A DNA stretch of 64,000 bases from Pseudooceanicola sediminis (GTDB lineage Bacteria > Pseudomonadota > Alphaproteobacteria > Rhodobacterales > Rhodobacteraceae): the NCBI RefSeq assembly GCF_003575965.1, contig NZ_QWJJ01000006.1:124001-188000 (forward strand), written 5' to 3'. The position numbers were made by a program, and so were the translations under genes. Positions within the stretch are counted from its first letter, which is position 1; every line of letters starts with the position of its first letter. This document shows positions 1-64,000 of this stretch, piece after piece. A model generated the notes under the pieces. It made no database searches. It was not told the DNA's origin and saw nothing but the letters and a program-made list of their open reading frames with translations.

Positions 1-59
1 TTTTATGAGGTCTTGTGCCTCTTAATTTCCCGTCCTCATCTTGTGATCCATGGATGCCA

Positions 60-112
60 TGGGAGGGGATGGGACGCAAATGGTTTTTTTGGGAATTCAT
101 GGGAAGATGTGG
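60..112 (+). promoter_or_regulatory. Helically phased TGGGA direct repeats, MraZ-box-like
   Basis: TGGGA occurs at 60, 70, 90 and 100, with TGG at 110 and an off-by-one TGG at 81, so the copies sit in exact 10-bp phase. Established knowledge: the E. coli MraZ regulator of the division/cell-wall (dcw) cluster binds TGGGN direct repeats separated by 5 bases. That matches the unit seen here. No mraZ gene follows on the plus strand. The array may serve a gene beyond the left edge, or may be an operator separated from its usual gene. The MraZ assignment is inference. Confidence 0.5.
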
Positions 113-509
113 TTTTCGACGCAGGCAAAAAACAAGATGTAGAGGCTTTTCGGCATCGCCTTTGCCGCTAATTAGCGCCCCTCAGGCCACCCAACCACCA
201 CATATAGTTGCGACTGCGCCATGCCATGCGGTGCGCCACCCCTCTGCCAGCAGGTGAAAAAAATCGCGTCTGTCGCCCGAACGCCATGGAACCGGCGACA
301 TTCTGCGGATCATTTCGTGCCCTAGGTGCCCGATTTGGCCAGATTCCGCGCCTCACGACGGTGTGATTCGCCTTGAGCAGGGGATGTAACAGGGCCGGTG
401 AGGCCGGCAATCCCATGTCATCCCAATCAGACAGTGAAAATTTGCGTTTCGGCAAGCCGAGGCGATGAAAACCACCCCTTGCGCGGCTTCGTGACCCGCA
501 AGAGCAGAA

Positions 510-534
510 ATCGGCGGGGACATGCCCCGCCGAT
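510..534 (-). terminator. Hairpin downstream of mrp
   Basis: A perfect 10-bp stem (ATCGGCGGGG with its complement, loop ACATG) lies about 70 bases past the mrp stop. On the minus strand it is followed by a modestly T-containing stretch rather than a clean T tract, so it is a probable but not ideal Rho-independent terminator. Confidence 0.4.
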
Positions 535-605
535 CCCATCTCGTCCCATCCTGATGCGCTACGTCTACGCGCCCGCGCGATGGCCCGCGCGCGATCGGGG
601 TCGCC

Positions 606-1703
606 TCAGAACAGCCCCGTCGCGATCATCCGTTGCGCCAGTTGGGCATACGCCTGTGCCTGCGCGCCCTCACCCGCCGCGATCGGCGTACCACCATCCC
701 CGGCCAGCCGCGTGTCGAGATCGAGCGGCAACGCCCCGAGCAGCGGCACACCCATCTTGTCGGCCTCGGCCGCGACACCGCCATGTCCGAAAGGATGCGA
801 TTCAGTGCCGCAATGCGGACAGACAAAGGTCGACATATTCTCGATCAGGCCGAGGATCGGCGTCTTGAGCGTCTGGAACATGTCGATGGCCTTGCGCGCA
901 TCCAGCAGCGCCACGTCCTGTGGGGTCGAGACGATGATTGCCCCGCTGACATCGGCACGCTGGCACAACGTCAGCTGCACGTCGCCGGTGCCGGGCGGCA
1001 GATCCACCAGCAGCACGTCCAGCTCTCCCCAGTTCACCTGGCCGATCATCTGCTGCAAGGCGCCCATCAGCATCGGACCACGCCAGACAACGGCCTTGCC
1101 CTCGTCCATCATCAAGCCGATCGACATCATGGTGACCCCGTGCAGGTGCAACGGTTCGATCACCTTGCCATCGGCAGAGGCGGCGCGCTTGGTCGCCCCC
1201 ATCATGCGCGGCTGCGAGGGCCCGTAGATATCGGCGTCCAGCAACCCGACGCGCCGCCCCTGGCGAGCCAGTGCAACCGCAAGGTTGGAGGAGACGGTCG
1301 ACTTGCCGACACCCCCCTTGCCCGAACCGATCGCGACGATGTGCTTGATGCCCGCAGGTTTGAGCGGCGCGGTCTGCGGTTTCGGATGGCCGCCGATCTT
1401 GAGACTGGGCGGCTGATCCGAGGGGGCGGAGGACGGGGTCGGTGCTTTTTGCGACGGCCCGTGCGCCGTCAGGATAGCGCTGACACGAGAGACGTCGGGC
1501 AGCGCCGCCACCAGATCTTCGGCGGCGCCCCGGATCGCGTCCATCTTGCGCGCAATGTCCGGATCGGGCGCCTCGATGACGAAACGAACCGAGTCACCCT
1601 CGATGGTCAGCGCCCTTATCATGTCGCGCGACACCAGGTTGCCACCGTCCGGCAGCGTGAGTCGTTCGAGTTCGATTAAAATTTGATCACGTGTGACGGG
1701 CAA
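606..1703 (-). CDS. mrp: Mrp/ApbC-family iron-sulfur cluster carrier ATPase
   Basis: This is a cytoplasmic P-loop ATPase that binds and transfers Fe-S clusters to apoproteins (Mrp/ApbC/Nbp35 family). It has an N-terminal MIP18-like (DUF59) domain beginning VTRDQILIELERL, then a deviant Walker A, SGKGGVGKST, then motifs including DLPPGTGD. A C-terminal CPHC motif supplies the bridging-cluster cysteines. I chose a TTG start at 1703 because AAGGAG lies six bases before it and the protein then begins at the conserved VTRDQ segment. An ATG at 1721 and an in-frame opening back to 1829 are alternatives, but they add residues atypical of the family. It is transcribed away from the DUF1127 gene. About 365 residues, normal for the family. 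Confidence 0.93.
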   Translation of the reverse strand: MPVTRDQILIELERLTLPDGGNLVSRDMIRALTIEGDSVRFVIEAPDPDIARKMDAIRGAAEDLVAALPDVSRVSAILTAHGPSQKAPTPSSAPSDQPPSLKIGGHPKPQTAPLKPAGIKHIVAIGSGKGGVGKSTVSSNLAVALARQGRRVGLLDADIYGPSQPRMMGATKRAASADGKVIEPLHLHGVTMMSIGLMMDEGKAVVWRGPMLMGALQQMIGQVNWGELDVLLVDLPPGTGDVQLTLCQRADVSGAIIVSTPQDVALLDARKAIDMFQTLKTPILGLIENMSTFVCPHCGTESHPFGHGGVAAEADKMGVPLLGALPLDLDTRLAGDGGTPIAAGEGAQAQAYAQLAQRMIATGLF

Positions 1704-1858
1704 GGCGCTCTCCTTCTTCATGCCCTGCATAGGTGCGTATTTTCCCAGTCGCAGCAAGGGCACGGGGACGATTTCCTCTGAAAACAACGCGCAGCCGGCC
1801 GTTGTTCGTACGCAAGCAACCGGTGTCACGCCTTCGTTAACTTTAGGTCAATGCTTCT

Positions 1859-1875
1859 TATGCACTTTCTGCATA
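1859..1875. promoter_or_regulatory. Palindrome in the mrp/DUF1127 divergent region
   Basis: TATGCA and TGCATA form a perfect 6-bp inverted repeat around CTTTC, between the divergent mrp and DUF1127 genes. The symmetry suits a dimeric regulator, but I cannot name one. Confidence 0.3.
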
Positions 1876-2002
1876 GCGGCGTTGAAGAACCAACCATTGT
1901 GCAAACGCAGCAAAACCGTAAATTGGGGTCAACAGCGACGGACATGAACGACAACGCTTCGATCCGACGCACCGAGAGTACGAGACGAAAGGTTTTAGTA
2001 AG

Positions 2003-2233
2003 ATGGCAATGGTATCAGAGATCCACGGCAAATCCGCAGCTGGTCGCGCACAGGGCAACGTTATTTCCCGCCTGATCAGTGCTGTCACAGAACGTCAGTC
2101 CCGCTTCTGGACGTACCGCAACTGCGTGAACGAACTGTCGGCCCTGAGCAACCGCGAACTGCGTGACCTTGGCCTGCATCGTTCGCAGATCCGGTCGATT
2201 GCCTACGAAGAAGCCTACCGCAAAGCGGCATAA
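2003..2233 (+). CDS. DUF1127 small RNA-binding-type protein (CcaF1-like)
   Basis: A 76-residue basic protein. Its second half carries the DUF1127 core: an aromatic RFWTY start, then NELSALSNRELRDLGLHR and a short basic tail. In Rhodobacter sphaeroides the equivalent protein (CcaF1, RSP_6037) is a small RNA-binding protein co-transcribed with the CcsR sRNAs from RpoH-type stress promoters. Here the stop codon is followed within 20 bases by ten stem-loops of that type, so the same arrangement is inferred: one stress-induced transcript processed into an mRNA and several sRNAs. An AAAGG stretch lies about 10 bases before the ATG. I could not identify the promoter with confidence. Confidence 0.85.
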   Translation: MAMVSEIHGKSAAGRAQGNVISRLISAVTERQSRFWTYRNCVNELSALSNRELRDLGLHRSQIRSIAYEEAYRKAA

Positions 2234-2246
2234 GTTTTCCGAGATC

Positions 2247-2720
2247 AGCGGCCCTCTCCTCCTCCCTGGGCCACTGAGACCAGCGGCGATACCTCTCCTC
2301 CTCCCTGGTATCGCCGCGCCTATCCCCGAAGCAGGGTAACGCTTCGCAAGAATTCACGGCTCTCTCCTCCTCCCTGAGCCGTGATGCCAAGACCGACCGA
2401 GCCTCTCCTCCTCCCTGGCTCGGTCGGGCACTGGCAAAAGGATCGATCGCCCCTCCTCCTCCCTGGGCGATCGTGACACTCCGGTGATGCCTCTCCTCCT
2501 CCCTAGCATCACCGGCCCCATCCCCGGAGCAGGGTCACGCTCCGCAAGAATTCACGGCTCTCTCCTCCTCCCTGAGCCGTGATGCCAAGACCGACCGAGC
2601 CTCTCCTCCTCCCTGGCTCGGTCGGACTTTCGGCAAGATATCGATCACCTTCTCCTCCTCCCTTGGTGATCGTGACATGAACCGCGGTGCCTCTCCTCCT
2701 CCCTGGCACCGCGGTTTTTT
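2247..2720 (+). ncRNA. Array of ten CcsR/cuckoo-type anti-SD stem-loop sRNAs
   Basis: Ten hairpins in tandem share a nearly invariant loop built on CTCTCCTCCTCCCT, while every stem differs. Core positions: 2250-2272, 2283-2317, 2354-2384, 2393-2427, 2444-2473, 2481-2515, 2552-2582, 2591-2625, 2642-2672 and 2681-2716. The loop contains CCTCC, complementary to a Shine-Dalgarno sequence. Variable stems around a conserved anti-SD loop, downstream of DUF1127, define the CcsR sRNAs of Rhodobacter sphaeroides and the wider cuckoo RNA family, where they accumulate in singlet-oxygen and heat stress. R. sphaeroides has four copies; this array has ten. Hairpins 3-4 and 7-8 are copies of each other at a 198-bp offset. 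Two extra hairpins (2327-2346, 2525-2544) lack the anti-SD loop. Confidence 0.88.
2681..2720 (+). terminator. Last array hairpin doubling as Rho-independent terminator
   Basis: The tenth anti-SD hairpin has a long GC stem (ACCGCGGTGCC with its complement) and runs straight into TTTTTT at 2715-2720. It is the only member of the array with a T tract, so it probably ends the whole DUF1127-array transcript. Confidence 0.8.
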
Positions 2721-2776
2721 GTTGTCTGAGATCGTTGAATTAGGGCTCTGCCCTCTGACGCCTTCGGCGCCATTCA

Positions 2777-2847
2777 CCCGGGGTATTTCTGGCCAGATGA
2801 CAGGAGAGCCGAGCGGCTCCGTATCATCTGGCCTAAAATACCCTGGG
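2777..2847. repeat. Inverted pair of a dispersed intergenic motif
   Basis: A motif beginning CCCGGGGTATTTC and continuing GGCCAGATGA lies at 2777-2804. An inverted copy with about three mismatches in 24 bases lies at 2824-2847, so the pair can fold into a long stem. A third copy lies at 47497-47524. It occupies the gap between the array terminator and the 3' end of uvrD, and may act as a terminator or be a dispersed repeat element. Confidence 0.6.
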
Positions 2848-2937
2848 GGAGCCGCGCAAAAGCGCGGCGGGGGCGAAGCCCCGGTTTTACAGATGAGAAC
2901 TCAGGATATCGCTGACATGGTCAAACGGGTTGAGCGA

Positions 2938-5361
2938 TCAGAAGGGGACGTCTTCACTGCCTGTCACGAATTTGGCGACCACTTTCTTTGTGCCGGCCTT
3001 GTCGAAAGCGATCTCCAGCTTGTCACCCTCGATCGCAACAATTTCACCATAGCCGAACTTCTGATGGAACACGCGCTCTCCCACTGTATGTGAACTGATC
3101 GCGCCAAGATCGAGAATGGGACTACGGGTTTCGCGCGGCTGACTGACAGGACGATGGTTTGCACGCGCCTGCAGACGCTTCCAGCCCGGCGAATTATATC
3201 CGTCCGCTGCCGCAACCTTTGCGTCAATCGTGTTTGCCGGCGATCCGGCTGCACCGAATCCCCCGCCATAGAGTCCGGGTGGCGTCAGCACGTCGACGCT
3301 TGCATCTGGCAATTCGTCAATGAAGCGCGACGGCAGCGCAGATTGCCATTGGCCAAAAACGCGGCGGTTGCCGGCGAATGAGATCGTGCAGACCTTTTCG
3401 GCGCGGGTAATCCCGACGTAGGCGAGGCGGCGTTCCTCCTCGAGGCCCTTCTGGCCCGATTCGTCCATACTGCGCTGGCTGGGGAAGAGACCGTCTTCCC
3501 AGCCCGGCAGGAAAACCACGGGAAATTCCAGCCCCTTGGCGCCGTGGAGGGTCATGATCGAGACCTTCTCGCCTTCCTGCTCTGTCTCATTGTCCATGAT
3601 CAAACTGACATGTTCCAGGAAACTTTGCAGATTTTCGAAACTTTCCAGTGCCTTGATCAGTTCCTTGAGGTTTTCCAGACGTCCCGGAGCCTCTGGCGTC
3701 TTGTCGTTCTGCCACATGGCGGTGTAGCCGGATTCGTCCAGCATGACCTCGGCCAGTTCGACATGCCCGATTGAGGCACGGGGGCGATCTTCGTCCAGCA
3801 CGACGGCCTCGCCATCCTCGACAAGGCTGCCGGGGGTGTGCAGGCGCGCGATTTCATGCCAGCGGTCCATCTGCTCGACGAAGCGTGCCAGCAGACCGGC
3901 CGCCTTGCCGCCCAGCCCCTTGTCCTGAAGCAGGATACGCGCCCCATCGAGCAGCGAGACACCATTTTCGCGCGCTGTCATCTGGATCTTTTGCTGGGCC
4001 TTGTCGCCAAGGCCACGCTTCGGCGTGTTGACGACACGTTCGAACGCCAGATCATCGGCGGGCGAGACGGCGAGGCGGAAATAGGCCATGGCATCGCGAA
4101 TCTCGAGCCGTTCGTAAAAACGCGGGCCGCCGATGACGCGATACGGCAGTCCGATGGTGAGGAACCGATCCTCGAACGCGCGCATCTGGTGGCTGGCACG
4201 GACGAGAATCGCCATGTCATCGAGAGAAAACGGGGGCATTCCGCGGGTACCGCGCTGCATCGCCTCGATATCATCGCCGACCCAGCGCGCTTCTTCGTCG
4301 CCATCCCAATGACCGATCAGGCGAACCTTTTCACCATCCGTCGCCTCGGTCCACAGATCCTTGCCGAGACGCGATTCGTTGCCTGCGATCACCGAGGAGG
4401 CGGCGGCGAGGATATGCGGTGTGGAGCGATAGTTCTGTTCCAGGCGGACCACCTTGGCCCCCGGAAAGTCCTTTTCGAACCGCAGGATATTGCCGACCTC
4501 GGCACCACGCCAGCCATAGATCGACTGGTCGTCATCACCGACGCAGCAGATATTCTTGTGCGCGCCCGCCAGCAGACGCAACCAGAGGTACTGGGCGACG
4601 TTGGTATCCTGGTATTCGTCGACGAGGATGTATTTGAACCAACGCTGATATTGCGCCAGCACATCGTCGTGCGTCTGAAAGATCGTCACGACATGCAGCA
4701 GCAGATCCCCGAAATCGACGGCGTTCAGCTCCAACAGGCGACGCTGGTACTGGTCATAAAGTTCGGTGCCGCGATTATTGAAGGCCGATGCTTCGGAGGC
4801 GGGCACTTTCGACGGCGTCCAGGCCCGGTTTTTCCAGCTGTCGATGACACCGGCCAACATGCGCGCCGGCCAGCGTTTGTCGTCGATGTTGGAGGCCGCA
4901 AGCAGCTGTTTCATCAGGCGAATCTGGTCGTCGCTATCGAGGATGGTGAAGTTGGACTTCAACCCGACCAATTCGGCATGGCGGCGCAGCAGCTTGACGC
5001 AGATGGCATGAAAGGTGCCGAGCCACGCCATGCCCTCGACCCCCTCGCCCAGCATCCGGGCCATGCGGTTCTTCATCTCGCGCGCGGCCTTGTTGGTGAA
5101 GGTCACCGACAGGATCTCGTTCGGGCGGGCGCGCTGCGTCGTCAGCAGGTGCACCATGCGTGCGGTCAGCGCCTTGGTCTTGCCCGTGCCGGCACCGGCC
5201 AACATGAGAACCGGGCCATCCAGTGCCTCGACCGCCTCGCGTTGCGCGGGGTTGAGATCATCCAGGTAGGGCGTGGCGGGTTGAACGCGCGCCATGGCCC
5301 GCTGCGACAGCGGGACGGAGGCAGCGGCCTCGAAGGCGTCATCTTCGGAATAAGAGCTCAT
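2938..5361 (-). CDS. uvrD: UvrD/PcrA-family superfamily 1 DNA helicase
   Basis: An ATP-dependent 3'-5' DNA helicase for nucleotide excision and mismatch repair. Visible motifs: Walker A GAGTGKT at residues 56-62, motif II VDEYQDTN, motif III GDDDQSIYGWRGA, then QNYRS and the C-terminal GLEFPVVFL and VGITRA segments. The last part (SHTVGERVFHQKFGYGEIV onward) is the Tudor-like tail found in UvrD/PcrA, which contacts RNA polymerase. Length 807 residues, usual for alphaproteobacterial UvrD. Motifs are complete, so it should be active. A GTTC-N7-GTTC LexA box lies 41-55 bases before the start codon, so it is probably SOS-induced. It stands alone as a transcription unit. Confidence 0.95.
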   Translation of the reverse strand: MSSYSEDDAFEAAASVPLSQRAMARVQPATPYLDDLNPAQREAVEALDGPVLMLAGAGTGKTKALTARMVHLLTTQRARPNEILSVTFTNKAAREMKNRMARMLGEGVEGMAWLGTFHAICVKLLRRHAELVGLKSNFTILDSDDQIRLMKQLLAASNIDDKRWPARMLAGVIDSWKNRAWTPSKVPASEASAFNNRGTELYDQYQRRLLELNAVDFGDLLLHVVTIFQTHDDVLAQYQRWFKYILVDEYQDTNVAQYLWLRLLAGAHKNICCVGDDDQSIYGWRGAEVGNILRFEKDFPGAKVVRLEQNYRSTPHILAAASSVIAGNESRLGKDLWTEATDGEKVRLIGHWDGDEEARWVGDDIEAMQRGTRGMPPFSLDDMAILVRASHQMRAFEDRFLTIGLPYRVIGGPRFYERLEIRDAMAYFRLAVSPADDLAFERVVNTPKRGLGDKAQQKIQMTARENGVSLLDGARILLQDKGLGGKAAGLLARFVEQMDRWHEIARLHTPGSLVEDGEAVVLDEDRPRASIGHVELAEVMLDESGYTAMWQNDKTPEAPGRLENLKELIKALESFENLQSFLEHVSLIMDNETEQEGEKVSIMTLHGAKGLEFPVVFLPGWEDGLFPSQRSMDESGQKGLEEERRLAYVGITRAEKVCTISFAGNRRVFGQWQSALPSRFIDELPDASVDVLTPPGLYGGGFGAAGSPANTIDAKVAAADGYNSPGWKRLQARANHRPVSQPRETRSPILDLGAISSHTVGERVFHQKFGYGEIVAIEGDKLEIAFDKAGTKKVVAKFVTGSEDVPF

Positions 5362-5401
5362 GCGTTCATCTTACAGCGTCGCTGAGGAATTGCCAACGAT
5401 G

Positions 5402-5416
5402 GTTCACCATTTGTTC
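5402..5416 (-). promoter_or_regulatory. LexA (SOS) box upstream of uvrD
   Basis: GTTC, seven bases (ACCATTT), GTTC: this is exactly the direct-repeat LexA operator of Rhodobacterales and other alphaproteobacteria (GTTC-N7-GTTC). Its place just upstream of the uvrD start makes a chance match unlikely. Confidence 0.75.
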
Positions 5417-5463
5417 ACATGGCAATCGAAACCATTTGGCTGCGCAAGGTCAAGCCCCTGCTG

Positions 5464-5871
5464 CTACCAGCTATACCCAAGCTTTTCGACGACATCGGGG
5501 TGATATTCCCGAAAGCGGGCGCAAAGATCATCGTTGAACACGCTGCGCCACAATTCGCTGCGACCGCTGGTGATATGCTTGCTGCGTTTCATCTGAGGGT
5601 TGAAGACAGAGTTCTTGAAGGCGACGGCGAGCGCCAGTGGCATATAGGCCGGAGACACGCCGAAATGAGAGAACATCTGCTCAAACCGCTCCATTCTCGT
5701 GTCTGTCATCAGGTCTTCGAGGTGAATGAAGAGCGTGTCCTTGTGGCCGGGGGACGAGGCCGCGGTCGACATCCTCTGGATCGTCAGACCGGCGACGTTT
5801 TCCATCTCGAACACCAGGCGCGCGCGATCATCCGGCAGTGTGTGCAAGTATTTCTGATTGGAAGAGCGGGA
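5464..5871 (-). pseudogene. C-terminal remnant of a sulfotransferase-like gene
   Basis: The readable frame encodes about 127-136 residues resembling the C-terminal third of bacterial sulfotransferases: a KYLHTLPDDRARLVFEMEN helix, then FIHLEDLMTD and a closing segment with LWRSVFNDDLCARFREYHPDVVEKLGY. The N-terminal PAPS-binding loop expected of the family is missing. A TGA closes the frame at 5872-5874, and the pyruvate carboxylase gene starts only about 170 bases further on, so the rest is not nearby. The first usable start would be a TTG at 5847. I read it as a deletion remnant rather than a small functional protein, though expression cannot be excluded. Confidence 0.6.
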
Positions 5872-6045
5872 TCACCCTCAGCGCAATTGGCTGCGGTAAC
5901 GATGTGGGCATCGAAAAACCGTTGGCGCGCATCGAATAGTGTGTCGCCATGTAAGTCTCTGGTTGCGCTGCGATGCAGCGTGGGGTTTCTTGGGTTGTAG
6001 AGACGGGAGGCAGACCGTCGGGATACGCTGCATCAAGGAACAGAC

Positions 6046-9000
6046 ATGGCCGATTTCCAAAAAATCCTCATCGCCAACCGGGGCGAGATCGCGATCCGGA
6101 TCATGCGCGCCGCCAACGAGATGGGCAAGAAGACGGTCGCGGTCTATGCGGAGGAGGACAAGCTGAGCCTCCACCGCTTCAAGTCGGACGAGGCCTATCG
6201 CATTGGCGAGGGGATGGGGCCGGTCGCCGCGTACCTGTCGATTCCGGAGATCATCCGCGTGGCCAAGATGTGCGGTGCCGATGCAATCCATCCCGGATAT
6301 GGCCTGCTGTCGGAAAACCCTGATTTCGTCGATGCCTGCGATGCGGCGGGGATCACCTTTATCGGGCCTAAGGCCAAGACCATGCGCCAGTTGGGTGACA
6401 AGGCCAGTGCACGTCGCGTCGCCATCGAGGCCGGGGTGCCGGTGATTCCCGCGACCGAAGTGCTGGGCGACGACATGGAGGCGATCAAGCGCGAGGCAGG
6501 CGAGGTCGGCTATCCCCTGATGCTGAAAGCCAGCTGGGGCGGCGGCGGGCGGGGCATGCGCCCGATCAACAACGAGAAGGAGTTGCCCGAAAAGGTGCTT
6601 GAGGGGCGGCGCGAGGCCGAGGCGGCCTTTGGCAACGGCGAGGGGTATCTGGAAAAGATGATCATCCGCGCCCGCCACGTGGAGGTGCAGATCCTGGGTG
6701 ACAGCCAAGGCAACATCTACCACCTGTTCGAGCGCGATTGTTCTGTTCAGCGGCGCAATCAGAAGGTGGTTGAGCGCGCCCCTGCCCCCTACCTGACCCC
6801 GGAACAACGCGCCGAGGTCTGCGAGCTGGGACGCAAGATATGCGCGCATGTGAATTATGAATGCGCCGGTACGGTCGAATTCCTGATGGATATGGACAGC
6901 CAGCAGTTCTACTTCATCGAGGTGAACCCGCGCGTGCAGGTTGAACATACCGTGACGGAGGAAGTCACCGGCATCGACATCGTCCAGGCGCAGATCCTGA
7001 TCGCCGAGGGCAAGACGCTGGCCGAGGCGACGGGCAAGGCGTCGCAGGGCGATATTTATCTGAACGGCCATGCGTTGCAGACCCGGATCACCACCGAAGA
7101 TCCGCAGAACAATTTTATCCCCGATTATGGCCGCATCACCGCTTATCGCACGGCGACCGGCATGGGCATCCGTCTGGATGGCGGCACCGCCTATGCGGGT
7201 GGGGTGATCACGCGGTACTACGATTCGCTGCTGGTCAAGGTGACGGCCAAGGCCCAGACCCCGGAAAAGGCGATTGCCCGGATGGACCGCGCGCTGCGCG
7301 AGTTCCGCATTCGCGGCGTCAGCACCAACATCGCCTTTGTGCAGAACCTGCTGAAGCACCCGACGTTCCTGTCGAACGAATACACGACGAAATTCATCGA
7401 CACGACGCCGGACCTGTTCGATTTCGCCACGACGCAGGACCGGGGCACCAAGGTGCTGACCTATATCGCGGATATCACCGTCAACGGTCATCCCGAAACG
7501 ACGGGGCGCGCGACGCTGCCCGAGGGCTTCAAGATGCCCAAGCCCCCGACCCCGCGTGGCGACGCCCCCGCCGGCACCCGCACCCTGCTGGATGACAAGG
7601 GGCCGAAGGCGGTGGCCGACTGGATGCTGGCGCAGAAACAGCTGCTGATCACCGACACCACCATGCGTGACGGGCACCAATCGTTGCTGGCGACACGGAT
7701 GCGCTCGATCGACATGATCACCGCTGCGCCGTCCTATGCGGCCAACCTGCCGCAGCTGTTCAGCCTTGAGTGCTGGGGCGGCGCGACCTTCGACGTGGCG
7801 TTCCGGTTCTTGCAGGAAGACCCATGGCAGCGGCTGCGTGATATCCGCGCCGCCTGCCCCAACATCCTGACGCAGATGCTGCTGCGCGGCTCCAACGGCG
7901 TCGGCTATACCAATTATCCCGACAATGCCGTGCAGGCGTTTGTGAAGCAGGCGGCGGAAACCGGGATGGATGTGTTCCGCGTGTTTGATTCGCTGAATTG
8001 GGTCGAGAACATGCGTGTCGCCATGGATGCAGTCGTCGAGACCGGCAAGATCTGCGAAGGGGCGGTCTGCTATACCGGCGATATCCTGAACCCGGATCGC
8101 GCCAAGTACGACCTGAAGTACTATGTCGCCATGGCGAAAGAGCTGGAAGCGGCAGGCGCGCATATCCTGGGGCTGAAGGACATGGCCGGGTTGCTGAAAC
8201 CTGCCGCCGCGCGGGTCCTCATCAAGGCGCTGAAGGAGGAGATCGGCATTCCGATCCACTTCCACACCCATGACACCAGCGGTATCGCCGGGGCCAGCAT
8301 TCTGGCGGCTTCCGAAATGGGCGTCGATGCCGCCGATTGCGCGATGGATGCGCTGTCGGGCAACACGTCGCAGCCGACCATGGGTTCAATCGTCGAAGCC
8401 CTGGCGCATACCGAACGCGACACCGGCCTCGATATCGAGGAAATCCGCCAGATGTCGGATTACTGGGAGGCCGTGCGCGGCCAGTACATCGCGTTTGAGT
8501 CCGGCATGCAGGCCCCTGCATCCGAAGTTTACCTGCATGAGATGCCGGGTGGTCAGTTCACGAACCTCAAGGCGCAGGCGCGCTCCATGGGGTTGGAGGA
8601 GCGCTGGCACGAGGTCGCGCATACCTATGCGCAGGTGAACCAGATGTTCGGGGATATCGTCAAGGTGACGCCGTCGTCCAAGGTGGTCGGCGACATGGCC
8701 CTGATGATGGTGTCGCAGGGGCTGAGCCGGGCCGAGGTAGAAGACCCTGCGCGCGACATTTCCTTTCCCGACTCGGTCATCGACATGATGCGCGGCAACC
8801 TCGGGCAACCGCCGGGCGGGTTCCCTGCCCCGCTGGTCGCCAAGATCCTGAAAGGCGACGCGCCCAACCTCGACCGCCCGGGCAAGCACCTGCCGCCGGT
8901 CGACCTGGAAGCGACGCGGAAGGAGCTTTCGGACAAGCTGGAGGGGCGTGAGGTCGATGACGAGGATCTGAACTCCTACATCATGTATCCGAAGGTGTTC

Positions 9001-9489
9001 ACCGATTATGCCGCCCGGCACGAAATTTACGGCCCCGTGCGCACCTTGCCGACCAAGACGTTCTTTTACGGAATGGAACAGGGCGAACAGATCAGCGCCG
9101 AAATCGACCCCGGCAAGACGCTGGAAATCCGCCTTCAGGCCGTGGGGGATACGCGCGAAGATGGCAATGTGCGGGTGTTCTTCGAACTGAACGGCCAGCC
9201 GCGGGTGATCCGCGTACCGGATCGGTCGGCCACCGGCGCCTCTGCCGCGCGCCCGAAGGCCGATCCGACCAACGCAGCCCACGTCGCGGCACCGATGCCC
9301 GGTGTCGTCGCCTCGATCGGCGTCAGCGCGGGACAGGCGGTGAAGGAGGGCGATCTGCTGCTGACCATCGAAGCGATGAAGATGGAGACAGGCATGCACG
9401 CCGACCGCAGCGGCAAGATCAAGGCCGTGCATGTCACACCCGGCGGGCAGATCGACGCCAAGGACCTGCTGCTGGAATACGAAGAGTAA
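6046..9489 (+). CDS. pyc: Pyruvate carboxylase, single-chain biotin enzyme
   Basis: Carboxylates pyruvate to oxaloacetate with ATP and bicarbonate, refilling the TCA cycle. At 1147 residues it has the full single-polypeptide layout. The biotin carboxylase domain (about 1-450) opens with ILIANRGEIAIRI and carries a glycine-rich ATP loop GGGGRGM. The carboxyltransferase domain (about 530-810) has the metal-site motif DTTMRDGHQS. Then come the tetramerisation domain and a C-terminal biotinyl domain with EAMKME, the biotinylated lysine being K1112. The start is supported by AAGGAA five bases before the ATG. It is monocistronic, with a terminator at 9513-9543. Confidence 0.97.
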   Translation: MADFQKILIANRGEIAIRIMRAANEMGKKTVAVYAEEDKLSLHRFKSDEAYRIGEGMGPVAAYLSIPEIIRVAKMCGADAIHPGYGLLSENPDFVDACDAAGITFIGPKAKTMRQLGDKASARRVAIEAGVPVIPATEVLGDDMEAIKREAGEVGYPLMLKASWGGGGRGMRPINNEKELPEKVLEGRREAEAAFGNGEGYLEKMIIRARHVEVQILGDSQGNIYHLFERDCSVQRRNQKVVERAPAPYLTPEQRAEVCELGRKICAHVNYECAGTVEFLMDMDSQQFYFIEVNPRVQVEHTVTEEVTGIDIVQAQILIAEGKTLAEATGKASQGDIYLNGHALQTRITTEDPQNNFIPDYGRITAYRTATGMGIRLDGGTAYAGGVITRYYDSLLVKVTAKAQTPEKAIARMDRALREFRIRGVSTNIAFVQNLLKHPTFLSNEYTTKFIDTTPDLFDFATTQDRGTKVLTYIADITVNGHPETTGRATLPEGFKMPKPPTPRGDAPAGTRTLLDDKGPKAVADWMLAQKQLLITDTTMRDGHQSLLATRMRSIDMITAAPSYAANLPQLFSLECWGGATFDVAFRFLQEDPWQRLRDIRAACPNILTQMLLRGSNGVGYTNYPDNAVQAFVKQAAETGMDVFRVFDSLNWVENMRVAMDAVVETGKICEGAVCYTGDILNPDRAKYDLKYYVAMAKELEAAGAHILGLKDMAGLLKPAAARVLIKALKEEIGIPIHFHTHDTSGIAGASILAASEMGVDAADCAMDALSGNTSQPTMGSIVEALAHTERDTGLDIEEIRQMSDYWEAVRGQYIAFESGMQAPASEVYLHEMPGGQFTNLKAQARSMGLEERWHEVAHTYAQVNQMFGDIVKVTPSSKVVGDMALMMVSQGLSRAEVEDPARDISFPDSVIDMMRGNLGQPPGGFPAPLVAKILKGDAPNLDRPGKHLPPVDLEATRKELSDKLEGREVDDEDLNSYIMYPKVFTDYAARHEIYGPVRTLPTKTFFYGMEQGEQISAEIDPGKTLEIRLQAVGDTREDGNVRVFFELNGQPRVIRVPDRSATGASAARPKADPTNAAHVAAPMPGVVASIGVSAGQAVKEGDLLLTIEAMKMETGMHADRSGKIKAVHVTPGGQIDAKDLLLEYEE

Positions 9490-9512
9490 GGCACACCCAA
9501 GCACCGGACATG

Positions 9513-9543
9513 CGCCCCGCTGTTGCCGGCAGTGGGGCGTTTT
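9513..9543 (+). terminator. Rho-independent terminator after pyc
   Basis: CGCCCC and GGGGCG close a stem, extended inward by CTG/CAG, around TTGCCGG, followed by TTTT. It lies 24 bases after the pyc stop. Confidence 0.7.
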
Positions 9544-9660
9544 GCGGTGGATGCGGCCCCGCCAATGAGCTCTCATGACGCGGCGTCGAGGAGACGTGAT
9601 TGAACCCATCGGCGGCGGACACGTTTTGTAGGCAAGAGCAAGCAAACACGAGGTTCCGCC

Positions 9661-11037
9661 ATGAGCGCCGATATCACCACGATCAACCCCGCCAACCAGG
9701 AGCAGATTGCAACCTACACCCACATGAGCGACGCCGAGGCCGAGGCCACTGTCGACGCCTGCCACGAAGCCTTCATGAGCTGGCGCGAAACTTCGGTCAC
9801 CGACCGCGCGTCGGTGATCAAGGCGATCGGCCAGGGGTTGCGCGACAACAAGGAAGCCTTCGCGCAGCTGATGACGCAGGAAGTGGGCAAGCTGATCGGC
9901 GACAGCCGGCAAGAGATCGAGCTGTGCGCCGCGATCTGTGATTTCACGGCCGAGAATGGGCCGAGGGAGCTGGCCGAGGTAGAGCGCGACATTGACGGCG
10001 GGACAGGTGTCATCGCACACGCGCCCATTGGCGTGATCTACGGTATCCAGCCGTGGAATTTCCCCTGCTACCAAGCGGTGCGCTATGCCATCGCCAACCT
10101 GATGGCGGGCAATGGGGTGTTGCTGAAACATGCGGCCAATTGCACCGGCAGCGGGTTGTTCCTGCGCGACGTCATGGAACGCTCTGGCCTGCCCGAGCAT
10201 CTGTTCAGCGTTCTCGTGATCAGCCACGATCAATCCGACCGCATCATCCAGCATCCGCGCGTGCGGGGCGTCACCCTGACCGGTAGCGAGGTCGCCGGGC
10301 GGCACGTCGCCGAAAAGGCTGCAAGTGTCCTGAAAAAATCCGTCATGGAGCTGGGCTCGAACGACGCCTACATGGTGCTGGACGACGCCGATCTGGATCT
10401 GGCTGTCGAAACCTGCGTGGCAGGACGGTTGTACAACAACGGCCAGACTTGCGTGAATGCCAAGCGCTTTATCATCACCGAAAAGAACTATGACGCCTTT
10501 GTCGAAGCCTTTACCGCCAAGATGAAGGCGGTCGAGCTGGGGGACCCTACCGCAGAGGGCACAAAGCTGGGGCCGATGTCGAAGGTTGATCTGCGTGACG
10601 CGCTGCACGAACAGGTCGAGGAGAGCATTGCCAAGGGCGCGCGCGCATTGTGCGGGGGGACGGTGCCCGATCGCACGGGCGCATGGTACCCCGCGACGGT
10701 TCTGGTGGACGTGGCCCCTGGTCAGCCCGCCTACGATGACGAGCTGTTCGGGCCCGTCGCGTCGGTGATCAAGGCCAAGGACGACGAGGACGCGATGCGG
10801 ATCGCCAACGACAGCCGGTACGGTCTGGGCGGCGGCATCTTTTCCCGTGACGCAAAACGTGCGCGAGAGTTGGCGATCAAGTATTTCGACACGGGCATGG
10901 TATCGATCAACCGTTACAACGTAGCATTGCCCAACATGCCCTTTGGCGGGGTCAAGGATTCCGGCTATGGGCGCGAACACGGCGGCTTTGGCATCAAGGA
11001 ATTCGTCAACACGAAATCGGTCTATCTGGCCGCCTGA
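9661..11037 (+). CDS. NAD(P)-dependent aldehyde dehydrogenase, Sad/YneI (succinate-semialdehyde) type
   Basis: A 458-residue aldehyde dehydrogenase of the compact Sad/YneI subgroup, which oxidises succinate semialdehyde and similar aldehydes. The cofactor-binding region includes WNFPCYQAVR and the GSEVAGR loop. The general base is E230 in MELGSNDAY and the catalytic nucleophile is C264 in NNGQTCVNAKR. The C-terminal NMPFGGVKDSGYGREHG motif is typical of the superfamily. The exact substrate cannot be read from sequence. It stands alone between the pyc terminator and the convergent ohrR gene. Confidence 0.88.
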   Translation: MSADITTINPANQEQIATYTHMSDAEAEATVDACHEAFMSWRETSVTDRASVIKAIGQGLRDNKEAFAQLMTQEVGKLIGDSRQEIELCAAICDFTAENGPRELAEVERDIDGGTGVIAHAPIGVIYGIQPWNFPCYQAVRYAIANLMAGNGVLLKHAANCTGSGLFLRDVMERSGLPEHLFSVLVISHDQSDRIIQHPRVRGVTLTGSEVAGRHVAEKAASVLKKSVMELGSNDAYMVLDDADLDLAVETCVAGRLYNNGQTCVNAKRFIITEKNYDAFVEAFTAKMKAVELGDPTAEGTKLGPMSKVDLRDALHEQVEESIAKGARALCGGTVPDRTGAWYPATVLVDVAPGQPAYDDELFGPVASVIKAKDDEDAMRIANDSRYGLGGGIFSRDAKRARELAIKYFDTGMVSINRYNVALPNMPFGGVKDSGYGREHGGFGIKEFVNTKSVYLAA

Positions 11038-11110
11038 CGCCTCTTGGTCAGGGCCGGGTTTCGCGCCCTGCCCTTCGGCCCTGCCACCATGTCATTGGAT
11101 ACGGACTTTC

Positions 11111-11134
11111 GGCCCCTTTCCCAGGAAAGGGGCC
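11111..11134. terminator. Hairpin between convergent genes
   Basis: GGCCCCTTTCC and GGAAAGGGGCC form a perfect 11-bp stem between the aldehyde dehydrogenase and ohrR stops. No T tract follows on the plus strand, so its strength as a terminator is uncertain. Confidence 0.5.
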
Positions 11135-11154
11135 GTCTGCACGAAAGCGCCCAT

Positions 11155-11652
11155 CTAAGCGCCGCGCCGTGCCTGTTGCGCGGCCGTGTCGATCTGGGCC
11201 CGTAACAGTTGCAGCGTCTTGAGCGTTTGGTGGTAGCTTTCTTCGGTCATGCCGCTGTCGCGCGCAATGCAGCCCGGAACCTCGGCCGCCTGGGCCGCGC
11301 GCACCCGCCCCGTTTCGGTCAACGCCACCACAACACGCCGTTCGTCCTGCTGGGAGCGCACACGCGTGACCAACCCCGCCGCCGTCATACGCTTGAGCAG
11401 CGGCGACAGGGTATTCGTCTCCATCGCCAATGTCGCACCCAAGGTGCCGACGCCCTGCCGGTCCTGATCACGAAGCGACAGCAACACAAGAAACTGCGGA
11501 TAGGTCAGATCGAGCCGTTCCAGATGCGGCGTGTAGAGCCGGATAAAGGCGTGGCTGGCCGCATAGAGGTTGAAGCATAGCAAGGCCTCGGTCCCTTGCG
11601 GGGCCGTCACCTGCGGAGAGTTGGGGGGCAATGATGGCTGGATATCGGTCAC
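11155..11652 (-). CDS. ohrR: OhrR, MarR-family organic-peroxide sensing repressor
   Basis: Dimeric winged-helix repressor that releases DNA when organic hydroperoxides oxidise a reactive cysteine. The conserved sensor motif LCFNLYAASHA contains C26, and LTYPQFLVLL and DERRVVVALTETG (wing) follow. A second cysteine, C128 in VPGCIARD, sits about 100 residues later, the spacing seen in two-cysteine OhrR proteins such as that of Xanthomonas. The start is uncertain: the GTG at 11652 is used here, but its GGAGG is only one base upstream; an opening as far back as 11769 would overlap ohr and is unlikely. Divergent from ohr, with palindromic operators between. Confidence 0.87.
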   Translation of the reverse strand: MTDIQPSLPPNSPQVTAPQGTEALLCFNLYAASHAFIRLYTPHLERLDLTYPQFLVLLSLRDQDRQGVGTLGATLAMETNTLSPLLKRMTAAGLVTRVRSQQDERRVVVALTETGRVRAAQAAEVPGCIARDSGMTEESYHQTLKTLQLLRAQIDTAAQQARRGA

Positions 11653-11664
11653 GCCTCCAAAATA

Positions 11665-11678
11665 AGTCGCGCACGACT
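11665..11678. promoter_or_regulatory. OhrR operator candidate 1
   Basis: AGTCGCGCACGACT is a perfect inverted repeat just upstream of ohrR. It shares the core TCG-Y-GCACGA with a second site 52 bp away near ohr, which suggests one regulator acting on both promoters. Confidence 0.6.
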
Positions 11679-11718
11679 TTATCACAAGTCTTGTCTTGGG
11701 TGGCGGATGACATATATA

Positions 11719-11728
11719 TCGTGCACGA
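11719..11728. promoter_or_regulatory. OhrR operator candidate 2
   Basis: TCGTGCACGA is a perfect palindrome flanked by AT-rich bases, about 34 bases before the ohr start. It repeats the core of the site at 11665-11678. Confidence 0.6.
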
Positions 11729-11761
11729 CATAACCGCCTGCGATACAAAAGGACCCTCTCC

Positions 11762-12190
11762 ATGGCCATTCAACCTCTTTACACCACCACCGCCTCTGCC
11801 AGCGGCGGTCGCGAAGGCACCGCCGGCACCGACGATGGCAACCTGTCCGTATCCCTGGTGATGCCCAAGGAACTGGGCGGACCGGGTGGCGACGGCACCA
11901 ACCCCGAGCAATTGTTTGCAACCGGCTATGCCGCCTGCTTTCACTCTGCGCTGAAAATGGTGGCCGGCATGTCGAAGGTGAAATTGCCCGAGGGCGCAAA
12001 GACCTCGGCCGAGATCGGTATCGGCAAGCGCGAAGACGGCCAGGGTTCTGGGCTGACCGCCGCACTGACCGTGACCCTGCCCGGGCTTGAGGGCGACGTG
12101 GCCGACGATCTGATCGCCAAGGCCCATGCCGCCTGCCCCTACAGCGCGGCGATCAAGGGAAACGTTGACGTGACTGTCAGTCGCGCCTGA
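11762..12190 (+). CDS. ohr: Ohr, organic hydroperoxide reductase
   Basis: Small OsmC/Ohr-family thiol peroxidase that reduces fatty-acid and other organic hydroperoxides, usually with lipoylated proteins as reductant. It has 142 residues, typical of Ohr, with both catalytic cysteines: C59 in YAACFHSAL and C125 in AHAACPYSAAI. The N-terminal PLYTTTASASGGREG segment is characteristic of Ohr rather than OsmC. The divergent ohrR gene and the two shared palindromes indicate peroxide-induced expression. Confidence 0.96.
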   Translation: MAIQPLYTTTASASGGREGTAGTDDGNLSVSLVMPKELGGPGGDGTNPEQLFATGYAACFHSALKMVAGMSKVKLPEGAKTSAEIGIGKREDGQGSGLTAALTVTLPGLEGDVADDLIAKAHAACPYSAAIKGNVDVTVSRA

Positions 12191-12305
12191 CGGGGCCTAC
12201 CCAAGACCGAATGGCCCGGACGGCCCAGTGCCACCGGGCCATTCACCAGTCAGGCGCGCCAATCCGCCGCGATCAAAATTCTTCTCAGCGCGGCCAAATT
12301 TCCTC

Positions 12306-12332
12306 TTGCGGCCAGACGGTGTTCTTTATACA
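12306..12332 (+). promoter_or_regulatory. Possible tRNA-Gly promoter
   Basis: TTGCGG at 12306 and TATACA at 12327 could be -35 and -10 boxes with a short 15-base spacer, ending 20 bases before the first tRNA-Gly. The layout resembles the clearer promoter of tRNA-Glu later in the window. Confidence 0.35.
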
Positions 12333-12352
12333 TCGTGCGACACCAAACGGAT

Positions 12353-12427
12353 GCGGGCGTAGCTCAGGGGTAGAGCATTACCTTGCCAAGGTAAGGGTCG
12401 AGAGTTCGAATCTCTTCGCCCGCTCCA
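12353..12427 (+). tRNA. tRNA-Gly (anticodon GCC), copy 1
   Basis: The acceptor arms GCGGGCG and CGCCCGC pair fully, the anticodon loop reads TTGCCAA (anticodon GCC), the T arm contains GTTCGAATC, and CCA is encoded. It is identical to the second copy 127 bases downstream. Confidence 0.97.
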
Positions 12428-12479
12428 ATTGGTCCTTTTCGAAGGAAAGACCCGGGATCACCAATCCCACGCCAAGGAA

Positions 12480-12554
12480 GCGGGCGTAGCTCAGGGGTAG
12501 AGCATTACCTTGCCAAGGTAAGGGTCGAGAGTTCGAATCTCTTCGCCCGCTCCA
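12480..12554 (+). tRNA. tRNA-Gly (anticodon GCC), copy 2
   Basis: Sequence identical to copy 1 including the encoded CCA. The 52-base spacer between the two is unique sequence, so the pair is probably co-transcribed. Confidence 0.97.
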
Positions 12555-12977
12555 ACACTCTCTCATGAAACTAAAGACTTAGCCTTCGGGCGTAGGGAAA
12601 TGCCACAGCCGTCTTATTTCGAGACGCCGCAGGGAATTACTGCCGCTTTCGCGCGGGACCCCATCCTGTTTGCTTTGCTTTGATCAAATAGAGGCAGGGT
12701 CAGGTCAGATGCCGCTCTGCAGGCAGGCCGCACCGAGACCCTTGCGGCGCCGCCAGAGCGACACCCTCTTGCAGGTAGGGTCTGCCGGAACCTCGTCGGC
12801 CAGAAGCAACCCTGAAATCTTTGGCCTTTGTCTATCAGGTTCAGGATATGCAGCGGCGATTATAGATTGAATCGCACAGACTTCCTCAAGTTACCGAAAG
12901 AAGCTTCCCGCCAATCTGGCCGCGCCGTCAACTGGCGCGGCCGCGTGGAGAGTTCAAAGCGGCTGGAGCAAAGACAC
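12555..12977. other. Intergenic stretch between tRNA-Gly and aldo/keto reductase
   Basis: I see no supported gene in this 420-base gap. The only notable structure is the GC hairpin at 12918-12942. Confidence 0.6.
12918..12942 (-). terminator. Strong hairpin after the aldo/keto reductase
   Basis: GGCCGCGCC and GGCGCGGCC form a perfect 9-bp stem around GTCAACT, 36 bases past the stop. It lacks a T tract, so it may terminate inefficiently or protect the mRNA end. Confidence 0.45.
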
Positions 12978-13799
12978 CTAGTCGAACTCCGCAGCATCTG
13001 GATCGGGCCCGATCCGCGCACCTGTTTCCATACCTTCGATCGCAGCCATATCGGCATCCGACAGCTCGAAAGACTGGGCTGCAAAATTGGACGCCATGTG
13101 ATCAGGGTTGCTTGAGCGTGGGATCACCGACAGGCCCAACTGTATATGCCAGCGCAGAATGACTTGGGGAACCGAACGATCCAAACGCCTCGCGATCTCG
13201 ACCAATGTCGGGTCAGAGAAAGCGTTGGCGCGCCCTAGCGGAGACCAGCTCTGCGTGATGACTCCCCGCTCGGCATTGGCTGCGCGCATATCGGACTGCT
13301 GCATCCGTGGATGCAACTCGATCTGGTTCAGAGCCGGGGCCACGCCGGTTTTGGCGATGATGCGATCAAGGTGCGTGGCCGTGAAGTTCGACACCCCGAT
13401 CGAGCGCACCAGCCCGGTATCGCGGGCCTCGATCAGCGCCTGCCAGGTTTCGACGTAGAGGTCCTTTTCCGGGCACGGCCAATGGATCAGCATCAGGTCC
13501 AGGTAGTCGAGACCCGTCCGCTCAAGACTGCCCCGTATTGCTGCGCGCGCAGCGTCACGGCCCTGGTCGGAATTCCAGACCTTGGAGGTGACGAACAGAT
13601 CCTCGCGCGCGACGCCGCTGTTACGCACGCCGCGGCCCATTCCGGCCTCATTGCCGTAGATCCTGGCACCGTCGATCAGACGATACCCGAGCCCTATCGC
13701 CGTTGCGACAGCATTTTCGGTGGTTTCCTCGGGGATTTGCCAGACCCCGAAGCCCATTTGCGGAATGGAGCGGGTGTCATTCAGGCTCAGCTTTTGCAT
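12978..13799 (-). CDS. Aldo/keto reductase (2,5-diketogluconate reductase-like)
   Basis: A monomeric NADPH-dependent carbonyl reductase of the AKR superfamily, 273 residues. The catalytic tetrad is visible: D43 and Y48 in LIDGARIYGNE, K73 in TSKVWNSDQG and H106 in LIHWP. SIGVSNF and IPRSSNPDHM match the substrate loop and the cofactor 2'-phosphate binding site. The usual DTA before the catalytic Tyr is DGA here, a minor change. The substrate cannot be told. No operon partner; the start ATG follows a GAGGG-type site. Confidence 0.9.
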   Translation of the reverse strand: MQKLSLNDTRSIPQMGFGVWQIPEETTENAVATAIGLGYRLIDGARIYGNEAGMGRGVRNSGVAREDLFVTSKVWNSDQGRDAARAAIRGSLERTGLDYLDLMLIHWPCPEKDLYVETWQALIEARDTGLVRSIGVSNFTATHLDRIIAKTGVAPALNQIELHPRMQQSDMRAANAERGVITQSWSPLGRANAFSDPTLVEIARRLDRSVPQVILRWHIQLGLSVIPRSSNPDHMASNFAAQSFELSDADMAAIEGMETGARIGPDPDAAEFD

Positions 13800-14131
13800 T
13801 GCGCCCTCCTATTTTTCAGGGTTCGTGCGCCGTTGAGATGGCACGTTGCGCAAAAGGGTAAACCTGTACTGGCGAAAGACCACGAAAAGATCTGTCCGCA
13901 GGCGCGCAGGTCGGGTTCGGCGTGTGCGATGGGGGCAGTTGAGTGTGCCGCGAGACGAGAGTGACAAGGATACCGTTGCATGGCTTTCGCAGCTGCGCGG
14001 GCGCCTTAGACCGGGCGCCAGCCCCCGGACCCCCGGGATATTTCCGACAGGGAAACATGTATGGGCGCGCTTGTCGGGACGACGGTGGCGGCACGGCGGT
14101 GGGGGCAAGCATATGCCCACGACAGAAAAAA
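13800..14131. other. Intergenic region between AKR and rpoD
   Basis: About 370 bases separate the aldo/keto reductase start from the rpoD stop. I see no gene. It contains a degenerate copy (about 14029-14052) of the dispersed CCCGGGGTATTTC-type motif and, at its right end, the rpoD terminator. Confidence 0.55.
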
Positions 14132-14155
14132 GGCGCCCGTTGCGGGGCGCCTTTT
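14126..14155. terminator. rpoD Rho-independent terminator
   Basis: GGCGCCC and GGGCGCC form a 7-bp GC stem flanked by A6 on the left and T4 on the right, so it can act on both strands. For rpoD (minus strand) it is followed by six T residues. Confidence 0.8.
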
Positions 14156-14173
14156 CATGAGAGTTTGACCGGA

Positions 14174-16156
<1,983 letters not shown>

Positions 16157-16214
16157 GGCGATACTCCTTGGCAGTGGATCGGGGCAGTGGTCGAACATCG
16201 GATCGACACGCGGT

Positions 16215-16233
16215 GATTCGCTTAGAGCGAATC
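16215..16233. promoter_or_regulatory. Inverted repeat in the dnaG-rpoD gap
   Basis: GATTCGC and GCGAATC form a perfect 7-bp inverted repeat around TTAGA about 60 bases before rpoD; further GATTCG copies follow nearby. It may be an operator or an attenuating hairpin. Confidence 0.35.
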
Positions 16234-16303
16234 AATAGCGGGTTTGTCCGATTCGCACACCCGTTTACCCTGAATTTCTTGAGGATACCTGTATTTTTAC
16301 GTT

Positions 16304-18274
16304 TCAGCCGCGTGGCTTTGTGTAGCGAATCGACTGAACCAGTGCATCGAGGGCGCTTCGTTCGCCCCGATTGATTCGGGCACCATTCTCTCCCAGGTCA
16401 TATTCCGCGCGATCCTCATTCTCGCTTCGTGTGGCTGCGTTGCGGGCCTGTGCAGCCTGCCCCAGACGCCAGGTCATCGCCTCATCCTCGGATCCGAGGA
16501 TATCTTCCTCGGCTTCGGCGATTTCCGCCCTGAGCGCACGCGCGGCCTGAAGCTTGGCAAGCTCCTCGGCCACGGTCATGCGGGCCATTTCCTCGTCCCC
16601 CGGATGTCGCACGGGGGGGCACAGGGCCACATGGTGCTGCGCAAGCAGTTCGTCAAGGGCGCCCGGCCCCAGTGCCGCCGCTATTTCAGCGTGCAACACC
16701 TCGGTTCCGCGCCCTGCAAAGGCCAGTATCAGGTCACGCAAACGGGCGTGACGTGCATCACGGCATTCCATCCGCTCCAACCCCAGTTCGAAGTCGTCGA
16801 CAATGCAGGGGGTGCAGATGATCGCCGCAAGGATGACCGCTTCGCGCAGGCCCTCGGTCGCGGCCGCGTCATCGGACGCCAGGATAGAGTTGCGGGTGGA
16901 TTGCATCGGGATGGCCGGAGGTTTCCAGGGTTTGCCCTTTTCCCAGCGGCTCGATGCCCGCCCCGCCCCGCTACGCCCCGTTTGCGCGCGGCTGCGAAAC
17001 AGCTCCCGGCTCTTGTCGCGCAACGCCTGTTCGTAGTGATAGCGCAGCCCTTCGTCGGGGATCTGGCGGGTCGCGGTGCGCAGCGCCGCATCCAGTGCCG
17101 CACGGCGATCGGGGCTGTCGAACGTCTTTCCTTCGGTTTCGCGCAGCCAGAGCAATTCGGCCAAGGGCAAGGCCGTCTCGACCACCTTTTGCATGGCGGC
17201 GGCCCCCTTGGCCTTGATCAATTCGTCAGGGTCCTGCCCTTCGGGCAGGATCGCGAACCGGATCGAGCGCCCGACCTGAAGCTTCGGCAGCGCCAGGTCG
17301 ATCACCTTTCGGGCTGCGCGCATCCCCGCGGCATCGCCATCCAGAGACATCACCGGTTCGGGCGAAACACGCCAGAGCAGATCAAGATGATGTTCGGTGA
17401 CCGCCGTGCCGAGGTTGGCGACAGCACCGCCGAACCCGGCCTCGACCAGCGCGATTGCATCCATGTAGCCCTCGGCCACGATCAGCGCGGCGCCCTTGCC
17501 GACAGCCTCTCGCGCCGGGCCGTAGTTGAACAAGGTCCGCCCCTTGTCGAACAGCTCCGTCTCGGGAGAGTTGAGATATTTCGCATTATCATTGGGATCC
17601 ATGGCGCGACCACCGAAGGCGATGCAGCGGCCACGGGGATCGCGAATGGGAAACATGATGCGATTGCGGAAGGTGTCGTAGGGCTTGCCCCCCTTGGAGG
17701 ACGGTTTGGCAAGACCGCAGGCCAGGATCTCCTCGGGACGTGCACCCTTGCCGATCAGGTGATCCCAAAGGCCCTGCCAGCTGTCCGGCGCGAAGCCGAG
17801 GTTCCAGCGCGCCCGGGCCTCCGGACCAAGGCCACGGCGGTCAAGATAGGCGCTTGCGTCGCGCCCTGCGCCGCCGCGCAACGCCAGCGCAAAGAACTTC
17901 ACCGCCTCTTCCATCAGTTCACTGAGGGTGGCGCGTTTCTCGGCTTTCCTGGCGGCCTGCGGATCGCGGGCCGGCATCTGCATCCCGGCTTCTCGGGCCA
18001 GGATCTCCACCGCTTCCATGAATTCTACATTTTCGGTCTTGCGCACGAAGGCGATGGCATCGCCTTTTTCATGGCACCCGAAGCAATAGAAAAAGCCCTT
18101 GCGATCATCGACGTGGAAAGAGGCGCTCTTTTCCTGGTGGAACGGACAGGGCGCCCAGAGATCACCTTTGCCCGGTTGCGATTTCTTGTTGTCCCATAGG
18201 ACTTTGCGCCCGACCACCTGAGCGAGCGAGATGCGGGATTGCAATTCATCCATGAACGAGGAGTCGAGCTTCAT
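16304..18274 (-). CDS. dnaG: DNA primase DnaG
   Basis: Synthesises RNA primers for replication. The N-terminal CHC2 zinc finger is complete: C43, H46, C64, C67 in CPFH and CFGC. The TOPRIM catalytic core shows ALIVAEGYMDAI (the EGYMD acidic motif) and MSLDGDAAG (the DxD). The C-terminal helicase-binding region is present, giving 656 residues, as expected. It is encoded upstream of rpoD on the same strand with a 147-base gap, so the two may be partly co-transcribed. Confidence 0.97.
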   Translation of the reverse strand: MKLDSSFMDELQSRISLAQVVGRKVLWDNKKSQPGKGDLWAPCPFHQEKSASFHVDDRKGFFYCFGCHEKGDAIAFVRKTENVEFMEAVEILAREAGMQMPARDPQAARKAEKRATLSELMEEAVKFFALALRGGAGRDASAYLDRRGLGPEARARWNLGFAPDSWQGLWDHLIGKGARPEEILACGLAKPSSKGGKPYDTFRNRIMFPIRDPRGRCIAFGGRAMDPNDNAKYLNSPETELFDKGRTLFNYGPAREAVGKGAALIVAEGYMDAIALVEAGFGGAVANLGTAVTEHHLDLLWRVSPEPVMSLDGDAAGMRAARKVIDLALPKLQVGRSIRFAILPEGQDPDELIKAKGAAAMQKVVETALPLAELLWLRETEGKTFDSPDRRAALDAALRTATRQIPDEGLRYHYEQALRDKSRELFRSRAQTGRSGAGRASSRWEKGKPWKPPAIPMQSTRNSILASDDAAATEGLREAVILAAIICTPCIVDDFELGLERMECRDARHARLRDLILAFAGRGTEVLHAEIAAALGPGALDELLAQHHVALCPPVRHPGDEEMARMTVAEELAKLQAARALRAEIAEAEEDILGSEDEAMTWRLGQAAQARNAATRSENEDRAEYDLGENGARINRGERSALDALVQSIRYTKPRG

Positions 18275-18359
18275 GCCGCTAAATATCGGGCCTCTGGCGG
18301 CCTAAGTCCAGATGCCGCAGGCAGCCACCTGCCAAGACGGCGGCAAGCTGCGCTGACGC

Positions 18360-18914
18360 CTAGAGATTTTCCCGCGCGGCGCAGCTCAGCAGACCATGGC
18401 GCAGTTCATCTAGCAGGGTCTCGGCCATGGAGCGGAAAACCATCAGGCGAAACCCATCCTCGCTGACACGCGTGACACAGGCCATCATGTGACGAATTTC
18501 GGTTCGGGCGACGGCCCCCTGCGCGAAGTGCGCCGCGCGCAGGTCCAGCGGGCATAACCGCGCCAGCACATCACGCGCCAGCGGCCCCTCCAGCAGGACG
18601 GTGCTCCAGCCGTCGGACTGATCGGTCAGCGCCGCGACATCGGAAAGAGAGTGTGCAGGCGACACGCCGATCAGCAGGTATTGGCGATGCCCGAACCACA
18701 GACACCGACCGCCCGCAGAGGTGCTTGTCTGACCGACGCCAGGCAATGCCAGGCCGTGCTCATCCATCAGCACCGTCGCCAGCGCATCGGCCCCCGCCCC
18801 CGGCATCATGCTGGTCATCTGCTGCATCGGCAGAACCCTGATCGCCGTTCCGGCGCGTTCGATCACGTCACCCTGTGGCAGCGCGTTTTGCGCACTGAGC
18901 GTTACATCAGCCAC
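18360..18914 (-). CDS. soxG: Sarcosine oxidase gamma subunit
   Basis: The smallest-complexity structural subunit of heterotetrameric sarcosine oxidase, about 184 residues. It resembles the SoxG family with QMTSMMPG near the N terminus and LEGPLARDVLARLCPLDL in the middle. The GTG start at 18914 is preceded by GGAGGG seven bases away and overlaps the soxA stop by eight bases (GTGGCTGA), which implies translational coupling. Last gene of the soxBDAG operon. Confidence 0.9.
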   Translation of the reverse strand: MADVTLSAQNALPQGDVIERAGTAIRVLPMQQMTSMMPGAGADALATVLMDEHGLALPGVGQTSTSAGGRCLWFGHRQYLLIGVSPAHSLSDVAALTDQSDGWSTVLLEGPLARDVLARLCPLDLRAAHFAQGAVARTEIRHMMACVTRVSEDGFRLMVFRSMAETLLDELRHGLLSCAARENL

Positions 18915-21840
18915 GACTGCGCCCTCCTTCGGGATCATGGAACACCGGGTCGCACACCTCGCAAAGTGCGGTGATTCCGCGCAGGTGATCCACCATGATA
19001 ACCCGGTCTCCAAACCGATCCGGTCCATTTTTCAGAAACGCCAGGCCGATGAAATGCCCCACGGTCGGAGAAAAGCCGACCGAGGAAACATGCCCCTGGG
19101 CATTTTGCCGTATCGGCTCTGCATCCTCCTCGAACAGAAATGCCCCGGCGGTCAGTTGCCGAACGGGCCCGACAGGTTTCAATGCCACCAGTCGCGCCCG
19201 GTCGTCTGCCACCAGTCCGGGTCGTGTCGCGGCGGCCTTGCCGATAAATTCCTTGGACGGTGACATCATCCGCTCCAGCCCGAGATCGAATGCGGTCGTG
19301 CGGCCATCAAGCTCGGCATGGGTCAGAAACCCCTTTTCCAGCCGAAGGATGTTCAGGGCCTCCAATCCGTAGGCACCGCCCCCGAGCGCCTCGGCACGCG
19401 CGACAAGTAGGCGATACAGGCTCTCACCGTAGCGGGCTGGCACGGCCAGTTCATAACCCAGCTCTCCCGAGAAAGAGATACGGAACAGCCGCGCGGTGAC
19501 GCCCGCCAGGGTCACGGGACCGCACGACATGAAGGGGAAGGCCGCGTTGGAGACATCCTGCCCGACAAGGTCGGCAAGCAAGGCGCGGGCCTGCGGACCC
19601 GCTATGGCAAACTGCGCCCATTGTTCTGTCACCGATATCAGGCGCACGTCCCAATCCGGGCGCAGTACCTGCGCCGCGAATTCCAGATGCTGCATTACCA
19701 GCCCCGCCGCCGCCGTGGTCGTCGTCATCAGGTAATGCTGCGGACCGAGGCACGCAGTCGTGCCGTCGTCCATGACGTGACCATCCTCGCGCAGCATCAG
19801 GCCGTAACGCACGCGCCCTTCCTTCAGCGTCGAAAAGGTATTGGTATAGACGAACTCAAGAAACTTTGCGGCGTCCGCACCCTGTATGTCGATCTTGCCG
19901 AGGGTCGAGACATCACAGACACCGACAGCGTTGCGCACCATCGCGACCTCCCGGTCACACGACTGCCGCCATGTCGCCTCGCCCCGGCGGGGAAAGTGGC
20001 TGGGCCGATACCACAGACCCGTCTCGATCATAGGGGCATTCATCGACAGGCTGACATCGTGGCTGCTCGTGCGCCGCCGTGGTGCGAAGCCCTGCCCCCG
20101 CCCCCCCGCCCCGAGCGCGGCAATCGGCACCGGTACGAATGGCGGCCTGTAGGTGGTCGTGCCTGTCTGCGGGACATCGCGCCCGGTCACGTCCGCCAGC
20201 ACCGCGAGGGCACCCAGGTTCGACGTCTTGCCCTGATCCGGCGCCATTCCCTGCGTGGTGTAACGCTTCATGTGTTCGACGGAGCGAAAGTTTTCCGCAG
20301 CGGCTGTACGCACGTCCTTCACGGTAACGTCGTTGTGCAGATCAAGCCAGGCACGCCCAGGTCCCGGCACCTGCCACAGCGGGACAATGTCGTAGGAACC
20401 AGCCTCGGCCAGCGGAATATCAGGGGCATCTGCTGCGCGGCCAAGCGCCGCCAAGGCCTTGACGGCCGCTGAAGCCCCGGAGCGCAGACAGCCATCGGTC
20501 GAAAATACGCCTGAGGCTGCCCCTGCCGGGATCAGGTTGGGCACGGCACCCGGCGCAGGCACAAAGGCCGCAAGTGCGGAGTCCCACTCAGGGCGTCCGT
20601 TCAGGTGGCAGGTCAGGTGCACCGAGGGATTCCAGCCACCGGATACCGCGACGCAATCGCTCTGGATCTTTTGCCGCCCGGTTGCGGTACGGATCACCAC
20701 CGCCTCGACCCCATTTTGACCGAGGACCTGTTCGACCATCGCACCGGCGTAAAACGGCACCGGCAGATCCGTGGTGGCACCCGGGCGCGCGTCGACCAGT
20801 GCCGCAACGTGCACGCCAGCCGCCAAAAGGTCGCGGGCTGTCCGGTGGACATTGTCGTTGTTGCCAAACACCGTCACAGCGCGGCCGGGGCTGACGGCAT
20901 AGCGATTGAGATAGGTCCGCACAGCCCCCGCCAACATGACACCGGGCCGGTCATTGTTGCGAAAGGCGACCGGACGTTCAATCGATCCGGCAGCAAGGAT
21001 CACCTGCCTTGCCGCGATCCGCCAGAAACAATCGAGCGGCAGATCGTCCCTGCCCGGCGCCACATGTCGCGATACCCTCTCAAGAGCACCGAACGTGCCC
21101 TGATCATATATCCCCGTCACGGTGGTGCGGGTCATGACGCGGACATTCGCCATTTCGCGCAGTTGCGCGACGGTCTGCGCCGCCCAGTCGTGCGCTGCCT
21201 GCCCGCCGATCTGCTCGACCTCGGCATTCAGCCGCCCGCCCGGCATCGCGTCCTCGTCACACAGGATCACGTCCGCTCCGGCCCGGGCGGCGGTCTGCGC
21301 CGCCATGAGGCCGGCAGGCCCTGCGCCGATCACAAGCAGGTCGCAATGGGCGAACGCCTTTTCGTTCAGATCGGGGTCAGGCGCGCCAGACAAAGCCCCG
21401 ATCCCAGCGGCGCGCCGGATCAATGGCTCATACACGGCCTCCCACGCCTTTTTCGGCCACATGAATGTCTTGTAGTAAAAGCCTGCGCCCAGAAAATCCG
21501 CCAGCAGGTCATTCACCTGCAAGAGATCCCAATCGACCGAAGGCCAGCAATTCTGCGCGCGCGCCTCGAGGCCTGCAAACAGCTCCTGAGTGGTTGCACG
21601 CACGTTGGGTTCCCGCCCGGCGCCAGCGCCAATGGTCACAAGGGCGTTCGGTTCTTCACTGCCTGCACTGAAAATCCCGCGTGGGCGGTGATACTTGAAG
21701 CTGCGCGCGACCGTGCGAACGCCGTGCGCCATCAGCGCCGACGCCAATGTGTCACCCTGAAAGCCGGTGTAGTCGCGCCCGTCAAAGCGAAAGCGGATGG
21801 GACGTGAGCGTTCGACAAGCCCTGCGTGTGACAACCTCAT
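18907..21840 (-). CDS. soxA: Sarcosine oxidase alpha subunit
   Basis: Large subunit (977 residues) of the enzyme that demethylates sarcosine to glycine, transferring the methyl carbon to tetrahydrofolate and producing H2O2. N-terminal 2Fe-2S-ferredoxin-fold domain (about 15-100), then an NAD/FAD-binding domain with IGAGPAG at 171-177, then a C-terminal aminomethyltransferase (GcvT-like) folate domain from about residue 580, with a typical GELGYELAVP segment. Its ATG overlaps the soxD stop by four bases (ATGA). Complete by length and domain order. Confidence 0.95.
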   Translation of the reverse strand: MRLSHAGLVERSRPIRFRFDGRDYTGFQGDTLASALMAHGVRTVARSFKYHRPRGIFSAGSEEPNALVTIGAGAGREPNVRATTQELFAGLEARAQNCWPSVDWDLLQVNDLLADFLGAGFYYKTFMWPKKAWEAVYEPLIRRAAGIGALSGAPDPDLNEKAFAHCDLLVIGAGPAGLMAAQTAARAGADVILCDEDAMPGGRLNAEVEQIGGQAAHDWAAQTVAQLREMANVRVMTRTTVTGIYDQGTFGALERVSRHVAPGRDDLPLDCFWRIAARQVILAAGSIERPVAFRNNDRPGVMLAGAVRTYLNRYAVSPGRAVTVFGNNDNVHRTARDLLAAGVHVAALVDARPGATTDLPVPFYAGAMVEQVLGQNGVEAVVIRTATGRQKIQSDCVAVSGGWNPSVHLTCHLNGRPEWDSALAAFVPAPGAVPNLIPAGAASGVFSTDGCLRSGASAAVKALAALGRAADAPDIPLAEAGSYDIVPLWQVPGPGRAWLDLHNDVTVKDVRTAAAENFRSVEHMKRYTTQGMAPDQGKTSNLGALAVLADVTGRDVPQTGTTTYRPPFVPVPIAALGAGGRGQGFAPRRRTSSHDVSLSMNAPMIETGLWYRPSHFPRRGEATWRQSCDREVAMVRNAVGVCDVSTLGKIDIQGADAAKFLEFVYTNTFSTLKEGRVRYGLMLREDGHVMDDGTTACLGPQHYLMTTTTAAAGLVMQHLEFAAQVLRPDWDVRLISVTEQWAQFAIAGPQARALLADLVGQDVSNAAFPFMSCGPVTLAGVTARLFRISFSGELGYELAVPARYGESLYRLLVARAEALGGGAYGLEALNILRLEKGFLTHAELDGRTTAFDLGLERMMSPSKEFIGKAAATRPGLVADDRARLVALKPVGPVRQLTAGAFLFEEDAEPIRQNAQGHVSSVGFSPTVGHFIGLAFLKNGPDRFGDRVIMVDHLRGITALCEVCDPVFHDPEGGRSRG

Positions 21841-22091
21841 TGCCTGCCCCCCGACGCCAGTGAGACCGAAAGGATATCATGGGTACGCGTATCACGTTCA
21901 ACGACCAGAAAGGCCGAACAGCCAAATCCATGCCACCAATGTTCGCGCGATGCACCGGCGGGATTGTCACGCTGGTGCAGATAGGCGTCCCAGGCCGGGC
22001 TCCATGCGCCCTCGGGGCGATCCAGCGCGGCCCCCCGATAGGTGAATTCGCGCAGATCACGTTCGCCGCAATTTGGGCAGGTCAGTCTCAT
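21837..22091 (-). CDS. soxD: Sarcosine oxidase delta subunit
   Basis: Small zinc-binding subunit, 84 residues. The zinc ligands are visible as C5 and C8 in CPNC and H54 and C58 in HGFGC, the spacing known for this subunit. The segment EFTYRGAALDRP is diagnostic. It sits between soxB and soxA, overlapping soxA by four bases. Confidence 0.95.
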   Translation of the reverse strand: MRLTCPNCGERDLREFTYRGAALDRPEGAWSPAWDAYLHQRDNPAGASREHWWHGFGCSAFLVVERDTRTHDILSVSLASGGRQ

Positions 22092-22136
22092 GCCGCCGGT
22101 CTCGCTTGTTGATTGCCGTCAATTTGCATCGCTTCG

Positions 22137-23390
22137 TCAGTGCAGGTTGTGCTGGGCCCCGGTGCCCTCTTCGTCCATCAGGCCGATGCCGTCACGGAAC
22201 CGGTTCAGCCGCAGGCCGACGGCACTTTCGTGCGGACGATCCGTGGCCAGCAGGTGCGCCAGCGCAAAACCCGATCCCGGCACCGCCTTGAAACCACCGT
22301 AACACCAGCCGCAATCCAGGTAGAGGCCACCGATATCGCTGCGGTCGATGATGGGGGATCCGTCAGGCGTCATATCCATTATTCCGCCCCAGGACCGCAG
22401 TACGCGCGCCTTGCCGATCATCGGCATCAGGGTCATCGCAGCCTCCATCACGTGTTCTTTCGTCGGAAGGTTGCCGCGCTGCGCATAAGATGGGTAGAAG
22501 TCGAGGTCGCCACCGAACACCAGCCCCCCCTTGTCGGATTGGCTGATATAGAAATGGCCCATTCCAAAGCTGACCACGTTGTCGATGACGGGTTTCAGCC
22601 CCTCGGTCACGAAAGCCTGCAGAATATGGCTTTCAATCGGCAATCGCAGCCCGGCAAGGGCGGCGACCTGCCCCGAACGGCCGGCGGTAACGATGGCCAC
22701 CTTGCGCGCCCGAATTGCGCCACGGCTGGTTTGCACACCTGTAACGCTGCCATTTTCCACGTCGATACCCGTCACCTCGCAATTCTGGATCAAATCGACT
22801 CCACGCTCGGACGCGGCGCGTGCAAACCCCCAAGCGACGGCATCATGACGCGCCGTTCCACCGCGACGATGCAACAATCCCCCGTGTATGGGAAAGCGCG
22901 CCTGATCGAAATCGAGATAGGGCAGCTGGCGGCGCACCGCGTCGCGGTCCAGCAGCTCAGCATCGTCCCCCTGATTGATCATCGCATTGCCACGCCGAAC
23001 GAAGGCATCACGCTGGCCGTCGGAATGAAACAGGTTGATCAGCCCGCGTTGCGAATGCATCACGTTATAGTTCAGCTCCTGCTCCAACCCTTCCCAAAGC
23101 CGGAGGGAGTGCGAGTAGAATTCGGAGTTTCCAGGCAGAAAGTAGTTTGCGCGTACGATGGTCGTGTTCCGCCCCACGTTGCCGCCGCCGAAATATCCCT
23201 TCTCCAGCACAGCGACATTGCGCAGTCCATGTTCCTTGGCCAGGTAAAATGCCGTCGCCAGGCCATGACCGCCACCGCCTATGATCACGATGTCGTAGGC
23301 CTGTTTCGGGGCCGGATCACGCCAGTGCGGCTTCCAACCCCTGTTGCCCGTCAGCCCCTCTTTCAGGACACGCAGCCCGGAAAACCGCAT
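22137..23390 (-). CDS. soxB: Sarcosine oxidase beta subunit
   Basis: Catalytic flavoprotein subunit, 417 residues, where sarcosine is oxidised. The dinucleotide-binding motif IGGGGHG is at 37-43. The segment LLHRRGGTARHDAVAWGFARAA includes the histidine region to which FMN is covalently attached in this class. Motifs CGWCYGGFKAVPGSG near the C terminus are typical. It is the first gene of soxBDAG; GAAGGAGC precedes the ATG. The tetrahydrofolate-synthesis and glycine-cleavage genes sometimes found beside such operons are not in this window. Confidence 0.95.
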   Translation of the reverse strand: MRFSGLRVLKEGLTGNRGWKPHWRDPAPKQAYDIVIIGGGGHGLATAFYLAKEHGLRNVAVLEKGYFGGGNVGRNTTIVRANYFLPGNSEFYSHSLRLWEGLEQELNYNVMHSQRGLINLFHSDGQRDAFVRRGNAMINQGDDAELLDRDAVRRQLPYLDFDQARFPIHGGLLHRRGGTARHDAVAWGFARAASERGVDLIQNCEVTGIDVENGSVTGVQTSRGAIRARKVAIVTAGRSGQVAALAGLRLPIESHILQAFVTEGLKPVIDNVVSFGMGHFYISQSDKGGLVFGGDLDFYPSYAQRGNLPTKEHVMEAAMTLMPMIGKARVLRSWGGIMDMTPDGSPIIDRSDIGGLYLDCGWCYGGFKAVPGSGFALAHLLATDRPHESAVGLRLNRFRDGIGLMDEEGTGAQHNLH

Positions 23391-23591
23391 CGTTCGCTCC
23401 TTCTGCCTGCGGGCTCAGAAAAGCAACTCTGGTGCGCAGGTGCAATGCAGGGTTTGCAGTTGCCCAAATTTAAATCAAACGCCGGGAACAAACGAAAGAA
23501 AACACCTGACAAACGGGCCAGATGCGCAGGACGGACATGACAAGAGCGCGGCACTTTGGCACCATTTCAGACAGACAGCCGGGGTGACAGG

Positions 23592-24083
23592 ATGACGTGT
23601 CGGATCCTACTTTATTCCAAGGTCGGCAATACACTGAAGGTCGGTGAGGAACTGGCTTGGGAACTCGGCGCACAGCTTCACGAGATCGAGGTTCCGGATT
23701 GCGAAGACGGTTTTCGCGCCAGGCTGAGACAGAGGATTTCTGCCCTATTGTCGAAGGAGCCGCAGGTTTACACCTCGGACCAACCCTGGGGCAAAAGCGA
23801 TCTGTTGATCCTGGGCACCCCTGCCTGCGCAGGCCGCGCCGCACTGCCCTTGCGGCAATGGCTGGCGACACGACCGGCGCTGCCTGACCGCGTCGCCCTT
23901 CTAATCACATCGGAAGAGGCCAGCTGCCCGAGTTCCGTGGTCGAAGATCTGACGCGGCTGATCGGGCGTAATCCGGTTGCCGTGATGTACGCCAGTACAA
24001 CAGAATTGCCGACAGGCGCATGGAAATCGCGCCTGTCGCAGTTTCTGGATCTTTGCGTCGTCCGCTACCGCCAAAGTGCCTGA
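23592..24083 (+). CDS. Flavodoxin-like protein
   Basis: A 163-residue protein with a flavodoxin-like start: CRILLYSKVGNTLKVGEELAWELG, where the S-K-V-G-N-T loop would bind the FMN phosphate. A later segment DLLILGTPACAGRAALPLRQWL matches the second flavin loop region. It resembles the flavodoxin-fold proteins related to electron transfer or quinone reduction, but the partner is unknown. It is divergent from soxB, which suggests, but does not show, a link with sarcosine oxidation. The start at 23592 follows a weak GACAGG; an earlier in-frame ATG at 23556 is possible. Confidence 0.7.
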   Translation: MTCRILLYSKVGNTLKVGEELAWELGAQLHEIEVPDCEDGFRARLRQRISALLSKEPQVYTSDQPWGKSDLLILGTPACAGRAALPLRQWLATRPALPDRVALLITSEEASCPSSVVEDLTRLIGRNPVAVMYASTTELPTGAWKSRLSQFLDLCVVRYRQSA

Positions 24084-24089
24084 CGCGAC

Positions 24090-25520
24090 CTAAAGCCCCT
24101 TGGCCCGATAGCTCGACGCGACCCGGTCGATCGCGACAAGATAAGCGGCCGTGCGCAGATCCTCGACATCACCACGTGCGTGCCAGACCGCCCGCATTGA
24201 CTGGTATGCCGTGCGCATCGTGTCATCAAGGCCAGAGCGCACCAGCTCAAGCTCGCCCGCGCCACGCAGGTACTTGTCCTTGAAACCCGGCGACAATTGC
24301 CAGCCGATGCCGCTATCCGCGGACAATCGCTCCAACTCGTCGACAATCAGCTGGTGCCGGGCCTCTTCCTGCCGGCGTTGCATTCGGCCGAAACGAATAT
24401 GGCTCAGGTTCTTGACCCACTCGAAATAGGACACTGTCACGCCGCCAGCATTGGCGAAGAGGTCCGGGATGATCACACATCCCTTGCGACGCAGGATTTC
24501 GTCGGCTCCGGCGGTGATCGGGCCGTTCGCGGCCTCGATGATCAGGGGCGCCTGAATACGTTCGGCGTTTTCAAGATTGAGCACACCCTCAAGCGCCGCG
24601 GGGATGAGAATATCGCACTCCTCCTCCATCACGCTGGCACCATCTGTCACGAACTGGCCCTCGGGATAACCTGTCACGCCGCCGTGCCGATTGATCCACT
24701 CCCGCACCGCTTCGACATCCAAGCCTTCGGGATTGAACAATGCGCCATCGCGCTCGACGATCCCGGTAATGCGCGCGCCATCTTCGGTGCTCAGGAACAA
24801 GGCCGCGTGATAGCCGACATTCCCGAGGCCCTGCACGATGACCCGCTTGCCATCCAGCGTCCCGGACAGGCCCGCCTTCTTCTTGTCTTCCGGCTCGCGA
24901 AAGAATTCTTGCAGGGCGTATTGCACGCCACGGCCCGTTGCCTCCACACGCCCCGCGATACCGCCGGCGTTCAACGGCTTGCCCGTCACACAGGCTTTGG
25001 AATTGATGTCGGTGGTGTTCATGCGCGCGTATTGGTCCGCGATCCAGGCCATTTCTCGTTCGCCGGTGCCCATGTCGGGCGCAGGGACGTTCTGGGCCGG
25101 GTTGATCATGTCGCGCTTTATCAGTTCGTAGGCAAAGCGGCGGGTGATCTGTTCAAGCTCATGATCGTCCCAGTCACGCGGGTCGATGCACAGCCCGCCC
25201 TTGGAGCCACCGAAGGGTGCTTCGACCAGGGCGCACTTGTATGTCATCAACGCGGCCAGCGCCTCGACCTCGTTCTGGTTGACCGACAGCGCGTAACGAA
25301 TGCCGCCCTTGACCGGCTCCATATGCTCGGAATGCACGGACCGATAGCCGGTGAACGTCTGGATCTGCCCACGCAACCGCACCCCAAAGCGCACGGTGTA
25401 GGTCGCGTTGCAGACGCGAATCTTTTCCTCCAGCCCGGGCGGCAGATCCATCAGCGCCACGGCGCGGTTGAACATCAGATCGACGCTCTGGCGAAAGCCT
25501 GGTTCCTTGACGGGTTGCAT
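24090..25520 (-). CDS. gdhA: Glu/Leu/Phe/Val dehydrogenase family, glutamate dehydrogenase
   Basis: Interconverts glutamate and 2-oxoglutarate plus ammonia. The substrate-binding segment VKGGIRYALSVNQNEV, the catalytic-lysine region VEAPFGGSKGG and the cofactor motif VQGLGNVG are visible. 476 residues. It carries a relatively long insert after ARMNTTDINSKACVTGKP, as in several alphaproteobacterial members. The ATG at 25520 has GGAGGAG five bases upstream, better than the in-frame start at 25535. It ends seven bases from the flavodoxin-like stop on the other strand. Next to sarcosine oxidase this suggests amino-nitrogen catabolism. Confidence 0.9.
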   Translation of the reverse strand: MQPVKEPGFRQSVDLMFNRAVALMDLPPGLEEKIRVCNATYTVRFGVRLRGQIQTFTGYRSVHSEHMEPVKGGIRYALSVNQNEVEALAALMTYKCALVEAPFGGSKGGLCIDPRDWDDHELEQITRRFAYELIKRDMINPAQNVPAPDMGTGEREMAWIADQYARMNTTDINSKACVTGKPLNAGGIAGRVEATGRGVQYALQEFFREPEDKKKAGLSGTLDGKRVIVQGLGNVGYHAALFLSTEDGARITGIVERDGALFNPEGLDVEAVREWINRHGGVTGYPEGQFVTDGASVMEEECDILIPAALEGVLNLENAERIQAPLIIEAANGPITAGADEILRRKGCVIIPDLFANAGGVTVSYFEWVKNLSHIRFGRMQRRQEEARHQLIVDELERLSADSGIGWQLSPGFKDKYLRGAGELELVRSGLDDTMRTAYQSMRAVWHARGDVEDLRTAAYLVAIDRVASSYRAKGL

Positions 25521-25689
25521 GGTTACTCCTCCCATGAGCGGGCTGCGTGACGGTCAACGTGAACCGTTAGTGTGACTGCCCTGTTAAGATTAGCGACGCC
25601 CAATCGACATTTCCCAAGGACGTCGTGTCGTCGATTGCGGCCAGTTCCGCAGGGGAATATCCCTAGGTTCCCCGGTCTTGCCCCATAGG

Positions 25690-26181
25690 TCACTCAGCCC
25701 CCTCGGCCGCCGCCCGCTCGGCCAGGTGAATGGCGATGACATCGGCCATCTGCTTGGTCTCGGACCCGCGCAGCACACCGCCCACCCCGATGCGCCGTCC
25801 GAGTTGCCAGTACAACCCCGGCAGGAAACGACGCGGCCCCGCAGCAGAGAGACGCAGCAGAAACCCGTTCGATGGCTTGAAGGCGAATGTGCCGCGATCC
25901 ACCCCGGCAATCTGGTGCAAAGGGGCCAGAAGATGACCGGCACTGTCATACAAACCGGCCTCGGTCAGCTCCAGCGTCAGCATGGTCGCGCGGTACATGG
26001 ACCAACCGGCGAAGGCCACGGCGATCGCGATGGCGAACACCAGCAACCGCATCCATGGCGACACGGGCTGCGGCGATACGCCCAGCCAGACCAGGGCAAT
26101 GGCCAGCAAAGCAAGCACACCGATGCCGAACACCCGCCGCCCCGCGCTCGCTTCGACCCGCGCCAGTACAACCTTTTCCAA
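25690..26181 (-). CDS. Small two-helix membrane protein, function unknown
   Basis: No family recognised. The protein has two clear membrane segments (FGIGVLALLAIALVWLGV and LLVFAIAIAVAFAGWSMY) in its first third and a soluble C-terminal part of about 100 residues rich in G and R that may fold as a PH-like beta domain. The start is unclear: a TTG at 26181 with AAGGGGA five bases upstream fits best; an in-frame ATG at 26319 overlaps the end of the TetR gene. It follows the TetR gene on the same strand and may share its promoter. Confidence 0.6.
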   Translation of the reverse strand: MEKVVLARVEASAGRRVFGIGVLALLAIALVWLGVSPQPVSPWMRLLVFAIAIAVAFAGWSMYRATMLTLELTEAGLYDSAGHLLAPLHQIAGVDRGTFAFKPSNGFLLRLSAAGPRRFLPGLYWQLGRRIGVGGVLRGSETKQMADVIAIHLAERAAAEGAE

Positions 26182-26305
26182 CTCTGTCCCCTTTGCGAAA
26201 TCAGTTCCTGCCCGCCCATACCGCAACGAGGCACCAAAGGCGAGATTCGAGCGGATCGACATGGCGACGGCGCGCTGCGACGCGATTGGCGGCAGGCCCG
26301 CGCGT

Positions 26306-26893
26306 TCACGCGTCGACAAGACGTCGGGTCATGTCCCAATAGATATCTTCAACCTCTGCCTGGCTCAGACGCCCTGCGGGGCGGAACCATGTGGTCACCC
26401 CGGTCAGCAATGCAATGATCGCAAGACAGGCCAATTTGACATCAGCGACATGCATCACTCCGCCCGCTTTGCCCCGCCGCAGGATCTCTTCCAGACGCGC
26501 CTCGTAGGCGCGACGCTGCGACTCGACCTGCATGAAATTCTCAGGGGTCAGGTTGCGCAGCTCCATGTAGGCGATGAACACCGCATCGGGACGCTCGGCG
26601 TGATAGCGCAGGTGGAACCGCGTGAACGCCTCCAGCGCCAGAACCGGATCGGCGGGCAGCACGACCTGGTCCAGCGCGGCCATCAGGTCATCCATGTGAT
26701 CCGACAGCAGATCGAACAGCAGGCTCTGCTTGTCCGTCGTATGGTTGTACAAGGCCCCGACCTGCACGCCCGTCTCAGCCGCGATCTGGCGCATCGATAC
26801 GGCGGCATAGCCGTGCCGTGCGAACAGGCTCACCGCCGCGCGCCGCAGGCGTTGTCCCGTCTCCACCGATGTCGATCCCGTCGTGCGTGCCAT
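26306..26893 (-). CDS. TetR/AcrR-family transcriptional regulator
   Basis: Ligand-responsive repressor, 195 residues. The N-terminal helix-turn-helix reads RQIAAETGVQVGALYNHTTDK, a standard TetR recognition helix; the C-terminal effector domain is of the type found in regulators of acyl-CoA or lipid metabolism, though the ligand cannot be told. A palindrome CTGAAC-N4-GTTCAG lies 14 bases upstream and is a probable autoregulatory operator. Downstream on the same strand is the small membrane protein. Confidence 0.88.
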   Translation of the reverse strand: MARTTGSTSVETGQRLRRAAVSLFARHGYAAVSMRQIAAETGVQVGALYNHTTDKQSLLFDLLSDHMDDLMAALDQVVLPADPVLALEAFTRFHLRYHAERPDAVFIAYMELRNLTPENFMQVESQRRAYEARLEEILRRGKAGGVMHVADVKLACLAIIALLTGVTTWFRPAGRLSQAEVEDIYWDMTRRLVDA

Positions 26894-26906
26894 CCCGGGA
26901 CATTAA

Positions 26907-26922
26907 CTGAACAGACGTTCAG
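26907..26922. promoter_or_regulatory. TetR-type operator
   Basis: CTGAAC and GTTCAG in perfect inversion around AGAC, directly upstream of the TetR gene start and 80 bases from the divergent lipoprotein gene. TGAAC-N4-GTTCA is a common TetR-family operator form. Confidence 0.6.
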
Positions 26923-27002
26923 AGCAAGAGCACCACCGCCAGTGCAGGCCCAAAACATCAGCCGCTCTTGCCAAGGTCGGGCGGCTGAGGCACAGCTTTG
27001 CC

Positions 27003-27281
27003 ATGCCCGATGACAAAACCACGCCCTTGCGCAACCTGCTGCTGATCGCCCCCCTTCTGGTGGCGCTGTGGGGCTGCAACCGCCCCCCCGCCCTGGACGC
27101 GACGCTAAGTACTGCCAATCGCGAAGCCGCCTATCCCGATCTTGTCCCCGGCAGCCGCATCACCAGCCGCACCCAGGATCAGGCCCGCCTGGACACCGCG
27201 GACGATGATGCACTGGCCGCACGGGCCGCGGATCTGCGCAGACGGGCCGATGACCTGCGGACAGCGGAAATCGGGCTGTAA
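27003..27281 (+). CDS. Small putative lipoprotein
   Basis: A 92-residue protein with an N-terminal hydrophobic segment LLLIAPLLVALWGC. The cysteine could be lipidated, although W at position -2 departs from the usual lipobox. The remainder is polar with an alanine/arginine-rich helical end. Similar short lipoproteins occur before hom in related genomes. No function can be assigned. It lies 108 bases before hom on the same strand. Confidence 0.6.
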   Translation: MPDDKTTPLRNLLLIAPLLVALWGCNRPPALDATLSTANREAAYPDLVPGSRITSRTQDQARLDTADDDALAARAADLRRRADDLRTAEIGL

Positions 27282-27389
27282 CCCGCGCCGCGCGGAATTG
27301 CCGAAATGCCCTGAAAAGTCGCGTTGCGCCGAAGCCGCTAAGGCGATAGGCCCTTGCAGCACAATCATATGCCAACCTGGAGAATTCGA

Positions 27390-28676
27390 ATGAGCGAGCC
27401 TCTGCGCCTCGGGATTGCCGGCCTTGGAACGGTCGGCGTCGGCGTGTTGAAAATCCTGCGCAGGGAGGCCGCCATGCTTACCGCCCGCACCGGGCGCGAG
27501 ATCACCGTCAGTGCCGTCTCGGCCCGCAATCGCGGCAAGGATCGCGGCGTGTCCCTGGATGGTTACGTTTGGGAAGACGACCCCGTTGCGCTGGCCGCAC
27601 GCGATGACATCGACATCTTTGTCGAACTGATGGGCGGATCTGACGGCCCGGCCAAAGCGGCAACAGAGGCCGCGCTGAAATCCGGCAAGGACGTCGTTAC
27701 GGCGAACAAGGCGATGCTGGCGGTTCATGGACAAGCGCTGGCTGAGCTGGCCGAAGGCAATGGCCGGGTCATCCGCTATGAAGCTGCCGTCGCCGGGGGC
27801 ATTCCCGTGGTCAAGGCACTGACCGAAGGGCTGGCAGGCAATCGCATCACCCGCGTCATGGGTGTCATGAACGGCACCTGCAACTATATCCTGACGCGCA
27901 TGCAATCCTCGGGCCTGCCTTACGACGAGGTGTTTCAGGAAGCCTCCGATCTCGGCTATCTCGAAGCGGACCCGAACCTTGACGTGGGCGGCATCGATGC
28001 CGGTCACAAGCTGGCCCTGCTTGCCTCGATCGCCTTCGGCACCCGCGTCGCCTTCGACGCGATGGAGCTTGAGGGCATCGGGCGCGTCACCATCGACGAC
28101 ATCAAGGCCGCCGCCGACATGGGCTTTCGCATCAAGTTGCTGGGTGTCAGCCAAATGACCGGGCGCGGGTTGGAACAGCGCATGGCCCCCTGCCTGGTGC
28201 CTGCCGCCAGCCCGATCGGGCAACTGGAAGGCGGCACCAACATGGTGGTGCTGGAGGGAGATGCCGTCGGACAGATCGTGTTGCGTGGCGCAGGTGCCGG
28301 TGAAGGCCCGACGGCGTCAGCCGTGCTGGGCGACATCTGCGATATTGCCCGCAATTTCCGCCTGCCTGTCTTTGGGCAACCTGCCGGCACGTTGACCGAC
28401 GTGCAACCGGCCAGCTCGACAACACCCGCTCCCTATTATGTGCGCCTGGCGCTACAGGACAAACCCGGCGCATTGGCAAAGGTGGCCACCGTGCTGGGCG
28501 AAGCCGGTGTGTCGATCCATCGGATGCGCCAGTACGACCACAAGGGGGGCCGCGCGCCGGTGCTGATCGTGACACACAAGACCCAGCGATCCGCGCTCGA
28601 CCTTGCCATTGCCGGCATGGCGGGCACCGGCGTCGTCGAAGGCGATCCGGTGGCACTGCGTATAGAATCCGTCTGA
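27390..28676 (+). CDS. hom: Homoserine dehydrogenase
   Basis: Reduces aspartate semialdehyde to homoserine in threonine and methionine synthesis. The nucleotide-binding motif is GLGTVGVG near residue 10; the catalytic region shows VMNGTCNYILTRM and the substrate segment DLGYLEADPNLDVGGIDAGHK. The C-terminal part (from about residue 345, YVRLALQDKPGALAKVATVLGE) is an ACT domain for feedback control by threonine. 428 residues, complete. The ATG at 27390 has GGAG seven bases upstream. recJ follows 166 bases later. Confidence 0.96.
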   Translation: MSEPLRLGIAGLGTVGVGVLKILRREAAMLTARTGREITVSAVSARNRGKDRGVSLDGYVWEDDPVALAARDDIDIFVELMGGSDGPAKAATEAALKSGKDVVTANKAMLAVHGQALAELAEGNGRVIRYEAAVAGGIPVVKALTEGLAGNRITRVMGVMNGTCNYILTRMQSSGLPYDEVFQEASDLGYLEADPNLDVGGIDAGHKLALLASIAFGTRVAFDAMELEGIGRVTIDDIKAAADMGFRIKLLGVSQMTGRGLEQRMAPCLVPAASPIGQLEGGTNMVVLEGDAVGQIVLRGAGAGEGPTASAVLGDICDIARNFRLPVFGQPAGTLTDVQPASSTTPAPYYVRLALQDKPGALAKVATVLGEAGVSIHRMRQYDHKGGRAPVLIVTHKTQRSALDLAIAGMAGTGVVEGDPVALRIESV

Positions 28677-28842
28677 CCCGCCAATCCCGGGACATCCTGC
28701 GGGGTGCCGGCAGGACCGACGAACACGGACAACAGCCAAGTGCTCTGGCAAAACCCAAGGTATATTGGCACAACTCGGGGGTGCCGACGTACCTCGGGGC
28801 ACAGGCAAACCCGGCCCATCGGCCAGTGCAGGGATCAAACCA

Positions 28843-30588
28843 ATGGCGTTTCTCGATGTCACCGCTTCGCTGACCGGACGGCGCTGGATCGGTCCTGCCC
28901 CCGAAATCGAACGCCAGGCAGAGGCGCTTGTGCAATCCGAACATCTGCCACCTGCGCTTTGCCGCGTCCTGGCGCGGCGTGGCGTCACCGAGGGGCAAAG
29001 CGCGGCGTTTCTGGAACCCAAGCTGCAGGACCTTCTGCCGGACCCGCGATCGCTGCGCGATATGGAGCGCGCTGCCGCGCGGTTTCTGCAGGCCGTCAAA
29101 CAGCGCCAACGCATCGCCATCTTTGCGGATTACGACGTCGACGGCGGTAGCTCGGCCGCGCTCCTGCTGGACTGGCTGCGCCAGATGGGCCGCGAGGCAA
29201 CCCTGTACGTTCCCGACCGTATCGACGAAGGATACGGCCCCAACGTACCGGCCATGCGCGACCTCGGGCGTGCGCACGATCTGATCGTCTGCGTCGACTG
29301 CGGCACCCTGAGCCATGAACCGATCGAGGCGGCGGGCTGTGATGTCCTTATCCTGGACCACCACCTGGGCGGAGAAACCCTGCCCGACTGCGTCGCCGTG
29401 GTGAACCCGAACCGTCAGGACGAAGACGGAGCGCTGGCGCACCTGTGTGCCGCGGGCGTCGTGTTCCTGATGCTGGTGGAGGCCAATCGCCAGATGAAGG
29501 CCGAAGGCGCCGCCGGTCCGAACCTGATGGATCTTCTCGACCTCGTGGCGCTTGCCACGGTGGCGGACGTCGCCCCCCTGATCGGGGTCAACCGCGCGCT
29601 GGTCCGACAGGGCCTGCGCATCATGGCGCGGCGCGAACGCCCCGGTCTGTCGGCCCTGGCGGACGTGGCGCGCATGAACACCGCACCCTCGGCCTATCAC
29701 CTCGGTTTTCTCATGGGGCCGCGCGTGAACGCCGGCGGTCGCATCGGTCAGGCCGACCTTGGCGCGCGCCTGCTCTCCACCGCCGACCCGTTCGAGGCCA
29801 AGGCGATGGCCGACCGCCTGGATGAGCTGAACACCGAACGCCGCGAAATCGAGGCACAGGTGCGCGCAGCAGCGCTGGCGCAGGCTGAGGAGCGCGGACT
29901 GGAGGCTCCCCTGGTCTGGGCCGCTGGCGAGGGCTGGCATCCCGGTGTCGTGGGCATCGTCGCCTCTCGGCTGAAAGAGGCGACCAACCGCCCCGCCATC
30001 GTCATCGGCATGGACGGAGACGAGGGCAAGGGATCGGGGCGCTCGGTCGCCGGTGTCGACCTTGGCGCGGCCATTCAGCGTCTCGCGGCAGAAGGGCTGT
30101 TGATCAAGGGGGGCGGGCACAAGATGGCGGCGGGCCTGACCGTCGCCCGCGACATGCTGGAAACCGCCATGGATCGGCTGAGCACGCTGCTGGCCAAACA
30201 GGGCGCAGGCGAAGGTGGCCCGCTGGACCTTCGCCTTGACGGCCTGCTGATGCCCGGCGCCGCGACGCCAGAGCTGATCGAAAGCCTTGAGGCCGCCGGC
30301 CCCTATGGCGCTTCGGCCCCTGCCCCTCGATTTGCCTTTCCGTCCCAGCGGATCGGATTCGTCAAACGGATCGGCGAGAGCCATCTGAAGCTGTCGTTCG
30401 GCGATGGAATGGGCGCACGAGTCGAGGCGATTTGCTTTGGCGCGTTCGACGGTCCGATCGGTCCCGCGCTGGAACAGCACGGCGGCCGGCCGTTCCATCT
30501 GGCGGGCCATCTGGAGATCAACGACTGGGGCGGGCGCAGATCAGTGCAAGTGCGCCTCAGCGATGCGGCTCCGGCCTCGGAAAGCTGA
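28843..30588 (+). CDS. recJ: Single-stranded-DNA-specific exonuclease RecJ
   Basis: 5'-3' exonuclease on single-stranded DNA for recombination, mismatch and base-excision repair. The DHH phosphoesterase motifs are present: ADYDVDG (motif I), VDCGT, ILDHH (the family-naming motif), and the DHHA1 part with GGGHKMAAG. A C-terminal OB-like domain follows. 581 residues, usual length. I prefer the ATG at 28843 (MAFLDVTAS), with AGGGA upstream, over the in-frame opening from 28765. In some relatives glpX lies between hom and recJ; it is absent here. Confidence 0.95.
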   Translation: MAFLDVTASLTGRRWIGPAPEIERQAEALVQSEHLPPALCRVLARRGVTEGQSAAFLEPKLQDLLPDPRSLRDMERAAARFLQAVKQRQRIAIFADYDVDGGSSAALLLDWLRQMGREATLYVPDRIDEGYGPNVPAMRDLGRAHDLIVCVDCGTLSHEPIEAAGCDVLILDHHLGGETLPDCVAVVNPNRQDEDGALAHLCAAGVVFLMLVEANRQMKAEGAAGPNLMDLLDLVALATVADVAPLIGVNRALVRQGLRIMARRERPGLSALADVARMNTAPSAYHLGFLMGPRVNAGGRIGQADLGARLLSTADPFEAKAMADRLDELNTERREIEAQVRAAALAQAEERGLEAPLVWAAGEGWHPGVVGIVASRLKEATNRPAIVIGMDGDEGKGSGRSVAGVDLGAAIQRLAAEGLLIKGGGHKMAAGLTVARDMLETAMDRLSTLLAKQGAGEGGPLDLRLDGLLMPGAATPELIESLEAAGPYGASAPAPRFAFPSQRIGFVKRIGESHLKLSFGDGMGARVEAICFGAFDGPIGPALEQHGGRPFHLAGHLEINDWGGRRSVQVRLSDAAPASES

Positions 30589-30702
30589 TATTTTTCATAT
30601 ATTTGATGCACCCGGCCCCGCGAAATCGCGGGCGCATCCGGCGTGCGAAATCGGCCTTTGACCGGGCGTTGAGAAAAAAGTTCACAGAGGCGAAAAAAGC
30701 GC

Positions 30703-30731
30703 TTGCGACCTGCAGCTACTTCTCTTAGAAC
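30703..30731 (+). promoter_or_regulatory. Promoter of tRNA-Glu
   Basis: TTGCGA (30703-30708), a 17-base spacer and TAGAAC (30726-30731) form a sigma-70 promoter; the tRNA starts 18 bases later. Confidence 0.55.
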
Positions 30732-30749
30732 CCGCCTCACGCCAAGCGT

Positions 30750-30824
30750 GGCCCGTTCGTCTATCGGTTAGGACGCCAGGTTTTCAACCTGGAAAGAGGG
30801 GTTCGACTCCCCTACGGGCTGCCA
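30750..30824 (+). tRNA. tRNA-Glu (anticodon TTC)
   Basis: The acceptor arms GGCCCGT and ACGGGCT pair (one G-U at the end), the D arm contains GTCTATCGG, the anticodon loop TTTTCAA gives TTC, the T arm has GGTTCGACT, and CCA is encoded. Confidence 0.96.
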
Positions 30825-30967
30825 CTTTTCCCAAGTTTGCAGCGCCTCGCGACAGGCCCGCCACCACGATCCACAGGGTCGCTTACAGCTGCAATCGGCA
30901 CCGACCTGCCCTGCATTCCCCCCGACGTTTCTTGTAGATGTGCTGCGCATAGCAAGCGCGGATCGTC

Positions 30968-31309
30968 TTATGCTTCGGGCGCAACCTTGAGGATTGACGC
31001 CAGAAGTCCGGGAAACCGGGCATCCAGATCGTCGCGCCGCAGACTCAGCAGGCGACCCCGGCCCTTGGCCACATTGCGGATCACGCCCGCTTCGCGCAGC
31101 ACCTTCATCAGATGCGACTTTGTCGACTTTGGCATTGTCGGATCACTCAGACAGCATTGCGCCATTTCCAACGGCCCCGAATCCAGCTGCCGCACGATAT
31201 CAAGCCGCGCCGGATCGCTGAGCGCGAAGAGAACCTGGGTCAAAATCAGATCCTCGCACGCCGGATGCGGCAGGTCGGCAGTATTTGGCACATCTGTGTG
31301 ATCCATCAT
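30968..31309 (-). CDS. ArsR-family winged-helix repressor
   Basis: A 113-residue regulator with the ArsR/SmtB helix-turn-helix: LFALSDPARLDIVRQL, then MAQCCLSD and KSTKSHLMKVLREAGVI as the recognition helix. It has no ELCVC-type metal site, and the two adjacent cysteines (QCC) are not in a known metal-binding arrangement, so the signal is open. It is divergent from an MFS exporter, with GTTCGAAC-type palindromes between, so it probably represses that exporter. Confidence 0.85.
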   Translation of the reverse strand: MMDHTDVPNTADLPHPACEDLILTQVLFALSDPARLDIVRQLDSGPLEMAQCCLSDPTMPKSTKSHLMKVLREAGVIRNVAKGRGRLLSLRRDDLDARFPGLLASILKVAPEA

Positions 31310-31374
31310 GGTTCGAATATAGTTGAACCTTCTGGATTACGGTAGTAGGTATTTTGTTCGAACTTTTTCGAACC
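31310..31374. promoter_or_regulatory. Palindromes between ArsR regulator and MFS gene
   Basis: GGTTCGAA and GTTGAACC are nearly complementary around TATA at 31310-31329, and GTTCGAAC is a perfect palindrome at 31356-31363, with TTCGAACC at 31367-31374. The shared TTCGAA core suggests two or three sites for the divergent ArsR regulator. Confidence 0.55.
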
Positions 31375-31401
31375 AATCCACCGACAGATGGCAGGCCCCT
31401 G

Positions 31402-32598
31402 ATGAGCGTGACTGAGATACGATCGAACCGGATACACCGCACCGGTTTCTACCTGGTGCTGACCGGGGTCGCCCTGATGATGGCCGGCGCCAGCGCGCCT
31501 TCGCCTTTTTACCCGATCCTGCAACGCCAGATCGGATTCTCCCCGGCCGTCATGACAGGGATTTTCGCGATCTACACGATTGCTCTGCTCTGCACGTTGC
31601 TGGTGGCCGGCTCGCTATCCGATCATATCGGCCGACGCCCCGTGCTATCGGCGGCCTTTGCCGTTCTGGCGGTGTCGCTGGTGATGTTCTGGCAAGCGGA
31701 CACCGTCGGCACCTTGCTGTTCGCGCGGGTGGTTCAGGGCGTGGCCAGCGGCCTGCTGCTGTCGACCCTCTCCGCCGCTGCGGTCGACCTTGAGCCGGTC
31801 GACAAACCTGGTTCTGCGGCAATCTGGACGTCGGTGCTGCCGCTGGGGGGCCTCGGGTTGGGGGCGCTGGCCTCGGGGGCCATCCTCGATTTCAGCTCTG
31901 CTGCCAAGCCGGAGGTATTCGGCAGCCTTGTGGCCATCTATGCTGCCCTTGCGGCACTGGTGCTGCTGCTGCCCGAAACAGCGCCGCGTCACGACGGCAT
32001 CTGGTCGGCCCTGCGCCCCCGCATGGGCCTGCCCCGCTCGGCCCGCAAGACCTTCCTGCGCAGCGCTCCGGCCGTCTTTGCCGGCTGGGCGACAGGTGGG
32101 TTCTACCTGTCGCTCGGCGCGCCGATCATCGCGCAGATATTCGGGGTCACCGACTACCTCTTGCAAGCGCTGGTCATCACGTTGCTGGCTGGCTCCGGCT
32201 CAGTCGCGTGTTTCGTCGCGCGCCATTACACAGCCCGTCAGGTCACGTTGTTCGGCACATCGGCGCTGGCGGTCGGCACGACGTTGACGGTCCTGGGGGT
32301 GATGGCGGAACTCCTGCCGTTCTATCTGGGCGCAGTCATCGTGGCAGGCGCGGGATTCGGCACCTGCTTTTACGGCGTCATGCGCTCGATCATCCCCCTG
32401 GCAACCGCGAACGAGCGCGGAGAGCTGTTCGCGACACTGTTCACGGTAAGCTACATGGCCTTCGGGGTGCCCGTCGTCATAGCCGGACTTGCCCTGCCCC
32501 ATATCGGGCTGAGCATGACCATCTGTATCTATGGCGGGGTGATCATCGTCTTGTCCGCCGCTGCCGGTCTATTGCGCAAATTCGGCACCTCCGAATAA
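31402..32598 (+). CDS. Major facilitator superfamily transporter
   Basis: A 12-helix MFS permease of about 398 residues. The loop 2-3 signature appears as GSLSDHIGRRPVLS and the chain alternates hydrophobic segments with short loops throughout. The family is drug/small-molecule proton antiporters, but the substrate is unknown. The divergent ArsR regulator and shared operators imply inducible efflux. The ATG at 31402 is preferred although its ribosome site is weak; a TTG at 31354 lies within the operator region. Confidence 0.85.
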   Translation: MSVTEIRSNRIHRTGFYLVLTGVALMMAGASAPSPFYPILQRQIGFSPAVMTGIFAIYTIALLCTLLVAGSLSDHIGRRPVLSAAFAVLAVSLVMFWQADTVGTLLFARVVQGVASGLLLSTLSAAAVDLEPVDKPGSAAIWTSVLPLGGLGLGALASGAILDFSSAAKPEVFGSLVAIYAALAALVLLLPETAPRHDGIWSALRPRMGLPRSARKTFLRSAPAVFAGWATGGFYLSLGAPIIAQIFGVTDYLLQALVITLLAGSGSVACFVARHYTARQVTLFGTSALAVGTTLTVLGVMAELLPFYLGAVIVAGAGFGTCFYGVMRSIIPLATANERGELFATLFTVSYMAFGVPVVIAGLALPHIGLSMTICIYGGVIIVLSAAAGLLRKFGTSE

Positions 32599-32613
32599 CG
32601 CCGCCGCCGCCAC

Positions 32614-32667
32614 GCCTGCAGCCCGTTCAGCGCCTGCAGCCCGCTCAGCGCCTGCGGCCCGTTCAGC
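32614..32667. repeat. Three 18-bp tandem repeats
   Basis: Three consecutive units of GCCTGCAGCCCGTTCAGC (with one substitution each in units 2 and 3) follow the MFS stop by 15 bases; a degenerate fourth start follows. It is non-coding and likely arose by slippage. Confidence 0.8.
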
Positions 32668-32702
32668 GCTTGGGCGTGGCACGACGCCCGGTGGTCAGAC
32701 GA

Positions 32703-33284
32703 TCAACCACCGAACATGCCTCGGGACGATCCGGTGCTGCCAAATCCACCGCGCGAGGACAGGGTGGCCTTGGTCATCGGGGCCTTGCCGATGGTCGAGG
32801 TCGGGCGCTGAAACAACGACGAGCGTAACTTGGCCTTGCCGCTGTTGCTGGAGTAGGCCGCCGTACCGCCTGCGTTGGTATAGCGCCCATCCGACGTACG
32901 ATACAGCGGCTGCGCACCGACCATCCCGCTGCGCCCACTCAGCATGCTGCCCACCAGGTAACCCGCCATCAACGGCATGAAAATGCTGCCGGAACCACCC
33001 TCGGACACTTGCCTTTCGCTGCCGCAGGCCCCCTGCCCATGCTGTTCTTCGCAGACGGCGATGCTGTCATATCGCGGCGCGGCCTCGACATGCAGCTGCT
33101 CTGCCTCGGAAAAGGCGGTCTCGCAGGCACCTGCGGGGATCAACCCATCAGCCTGCGATGCAGCCTTGCAACTGGCGAGATCGGGAAACGCCTGCGCATC
33201 GACCTGTTCCTCTCGGCACCCTGCAAGGGCAAAGGCAGAGGCACCGAGAATGCTGAGGGCGACGGTTCTGGAACGAGGTCTCAT
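32703..33284 (-). CDS. DUF1190 (YgiB-like) lipoprotein
   Basis: About 193 residues. The N terminus is a lipoprotein signal ending ALAGC. It matches the DUF1190/YgiB family: a periplasmic part with ASCKAAS and ACGSE cysteines and a long glycine/serine-rich tail (SGSIFMPLMAGYLVGSML, ending GFGSTGSSRGMFGG). It is encoded directly after a YgiC-like ATP-grasp ligase, the same pairing as ygiB-ygiC in E. coli. The ATG at 33284 has AAGGA nine bases before it. Function of the family is not established. Confidence 0.82.
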   Translation of the reverse strand: MRPRSRTVALSILGASAFALAGCREEQVDAQAFPDLASCKAASQADGLIPAGACETAFSEAEQLHVEAAPRYDSIAVCEEQHGQGACGSERQVSEGGSGSIFMPLMAGYLVGSMLSGRSGMVGAQPLYRTSDGRYTNAGGTAAYSSNSGKAKLRSSLFQRPTSTIGKAPMTKATLSSRGGFGSTGSSRGMFGG

Positions 33285-33305
33285 TTTTGGCAATCCTTTG
33301 CGGGT

Positions 33306-34532
33306 TCAATCGCGGATGAAGTGGGGTTTGAAGCGGGACAGATCCTGCGTGATGCGCGACCGGTCCTCGCGTATGCCGATGCCGGCACATTCGGTGCCGA
33401 TGATCCAGGCGCCGATCACGGGGCGGAAGCCGTCGAAAACCGGCAAGGGTGCGTACCCCTGAACGATGCGCGGTTGCTGCGCATATTCGGTGTTGTCCGC
33501 CTGCTCCTTCAGGGTGCCCTCTTCAAAGATCGAAACCGACGCCCCCTCGCGCGAGAAAAGTGGCTTGGTGACATACCCCCGTGCAAGCGCCTTGTCCGCC
33601 CTGGAAAATGCCTGTGCGACCGGCCCCGCTGCCGGGCCGGTTCCGGCCAGGGCCTCGGCAATATCGGCCTCGAAAAAGGCGGGCAACAGGTTGGGGTGCC
33701 CGGGAAACATCTGCCACAGGACGGGCAGCAACCCCTTGTTTGACAACAGGCTTTTCCATGCCGGTTCAAGAACCCTGCATTCGGCTGTCGCAAGATGGCG
33801 CGCGTAGTCGTCGCGCAGCAGGTCTTCCCAGGGGTAGAGCTTGAACAGGGTGCCGATCACCCGATCCTCTGCATCAAGGAATTGCCCGTCGGTGCTGAGA
33901 CCGACCTTTTCCAGGTCGGTATAATGCGCGCCAAGCCCTGCTTCGCGCGCCGCCCAGCCCATACATTCGACCGTCGCGTAATCTTCGGCGTTCCCGCCGA
34001 TGGCAGCAAAGTGCAGATCGCTGTCGGCAGCGAAGAGAGCGCGGAACCGCTCTACCAGCGACTCGTGTATGCCGTTGAACTGATCGTCGCTGTCGCGCAG
34101 CACCCCGAGCGCCTGCTGCCCCTCAAGCCAGCTCCACTGAAACGAGGCGGATTCATAAAGCGAGGTCGGTGTGTCTGCGTTGTATTCCAGCAGTTTCGCA
34201 GGCCCCGTCCCGTCATAGGCCAGGTCGAAACGGCCATAGATTTCAGGATCTTCGCGGTGCCAGCTGTCTGCGACCAGATCCCAGTGTTCGCGTGGAATCC
34301 CCATCTTTTCCATCAGGGCTTCGTCCGCCAGGATGATCGGAACCGCTTCGCGGCACATGGCGTGCAGCGCGGTCGAGGGGTCTTCGATATCATCCTCGAT
34401 CTGGGCCAGGCTGAACTGGTACACCGTCCCTTCATCCCAATAGGGCTCGCCGTGCATGTCGGCGAAGGTGAACCCCAGCTCTTCGGCCTCGGCGCGCCAG
34501 TCGGGCCGCTCGGGAAGCATTATTTTTTGCAA
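33306..34532 (-). CDS. Glutathionylspermidine synthase-like ATP-grasp protein (YgiC/YjfC type)
   Basis: 408 residues homologous to the synthetase half of glutathionylspermidine synthetase, lacking the amidase domain. The N-terminal ERPDWRAEAEELGF, the substrate segment EPYWDEGTVYQF, LLEYNADTPTSLYE with its acidic ATP-grasp residues, and the C-terminal GAWIIG are typical of YgiC/YjfC. It probably ligates a peptide-like carboxylate to an amine; the true substrates are unknown. The start is a TTG at 34532 with GGAGG nine bases upstream, giving the conserved start QKIMLPERPDW. Precedes the DUF1190 lipoprotein by 21 bases. Confidence 0.85.
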   Translation of the reverse strand: MQKIMLPERPDWRAEAEELGFTFADMHGEPYWDEGTVYQFSLAQIEDDIEDPSTALHAMCREAVPIILADEALMEKMGIPREHWDLVADSWHREDPEIYGRFDLAYDGTGPAKLLEYNADTPTSLYESASFQWSWLEGQQALGVLRDSDDQFNGIHESLVERFRALFAADSDLHFAAIGGNAEDYATVECMGWAAREAGLGAHYTDLEKVGLSTDGQFLDAEDRVIGTLFKLYPWEDLLRDDYARHLATAECRVLEPAWKSLLSNKGLLPVLWQMFPGHPNLLPAFFEADIAEALAGTGPAAGPVAQAFSRADKALARGYVTKPLFSREGASVSIFEEGTLKEQADNTEYAQQPRIVQGYAPLPVFDGFRPVIGAWIIGTECAGIGIREDRSRITQDLSRFKPHFIRD

Positions 34533-34749
34533 GGTCGTCCTCCTCCGGTGACAGGGCGTGCCTAGTCGGCTTTGGCACGGATGGCCAGACGCCTGCCTGT
34601 TCGCAGGTTATGTAGGGGGTGTCACGCGCGGCTGAAAGGGCGGATCGCACCGGGGCGCGCGCCCCCCGGCTCCGCAGAGGTGCCGCCACACGGAATCCGG
34701 CGGGCGGCGCCTGCCCTTTTGGAGGCGAAAACGCCAGTCTGGCAGGGGC

Positions 34750-35661
34750 TTAGGCGATCGCGCAGCCGGAAAGCGCCGCGTGGTCATCAAGGATCAGCGA
34801 CACCGGCACGCGCGCCGCTGTATCCAGGGCAAGGGGGCGCATGTAGGCGGCGCGGAAGCAGTCGAGGCCATGGGCCGCCGCCGGGCCGGTCAGGATCGCG
34901 CGCGCCACGCCGCCGGCAAAATACAAGCCCCCCGAGGGCATGAAAGCCAGCACCAGGTCCTGCGCGAGCACCGCCATCATGTCGGCATAAACCCCAGCAA
35001 ATTCAATCGCCTGGTCGGTACTGGCAGCAAGGGCCTGGGCAAAGGACAGGTCACTGCCCGAGGAGGCGCGCCAGAGCTTTTCGCAGCCGCGCCCCGAGAA
35101 GAGATGTTCGACCGTATCATAGCCATGATCGCCATGACCGACCTGATCCGCGACGGCCTGATACAGGCGCCAGGACAACTGGATATGCCCCATTTCGGCA
35201 TTCGGACAGACCACGCCCTGTTGCGTCATCACCACGGGGCTGACGTTGAAGCCGGTGCCGATGCCGGCCACCAGACGCTGATCGCCCGCGCCGTCGATGT
35301 CGATGTGCGGCGTCACGCGCAGGAAACTGTCGGCGCTGAGGGTCGAAACGGAATACCCCAAGGCCTTGAGATCGTTCAACAGTGCAACCGAGACGCCAAA
35401 GTCCGCAGCCAGCGCAACCGTGTCGAAATACCATTCGCGATTGGTCAGCCGGGCATGGGTGCCATTCACCGGCCCGGCGACCGCAATGGCCATGCGGGTC
35501 AGCGCAGGTTTGCCTTTGTCTTCAATGTATTGCGCGGCCGCATCGCGAAAGGTCGCAAAGTCGTCGTTGCGAAAGCTGGAGATGGTGTCGGGTTGGACGC
35601 GATCCCCTTCGACAAGGGCGAAACGCACGTTGGTGCCACCGACATCAGCTACTAGTTTCAT
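34750..35661 (-). CDS. glk: Glucokinase
   Basis: Phosphorylates glucose to glucose-6-phosphate with ATP. The N-terminal phosphate motif is VADVGGTNVRFAL; VAGPVNGT, LLNDLKALGYS and GIGTGFNVS follow, and CPNAEMGHIQL matches the conserved glucose-binding segment of the bacterial Glk family. 303 residues. GAGGGATG lies upstream of the ATG. It stands alone, but the sugar ABC transporter encoded a few kilobases right makes glucose the plausible substrate of both. Confidence 0.92.
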   Translation of the reverse strand: MKLVADVGGTNVRFALVEGDRVQPDTISSFRNDDFATFRDAAAQYIEDKGKPALTRMAIAVAGPVNGTHARLTNREWYFDTVALAADFGVSVALLNDLKALGYSVSTLSADSFLRVTPHIDIDGAGDQRLVAGIGTGFNVSPVVMTQQGVVCPNAEMGHIQLSWRLYQAVADQVGHGDHGYDTVEHLFSGRGCEKLWRASSGSDLSFAQALAASTDQAIEFAGVYADMMAVLAQDLVLAFMPSGGLYFAGGVARAILTGPAAAHGLDCFRAAYMRPLALDTAARVPVSLILDDHAALSGCAIA

Positions 35662-35869
35662 CGCGTCTCATCCCTCGGGTTTGTGCCGGTGCGCTGTCGT
35701 ATCCCGCGCGCGAGCGACAGGATTCCCGGCATGTGTTAGCGCTATTAGCAGAGCTGAAAACCGGCGTCCAAACGCTTTCGCCCGGCGGGGCAGTGTGCCG
35801 AGGGCGGCGCATGTCGGTGCAGGGGCGACAGGAGCCGCATAAGTCATTGAAAAGCCTAGATTCGAACGT

Positions 35870-35902
35870 CGGTATCTGAGCGGTATCCGAACGGTATCTG
35901 AA
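35870..35902. repeat. 11-bp direct repeats, CGGTATCTGAA type
   Basis: Three contiguous units: CGGTATCTGAG, CGGTATCCGAA and CGGTATCTGAA, then a diverged CGGTGCGAAAT. The 11-bp period is near one helical turn, so they could present a protein-binding face upstream of glk, or may be slippage products. Confidence 0.75.
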
Positions 35903-35948
35903 CGGTGCGAAATCCGCGACTGGCCTGGCTGAATTTTGGGCAGCCTGG

Positions 35949-35981
35949 CCGCAGCAGGTCCGCAGCAGGGCCGCAGCAGGG
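35949..35981. repeat. 11-bp direct repeats, CCGCAGCAGGG type
   Basis: Three contiguous units of CCGCAGCAGGG (first one ending in T) and a diverged fourth, CCGCACCAAGG. The unit differs from the array 47 bases to the left but has the same period. Confidence 0.75.
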
Positions 35982-36179
35982 CCGCACCAAGGGTCCGGCG
36001 CGCACGGGTGGCGCCCTGCCGGGGCGCAGCAGCGAAAACCTGCATGGGCCGGGGCCGCAGGCCGGCCATTTCTGCAACACCTTCGCGCCGTCCGCCCCCG
36101 CAATGTCAACAGTATAGACGCAAGAGCCCCGCTGGCATTAACGTCGTCATCATGGGCTACCCCATCGCACACACGGCTC

Positions 36180-37850
36180 ATGGCACGCACTGCCTGCGCC
36201 ATGAAGCAGCTACGGAGGGTATGGGCGCTGGCAAAGTTTGACTGGGTGAAACGGCTGCGGAACAGGCGTCGCGTGGCCCTGGTTGCCATCGTCGCGATCC
36301 TGCTGGGTGCCATCGCGCCCGTGGCGCTGACAGCGTGGCTGGCCAGCGTCATGGCAGAGCGCAACACCCATGAGACCCTGAACCTGTATGGCTCGGTCCC
36401 CGTCATCCGCATGGAAAAGGTAATCGAACAGGCCCACGACGTGTTGCAGACGGTCGAGGGGATGACAGGATGCACGCCGGAGCATATCGCGGCCATGCGC
36501 AACGCCGTGATGCAATCTTATTTCATCGACGAGGTCGGCTATTTCGAGGACGGAGAGCTGGCCTGTTCCTCCTGGGGGATGGCACCGCCGGGGATAGCGG
36601 AAAACCGTATCGACTTCGTTCTGCCGAATGGCGTGGGCCTGCGGGCCTCGATCACCCCCGGCCAGACCGACGCGGGCAGTGTGATGGCGCTGCACCTGGG
36701 CGCGCACAACGTGCTGGTCAGTCATACCCGCCTGGTCGAGGTGCTGAGCCTGCAAGGCGTGAGCGTCGCACTGGCTTACATGCCGGTCGGCGCGCCACCG
36801 CTGCTGCTGGCCAGTGGCGGTGATGCCGTCGCCGCCGAACTGCTGTCCCAGGCCCCGCTGGAACGCAAGGCCAATGCCCAGGGCCATCGCCATGTCGGAG
36901 ATCTGTTCCGCAGCGGCGACCTGGTGGCCGTGGCAATGATGCCGCCGGAGCTGACCCACAGCAGCGACCAGCTGGACTATATGCTGCGATTGCTGCCGCT
37001 GGCCTTCGTGCTGGCCTGCATCATCGTGTTCAATGTCATCTGGCTGACCCTGCGCCGTCTGGATCTGAGGCACGAGACAAAGGCGGCGCTGCGCAGCGGC
37101 AACCTGCGGCTGGTCTATCAGCCCGTGGTCGAGCTGGCGACCGGGCGCTGCGTCGGAGCCGAGGCCCTGATCCGGTGGCAACAGCGCGACGGCAGCTATA
37201 TCAACCCGGAGGTGTTCATTCCCGTGGCCGAGCAATCTGCCCTGATCGGGCAGATTTCGACCTTTGTGGCGCGGCGTGCCTGCGAGGATCTGGGCAATCT
37301 GCTGCGCACCCATCCCGAGGCGCATCTGTCGCTGAACATGACGGCCTACGACGTCACCTCGGGCGATATCGTCAGGACGCTCGAGGATACCTTCGGGCGC
37401 GCCGGGGTGCCCCCCACCAGTGTCTGGCTGGAGCTGACCGAGCGCAGCCTGATCGATTTCGAGACCAGTTGCGGCAAGCTGTCGGCGCTGCGCGACGCGG
37501 GCTATCGAATAGTCATCGATGATTTCGGCACGGGTTATTCCAACCTGCAATACCTGCAGGAGATGAAGCTGGATGCGCTGAAGATCGACAAGAGCTTTGT
37601 CGACGTGATCGGACGACAGACCGCCAACCGGTCGGTCATCGAGACCATCATCGAGCTGGCGACGACGCTGGAACTGGACATCGTCGCGGAAGGGATCGAG
37701 ACCCAGGCGCAGCTGAGCTTTCTGCGACAGCGCAACGTCAGGCTGGGACAGGGATATTTCATCGCCCGACCGATGGAGCTGGCGGATTTCGTCGCCTTCT
37801 ACGCCGCCTGGAAGGACGGGGCCCCCGAGGAAGTGACCTGGGTGGCCTAG
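36180..37850 (+). CDS. CSS-motif/EAL-domain c-di-GMP phosphodiesterase
   Basis: Membrane-bound phosphodiesterase (556 residues) that breaks down cyclic di-GMP. Layout: first membrane helix (about 32-58), a periplasmic CSS domain with C98 and the C129-S130-S131 motif, second helix (about 270-292), then the EAL domain. The domain keeps its catalytic residues: EALIRW (EAL at 328), ELTE, IDDFGTG, ALKIDKSFV and AEGIET, so it should be active. In the known CSS-EAL proteins, disulfide formation between the two periplasmic cysteines inhibits the enzyme. The start could also be 36201. It ends facing the sugar ABC operon with a shared terminator. Confidence 0.9.
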   Translation: MARTACAMKQLRRVWALAKFDWVKRLRNRRRVALVAIVAILLGAIAPVALTAWLASVMAERNTHETLNLYGSVPVIRMEKVIEQAHDVLQTVEGMTGCTPEHIAAMRNAVMQSYFIDEVGYFEDGELACSSWGMAPPGIAENRIDFVLPNGVGLRASITPGQTDAGSVMALHLGAHNVLVSHTRLVEVLSLQGVSVALAYMPVGAPPLLLASGGDAVAAELLSQAPLERKANAQGHRHVGDLFRSGDLVAVAMMPPELTHSSDQLDYMLRLLPLAFVLACIIVFNVIWLTLRRLDLRHETKAALRSGNLRLVYQPVVELATGRCVGAEALIRWQQRDGSYINPEVFIPVAEQSALIGQISTFVARRACEDLGNLLRTHPEAHLSLNMTAYDVTSGDIVRTLEDTFGRAGVPPTSVWLELTERSLIDFETSCGKLSALRDAGYRIVIDDFGTGYSNLQYLQEMKLDALKIDKSFVDVIGRQTANRSVIETIIELATTLELDIVAEGIETQAQLSFLRQRNVRLGQGYFIARPMELADFVAFYAAWKDGAPEEVTWVA

Positions 37851-37973
37851 GCGGGTCCGGCGCGCCTGCCGTGCCCTCTGCCGACCGACCCTGACGTGCC
37901 GTGAGCTGAGCCGCCGGGTGCCGTGGCGGGCCACCGACCGGCAAGGCGGGTGCGCGGGGCCGGTTATCCATGC

Positions 37974-38007
37974 AAAAGGGGCGGCGCCAGATGGCCCCGC
38001 CCCTTTT
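37974..38007. terminator. Bidirectional terminator between EAL gene and ABC operon
   Basis: AAAAGGGGCGG and CCGCCCCTTTT form an 11-bp stem around 12 bases, giving a T tract in either direction. It suits both the EAL gene (plus) and the ABC operon (minus). Confidence 0.75.
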
Positions 38008-38034
38008 CCGATTTCAGGCTGATCCGCGGGCGGA

Positions 38035-39132
<1,098 letters not shown>

Positions 39133-39137
39133 TCGAG

Positions 39138-40043
39138 TTACCCTTTCACGGAACCGGCGGTGAGACCGCGGATGAAGTATTTACCGGCGACGACGTAGAC
39201 CAGCAGCGTCGGCAGCGCGGCGAGGATCGCGGCGGCCATGTCGACGTTGTATTCCTTTACGCCGGTGGTCGAGTTGACGATGTTGTTCAGCGCCACGGTG
39301 ACGGGCTGTGTTCCGGCCTGGCTGAAGGACACGCCGAACAGGAAGTCGTTCCAGATCTGGGTGAACTGCCAGATCACGGTCACGACGATGATCGGCAGCG
39401 ACAGCGGCAGGAAGATCGACCAGAAGATGCGAAAGAACCCTGCCCCATCGATCTTGGCCGCGCGTACCAGTTCCATCGGGATGGTGACGTAGTAGTTGCG
39501 GAAGAACAGCGTGGTGAAGCCGAGACCGTAAACCGTGTGCACGAAGATCAGGCCCGGAATGGTGCCCGCCATGTTCAGGATGCCCAGCACCCGCGCCATC
39601 GGCAGCAGCACCACCTGAAACGGGATGAAGCAGCCGAACAGCAACAGAGAGAACAGCAAATTGGCGCCGCGGAATTTCCACTGGGCAAAGACATAGCCGT
39701 TCATCGCGCCGAACAGCGTCGACAGGGCGACGCCCGGAATCGCGATCATCAGCGAGTTCAGCAGATAGGGGCGCAACCCTTCGCAGCGGATGCCCGAACA
39801 GGCCCCCGACCAGGCCGTCTTCCACGCCTCGAAGGTGATGTCGCGCGGCAACGCGATCAGGCTACCCGTGCGGATTTCATCCAGGCTTTTCAGCGAGGTG
39901 GTCAGCATCACGAACAACGGCATCAGATAGAACAGCGCGAAGGCGATCAGAAAGACATAAAGCAGCGTGCGCAGCACGATCCGCCCGGTGCGCGACGATG
40001 TCTTGCGCGGGCTGCGGGCGGTCTGGATGGTGGCGTCAGTCAT
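39138..40043 (-). CDS. Sugar ABC transporter permease 2
   Basis: CUT1-type inner-membrane permease, 301 residues, six helices. The coupling-helix motif is ELVRAAKIDGAGFFRIFWSIFLPLSLP. The segment around LLPMARVLGILNMAGTIPGLIFVH and the cysteine-containing loop ACSGIRCEGLRPY resemble the glucose (Gts-type) transporters. Its start overlaps the end of permease 1 by eight bases, suggesting coupled translation. Confidence 0.92.
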   Translation of the reverse strand: MTDATIQTARSPRKTSSRTGRIVLRTLLYVFLIAFALFYLMPLFVMLTTSLKSLDEIRTGSLIALPRDITFEAWKTAWSGACSGIRCEGLRPYLLNSLMIAIPGVALSTLFGAMNGYVFAQWKFRGANLLFSLLLFGCFIPFQVVLLPMARVLGILNMAGTIPGLIFVHTVYGLGFTTLFFRNYYVTIPMELVRAAKIDGAGFFRIFWSIFLPLSLPIIVVTVIWQFTQIWNDFLFGVSFSQAGTQPVTVALNNIVNSTTGVKEYNVDMAAAILAALPTLLVYVVAGKYFIRGLTAGSVKG

Positions 40044-40908
40044 GTTTCGCCCTCAGTTCCGAATAAAGGTATGGCACCACGATGGCAAAAACGACGGCCA
40101 TCATGATCATGGCGGAGGACGCCGCCTGCCCGATGTTGCCGCGCGAAAACGCCATGGCGTACATGTAGGTGGCGGGCAGATCGGTGGCATAGCCGGGGCC
40201 GCCGCCGGTCAGCGCGATGACCAGATCAAAGCTCTTGATTGCCAGGTGCGACAGCACGATGAAGGCCGACAGGAAGATCGGCGCCATCGAAGGGATGATG
40301 ATCGCGGTATAGATGCGCGGCGTCGGGATGCCGTCGACCTGCGCGGCCTTGATGATTTCGCCGTCGACCGAGCGCAGGCCCGCAAGGAACAGCGCCATCA
40401 CGAAGCCCGAGCTTTGCCAGACACCGGCCAGCACGATGGTGTAGATCGCGTAATCGGGATTGATCAGCCAGTCGAAGGTGAACGTCTCGAACCCCCAACC
40501 CTGCACCATCGCCTGAACGCCGAGGCCCGGATTCAGGATCCATTTCCACGCCGTGCCGGTGACGATCATCGAAAGCGCCATCGGGTAGAGGTAGATCGTG
40601 CGGATCACCCCTTCGGTGCGGATCTTCTGATCGAGGAAGATCGCCAGCAGCAGGCCCAGCACCATCGAGATCACGATGAACAGGGCGCCGAAGATGAACA
40701 GGTTGTTCATCGCCGTGTCCCACCGGGGGGTATCGAACAGCTTGGTATATTGTTGGAAGCCCTCGATTTCATAGCGCGGCATCAGCTTGGATTTTGTCAG
40801 CGACACCCAGGCCGTCCAGCCGATGAAGCCGTAGACGAAAAGCAATATGGCGGCAAAGGTCGGAGCCAGGACCATCTTTGGTACCTGCCGTTCTAGCCAT
40901 TTAGTCAT
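40036..40908 (-). CDS. Sugar ABC transporter permease 1
   Basis: CUT1 permease, about 290 residues, with helices and the EAA-type loop GEIIKAAQVDGIPTPRIYTAIIIPSM. The start at 40908 (MTKWLERQV) has GGGAG eight bases upstream; an in-frame opening at 40944 overlaps the hairpin. Between it and the binding-protein gene is a strong stem-loop, as usual where the binding protein is made in excess. Confidence 0.9.
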   Translation of the reverse strand: MTKWLERQVPKMVLAPTFAAILLFVYGFIGWTAWVSLTKSKLMPRYEIEGFQQYTKLFDTPRWDTAMNNLFIFGALFIVISMVLGLLLAIFLDQKIRTEGVIRTIYLYPMALSMIVTGTAWKWILNPGLGVQAMVQGWGFETFTFDWLINPDYAIYTIVLAGVWQSSGFVMALFLAGLRSVDGEIIKAAQVDGIPTPRIYTAIIIPSMAPIFLSAFIVLSHLAIKSFDLVIALTGGGPGYATDLPATYMYAMAFSRGNIGQAASSAMIMMAVVFAIVVPYLYSELRAKHD

Positions 40909-40931
40909 GGAGGAAACTCCCAAAGACGAAA

Positions 40932-40958
40932 CCGCCCGGCCCATGACGGGCCGGGCGG
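40932..40958 (-). promoter_or_regulatory. Stem-loop between binding-protein and permease genes
   Basis: CCGCCCGGCCC and GGGCCGGGCGG form a perfect 11-bp stem around ATGAC, with no T tract. Such intercistronic hairpins stabilise upstream binding-protein mRNA and reduce read-through to the permeases. Confidence 0.65.
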
Positions 40959-40975
40959 CGGATTGATCGGAACGA

Positions 40976-42220
40976 TTACATCACGTTGGCGACGGCTTCG
41001 CTCAGCATCTTGACGGCATCTTCGGAGGACATGTCCGAGTTGAAGTGCGCGGTCACGACATCGGTGATGGCGCCAGCCGCTTCGCCGCGCAGGGCCATGC
41101 CGTGGGCATAGCTGGGCAGGAGCGAACCATCGGCCGCATCCGCCTGCATATCCTCGGAGGATTTGATGGCGCAGGAGTCGAATTTGTCCAGCGACACGTC
41201 ATTGCGCACCGGGATCGAGCCCTTGTTCAGGTTGAAGGTTTCCTGAAACGACGGGCCGACGATCAGCTCGGCCAGAATGTTCTGACCTTCGACCTTGTCC
41301 TCGTCACCCGAGACATCGAACATCGCAAAGCTGTCGACGTTGTAGAGATAGCCATGGCCCGGCGTCGCGGCGCAGAGGAAATCCTTGCCCGGCTCCTTGC
41401 CGGCGGCCAGGAATTCGCCCTTGGCCCAGTCGCCCATGATCTGGAAGGCGGCTTCGCCGTTCATCACCATGGCCGTGGCCAGGTTCCAGTCGCGCCCCGA
41501 GAAGTTGTCGTCGACATAGCCGCGCAGGGTGCGCATTTCGTCGAAGACCTTGACCATCGTATCGGAGCTGAGCGCCTCGGGGTCGAGATCGACCAGGGCG
41601 GACTGGTAGAAATCCGCGCCCTGCGCCAGGACGACGGTCTCGAACACCGTGGCGTCCTGCCAGGACTGACCGCCATGGGCCAGCGGCGTGATGCCTGCGG
41701 CCTTCAGCTTGTCGGCGGCGGCATTGAACTCTTCCCAGGTGGTGGGCATTTCGATGCCGTTCTGCTCCAGGATCTCGGCATTGCCCCAGAGCCAGTTGAC
41801 CCGGTGCACGTTGACCGGCGCGGCGCACCATTCGCCATCGCATTTCATGTGCGCGGCAAGCTGATCGGGCAGGACGTCTGCCCAGCCCTGCTCTTCGGCC
41901 ACGTCCGAGATATCGGCCAGGACGCCCTCTTCGTACCATTCCTGGATCGCCGGGCCTTTCAGCTGAACGGCGGTCGGGGCGTTGCCCGACAGGACACGGG
42001 CGCGCAGCGCGGTCATGGCCGCGTCGCCGCCGCCGCCCGCGACGGGCATGTCGGTCCAGGTGCCGCCACGCTCGGCGAATTCCTCTTGCAGGACGGCGAC
42101 GGATTTCGCCTCGCTGCCCGAGGTCCACCAGTGCAGCACCTCTGCCTTCGGTTCGGCAAGGGCGGGCAGCGCCAGCAGGGTGACAGCCGTCGAGGCTGCG
42201 AAAACGGATTTCAGTTTCAT
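40976..42220 (-). CDS. Sugar ABC transporter periplasmic binding protein (glucose/Gts-like)
   Basis: 414 residues with a Sec signal peptide (MKLKSVFAASTAVTLLALPALA) ending at about residue 22. The mature start KAEVLHWWTSGSEAKSVAVLQ and the segments AVQLKGPAIQEWYEEG and QSWQDATVFE resemble the Gts-type glucose-binding proteins of Pseudomonas and alphaproteobacteria. Glucose as ligand is inference, strengthened by the nearby glk and the PQQ sugar dehydrogenase. The ATG at 42220 has GGGAGG upstream. First gene of the operon. Confidence 0.88.
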   Translation of the reverse strand: MKLKSVFAASTAVTLLALPALAEPKAEVLHWWTSGSEAKSVAVLQEEFAERGGTWTDMPVAGGGGDAAMTALRARVLSGNAPTAVQLKGPAIQEWYEEGVLADISDVAEEQGWADVLPDQLAAHMKCDGEWCAAPVNVHRVNWLWGNAEILEQNGIEMPTTWEEFNAAADKLKAAGITPLAHGGQSWQDATVFETVVLAQGADFYQSALVDLDPEALSSDTMVKVFDEMRTLRGYVDDNFSGRDWNLATAMVMNGEAAFQIMGDWAKGEFLAAGKEPGKDFLCAATPGHGYLYNVDSFAMFDVSGDEDKVEGQNILAELIVGPSFQETFNLNKGSIPVRNDVSLDKFDSCAIKSSEDMQADAADGSLLPSYAHGMALRGEAAGAITDVVTAHFNSDMSSEDAVKMLSEAVANVM

Positions 42221-42754
42221 TTGGATTTTCCTCCCAAAATTCCTCCTCGTCCACCGGATGGGGGACGGCGACGGGCGCATACTCACGACTTCGCGAGGTC
42301 TGTGGCAACAGGGCGCGACACCTTGGGCGAAGATTTCCCGCCGCTCTGTTACATGCTGTTACGAAACGGAAAGTGCTGCAATGCAGCGCGGGCAGATCCG
42401 GCAGGCGACAGGTCGGGCGCGCCTGCAATCCCCGGCAGATCACAGCGCAAGGACGTCCGCCCAGGTCGCAGGGGCGCAGGGGGCACGGGGGGCGCAGGGG
42501 GGGGCGCAGCCGTCAGGACGATGGCCGGGACCGGCGGCTTACAACCTGTAATTGCACAAACTGCACCGATACGGTCACGCGGCGGCCAAAACCCTGCCCC
42601 AGCGTATGGAAACCTTGCGCGAATGCCGACCGCTGACTAAGAAAGCTGCGGGAAATAAGGGGGGACATGCCAAGCGTCGGTTGGTGGACCGGGCCCGTCA
42701 GGGCAGCGTCTTGGAATGGCCTGATCATTGAAATGGCCGCCCTTGGGGTGGCCC
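42221..42754. other. Divergent intergenic region, sugar ABC operon and GGDEF gene
   Basis: No gene is supported. TGTTAC occurs twice, ten bases apart (42347-42352 and 42357-42362), followed by the palindrome GCTGCAATGCAGC at about 42373-42385. These sit about 130 bases upstream of the binding-protein gene and are candidate regulator sites. Confidence 0.45.
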
Positions 42755-44032
42755 ATGGTCTGGACAGTGCGCGTGGAAAGTGGCCCGGTTAATCTGCAAG
42801 TCAACCTGAACGTCGTGGTGGCAATCGCCAGCATCATCGTCATTGTGTCTTTGCTGATCCTGCTGATCGACAACTGGAAACGCGCCGGAAAGGGGCTGAC
42901 CTCGTCCGGGGGCAATTCCGACGGGCTGCGGGCGCTGATCGTCGTGCACCTGATGTTCATCTTTGGCACCGCCAGCCTGACGATGATCCAGATCGCGAAT
43001 TTCTGGGTGGTTGCGACGCTGGTGATTGCCGGGGCGCTTGGCGGGATCATCGCGGGCTATGTCGCGACACGCAGCACGCTGGGGTTGTCGCGCAACGTGC
43101 GCAAATGGGCGCTGGTCTGGGCCGGGCTGAGCCTGGTGAGCATCGGCGTGAACTTTGGCCTGAAAAGCCTGCCGGCGATGCTGGTGTTCACCACGCTGAT
43201 CAACATGGTTCTGGCGGGCGCCTTCGGTTGGAAGACATGGCGCGCCGCACGCACCGGCGCAACCGAGGCGCGGGTGTTGATGACGTTTCCCTTTGTCGCC
43301 ATTTCGCTGGCCTATCTCTGCCGGCTGTTGCTGATGGTCATGGATGCCGACAACCGCGCCCTGCTGGTGGCCACGGCGGTCATTGCCTATGTGCTGGCGT
43401 TTTCGGCCTTTACCTGGGTGTTCGCGTCGATGTCGGTACGGGCGCACCGGTTGAACCAGCGGCTTGACTGGGCGGCGCGGCACGATCCGCTGACCGGCCT
43501 GGAAAACCGCCGGTCCCTGGCCGAGCTGTCGCAGCGCTGGCCGAACGAGAAATGGGCACAGCTGGGGCGCCGGATCATCTGTGCCTGCATCGACCTGGAT
43601 CATTTCAAGGCGATCAACGATACCTACGGGCATGAGGCCGGCGATCAGATCCTCGAGGCGACGGCAAATCGCCTGAAGGTGCTGTTGCAGGGGCAGACGG
43701 GCCGCATCTTTCGCGTGGGCGGGGACGAATTCATCCTGTGGCAGGAGGTCAGCGAGGATACGAACGTCGAATTGCTGCTGGCCGAAATGCTGGATTGCCT
43801 GAGCATGGAGATCAAGTTTCGCGGTCGCTATATCCGTCCCAGCGTCAGTATCGGGTATTGCGACACGATGTTGCCCCTGCCGGTCGACGACCTGATCCGT
43901 CGGGCCGACAATGCGCTGTACCAGTCCAAGGAAAATGGCCGCGGACGGTTCAGCCGCCATCACGAGGACATCACCCAGATCGAGGCCGTCCCCGAGGTTC
44001 CGCCGGTACGCATGGCCGTCACCTCGGCCTGA
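42755..44032 (+). CDS. Membrane GGDEF diguanylate cyclase
   Basis: Makes cyclic di-GMP from GTP. The N-terminal half has about six to seven hydrophobic helices (from VVVAIASIIVIVSLLILLI to about residue 225) with no recognised sensor domain. The GGDEF domain follows the DWAARHDPLTGLENRR linker and has the intact GGDEF motif at 322-326, with DLDHFKAINDTYGH. No RxxD inhibitory site precedes it, so product inhibition through that site is not expected. The ATG at 42755 is preferred over the TTG at 42728. About 425 residues. Confidence 0.9.
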   Translation: MVWTVRVESGPVNLQVNLNVVVAIASIIVIVSLLILLIDNWKRAGKGLTSSGGNSDGLRALIVVHLMFIFGTASLTMIQIANFWVVATLVIAGALGGIIAGYVATRSTLGLSRNVRKWALVWAGLSLVSIGVNFGLKSLPAMLVFTTLINMVLAGAFGWKTWRAARTGATEARVLMTFPFVAISLAYLCRLLLMVMDADNRALLVATAVIAYVLAFSAFTWVFASMSVRAHRLNQRLDWAARHDPLTGLENRRSLAELSQRWPNEKWAQLGRRIICACIDLDHFKAINDTYGHEAGDQILEATANRLKVLLQGQTGRIFRVGGDEFILWQEVSEDTNVELLLAEMLDCLSMEIKFRGRYIRPSVSIGYCDTMLPLPVDDLIRRADNALYQSKENGRGRFSRHHEDITQIEAVPEVPPVRMAVTSA

Positions 44033-44333
44033 CGACGGGGTGGATGATGCGCCTTTGCACGGTCCTCCTTGGGCGTGAGGTCATGCAAGGAACCGGCCCA
44101 GGGGTATGTGCGGGCGTTGTCGCGCGGCGTCCGTCTGTTCACTGGCGCAATGTGCACTGCCTGTCCGGGCAATCACGGCGGCGCTGCGCCGGGCCGCGGG
44201 GCAATTGCCGCGGGCGCGGTGCTGGCCTAGTGTGGCGATGGTTCGCGACGGGCGGTCCCGGCACCCTGCCCGCTGCACGGCGCCGATGCCTCTGCCCTGC
44301 GCGACACAGCCACCCGGACGATGGGGAAAGATA
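44033..44333. other. Intergenic region before the response regulator
   Basis: About 300 bases of GC-rich sequence with no supported gene; I see no obvious operator. Confidence 0.5.
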
Positions 44334-45065
44334 ATGACGATAGCGCGCCTGCTGGTGGTCGATGACGATAACGAAATGCGGGACATGCTGACGGCGTTCC
44401 TGCGCCGGTCGGGGTTCTTTGTCATGCCCGCCGCAAGCCGCGCCGAGATCCGCACCCACCTGTCGGGTGGCCGGATCGACCTGATCCTGCTGGATGTCAT
44501 GCTGGGCGATGACAGCGGGGTCGATATCTGCGCCGAATTGCGCGCCGAACACGACATGCCGATCATCCTGGTGTCGGCCCTGTCGGCGGATCATCAGCGC
44601 ATGGCGGGCTACGAGGTCGGCGCGGATGATTATATCGCCAAGCCCTTCAACCCCCAGCTGTTGCTGGCGCGGGTGCGGGCGGTCTTGCACCGGGCGCGGC
44701 GCACGCCGTCGCTGGTCTATCGGCGCAATACCGAACGATACGGGTTCGCGGGCTGGGTCTATGACGGCAAGCGGGACGAGGTGACCAGCCCGCAGGGCTA
44801 TCAGGTGGCCCTGTCACGTCGCGAGACGGAGCTGCTGAAGGTGCTGCTGGCCAATCCGCACATCCCCCTGACGCGGGAAGAGATCGCCGCCGCGCTGGAC
44901 ATGGGCGACGAGGGCGCGACCGAGGCCTCGGGGCGCGCCATCGACGTTCTGGTGGGCCGCCTGCGCAGCAAGATCGAACGCAGCGCGAAGGAGCCGGACA
45001 TCCTGAAGACAGTGCGCGGCACCGGCTACGTCATGGCGGCGGATGTGACCGTGGCGGCGGCATGA
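44334..45065 (+). CDS. OmpR-family response regulator
   Basis: Two-domain regulator, 243 residues. The receiver has the acidic pair VVDDDNEMR, the phospho-acceptor D54 in ILLDVMLGDDSG and the conserved lysine in ADDYIAKPF. The C-terminal winged helix shows SRRETELLKVLL and VDVLVGRLRSKIE-like segments ending TVRGTGYVM. The ATG at 44334 follows GGGGAAAG. It is 14 bases upstream of the cognate kinase gene. Targets are unknown. Confidence 0.93.
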   Translation: MTIARLLVVDDDNEMRDMLTAFLRRSGFFVMPAASRAEIRTHLSGGRIDLILLDVMLGDDSGVDICAELRAEHDMPIILVSALSADHQRMAGYEVGADDYIAKPFNPQLLLARVRAVLHRARRTPSLVYRRNTERYGFAGWVYDGKRDEVTSPQGYQVALSRRETELLKVLLANPHIPLTREEIAAALDMGDEGATEASGRAIDVLVGRLRSKIERSAKEPDILKTVRGTGYVMAADVTVAAA

Positions 45066-45078
45066 CCACGGGCGCACG

Positions 45079-46530
45079 ATGATCGGCGGATCGGCCAGCC
45101 TGCGGCGGCTGGGCACCATCTGGATGCTCAGCGCCTTTGCCGCCGGCGGGTTGGCGGGCGGGCTGTGGTTCGGGGCCCAAGCGGCGTGGGACAGTTACCT
45201 GGGGCGGGCCTATGTCGCCGGTGTGACCTTGTGGGATTCGCTGGCGCGGGGATCATCGACCGCCGCCGGCGTGACGATGACGCCGCTGCCGCAGGACGTG
45301 ATCGCCCTGGCCGATCAGGGGGCCTTCGGACGGCTGCCGGATGTTCCCGTCCCGGCCTATGTGACGCAGGCCTCGATCCGCGATGCGACGAACGACGATT
45401 TCGGCGGGCTGCTGCTGCGCCTGGCCATCGTGTCGGACGGGGTGCAATACGAGGTGGCGCAGCTGATCCCCGGCGACGGGCGCACCGCGCCGGAAAAGCT
45501 GGGCCATGTGACGCGCCTGCTGGCCAGCTATTGTTCCCAGCCGATCCTGTTTGCCCAGATGGGCGAGGCCCCCTGGCAGCGCATCGACGGGCGCGCCGTC
45601 TGGGGCTGTGATGCCGCGCCGCGCGACACCCGGCTGGCCGGCATCCTGATCGCGCTGCTGGCGCTGGCGGCGATCTATACGCGGGTGTCCGATACCTCGG
45701 GCAGGTTCGTGCAGTTTGCCGAGACGCTGCGCAGCCGCCGCCGGCTGGGCGGCCCGCAATCCTATACCGCCGAGGGGCCAGAGGAACTCGGCGCGATCGT
45801 CGAGGCGGTGAACGCCTATCTGGAGGCCGAGCGCGAGCAGCTGTCGCGCCGTGCCACGGTGCTGTCGGGGGTCAGCCACGACCTTGGTACGCCCGCCACC
45901 CGGTTGCGGCTGCGCACCGCGCTGATCACGGATGACGACCTGCGGGCGCGCTTTGACAGCGACATCGACCGCATGACCGGCATGATCGAATCCGTGCTGA
46001 CCTATACCCGTTCGGAGCTGAGCGTGGAGGAGCCGCGCCAGATCTCGCTGTCGTCGCTGGTGCAGGCCATCGTGGCGGACTTTCAGGACATTGGCCTGCC
46101 GGTCGAGCTGAGCGGGGTGGAGCCGCAGACGATCCAGGGGGGCGGGTCGGTGTTTGCCGCACGCACCCGCATCACCGCCCTGCCCGACAGCGGCCGTGTT
46201 CTGGTGACGGCGCGGCCCGTGGCGCTGCAACGGGCGGTGACCAACCTGATCGACAACGCGCTGAAATATGGCCGCCGCGCGCATGTCGAGCTGGCCGCCA
46301 CGTCGGCCCGCGCGGTGATCGTGATCGAGGACGAGGGCACGGAGCAGCGCGCCGAGGATGTCGAGGCGCTGATGCAGCCGTTCCGGCGCGGCGGCAATGC
46401 CGCCGCCATCGACGGGTTCGGCCTGGGCCTGACCATTGTCACGGCGGTGGCCGAACAGCACGGCGGCACGCTACGCTTTGCCAATGGTCGCCGTGGCCTG
46501 CGCGCCGAACTGGAAATCCAGCGCAGCTGA
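45079..46530 (+). CDS. Sensor histidine kinase
   Basis: 483 residues. One helix near the N terminus (about 12-33), a periplasmic region of about 140 residues with two cysteines, a second helix near ILIALLALAAIY, then HAMP-like, HisKA and HATPase domains. The phospho-acceptor is H267 in GVSHDLGTPATRLRLR; the G in place of the usual basic residue after HDL is uncommon. The N box is NLIDNALKYG and the G2 box is GFGLGLTIV. Pairs with the preceding response regulator; the signal is unknown. Confidence 0.92.
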   Translation: MIGGSASLRRLGTIWMLSAFAAGGLAGGLWFGAQAAWDSYLGRAYVAGVTLWDSLARGSSTAAGVTMTPLPQDVIALADQGAFGRLPDVPVPAYVTQASIRDATNDDFGGLLLRLAIVSDGVQYEVAQLIPGDGRTAPEKLGHVTRLLASYCSQPILFAQMGEAPWQRIDGRAVWGCDAAPRDTRLAGILIALLALAAIYTRVSDTSGRFVQFAETLRSRRRLGGPQSYTAEGPEELGAIVEAVNAYLEAEREQLSRRATVLSGVSHDLGTPATRLRLRTALITDDDLRARFDSDIDRMTGMIESVLTYTRSELSVEEPRQISLSSLVQAIVADFQDIGLPVELSGVEPQTIQGGGSVFAARTRITALPDSGRVLVTARPVALQRAVTNLIDNALKYGRRAHVELAATSARAVIVIEDEGTEQRAEDVEALMQPFRRGGNAAAIDGFGLGLTIVTAVAEQHGGTLRFANGRRGLRAELEIQRS

Positions 46531-46646
46531 GGTGGCGCCGAAACGCCCCGGCAAGCGGGGCGTGGTCGTAAGTGGGCGTGGGCGTAAGTGGGCTGGTTTC
46601 GCGGGGTTTGCCGCACCAGGTGAGAAGCTTGCAAGGAGAGTGAAAG

Positions 46647-47462
46647 ATGACGAGGGACAGACCTGACGCCGCGCGCGTCGCACTGATCGGGGCCAGTGGC
46701 TGGCTGGGGCAGTTTATCGGCCCCGCCATGCTGCGCCGGGGCGTCACCACGCCCGAACGGTTCACCGCGATCAATCGCAGCGGCCCCAGCGCCGCCTATG
46801 ACGGGCTTGGCGCCATCCCCTGGGCCGCGACGCTGGCCGACCTGCCCACCCCGCCCGAAGTGGTGATCCTGTCGCTGCGCGCGCACGACTTTCGGGCCGG
46901 CAGGTTCGAATGCCCGGATGCGCTGGTGATCTCGCTCATGGCGGGGGTCACGGTCGGGGAGATCGAGGCCCGCACCGGATCTGCGCGCATCATCCGCGCC
47001 TTGCCCAACGCGCTGGCCGAGATTGCGCAATCCTACACCCCCTGGCTGGCCAGCGCCGCGGTGGACGCGGCAGACCGGGCGCTGTGCCGCGCGATATTTC
47101 GCGGCGTCGGTCGCGAGGCCGAGGTGCCCGACGAAGCCGCGCTGGATGTGCTGACGACGCTGTCGGGCGCGGGCCCGGCCTTTGCCGCCCTTCTGGCGCG
47201 CGCATTGGTGCGGGCGGGCCAGCGGGCCGGGCTGAGCGAGACCGTGGCGCAGGGGGCGGCCGAGAACATGGTCTGCGGGGCGGCGCACCTCATGGCGGGC
47301 AGGATCGAAAGCGCCCCCGAAATCGTGCAGAGCTTCGTGGCCTACGACGGGGTGATCGCGGCGGCCCTGCGCGCGGCCGAGGACACCGGCTTTGACGCGG
47401 CGATCGAGGCGGCTGTCGAGGCGGGCCTGGCACGGGTCCACGCGATGACCGCCGAAGATTAG
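46647..47462 (+). CDS. ProC-like pyrroline-5-carboxylate reductase family protein
   Basis: About 271 residues. N-terminal Rossmann fold with GASGWLGQ, then RIIRALPNALAEIAQSYT and the dimerisation domain TTLSGAGPAFAALLARALVRAGQRAGL, which is diagnostic of the family. The nucleotide motif is altered from the usual GxGxMG, so it may act on a different imine or cofactor than true ProC. The start is preceded by AAGGAGAG. It is not linked to proline genes here; it is followed by an M20 amidohydrolase on the other strand. Confidence 0.78.
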   Translation: MTRDRPDAARVALIGASGWLGQFIGPAMLRRGVTTPERFTAINRSGPSAAYDGLGAIPWAATLADLPTPPEVVILSLRAHDFRAGRFECPDALVISLMAGVTVGEIEARTGSARIIRALPNALAEIAQSYTPWLASAAVDAADRALCRAIFRGVGREAEVPDEAALDVLTTLSGAGPAFAALLARALVRAGQRAGLSETVAQGAAENMVCGAAHLMAGRIESAPEIVQSFVAYDGVIAAALRAAEDTGFDAAIEAAVEAGLARVHAMTAED

Positions 47463-47496
47463 GGGGCGCTGCCCCCGTCGCCGGGCCGGCTCCTCC

Positions 47497-47524
47497 CCCG
47501 GGGTATTTCCGGCCAGATGACAGG
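47497..47524. repeat. Copy of the dispersed CCCGGGGTATTTC motif
   Basis: Differs by one base over 28 from the copy at 2777-2804. It lies between the convergent ProC-like and M20 genes; GGCTCC and GGGAGCC flank it as short complementary arms. Confidence 0.7.
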
Positions 47525-47538
47525 GAGCCGCTGCGCGG

Positions 47539-48723
47539 TCAGGCGCGTTCGGGCAGCTCGGATTCGATCAGAGCGACCATGGAGGCGGCGATGACGGGGA
47601 TCAGGTCGTCGTTGAAGTCATAGGCCGGGTGGTGGACCATCGCCTGGGCCTGGCCGTCGCGGGCCATGCCGAAGTTCACGTAGGCGCCCGGCACTTCGTT
47701 CAGCATGTAGGCAAAATCTTCTGCCGCGAGCAGCGGCGCGGCCTCGGCAAATGTCACCGGGGTCGCGTCTGTGGCGAGCACCTGCGCGGCATGGGCGGCG
47801 GCGGCGGTGTCGTTGCTCAGCGGCGGATAGCCCTTTTCCCAGGCGATTTCCGCCTCGATCCCGCGGGCGGCGGCGTGATGGGTCGCAATGGACCTGATGC
47901 CTTGTTCGAGAAAGCCGCGATCCTCGGGCGAGAGGCAGCGGACGGTGCCGCTCATCCAGCCGCTTTCGGCGATGACGTTATGGGCGGAGCCGACATGGAT
48001 CTGGGTGACGGAAACGACCGCGCTGTGCAGCGGGTTGATGCCGCGCGAGACCAGGCTCTGCAGCGCCACGGTGATTTCCGAGATCAGCAGCGCGCAATCG
48101 CGTGCCATGTGCGGCATGGCCGCATGCCCGCCCTTGCCCGTGAAGGTGATGCGAAAGCCGTCGGCGGAGGCCATCATCGGCCCGGGCCGCGTGGCGGCAA
48201 CGCCGAAGGGCAGATCGGGGGCGTTGTGAAAGCCGTAGATCCGGTCGCAGGGGAAGCGGGTGAAGAGGCCTTCCTCGACCATCCTGAGCCCGCCACCGAG
48301 GCCCTCTTCGGCGGGTTGGAAGATCAGGTGGACGGTGCCGGCGAAACGGCCATGCGCCGCAAGCGCCTCGGCCGTGGCCAGCAGGGATACGGTATGGCCG
48401 TCATGACCGCAGCCGTGGAATACACCCGGTGTGCGCGAGGCATATGGCGCGTTGGTCTGTTCGTCCATCGGCAGCGCGTCCATGTCGGCGCGCAGCCCGA
48501 TGGTGGGGCCGTTGTCACCCGCATCGCCCCGGGTCAGCGTGGCCACCAGGCCGGTGGTCGCAATGCCCGTGGTCACCTGGTACCCGGCGGCGCGCAGGCG
48601 ATCCGCGACAAGGGCCGACGTCCGGTGTTCGTGAAAGCCGAGTTCCGGGTGGGCATGGATATCGCGGCGCAGGGTGCGGTGATCATCGAAGCGGTGGGCG
48701 AGGAAATCTGAGACGGCGGTCAT
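47539..48723 (-). CDS. M20-family amidohydrolase (aminoacylase/hippurate hydrolase type)
   Basis: A metal-dependent hydrolase of N-acyl or N-carbamoyl amino acids, 394 residues. DIHAHPELGFHE, LRADMDALPMDE, FHGCGHDGHT and FQPAEEGLGGG carry the metal ligands of the M20D subfamily, and the dimerisation domain starts near KGGHAAMPH. The substrate cannot be told. Start at 48723 (MTAVSDFL). It stands next to the TctDE cluster on the same strand with a gap of about 120 bases. Confidence 0.92.
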   Translation of the reverse strand: MTAVSDFLAHRFDDHRTLRRDIHAHPELGFHEHRTSALVADRLRAAGYQVTTGIATTGLVATLTRGDAGDNGPTIGLRADMDALPMDEQTNAPYASRTPGVFHGCGHDGHTVSLLATAEALAAHGRFAGTVHLIFQPAEEGLGGGLRMVEEGLFTRFPCDRIYGFHNAPDLPFGVAATRPGPMMASADGFRITFTGKGGHAAMPHMARDCALLISEITVALQSLVSRGINPLHSAVVSVTQIHVGSAHNVIAESGWMSGTVRCLSPEDRGFLEQGIRSIATHHAAARGIEAEIAWEKGYPPLSNDTAAAAHAAQVLATDATPVTFAEAAPLLAAEDFAYMLNEVPGAYVNFGMARDGQAQAMVHHPAYDFNDDLIPVIAASMVALIESELPERA

Positions 48724-48844
48724 CTGGAGCCTTTCGGGTGGGCGGTATGGGCGCAGCCTCGCCCAGGCGGGCGGGCTGTGCAAGGGGCCGACGGGGGCGC
48801 CCGCAGGGCCAGCGGCCGCAGCCGCGCCCCGGTTGGTTGGCTTG

Positions 48845-50077
48845 TCAGGGGCTGGTGCCGAAGGTGGCACGCCATTGGGTGACAAAGCGTTGCCGGCGAT
48901 GCGCATCCATCGCCACCAGCAGCTTTGGGTCGATGGCGATGGGGCGTTGCGCGCTTTCCGACAGGGAGGACACGTCGCCGTCCAGCCGTTGCACCAGGCT
49001 GTTCTGTGCCAGGATCGCCTGCCCGTCGGGCGAGAGGAGGAATTCCAGCAGGGCCGCCGCCGCATCCTTTTGCGCCGCGCCTTTCGGGATCATCAAGGCG
49101 CGGGACAGGAAAAAGGTATAATCCTCGGGTTGTATGACGCCGATATTGGGCCCGTGCCCTGACGCCACGTAGGAGCCGAGCACGTTGTAGGCGATCAGGT
49201 AGCGCCCCTCGGCCACGCCCTCGATGATCTCGTTCGAACAACAGGTGGCGATGGCCTCGGTGCGGGCAAACCCCTCCAGCAGACCGCCGAAGGTCGTGGC
49301 CTCAAGACTGTCCATGAAGGCGAAGAGGTATCCCAGGCCCGAGGTTTCGATATCGTATGTCGCGATCTTGCCGCGATAGGGCGAACTCGGGCGCCGCATC
49401 AGGTCGAGCAGGCCGAAGCGCGTGCGCGGCGCATCGGCCGCCGGGACCAGCGCGGTGTTGTAGATGATCACCGCCGGTTCGTGGGTGATCCCCCACAGTT
49501 CGTTGCGCCATCGCCGCGCCGCCGGCAGCGCCTCGGTCACGGGCGAGGCATAGGGGCTGGCACAGGCGCGGTTCACCAGGTCGACCATCTGATGCACCCC
49601 CGACGAAAACACGACGTCCGCCGCACCGGTCTGCCCTTCGCACCCCGCCAGGCTGATATCGTAGAGCGCGTTCGAGCCCCATTGTTCATAGCGCAACGAT
49701 ATCCCGGGGGTGCGCGCCACGAACGCCTCGAGCGCCGGGGCCAGAATCGCGATATCGGTGGTGGAGCGGACCAGCAGCGGGCGCAGCGGAGCCGCACCGC
49801 CCCCCACGTATTGCGCCACTGCCTCCTGTGCCCTGGCCGGGCCGGTCGGCGCGACCAGGGCAGCAAGCACCATAGTGAGAGGCAACAGGCGGGGCACCGG
49901 GCAGGATACGGGCCCCGGAACGCGCAGCGGCGCGGGCGACGAGACGACCGACAGGAACGGACGCGCGACGGCGCGCAGCCCCCGACCCACGGCCCGGCGC
50001 AAGGCACGCGCGCCCGACTGGCTCCCCCCCGACTGGCGCCCCCCTGATCTGGGGCGGTGTTTCGCGGATGGCGTCAT
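48845..50077 (-). CDS. Orphan ABC-type (iron(III)-like) periplasmic binding protein coupled to tctE
   Basis: 410 residues. An unusually long, arginine-rich N terminus of about 60 residues precedes the hydrophobic signal core (LLPLTMVLAALV, cleavage after ARA). The mature part matches the iron(III)/2-aminoethylphosphonate-type binding proteins (RSTTDIAILAPALEAF, DVVFSSGVHQMVDLV, NELWGITHEPAVIIYN). No ABC permease or ATPase is nearby. Its start overlaps the tctE stop by four bases (ATGA), so it is made with the kinase. It probably presents a ligand to the TctE sensor rather than serving transport. A shorter start near residue 69 would lose the signal N-region. Confidence 0.75.
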   Translation of the reverse strand: MTPSAKHRPRSGGRQSGGSQSGARALRRAVGRGLRAVARPFLSVVSSPAPLRVPGPVSCPVPRLLPLTMVLAALVAPTGPARAQEAVAQYVGGGAAPLRPLLVRSTTDIAILAPALEAFVARTPGISLRYEQWGSNALYDISLAGCEGQTGAADVVFSSGVHQMVDLVNRACASPYASPVTEALPAARRWRNELWGITHEPAVIIYNTALVPAADAPRTRFGLLDLMRRPSSPYRGKIATYDIETSGLGYLFAFMDSLEATTFGGLLEGFARTEAIATCCSNEIIEGVAEGRYLIAYNVLGSYVASGHGPNIGVIQPEDYTFFLSRALMIPKGAAQKDAAAALLEFLLSPDGQAILAQNSLVQRLDGDVSSLSESAQRPIAIDPKLLVAMDAHRRQRFVTQWRATFGTSP

Positions 50078-51498
50078 GTCGGTGTTCCTTGAGATGGGGC
50101 GGCGCTGTGCTCCGGCAGGGCCAGGGTGACCCGGAAGCCCGCCTCGCCCCGACCCATTCGCAGCGTACCGCCAAAGGCCTCGGCTACCGCGCGAACGATG
50201 GACAGGCCGAGGCCGGCGCTGTTGCCGCGCGAGGCCGCCGCGCGTTCAAAGCGGCCCCCGATGCGCGTCAGCAGGTCTTCGGGCGGCCCGTCGCCGGCAT
50301 CCTCGACCCAGATCTCGGCTGTCGCCGCGCCGGCGGTGACGCCGATGCGCACGGGCGCCGCGCCGTGGCGCAGCGCATTGCCCAGCATGTTCTTGACCGC
50401 CTCGCACAGGGAAATCTCATCCGCCAGTACCAGCACGGCGGCCTCTCCGATCACCAGCTCCACCTCTATCCCGGGGGCCAGAACCTCGTGGTCGCGCTGT
50501 TCCAGGACCAGCAGCGCGACATCGCGCAGGTCGACAGCCTCGGGCGGGGCGTTGTCGGTGCGATGGATCACCAGCGCCCGCGACAGCATCTGGTCCAGCA
50601 GACTGCCGAGCGAGCGGGTGCGGCGCAACAGGCGCTCCAGCCGGTGCGGCAGGTGGTCGGCATCGTCCTCCAGCGCCAGTTCGGCCTGGGCGCGGATCGC
50701 CGCGACGGGCGTGCGCAACTGGTGCGCCGTGTCCGAGATCAGGTGCTTCATCGCGCCGACCTGCCGGTCGAGCCGCGCCATGAAACGGTTGAGGGCGTGC
50801 ACCGTGACCGCCACCTCGGCGGGTCCATCCTCGGGCATCGGGGTCAGGTCGTAGGGGTCGCGCGCCAGCAATTGCTCTGCCAGCCGTTCCAGCGGGCGCA
50901 TGGCCGAGCGGATGACCAGAAAGGCCCCGAGGATCAGCGCCAGCCCACCGAGGCCGGTGACCAGCAGCGCGCCCCTGGTGATATCCAGCGCCATGGCGTT
51001 GCGGGCGCGCAGCGTTTGCCCGACGGTGATCGAGACACGGCCGGAATAATCCCGTTCGGAAAAGCGGCGCACGATCGTCACATAGCGCGCGCCCTCGCCC
51101 TGCATCCGGGCATCGAAATAGATCGGGTCCCGCCCCGGCACCGGGCCGCTTGCGGGCGGGTGCGCATCGGCATAGCCGGTCAGCAGGGTGCCATCCGGCC
51201 CGCGCACGGCATAGGAAATCCGATCGTCCAGCGACAGCGCCAGCAGGCCGAAGGTGGAGACCGGAATATCGGCAACCGGCGCACCGTCGATGATATCGAT
51301 CGATTCGGCGATGTCGCGGGCAGCGCCGACCAACAGCCGGTCATAGGCCTGTTGCGCGGCCGTGCGGCCATAGACGAAGGCCGCCAGCGTCACCACGCAG
51401 CCGCCCACCATCAGCAGCGACAACACCCCCAGCATGACACGCGACAACAGCGAACGCTGCGCCCTGTGCGCCAGCCCACCGGCCACCGCCTCAGCCAT
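50074..51498 (-). CDS. tctE: TctE-type sensor histidine kinase
   Basis: 474 residues with the TctE layout: a helix near 22-46, a periplasmic domain resembling the two-component sensor N-terminal domain of TctE (2CSK_N, about 47-180), a second helix, HAMP, then DTAHQLRTPVAAIRAQ with H259, NMLGNALRHGA and the G box SAGLGLSIV. It overlaps tctD by eight bases. Expected to sense tri- or dicarboxylates and control the divergent tctCBA. Confidence 0.92.
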   Translation of the reverse strand: MAEAVAGGLAHRAQRSLLSRVMLGVLSLLMVGGCVVTLAAFVYGRTAAQQAYDRLLVGAARDIAESIDIIDGAPVADIPVSTFGLLALSLDDRISYAVRGPDGTLLTGYADAHPPASGPVPGRDPIYFDARMQGEGARYVTIVRRFSERDYSGRVSITVGQTLRARNAMALDITRGALLVTGLGGLALILGAFLVIRSAMRPLERLAEQLLARDPYDLTPMPEDGPAEVAVTVHALNRFMARLDRQVGAMKHLISDTAHQLRTPVAAIRAQAELALEDDADHLPHRLERLLRRTRSLGSLLDQMLSRALVIHRTDNAPPEAVDLRDVALLVLEQRDHEVLAPGIEVELVIGEAAVLVLADEISLCEAVKNMLGNALRHGAAPVRIGVTAGAATAEIWVEDAGDGPPEDLLTRIGGRFERAAASRGNSAGLGLSIVRAVAEAFGGTLRMGRGEAGFRVTLALPEHSAAPSQGTPT

Positions 51499-52162
51499 CG
51501 CCGTGGATCCGGTAGCCCAGCCCCCGCTGCGTCTCGATGCTGACGGAAGATCCCGATAGCTTTTTGCGCAGGCGGGCGATGTACAGTTCGATCGCGTTCA
51601 ATCCGACATCGGCGTCATCGAAAGTGAACAACCCGTCATACAGGCGCTTCTTGCTCAGCACCTGTTTCTGATTGCGCAGCAGCAGCCCCAGCAGGGTCGC
51701 CTCGCGCCGGGTCAGCTCCAGCGGTTCGCCCGCCAGCGTCGCACTCAGCGCGGCGGGCTGAAATGCCAGCGGGCCAAGGGCGATCACGTCTGATTTCTGA
51801 TCCGCGTCGCGCCGTATGAGGGCCCGCAGACGCGCCTCAAGCTCTCTCTGATCGAAGGGTTTGACGAGGTAGTCGTCGGCCCCGAGATCCAGCGCCGAGA
51901 CGCGGTCATCCACCGAAAACAGCGCCGTCAGCATCAGCACCGGGGTGCGGTCATTCTTCTGACGCAGGTCCTGCAACAGCTCGGTGCCGTTGCGGTCGGG
52001 CAGGTTGATGTCCAGCACGATGGCATCATATTTTTGCACCGACAGGAAATCCTCGGCCAGCGCGACGCTGTCGGCCAGATCGCAGGCCATGCCCGATTTG
52101 CCCAGCCGGATCGCCACAGCCTCGGCCATGTCGGTGGCGTCCTCCACGATCAGAACCCGCAT
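51491..52162 (-). CDS. tctD: TctD-type response regulator
   Basis: 223 residues, OmpR class. Receiver with VEDATDMAE, phospho-acceptor D51 in IVLDINLPDRNG and the lysine in ADDYLVKPFDQRELEARL; winged helix with LTRREATLLGLLLRN and IELYIARLRKKL. It is divergent from tctC and probably activates it through TGACA direct repeats in the gap. Confidence 0.92.
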   Translation of the reverse strand: MRVLIVEDATDMAEAVAIRLGKSGMACDLADSVALAEDFLSVQKYDAIVLDINLPDRNGTELLQDLRQKNDRTPVLMLTALFSVDDRVSALDLGADDYLVKPFDQRELEARLRALIRRDADQKSDVIALGPLAFQPAALSATLAGEPLELTRREATLLGLLLRNQKQVLSKKRLYDGLFTFDDADVGLNAIELYIARLRKKLSGSSVSIETQRGLGYRIHGDG

Positions 52163-52190
52163 CGCCCCCCCTTCCCTTTTCCAGTCGACC

Positions 52191-52224
52191 TGACAACATT
52201 TTTCGCGGTGACAGGTTCATGACA
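52191..52224. promoter_or_regulatory. TGACA direct repeats between tctD and tctC
   Basis: TGACA at 52191, 52209 and 52220. The last two are 11 bp apart and share longer context (GTGACAGGTT and ATGACAGCTT). Direct repeats near one helical turn are typical OmpR-class binding sites, so TctD is the likely ligand. Confidence 0.5.
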
Positions 52225-52345
52225 GCTTGTCGGTTTATCCACCGGTCATAGCCATTCGCGAGGAGCCTGCAAAGCGCAGTGCGTTGGTTGAGGACACCGG
52301 GCGGCCTTACGGCCCGGATGAAATCAGACTTGGAGGAGTTATCAA

Positions 52346-53335
52346 ATGATTTTCAAGGCAACCCGCCTTACCGTCGCCGCCGCCCTGTTCGGCGCGCTTC
52401 CCCTTGCCGTCATGGCGCAGGACTTCACCCCCGAAAACCCCGAATGCATCGCCCCTGCCAACCCCGGCGGCGGCTGGGATTTCACCTGCCGTCAGGTCGG
52501 TAAATCCATGCAGGACGAAGGTCTGCTGAGCAAGACCATGCAGGTCGTCAACCTGGCGGGCGGTGGCGGCGGTGTCGCCTACGCCGAGGTCGTGAACAAA
52601 CGCAACGACGACAACGACCTGATCGTCGCCGCCTCGACCGCGACCGCCACGCGCCTGGCTCAGGGCGCTTATCCGGGCAACACCATGGACCAGGTCCGCT
52701 GGCTGGCCTCGGTCGGCGCGGACTACGGCGTCATCGCCGTCGCCGCGGACAGCGACATTGCCGATCTGCCCGCCCTGCTTGAGATCATGAAGACCGACCC
52801 GAGCGCGATTTCCGTCGCCGGTGGTTCGGCCGTGGGTGGCTGGGATCACCTCAAGGTGCTGATCGCCGCGAATGCCTATGGCATCGAAGACGTGCGCAAG
52901 GTGAAATACATCGCCTTTGACGGCGGTGGCGAGGCTGTTACGCAACTGCTGGCCGGGTCTGTTCAGGCCTTCACCGGTGACCTGTCCGAGGCCAAGGGTT
53001 TCGTCGACAGCGGCGACATCAAGGTGCTGGCCGTTCTGGCGCCCGACCGTCTTGAGGGCGAATTCGCCAGCTTCCCGACCGCCCGCGAACAGGGTGTCGA
53101 GGCGATCGGCGCCAACTGGCGCGGTTTCTACGCCCCCGGCGGCATGTCGGATGCGGCCTATGACGCCTGGGTGTCCAAGATCGCCGACCTCTATGCCTCG
53201 GACCACTGGAAAGAGATCATGGCGACCAACGGCCTGGCCCCGCTCGACCTGCAAGGCGCTGAATTCGAAGAATTCGTCGCCACCTCGGTTCAGCAGATCC
53301 AGGATATCTCGCGCGAAATCGGCATCATCAAGTAA
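52346..53335 (+). CDS. tctC: TctC periplasmic binding protein of the tripartite tricarboxylate transporter
   Basis: 329 residues with a signal peptide (MIFKATRLTVAAALFGALPLAVMA). It captures organic acids such as citrate or tricarballylate for the TctAB permease. The family motif ECIAPANPGGGWDFTCRQV, with the carboxylate-clamping glycines, is clear, as are LIVAASTATATRLAQ and the C-terminal DLYASDHWKEIM. GGAGG precedes the ATG. It is followed by a stem-loop before tctB. Confidence 0.95.
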   Translation: MIFKATRLTVAAALFGALPLAVMAQDFTPENPECIAPANPGGGWDFTCRQVGKSMQDEGLLSKTMQVVNLAGGGGGVAYAEVVNKRNDDNDLIVAASTATATRLAQGAYPGNTMDQVRWLASVGADYGVIAVAADSDIADLPALLEIMKTDPSAISVAGGSAVGGWDHLKVLIAANAYGIEDVRKVKYIAFDGGGEAVTQLLAGSVQAFTGDLSEAKGFVDSGDIKVLAVLAPDRLEGEFASFPTAREQGVEAIGANWRGFYAPGGMSDAAYDAWVSKIADLYASDHWKEIMATNGLAPLDLQGAEFEEFVATSVQQIQDISREIGIIK

Positions 53336-53361
53336 TCGGCCCGCTACAGGCTGACCCCAAC

Positions 53362-53386
53362 AAGGGCGCCCCTCGGGGCGTCCTTT
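53362..53386 (+). promoter_or_regulatory. Stem-loop between tctC and tctB
   Basis: AAGGGCGCCCC and GGGGCGTCCTT pair over 11 positions with one G-U and a two-base loop. As in the sugar operon, it lies after the binding-protein gene and likely raises its yield relative to the permease. Confidence 0.6.
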
Positions 53387-53429
53387 CCACACATTCACCT
53401 TCCGCAACTTGTCGCACCAGGAGATCCTC

Positions 53430-53861
53430 ATGAGTGATCGTATCTTTGGCGCTGTCGGACTTCTGATCGCCATCGGCTTTGCCTTTGCCGCCATGGCGAT
53501 CGAGGAAAGCTTTCTGTCCGATGCCGTTGGTCCCAAGGCCTTTCCGCTGATCATCGCCGCCGTCCTCGGCCTCAGCTCCGTCGCCATCGCGCTGCGCCCC
53601 GATGACTCGCCCGAATGGCCCAGCCTCGGCCGCCTGACCGAAATCCTGGCCGCCGCCGTGGTCATGATCCTGTACGCCGAAATGCTGCCGGTCATCGGGT
53701 TCGTCATCGCCACCGTCGTCGCCGCCGCATACCTGACGTGGCGCCTCGGTTCGGGGCTGATCGGCTCGGTGCTGACCGGCCTTGGCACCTCCATCGGCAT
53801 CTATGTCATCTTTCACCTCGTGCTGGGACTGTCGCTGGCGCGCGGTCCGCTCGGCTTTTAA
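53430..53861 (+). CDS. tctB: TctB small membrane subunit
   Basis: 143 residues with four predicted helices (for example AVGLLIAIGFAFAAMAI and IGIYVIFHLVLGLSL), the usual TctB form. The conserved GPKAFPLIIAAVLG lies after helix 1. AGGAG is six bases before the ATG at 53430. It ends 14 bases before tctA. Confidence 0.92.
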   Translation: MSDRIFGAVGLLIAIGFAFAAMAIEESFLSDAVGPKAFPLIIAAVLGLSSVAIALRPDDSPEWPSLGRLTEILAAAVVMILYAEMLPVIGFVIATVVAAAYLTWRLGSGLIGSVLTGLGTSIGIYVIFHLVLGLSLARGPLGF

Positions 53862-53875
53862 GGGGGCGTTATCTC

Positions 53876-55417
53876 ATGGATACCCTTTCATCTCTTGCTG
53901 ACGGGTTCGCCATCGCGCTGACCTGGCAGAACCTGCTGCTGGCCCTTCTGGGCTGTTTCCTTGGCACCATCATGGGCGCGCTGCCCGGCCTCGGCCCGTC
54001 GAACGGCGTGGCGATCCTGATCCCGCTGGCCTTTACCCTCGGCCTTGGCGCGACGCCTTCGCTGATCCTGCTGACCTCGGTCTACTACGGGGCGATGTAT
54101 GGCGGGCGGATCTCGTCGATCCTGCTGAATATTCCCGGCGATGAACCGGCGATGATGACCTGCCTCGACGGCTATCCGATGGCGCAAAAGGGCATGGCCG
54201 GTCAGGCCCTGTCCCTGTCGGGCATCGCATCGTTTGTGGGGGCGTTCTTTGCCACCTGGGGCCTGATCTTTCTGGCGCCGCAACTGGTCAAGATCGCGCT
54301 GTTGTTCGGCCCGGCAGAATACTTTGCCCTCTTCGCGCTGGCCTTCATGACGCTCGGCGGTGTCTCCTCGACCAACCAGGCAAAATCGGCCTTTGCCGCC
54401 GCGCTCGGCCTCGGCCTCGCCATGATCGGCGTCGACACGCAAACCGGCGTGCCGCGGTTCACCTTCGGCGAAGTGCACCTCTATGACGGTCTCGACTTTC
54501 TTGTCGCCATCGTCGGCCTGTTCGCCCTGTCCGAGGTGTTCATCTTTCTTGAAAACCGCCACGGCGAAGCCGACGGCAAGAAGGAAAAGATGGTCATCGG
54601 GCGCCTGACGCCGCCGGCGTCGATGCTGAAGCAGACCACCCCCACGATGCTGCGTTCGACTGTTCTGGGCTTTCTGGCGGGCGTCCTGCCCGGCGCCGGG
54701 GCCTCGCTCGGTTCGTTCATCTCCTACTCGATGGAAAAGCGTCTGGTCGATCCCAAGGGCAAGACCTTCGGCAAGGGCGATCCGCGTGGTGTCGCCGCCC
54801 CCGAGGCCGGCAACAACGCCGCCGCCGGTGGCGCACTGGTGCCGATGCTGGCGCTCGGCGTGCCCGGTTCCGGCACCACCGCCGTTCTGCTGGCGGTGCT
54901 GCTGTCGCTGAACATCACACCGGGGCCGCTGCTGTTCTCGCAGAACCCCGATGTGGTCTGGGGCCTGATCGCGGCGCTGTTCATCGCCAACTTCATGCTG
55001 CTGGCAATGAACATCCCCATGGTCGGCCTGTTCACCCGCGTGCTGATGGTGCCGCCGCGCATCCTGATGCCCGTGGTGGCGATGATCAGCTTTGTCGGGA
55101 TCTACGGCATCTCCGGGTCGTCCTTCGATTTGCTGGTGATGGTGGGCTTTGGTCTGCTGGGCTGGGTGCTGCGCAAGTTCGACGTGCCGCTGGTGCCCAT
55201 CATCCTCGGCACGCTGCTGGGCAACTCGATGGAAAACAACCTGCGCCGGGCGATCACCATCGACAACGGCAACTGGTTCACGCTGGTCGACAGCCCGCTG
55301 GCGCTGACACTCTGGGCGATTGCCATCATCGGCTTCATCCTGCCGCTGATCATCGGTCGCAAGGTCAAGTCCCGCATGCATGAGCGTGGCGACGATGAAG
55401 GCTCTACCGCGGACTGA
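53876..55417 (+). CDS. tctA: TctA large permease subunit
   Basis: 513 residues, about twelve helices. The two family motifs are present: GALPGLGPSNGVAILIPL near the start and GVLPGAGASLGSFISYSMEK in the middle, and EAGNNAAAGGALVPMLALGVPGSGTTAVLL between. It forms the secondary transporter channel with TctB. Start at 53876 after AGGGGG. Confidence 0.95.
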   Translation: MDTLSSLADGFAIALTWQNLLLALLGCFLGTIMGALPGLGPSNGVAILIPLAFTLGLGATPSLILLTSVYYGAMYGGRISSILLNIPGDEPAMMTCLDGYPMAQKGMAGQALSLSGIASFVGAFFATWGLIFLAPQLVKIALLFGPAEYFALFALAFMTLGGVSSTNQAKSAFAAALGLGLAMIGVDTQTGVPRFTFGEVHLYDGLDFLVAIVGLFALSEVFIFLENRHGEADGKKEKMVIGRLTPPASMLKQTTPTMLRSTVLGFLAGVLPGAGASLGSFISYSMEKRLVDPKGKTFGKGDPRGVAAPEAGNNAAAGGALVPMLALGVPGSGTTAVLLAVLLSLNITPGPLLFSQNPDVVWGLIAALFIANFMLLAMNIPMVGLFTRVLMVPPRILMPVVAMISFVGIYGISGSSFDLLVMVGFGLLGWVLRKFDVPLVPIILGTLLGNSMENNLRRAITIDNGNWFTLVDSPLALTLWAIAIIGFILPLIIGRKVKSRMHERGDDEGSTAD

Positions 55418-55492
55418 CGCGGAAGGTCGCGACGGGGTCTGAAACCGGCCCAAAGGCCGGCCGGAACACCGTTCAAATACCGACGTGATACC

Positions 55493-55526
55493 GACACCCG
55501 CACCGACTGGCGCGGGTGTCTTTTTT
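55493..55526 (+). terminator. Rho-independent terminator after tctCBA
   Basis: GACACCCGC and GCGGGTGTC form a strong stem, extended by CC/GG past one mismatch, followed by TTTTTT. It separates the transporter operon from the FAD enzyme gene. Confidence 0.85.
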
Positions 55527-55625
55527 CTTGCGCGTCCCCCTCGCTGGAAATCGCCTTGCAAACCGGCGCCGTCCTGCCCAAGCCTGTGCGCAGCCAGCTC
55601 AGGACCAGAACGAAAGAGGCCCCAG

Positions 55626-56993
55626 ATGTCGCTGCTCTCGATCACCGAACCCGCCCGCGAAACACCGGTCGTGCACCAGACCGACGTGCTGGTCGTCGGC
55701 TCGGGTCCCGGCGGTCTGGCGGCCGCCCTTGCCGCTGCGCGCTGCGGAGCCGACGTGACATTGCTTGAACGTTTCGGCTGTTTCGGCGGCAATATCACCG
55801 TCGTCGGGGTCGAGGGATTTGCCTGGTATCGCCACGCGGCCACAGTCGAGGGCGGCGGCATCGGGTGGGAGTTCGAAGAGCGCGCAAAGGCCATGGGCGC
55901 CGCCACACCCGAGAGCCAATCCCTCAGCTATGAGCTTGATAGCGAAGGGTTTAAGCTGGTCGCGGATGCACTGGTCGAAGAGGCGGGCATCCATCCCATG
56001 CTGCACCGCCAGTTCGCCGCGCCGATCATGGAGGGCTGCACGATCCGTGGTGTTATCGTCGAATCCAAGGCCGGACGAGAGGCCATTCTGGCCAAACGCG
56101 TGATCGACGCCACCGGCGATGCCGACGTCGCCCTGCGGGCCGGCGCGCCCACCGTGAAGACCCCGGTCGAACAGATGCAGGCGGCCAGCGTGATGTTCCA
56201 CCTTGCCGGTGTCGACAAGGCCGCGTTCATGGCCGGGGTCCGCGCCGATCCGCAGACCTACAAGGACTGGTCGACCGGGGAATGGCAGGTCGAAACGGAC
56301 AGCAAGGAGGACGACATGTTTTCCCCCTTTCTGGCCAAGCCGTTCGCGCAGGCCCTGCGCGACGGGATAATTCCGTCTCATCTCAATACCATAGGTGGCA
56401 CATGGGGTGCGGTACATGACTCGGGCGAGATGACCTACATGAACCTCGTGCACCTTGCGGGCTGCGACGGCACGGACCCCGACAGCATGACCCGGTTCGA
56501 GATCGAGGGCCGTAAGCAGGCGATGCACGCCATCAACGCCCTGCGCCATTATACCCCGGGCTGCGAGGGCGTGCGCCTGCGCAACTTTGGCATGTCCATC
56601 GGTATCCGCGACACGCGCAAGATCGACGCTGCCTACAACATGACCGAGACCGACGTACGCCAGCAGGGCCGGTTTGATGACAGCATCGGGATATATCCTG
56701 AGTTCATAGATGGTTACGGCGTTCTGATCCTGCCGACGACGGGACGCTACATGCAGATCCCCTACCGCTCCATGCTGCCCAAATCCGTGCGTCACCTGAT
56801 CGTGGCGGGGCGTGCCACGGGCGGCGATCGCATCGCCCATGCCGCAACACGCAACATGGCCTGCTGCGCCGTCGCCGGTCAGGGCGCGGGTGTCGCCGCC
56901 GCCTGGTCAGTGCAGCACGATTGCGACTTTGCCGAGGTCGATATCAGCGCCGTTCAGGCGATCATCGTGAAACAAGGCGCGCGCATCCACTGA
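55626..56993 (+). CDS. FAD-dependent oxidoreductase (FAD_oxidored family)
   Basis: 455 residues. N-terminal dinucleotide motif VVGSGPGGLAAALAAARCGADVTLLER, then RFGCFGGNITVVGVEGF, a segment typical of the FAD_oxidored (PF12831) proteins. The C-terminal FAD site is GRATGGDRIAHAATRNMACCAVAGQGAG. The substrate is not known. Because it follows the tct operon on the same strand, behind a terminator, it may oxidise the imported acid, but this is inference. The ATG at 55626 has AAAGAGG upstream. Confidence 0.82.
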   Translation: MSLLSITEPARETPVVHQTDVLVVGSGPGGLAAALAAARCGADVTLLERFGCFGGNITVVGVEGFAWYRHAATVEGGGIGWEFEERAKAMGAATPESQSLSYELDSEGFKLVADALVEEAGIHPMLHRQFAAPIMEGCTIRGVIVESKAGREAILAKRVIDATGDADVALRAGAPTVKTPVEQMQAASVMFHLAGVDKAAFMAGVRADPQTYKDWSTGEWQVETDSKEDDMFSPFLAKPFAQALRDGIIPSHLNTIGGTWGAVHDSGEMTYMNLVHLAGCDGTDPDSMTRFEIEGRKQAMHAINALRHYTPGCEGVRLRNFGMSIGIRDTRKIDAAYNMTETDVRQQGRFDDSIGIYPEFIDGYGVLILPTTGRYMQIPYRSMLPKSVRHLIVAGRATGGDRIAHAATRNMACCAVAGQGAGVAAAWSVQHDCDFAEVDISAVQAIIVKQGARIH

Positions 56994-57188
56994 CACCTTC
57001 TGCGGCAGCGGCGATGGACCACTTGGTGACCTCTGTGGCGGGGATCGCGCAATCGTGTAGCCCAAGTGATCGCCAAACAGCCTCAACAGACTGAAACGGC
57101 GGGGCAATTGCACTATCGTCAGGCGTGTATACGCCAGCGGATTTCGCACCCCTCCGCCAAGGTCCCGGACGCAAGAGGAGACAGTCAG

Positions 57189-58415
57189 ATGCACAACGCC
57201 GAACACCACCGTCCCAAATGCCTGCCCGCCCACAGGCAACTGCTAGGCGCATTGGCGTTTGCAATAGCCCCCGTCGTCGCGGCGGCCCAAGGTTTCAACG
57301 ACATCCCACCCAATGCCAGCGGACAGACCCCTGCTTTTGCAGACCAAACCCGCGCGCCCGTCATTGCCGACGATCTGCGCCTTGATCGTCAGGTCATTGC
57401 ATCCGGGTTGGTCAACCCCTGGGGCATGGACCAGTTGCCTGATGGGCGATGGCTGGTCACCGAACGCCCGGGCCGCCTTCGGATCGTCTCTGCCGATGGC
57501 ACCGTCTCGGAGCCTGTTGCCGGCCTGCCGGAAATCGACGCACGCCGCCAGGGTGGCCTGCTGGATGTGGTTGTTCGCCCGGACTTCGACCAGACGCACC
57601 GCCTGTGGTTCAGCTTTTCACAACCCAGGGGCAATGGCACCAATGCAACCGCCGTGGCCACCGGCGTGCTGTCACAGGATGAACAGCGCCTGGAACAGGT
57701 CAAGGTGATCTTTCAGCAACAGCCCGCCTGGGCATCGACCGCCCATTTCGGTTCGCGCCTGGTCTTCGATGGGAACGGCGCGCTCTTCGTCACGACAGGC
57801 GAACGGTCCCTGCCCGGTCCGCGCGCGCTGGCGCAGGACGTCGGGACGCATCTGGGAAAGGTGCTTCGCATCGACCCTATGGGGGGGCCCGCAGCAGGAA
57901 ATCCCGACATTCCCGGAGGATTGCCCGAGATCTGGTCCTGGGGTCATCGCAACATCCAGTCCGCCGCGCTCGGACCCGACGGTGCGCTGTGGACGGTGGA
58001 ACATGGCCCGCGTGGCGGCGACGAACTGAACCGTCCCGAGGCAGGGCGCAATTACGGTTGGCCTGTCATCACCTATGGTGAGGATTATTCGGGCCGTCCC
58101 ATCGGCCAGGGATTGACCGCACAACAGGGGATGGAGCAGCCAGTCTATTACTGGGATCCGGTGATCGCCCCCTCGGGAATGGTGTTTTACGATGCTGCGA
58201 TGTTTTCAGGCTGGCAGGGCAGCGCGCTGATCGGAGGGCTGGCAAGCCAAGCTCTGATACGGCTTGAGATTGACGGGGGCCGGGTGCGTGGAGAGGCACG
58301 GTACCTGGAGGGTCAAGGCCGTGTGCGGGACGTGGACCAAGCGCAGGACGGTGCCGTCATTCTATTGATCGACGCCGACGATGGTGCGCTGGTCCGCGTG
58401 ACCCCTGCCCGCTGA
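57189..58415 (+). CDS. Soluble PQQ-dependent aldose sugar dehydrogenase (YliI type)
   Basis: A periplasmic six-bladed beta-propeller, 408 residues including a signal region (LLGALAFAIAPVVAAAQG). ASGLVNPWGMDQLPDGRWLVTERPGRLRIV and GGLLDVVVRPDF match the PQQ/GDH family, with the later HGPRGGDELNRPEAGRNYGWP segment around the cofactor site. It would oxidise aldoses to lactones with PQQ. No PQQ synthesis genes are in the window. The start at 57189 has GAGGAG eight bases upstream. Confidence 0.9.
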   Translation: MHNAEHHRPKCLPAHRQLLGALAFAIAPVVAAAQGFNDIPPNASGQTPAFADQTRAPVIADDLRLDRQVIASGLVNPWGMDQLPDGRWLVTERPGRLRIVSADGTVSEPVAGLPEIDARRQGGLLDVVVRPDFDQTHRLWFSFSQPRGNGTNATAVATGVLSQDEQRLEQVKVIFQQQPAWASTAHFGSRLVFDGNGALFVTTGERSLPGPRALAQDVGTHLGKVLRIDPMGGPAAGNPDIPGGLPEIWSWGHRNIQSAALGPDGALWTVEHGPRGGDELNRPEAGRNYGWPVITYGEDYSGRPIGQGLTAQQGMEQPVYYWDPVIAPSGMVFYDAAMFSGWQGSALIGGLASQALIRLEIDGGRVRGEARYLEGQGRVRDVDQAQDGAVILLIDADDGALVRVTPAR

Positions 58416-58963
58416 ACTGGCTTTAATTCTTCAATGAAATCGGCAGCTTGCGACAGCGCCACTTGACCTCCGGCGGATTGGCCACAAGGTTTCAGGCGGA
58501 CGGAGGAAGTCGAATTTGACAGTATTGCAGCGCCCAGGTCGTACGACACACCTCAGCACCGAACCGGTGCCATCAACCGCATCGCGCGGTGACGAAAGGC
58601 AAGGAGATCCTTCGCGTTACGTTTCGTGGCGCGTGAAATCCGTGACCGGAGGCGCATCGCGACCTGCCAGCAGTCCGATCTGACGCTTCGCCCCCTGACA
58701 CAACGACTGACGTGTTTCCACCGACAACAAGACGTTGCCGGCGGCGGAGCATGGCAAAAGCTTTTTGCCACCGCATCGACAGATTGGCTCAAGAGATAGG
58801 GGCCTGCGCCGCTCAGGTGGCCCATGCGTCAGCAATACCAAGAATGCGGACCAATGACGCGGGGCCGCGCGCTGTTACATCCGACCCCGTCACCGGACTT
58901 TTCAAAGGTTCGCGACAGGGTTGAGACAGCGATGCGCCCCGATCAGACCGCCAATGGAAGGAC
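58416..58963. other. Gap between sugar dehydrogenase and ATP-grasp genes
   Basis: About 550 bases with no gene I can support. Short frames on both strands have a biased, gene-like composition in parts (58570-58800), which may be a decayed gene, but I recognise no family. Confidence 0.5.
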
Positions 58964-58969
58964 ATGACA

Positions 58970-60196
58970 ATGACCGACAAGAACCCCGACAAAGGCTATG
59001 TTGCCATTCTGGGCTGGAGCCTGAACGCCATCAATGCGATCGACCAGTTCGACCGCCGCTATGTCGTGGTGGCGCCGCCTTGGGCACAAGATTACTGCGC
59101 GCAAAATGACATCCCTTTCGTACCTTGGGATTTCGACCGTTTGAACGAACGCTCCTACGAGCTGGCGCAACAGCTGAAGGAGATGGGCGTCGACGTGGCG
59201 ATCCCGATATTCGAAGAAACCGTGGAATGGGCCGGCGCGATCAACGCCGTGCTGCTGAACCAGCCGCGCCTGTTGGGACAGGCAATGCTGTTCCGCGACA
59301 AGTCACTGATGAAGCGGCGCGCTCAGCTGGGCGGTATCCGCGTCGGCGTGTTCGAAGAGGCACATGACCGCGGCGATGTGATCCGATTTTTGAAGCGGGT
59401 CAACCAGACCCTGCTCAAGCTGGATGGCGACGTGAACGATCCGATCCACTTCAAGGCCTTCGACAAGTCCGGCACCGCCGGGCACCGGGTGATCCGCAGT
59501 CCCGAAGACGTCGACAATATCCCCGAAGATGAATTTCCCGCCCTGCTGGAAAGCCACCTGGATGGCTGGGAGTTTGCGGTCGAGGCCTGGATCAAGAACG
59601 GCAAGATCCAGTTTCTGAACATTTCGGAATACGTCACGCTGGGGTATTCGGTCTTTGTGCCGGCCACGCCCGAACTGGAACAACACCGGGCGCGCATCAC
59701 TGAACAGATCGAGAAACTGATCGAGACGTTCGAGATCGACTTCGGCTTCATCCACCCCGAGTATTTCCTGACCAGCGACAACACGCTGTACTTTGGCGAG
59801 GTTGCCTATCGCCCACCGGGCTTCAATGCCCTGGAGCTGATCGAGCGGGCATATAGTTTCAACGGCTATCAGGGCCTTGTCGTCGCGTTCGATCCCAAAA
59901 CGACGCAGGAAGAACTGGACGCCTTTTTCCCGACACCAATCGAAGACGCCAAGGGGTTCGCCGGCTGCTTTGGCGTCTATCCGCGCCGCCGCGTGGTCAG
60001 CAAATTGGAAATTCCCCAGGAAACTGCCGATCACCCCTATTTCGAATTCCACGAGCTGGCGGATCCGCGCGAACAGAAGGTCGCGAAACGATCGGCCTTT
60101 GGCACACACTGGGGGCTGGCGTATTTCTTTGGTGACGACCCACACCAATTGCGCGATCTTCTCAAGCAACAAGAAGAACTGGACTATTACATCTGA
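58970..60196 (+). CDS. ATP-grasp ligase of unknown substrate
   Basis: About 408 residues with an ATP-grasp fold like carbamoyl-phosphate synthase or biotin carboxylase relatives. It starts GYVAILGWSLNAINAIDQF (pre-ATP-grasp), then has a lysine-bearing loop HFKAFDKSGTAGHRV, and the metal-binding site is probably GEVAYRPPG after FGFIHPEYFLTSDNTLYF. Such enzymes join a carboxylate to an amine or thiol using ATP. No signal peptide, so cytoplasmic. I prefer the ATG at 58970, eight bases after GGAAGG; the ATG at 58964 is only two bases away. Its stop overlaps the next gene start by one base (TGATG), so the two are co-translated. Confidence 0.85.
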   Translation: MTDKNPDKGYVAILGWSLNAINAIDQFDRRYVVVAPPWAQDYCAQNDIPFVPWDFDRLNERSYELAQQLKEMGVDVAIPIFEETVEWAGAINAVLLNQPRLLGQAMLFRDKSLMKRRAQLGGIRVGVFEEAHDRGDVIRFLKRVNQTLLKLDGDVNDPIHFKAFDKSGTAGHRVIRSPEDVDNIPEDEFPALLESHLDGWEFAVEAWIKNGKIQFLNISEYVTLGYSVFVPATPELEQHRARITEQIEKLIETFEIDFGFIHPEYFLTSDNTLYFGEVAYRPPGFNALELIERAYSFNGYQGLVVAFDPKTTQEELDAFFPTPIEDAKGFAGCFGVYPRRRVVSKLEIPQETADHPYFEFHELADPREQKVAKRSAFGTHWGLAYFFGDDPHQLRDLLKQQEELDYYI

Positions 60197-62256
60197 TGAC
60201 TTCCTCCGGCACGGCCCCCGAGGGCCGCGAACGCGTCAATGACGGCGCGCGGGCGGCACGTCTTGCGGAAACGCTGGACGTGGCGATCGCGCGGCTGGAA
60301 CCTGCGCGCCCCTTTGCCAAGCCGCGGTATCAGCGCGCCGTGCTGGATGTGACGGCGCGGCTGTTGCAGACCGAGGGTGGCCTGGACGTGATCCGTTCCC
60401 GCGCGATGCAGATGGATGCAGCGGGCTTGTTCGCCGGGTCTGATTGGGACCGGCCAGAAGCCTTGTTGCCGCAGTTGGTCGGCACCACGTTGATGGCTGA
60501 CGACCCGATCTTTGTTGCACTTGAGGCTGCCAGCCTTGCCCGCTTTCTGGCGGTCGCGAACGGTGAGGGCCGCCACGAAAACCTGCACAAGGACATGGCG
60601 GTGCACTTTCTGACACAGGTGCTGGCCCTGAACCTGAAGGACATTTTCGGCCAATCCGATGAAGCGAGCCGGGCGCTCGGGGATCGAATGGTGATCAAGC
60701 GCCAACTGCTGAACTATATCTCGGAGCATATCGGGCTGACCGACGTGCTGGGCGTCCTGGTGAGCGAGATCTGGCGCTTGCTGGAGCAACGGTCCGTGCA
60801 GGTCGCCGTTGCCAAGGACATGATCGCCCAGATTGCCATCGCGCTGGATCAAAAAGGCACCGAGCCGGGCAGCGAACGGCTGGGCGCAGAGCGCCTGGTC
60901 AGCGCGTTGTTCGGGCCGACCGTCGCATCGTTGGACGATCCGGGCATCGACGTTTACCTGGATCGCATCGCCCATTTCGACGAAACCGCCCTGTCGCGCG
61001 AGGCAATGGGGTTTGCACGTGCGATGCACGACACCGGCCTGGTTTCAGACTATCATGCGGCCTTTCTTGTCTGGGCGCTCGACTATCGTGATCGCCCTCT
61101 GGTGCCCGAGGCGCTAGGCCTTGGCACGACAGGTCTGGACTGCTGGCGGCATTATCGTCGCCTGATCGAGGATCTGATCCGCACCGCCGTCAGCCCGACG
61201 ACGCCACAGGCCGCCTATGGGCTGGCGATGCTGCTGGAGCGCGGCGTATTGCACCACGCGCCCATGGTCCCCGCGCTGCACCGTCACATGCAGCAAAAGG
61301 TGCAGGGGGACGCGCGCCAACGTCTGAGGCTGAGCTTTGGCGACGCTGTGTCGCCCGAGGCCCATCTGCTGGCAGGTGTGCTGCAGGTGATCGGACAGCC
61401 ACTTGGCGTCGGCCAGGGCGCGAACCCGACCTGCCAATCCGCGCGCGCCATTTCGATGTGGGCGTTGATCGAGCCCGATTTCCTTTTGCACCTGATCTCT
61501 CAGGCCTGTGAATTCGACACCGTCTTGATGCAATTCGAAGGCACACAGATCAACTCTGCCGATCTACCGGCCGGCCTGGCCGGGCACGGCCCTATTGATG
61601 CCGATCCGGTTTCGGTTCTGCTGGTCTCGCATCTGGACAGGATCTACGCGGAAATGGGCCGCCTTTGCCTTGGCCGCGAAGGGGACCCTCACCGCTGGAT
61701 CAATCCGCAGTTTCACGGCTGGTGGGTGGCGCGCGACTGTGCCGTGGCTGTTGACGTGGCAACGGGTGAACTGGCCGGGTACGACCGTTTCCTGCGTCGT
61801 TTCTTTGCGGCCTATCATCCGCATCACAACGGCGACCGCCCCGTCAGCCACCCCCAGCCTGCCGGAATTGCCGTCACCGACCCGAACCAGCAGTTCGTCG
61901 GCTGGCACGCCATCGCGATCCTGCGGGTCAGCGCAGATCAGGCCGGTGTCATGCGCGTCTATTTCTACAACCCCAACAACGACAGCGGCCAGGATTGGGG
62001 CGGGGGCGTCGTCGTATCGACCAGCGGCAACGGGGAACGCTATGGCGAGGGATCGCTGGAATTTGGCCAATTCCTGTCCCGGGTCTACCTGTTTCACGAT
62101 GACCCACTGCGCAGCGCCGAGGCGGCCGATGCGGTTCCCGACGCAGAATTGCCCCCGATCCATGCGCAGGCCGCTGCCAGCTGGGCCGCGGATCGCCTGC
62201 CGCAGGCAGCGCCTGCCGTCGTGCAGGATAAGATGGGCACGGAGCCGCCCGAATAG
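60196..62256 (+). CDS. Large uncharacterised protein with a papain-like catalytic quartet
   Basis: 686 residues, no family recognised and no signal peptide. The first 400 residues are mainly helical. From about 405 there is a papain-like pattern in the right order: Q407 and C413 in GQGANPTCQSARA (Q six residues before C, as in papain), H571 in VGWHAIAI, and N592 in YFYNPNNDSGQDWGGG, followed by W601-G602. Q/C/H/N with these spacings is the oxyanion and catalytic set of papain-fold peptidases and amidases. Coupled to the ATP-grasp gene by a one-base overlap. The family is inference; the conserved residues are seen directly. Confidence 0.7.
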   Translation: MTSSGTAPEGRERVNDGARAARLAETLDVAIARLEPARPFAKPRYQRAVLDVTARLLQTEGGLDVIRSRAMQMDAAGLFAGSDWDRPEALLPQLVGTTLMADDPIFVALEAASLARFLAVANGEGRHENLHKDMAVHFLTQVLALNLKDIFGQSDEASRALGDRMVIKRQLLNYISEHIGLTDVLGVLVSEIWRLLEQRSVQVAVAKDMIAQIAIALDQKGTEPGSERLGAERLVSALFGPTVASLDDPGIDVYLDRIAHFDETALSREAMGFARAMHDTGLVSDYHAAFLVWALDYRDRPLVPEALGLGTTGLDCWRHYRRLIEDLIRTAVSPTTPQAAYGLAMLLERGVLHHAPMVPALHRHMQQKVQGDARQRLRLSFGDAVSPEAHLLAGVLQVIGQPLGVGQGANPTCQSARAISMWALIEPDFLLHLISQACEFDTVLMQFEGTQINSADLPAGLAGHGPIDADPVSVLLVSHLDRIYAEMGRLCLGREGDPHRWINPQFHGWWVARDCAVAVDVATGELAGYDRFLRRFFAAYHPHHNGDRPVSHPQPAGIAVTDPNQQFVGWHAIAILRVSADQAGVMRVYFYNPNNDSGQDWGGGVVVSTSGNGERYGEGSLEFGQFLSRVYLFHDDPLRSAEAADAVPDAELPPIHAQAAASWAADRLPQAAPAVVQDKMGTEPPE

Positions 62257-62262
62257 AGGCCC

Positions 62263-63186
62263 CTATGGGACGGCCTGGCGCGTGTCGTTACGGCCAAGCA
62301 GGGATTGAAGGATCTCGCTGCTGAGGGCGACAAAGTTCTCGGCAGCCTGCGACAGCGGCATCTCGGCGTTTGATGCAAAGGCAAAGCGATGGGTCAGGGT
62401 CGGGGCGAGCGGTCGTTTGGTAACGGGCAGATGGTCAAAGTCCCGCGCCATCAGCTCATTGACCAGAGTCAGGCCAAGACCCTCGGCAACCAGCGAACAG
62501 GCCGACAGGACCGAGTGCGCCTCGACGCGCACATTCGGGGCCAGACCGGACATCCAGAAGGCTTCGTCAAGTTCGCGACGCGGCGCCCGCATGCGCCCCA
62601 GAAGGATCAGTGGTTCGGCGCGCAGGTCTTCCATCGTGATAACCGCCTTTTGCGTCAGCGGATGCCCGTTGGGCATGACGCAAACAGTATGCGCCTCGAT
62701 CGACGGACGCAGGTCCAATCCCGCGCGCTGGACCGGGATACGCAGAAACCCGACCTCGGCACGGTCATCCAGAAGCATCCGTTCGATGGTGTCATACGGG
62801 CCCGAGTGCAATTCGATCTGAACGCGATCGTTCGCCTCAAGGTATTGGCGCAAGATACGCGGCAGGATCGACAGGGTCAGGCTGGCCGGAACGGCAATAC
62901 GCAGCCGTATCGCCGAAGAATTGCCACGCTTCAGGTCGCCTGCCAGATGCTGCAACTGCTGACCGCGATCCACCATGCCAAAGATCTTGCCCTGCAACGC
63001 CACGCATTCGCGCGTCGGCACCAGCCGCCCCTTGTCACGGCGAAACAGTTCGAGGTTCAGTTCCCTTTCCAGTTGCGTGACCCTGCGCGAAACTGCGGAC
63101 TGCGTGATGCCCAGTGTGCTGGCGGCCGCTTGCGTAGAGCCCTGCTCGATGACAGCCCGGAACGTTTCTAGAAGGTTGAGCTGCAT
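62263..63186 (-). CDS. LysR-family transcriptional regulator
   Basis: 307 residues. N-terminal helix-turn-helix NLLETFRAVIEQGSTQAAASTLGITQSAVSRRV, then a periplasmic-binding-like effector domain from about 90. It is divergent from the peptide-type ABC permease, so it likely controls that operon. ATGA-TTTTG-TCAT in the gap fits a LysR site. It is convergent with the papain-like gene, whose stop is seven bases away. Confidence 0.93.
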   Translation of the reverse strand: MQLNLLETFRAVIEQGSTQAAASTLGITQSAVSRRVTQLERELNLELFRRDKGRLVPTRECVALQGKIFGMVDRGQQLQHLAGDLKRGNSSAIRLRIAVPASLTLSILPRILRQYLEANDRVQIELHSGPYDTIERMLLDDRAEVGFLRIPVQRAGLDLRPSIEAHTVCVMPNGHPLTQKAVITMEDLRAEPLILLGRMRAPRRELDEAFWMSGLAPNVRVEAHSVLSACSLVAEGLGLTLVNELMARDFDHLPVTKRPLAPTLTHRFAFASNAEMPLSQAAENFVALSSEILQSLLGRNDTRQAVP

Positions 63187-63213
63187 TTATATTCCCGCTG
63201 CGCATAGGCTCTC

Positions 63214-63226
63214 ATGATTTTGTCAT
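63214..63226. promoter_or_regulatory. LysR operator candidate
   Basis: ATGA and TCAT in inversion around TTTTG, 28 bases upstream of the LysR gene and 150 bases from the ABC permease gene, fits the T-N11-A type of LysR site. Confidence 0.4.
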
Positions 63227-63375
63227 AATCTTGCATAGATTCGAATCTTCGCGCAAGTTTTCGTCAAAACAGGGACAGCCATCAAAACCATGCCATACGC
63301 CAGTCCGCCACAGTCAGGTCAACAGTCGGGCAAACTCCCCGCGCGCCTCTTGCCCTTCGGCCACCGGAGCGCACC

Positions 63376-64000
63376 ATGACAGTCTTTATTCTTCGTCGTG
63401 TCTTGCAGGCGATACTGGTTCTGGCGATCACGTCGCTTGTGGTTTTTCTAGGGGTTTATGCCATCGGTGATCCGCTGGAGATCCTGTTGCCGGCAGACGC
63501 CTCGATGGCGGAACGGGCACAGGTCACCGCATCGCTGCACCTGGATGACCCGCTGGCGCTGCAATACTGGAACTTTATCGTTCAGGCGCTGCAAGGAAAT
63601 TTCGGGCGCAGCTTCGTGTTCAACCGGCCTGCTCTGGAGGTCATCTTTGAACGCCTTCCCGCGACGCTGGAGCTGGTCACGACGTCGCTGATCCTGTCGC
63701 TGATAATCGGTATTCCGTTGGGCTTTCTGGCCGGCACCCGCCCCCGTACGGTCACGGACGAGACGATCATGACCGGGTCGATCCTGGGGTTTTCCCTGCC
63801 GAACTTCTGGCAGGGCATGATGCTGATCATGATCTTTTCAGTCTGGCTGGGGTGGCTGCCGTCGACCGGGCGTGGCGACACCGGGACGATACTGGGGGTC
63901 CGGACCAGTTATGCGACCTGGGATGGGTTCGTGCATCTGCTGCTACCTGCAACCAACCTGGCCCTGGCGCAAATCGCGCTGGTCATTCGCCTGACACGCA
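63376..64000 (+). CDS. Peptide/nickel-type ABC transporter permease (DppB-like), partial
   Basis: The first 208 residues of an inner-membrane permease. The N terminus TVFILRRVLQAILVLAITSLVVFLGVYAIGDPLEILLP is the typical DppB start, and GNFGRSFVFNRPALEVIFERLPATLELV follows. It runs off the right edge; permease 2, ATPases and binding protein are presumably beyond. The ATG at 63376 has GGAG eight bases upstream. Divergent from the LysR regulator. Confidence 0.93.
   Translation, partial: MTVFILRRVLQAILVLAITSLVVFLGVYAIGDPLEILLPADASMAERAQVTASLHLDDPLALQYWNFIVQALQGNFGRSFVFNRPALEVIFERLPATLELVTTSLILSLIIGIPLGFLAGTRPRTVTDETIMTGSILGFSLPNFWQGMMLIMIFSVWLGWLPSTGRGDTGTILGVRTSYATWDGFVHLLLPATNLALAQIALVIRLTR

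Follow-up and report, generated by a model that had tools for sequence, protein, structure and literature searches.

Glutathionylspermidine synthetase/amidase (Gss) comprises an ATP-grasp ligase and a papain-fold (CHAP) amidase with opposing activities. In papain the helix that opens at the cysteine comes first, followed by the strand with the histidine and then by the asparagine. CHAP is placed among the papain-fold proteins in the excerpted text of PMC10318531. The NAGGN osmolyte system (asnO, ngg and a peptidase) is described from Pseudomonas and Sinorhizobium, and its set is formed by a peptide-bond-forming acetyltransferase, an asparagine-synthase-type amidotransferase and a glutamyl aminopeptidase (excerpts of PMC8070244). 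RimK/RimB is a system for the reversible modification of ribosomal protein S6, and RloC/RloA comprises an ATP-grasp protein and a retropepsin-like protease (excerpts of PMC12239564).

The window analysed here is a stretch of 64,000 nucleotides from Pseudooceanicola sediminis, and contains the following features:

58970..60196, + strand: ATP-grasp gene, L-amino acid ligase type, 408 aa from the second ATG (the ORF opens at 58964)
60194..60198, + strand: stop/start overlap TGATG between the ATP-grasp gene and the gene of the 686-aa protein, from the sequence
60196..62256, + strand: ORF of a 686-aa protein with a helical N-terminal region and a C-terminal papain-like cysteine hydrolase domain (AF2 pLDDT 91.4)
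60196..61317, + strand: N-terminal helical region, residues 1-374, possibly an alpha-solenoid
61318..62106, + strand: papain-like domain, residues 375-637
61414..61434, + strand: Q407-x5-C413 motif, Q and C identical in 74/74 aligned homologues
61906..61971, + strand: H571 to N592, H and N identical in 74/74 aligned homologues

The coordinates of the 686-residue ORF given in the initial annotation were confirmed, and so was its overlap of one base, the ATP-grasp ORF ending at 60196 where the second ORF begins. Position 58970 is a more likely start than 58964, since most of the aligned ATP-grasp homologues begin at this second ATG. The gene of the 686-aa protein is single-copy in the host genome. 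A glucose/sorbosone dehydrogenase-type gene (57066-58415) and a FAD oxidoreductase are located 5' of the pair, and 3' of it, on the opposite strand, is a LysR-like regulator (so named by eye), together with an ABC permease. Among the 128 neighbours scanned at other loci, 2 have the Pfam family of the dehydrogenase.

The 686-aa protein had been credited with a papain-like quartet (Q407, C413, H571 and N592), and the four residues are correctly identified and all invariant in the 74 homologues, in an alignment where 84 of the 686 columns are invariant. The Q-C-H-N motif alone is near chance: the pattern tested was Q-x5-C, H 100-250 residues further on and N 15-30 residues past H, and 614 of 5000 shuffled versions of the protein contain a comparable motif. 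The motif is meaningful because it is conserved, not from its occurrence itself. In the AF2 model C413 opens helix 413-425, H571 lies within strand 567-580 and N592 is placed just past strand 586-591. Structure prediction and fold search agree with the papain-like fold proposed earlier, with modest Z values; domain 375-637 aligns to several separate papain-fold families (calpain, staphopain, Pd_dinase and cathepsin B), and a fold match to a deubiquitinase was also identified. A papain fold with Gln, Cys, His and Asn conserved and in this order corresponds to clan CA, and the identification of the protein as a predicted papain-fold cysteine hydrolase is supported. The earlier remark that no known family was recognised also stood, as no curated family was found and there was no match in Pfam (E<=1), NCBIfam, PADLOC, PHROGs or PDB sequences.

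The ATP-grasp protein has a sole Pfam match at E<=1, ATP-grasp_4, with 23.6 bits against a cut-off of 27, and the NCBIfam models score far under their cut-off. In the comparison of its predicted model (pLDDT 80.8), the top five VIA rows and Foldseek ranks 1, 3 and 4 are L-amino acid ligases, which outscore PurK-type enzymes by about 3 Z units; 4dim, titled phosphoribosylglycinamide synthetase, is nearly tied with them, within 1 Z unit. Since the fold is nearest to L-amino acid ligases, a small amide or dipeptide product is a first guess and no proof.

Profile searches and co-occurrence across genomes support a true pair, as had been suggested for the ATP-grasp and hydrolase genes. The papain-like gene is present in 15 of the 390 genomes of the window's order, and in all 15 it is preceded on the same strand by the ATP-grasp gene, which either overlaps it or ends no more than about 400 bases before it. 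A sixteenth match (G149) sits within the GlnE gene and was dropped as a chance occurrence. The profiles of both proteins match the same 11 genomes among 398 of the phylum. Family f51 was taken as Halomonadaceae because its sampled loci, about 5.0 kb long, align over 3.2-5.0 kb to loci of Halomonas and Vreelandella known by name. It comprises 121 genomes, 73 with both genes, 47 with neither and 1 with a papain fragment only, and its count omits papain-like fragments (G861 and one of the two G871 pieces) and ATP-grasp fragments (one each of G767 and G871). The ATP-grasp gene lies within 1 kb upstream of the papain-like gene in 68 of these genomes. Exceptions are G792 and G845 (ATP-grasp directly downstream of a papain-like copy) and G800, G822 and G841 (the two genes distant or on separate contigs). 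Solitary papain-like copies, with no ATP-grasp gene within 1 kb, occupy 19 of 90 places in f51, and most of the second papain-like copies mapped in family f55 stand alone.

A scan of species genomes gave at least 594 pattern matches and at least 589 confirmed stretches (stretches, not species) encoding relatives, and the best 80 of these confirmed loci were kept for pair mapping. An ATP-grasp match is found upstream on the same strand in 78 of the best 80, covering >=90% of the query in 75; it is partial at L055, L065 and L029 and absent at L047 and L069. In 75 named loci the two ORFs are mostly spaced by -8 to +65 bases, the extremes being -98 and +760 (start codons set mechanically). Median identity over 70 pairs is 76% for the ATP-grasp protein against 54% for the papain-like one, and the distance matrices of both partners match. 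The description of the two halves as separate, coupled genes holds in the window and in the mapped carriers, the one joined frame being that of L029. A predicted model lacking the papain fold, a quartet lacking conservation and homologues never found together, the outcomes named beforehand as contrary to the initial annotation, were none of them encountered.

Some copies depart from this arrangement. At L029:9666-11548 (Roseovarius lutimaris) ATP-grasp residues 1-126 run straight into papain-like residue 154 onward, apparently by a deletion that fused the two genes. In G384 (L005:1507-4742) the papain-like gene is 75% identical to that of the window and the ATP-grasp gene only 72%; to judge from these sequences, it is as if partners had been exchanged. 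Genomes of family f55 (L146-L153, L191-L230) have as many as 6 papain-like matches, fragments counted, and additional ATP-grasp copies, some divergent or solitary, accompanied by a longer form of the ATP-grasp protein, of about 435 aa.

Going by record names, the carriers look mostly marine or saline, and one copy is found in Halomonas sp. PA16-9 on a 1.8-Mb record that is listed as plasmid. Ectoine synthase (EctC, PF06339) was searched in 80 of the 390 genomes of the order, comprising all 15 carriers and 65 spaced non-carriers. It was identified in 15 of 15 carriers against 21 of 65 non-carriers, one of the latter as a 47-residue fragment (p 8e-7, ancestry ignored); the control family in the same sample, the photosynthetic reaction centre, was present in 6 of 15 and 26 of 65, respectively. 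In f55 EctC was found in 51/51 carriers and 22/29 non-carriers (ancestry ignored; 80 of 81 genomes, leaving out G874 with papain-like fragments only). Among the searched genomes of named loci, mostly outside Halomonas and Rhodobacteraceae and drawn from the best 80 of at least 589 confirmed loci, 30 of 31 contain EctC, the only miss being the 2.9-Mb Desulfobulbaceae MAG of L057. The genome of L034 is probably the same as G124 because the hit coordinates are equal. Carriers with EctC include proteobacteria, Desulfobacteraceae and Desulfobulbaceae MAGs and actinobacteria. From these counts, the pair occurs in the samples almost only with ectoine synthase, whereas ectoine synthase often occurs without the pair. 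The association stands equally for salinity as for ectoine itself.

The ect clusters of carriers and non-carriers presented no visible difference except in 5 of 20 non-carrier loci (L274, L276, L277, L285 and L287), where an ectC-like gene has no ectAB cluster beside it. The names ectA, ectB, ask and regulator are presumed for these clusters, EctC alone being assigned by Pfam. In two carriers (L257 and L260) the ORF maps miss parts of the ect cluster including EctC, which was identified there from PF06339 matches.

No recurrent third gene was found beside the pair in the loci surveyed (ORFs >=80-90 aa). Recurrent neighbours in 95 loci were ABC ATPases, in 24 loci and on both strands, and genes belonging to a Halomonas-type synteny, among them a TlyA-like gene downstream in 22. 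The Pfam scan took 128 of 193 non-redundant nearest neighbours, leaving out paralogue loci beyond L199, and no theme emerged from it, its 171 families each occurring in 3 neighbours at most and arginase in 2. A polyamine-type ABC transporter (named by eye) precedes a papain-like paralogue at L151:5941-11870, L207, L211 and L212, with a gap of 4 bases in three of the four loci and 193 bases in L212; transporter and enzyme names in paralogue loci (polyamine-type, acetylpolyamine amidohydrolase-like) are in part presumed. Of the 80 carrier genomes searched, 79 contain HDAC-family genes, with 1-8 copies per genome, so that some adjacency is expected by chance. A polyamine link from neighbours had looked promising in the paralogue loci but did not hold up in view of these common genes and the themeless scan, and is kept as a weak rival only. 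A papain-like paralogue is close to a GCS2-type carboxylate-amine ligase and an AstE/AspA-like deacylase at L147:9278-13867 and L153:9025-14841; among loci L017-L111 and L146-L156, 2 have GCS2 and AstE-like genes close to a papain-like copy. A defence or phage origin was also rejected, with no PADLOC or PHROGs match, no phage record and none confirmed in viral contigs.

The predicted folds, the invariant residues, the gene coupling, the co-inheritance and the association with ectoine synthase are supported by the computation. The explanation tentatively preferred, held with slightly less than even confidence, is a self-contained ligase/hydrolase module of salt-adapted bacteria that sets the level of an osmoadaptation compound. 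From its fold, the ATP-grasp enzyme would work in the manner of the L-amino acid ligases, activating a carboxylate as acyl phosphate and joining an amine to it, with a small amino-acid amide or a dipeptide as product. The papain-fold enzyme, from its fold and the invariant Q-C-H-N, would cut that amide via C413. Both together may set the level of the compound, made at high salt and removed as salt falls, as the co-occurrence with ectoine synthase suggests. Making and breaking a small amide is favoured by analogy with the NAGGN operon, which joins a peptide-forming enzyme and a peptidase. A more specific version is doubtful. In it, ectoine-producing bacteria, probably hundreds of species, would have a second osmolyte system with no dedicated genes other than the ligase and its papain-fold hydrolase, and the compound made and broken would be a compatible solute not yet described or a conjugate of some intermediate of the ectoine pathway (e.g. 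diaminobutyrate).

The main rival, reversible protein modification, is rather doubtful. The ATP-grasp enzyme would add an amino acid or short peptide and the papain-like enzyme, with its helical region as guide, would remove it as in RimK/RimB, the known precedent (excerpts of PMC12239564). A macromolecular substrate would suit the helical N-terminal region, which has weak matches to solenoids that bind proteins, and the fold matches to calpain and deubiquitinase, and the unusual conservation of the ATP-grasp protein relative to its partner points the same way; however, its fold ranks with small-molecule L-amino acid ligases, its Pfam matches at E<=1 include no RimK model and no recurrent third gene stands nearby as target, though a target could be encoded anywhere. 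A one-direction pathway is improbable, the papain-like protein then being a transferase, cyclase or maturation protease that processes the ligase product further. Papain-fold proteins include acetyltransferases and deamidases (excerpts of PMC10318531) and the close spacing of the genes would fit a joint need for both, but no further gene of at least 80-90 aa recurs nearby, a scope that a short precursor peptide may escape, and papain-like copies also occur solitary. There is little likelihood that habitat only explains the data, with separate salt-adaptation genes of independent functions carried jointly by selection or transfer. The apparently marine or saline carriers and the plasmid-listed copy would fit it, whereas the close spacing in most loci, the matched distance matrices and the near-perfect co-occurrence even in the three genomes with unlinked genes point beyond it. 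Pairing exceeds shared habitat because ectoine synthase shares the habitat and yet is often without the pair. Polyamine amide metabolism, of glutathionylspermidine type or other, which the initial annotation suggested, is very improbable. Some paralogues adjoin the polyamine-type transporter (4 loci), HDAC-family or arginase-family genes; against it, kinship with Gss is not supported, given the lack of GSP_synth and CHAP Pfam matches at E<=1 and the L-amino acid ligase fold ranking, and the neighbours have no theme.

No description of the pair appeared among the papers listed in searches of an open-access library. At least 589 stretches encode relatives, yet the papain-like half is without a curated family and the ATP-grasp half has sub-threshold matches only. 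This wide spread and the ectoine-synthase association are beyond the reach of the initial annotation. A ligase/hydrolase pair in genomes with ectoine synthase hints at a make-and-break chemistry of salt-adapted bacteria, and should the compound it handles be a compatible solute, then a part is still missing from a well-studied physiology. According to the excerpted part of a 2005 review (PMC1224877), halophiles make some amide and dipeptide solutes by enzymes that had not then been explored; at least those of NAGGN have been named since (excerpts of PMC8070244).

Compared with Gss, an ATP-grasp ligase and a papain-fold hydrolase occur in both, but they are fused in Gss and two ORFs here, each activity in its own polypeptide. 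The GSP-synthetase-type domain is absent at E<=1 and the ATP-grasp fold is nearest to another branch. The 686-aa protein has no Pfam family at E<=1 and presents a papain fold; CHAP entries are not among the fold matches listed for it but may rank below them. The L-amino acid ligases (BacD/YwfE, BL00235 and RizA) have the closest ATP-grasp fold, with 13-17% identity and a sub-threshold position in Pfam; unlike them, the ATP-grasp protein here has a papain-like partner. RimK/RimB and RloC/RloA also have an ATP-grasp protein genetically tied to a protease, and Rlo has links to osmotic stress; their protease is aspartic instead of cysteine, their ATP-grasp family is a different one and rlo has an extra membrane partner, RloB (excerpts of PMC12239564). 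No RimK Pfam match was found here at E<=1 and the hydrolase fold is that of papain. The clan CA peptidases (calpain, staphopain, Pd_dinase and cathepsin B) share the Q-C-H-N order and the helix at Cys. NAGGN resembles the pair in having a peptide-bond-forming enzyme with a peptidase, and acts in osmoadaptation (excerpts of PMC8070244). In place of its acetyltransferase-ligase and adjoining amidotransferase gene, this locus presents a 408-aa ATP-grasp protein with a single Pfam match and no recurrent third gene, that is, two genes only, the second of them for a papain-like hydrolase.
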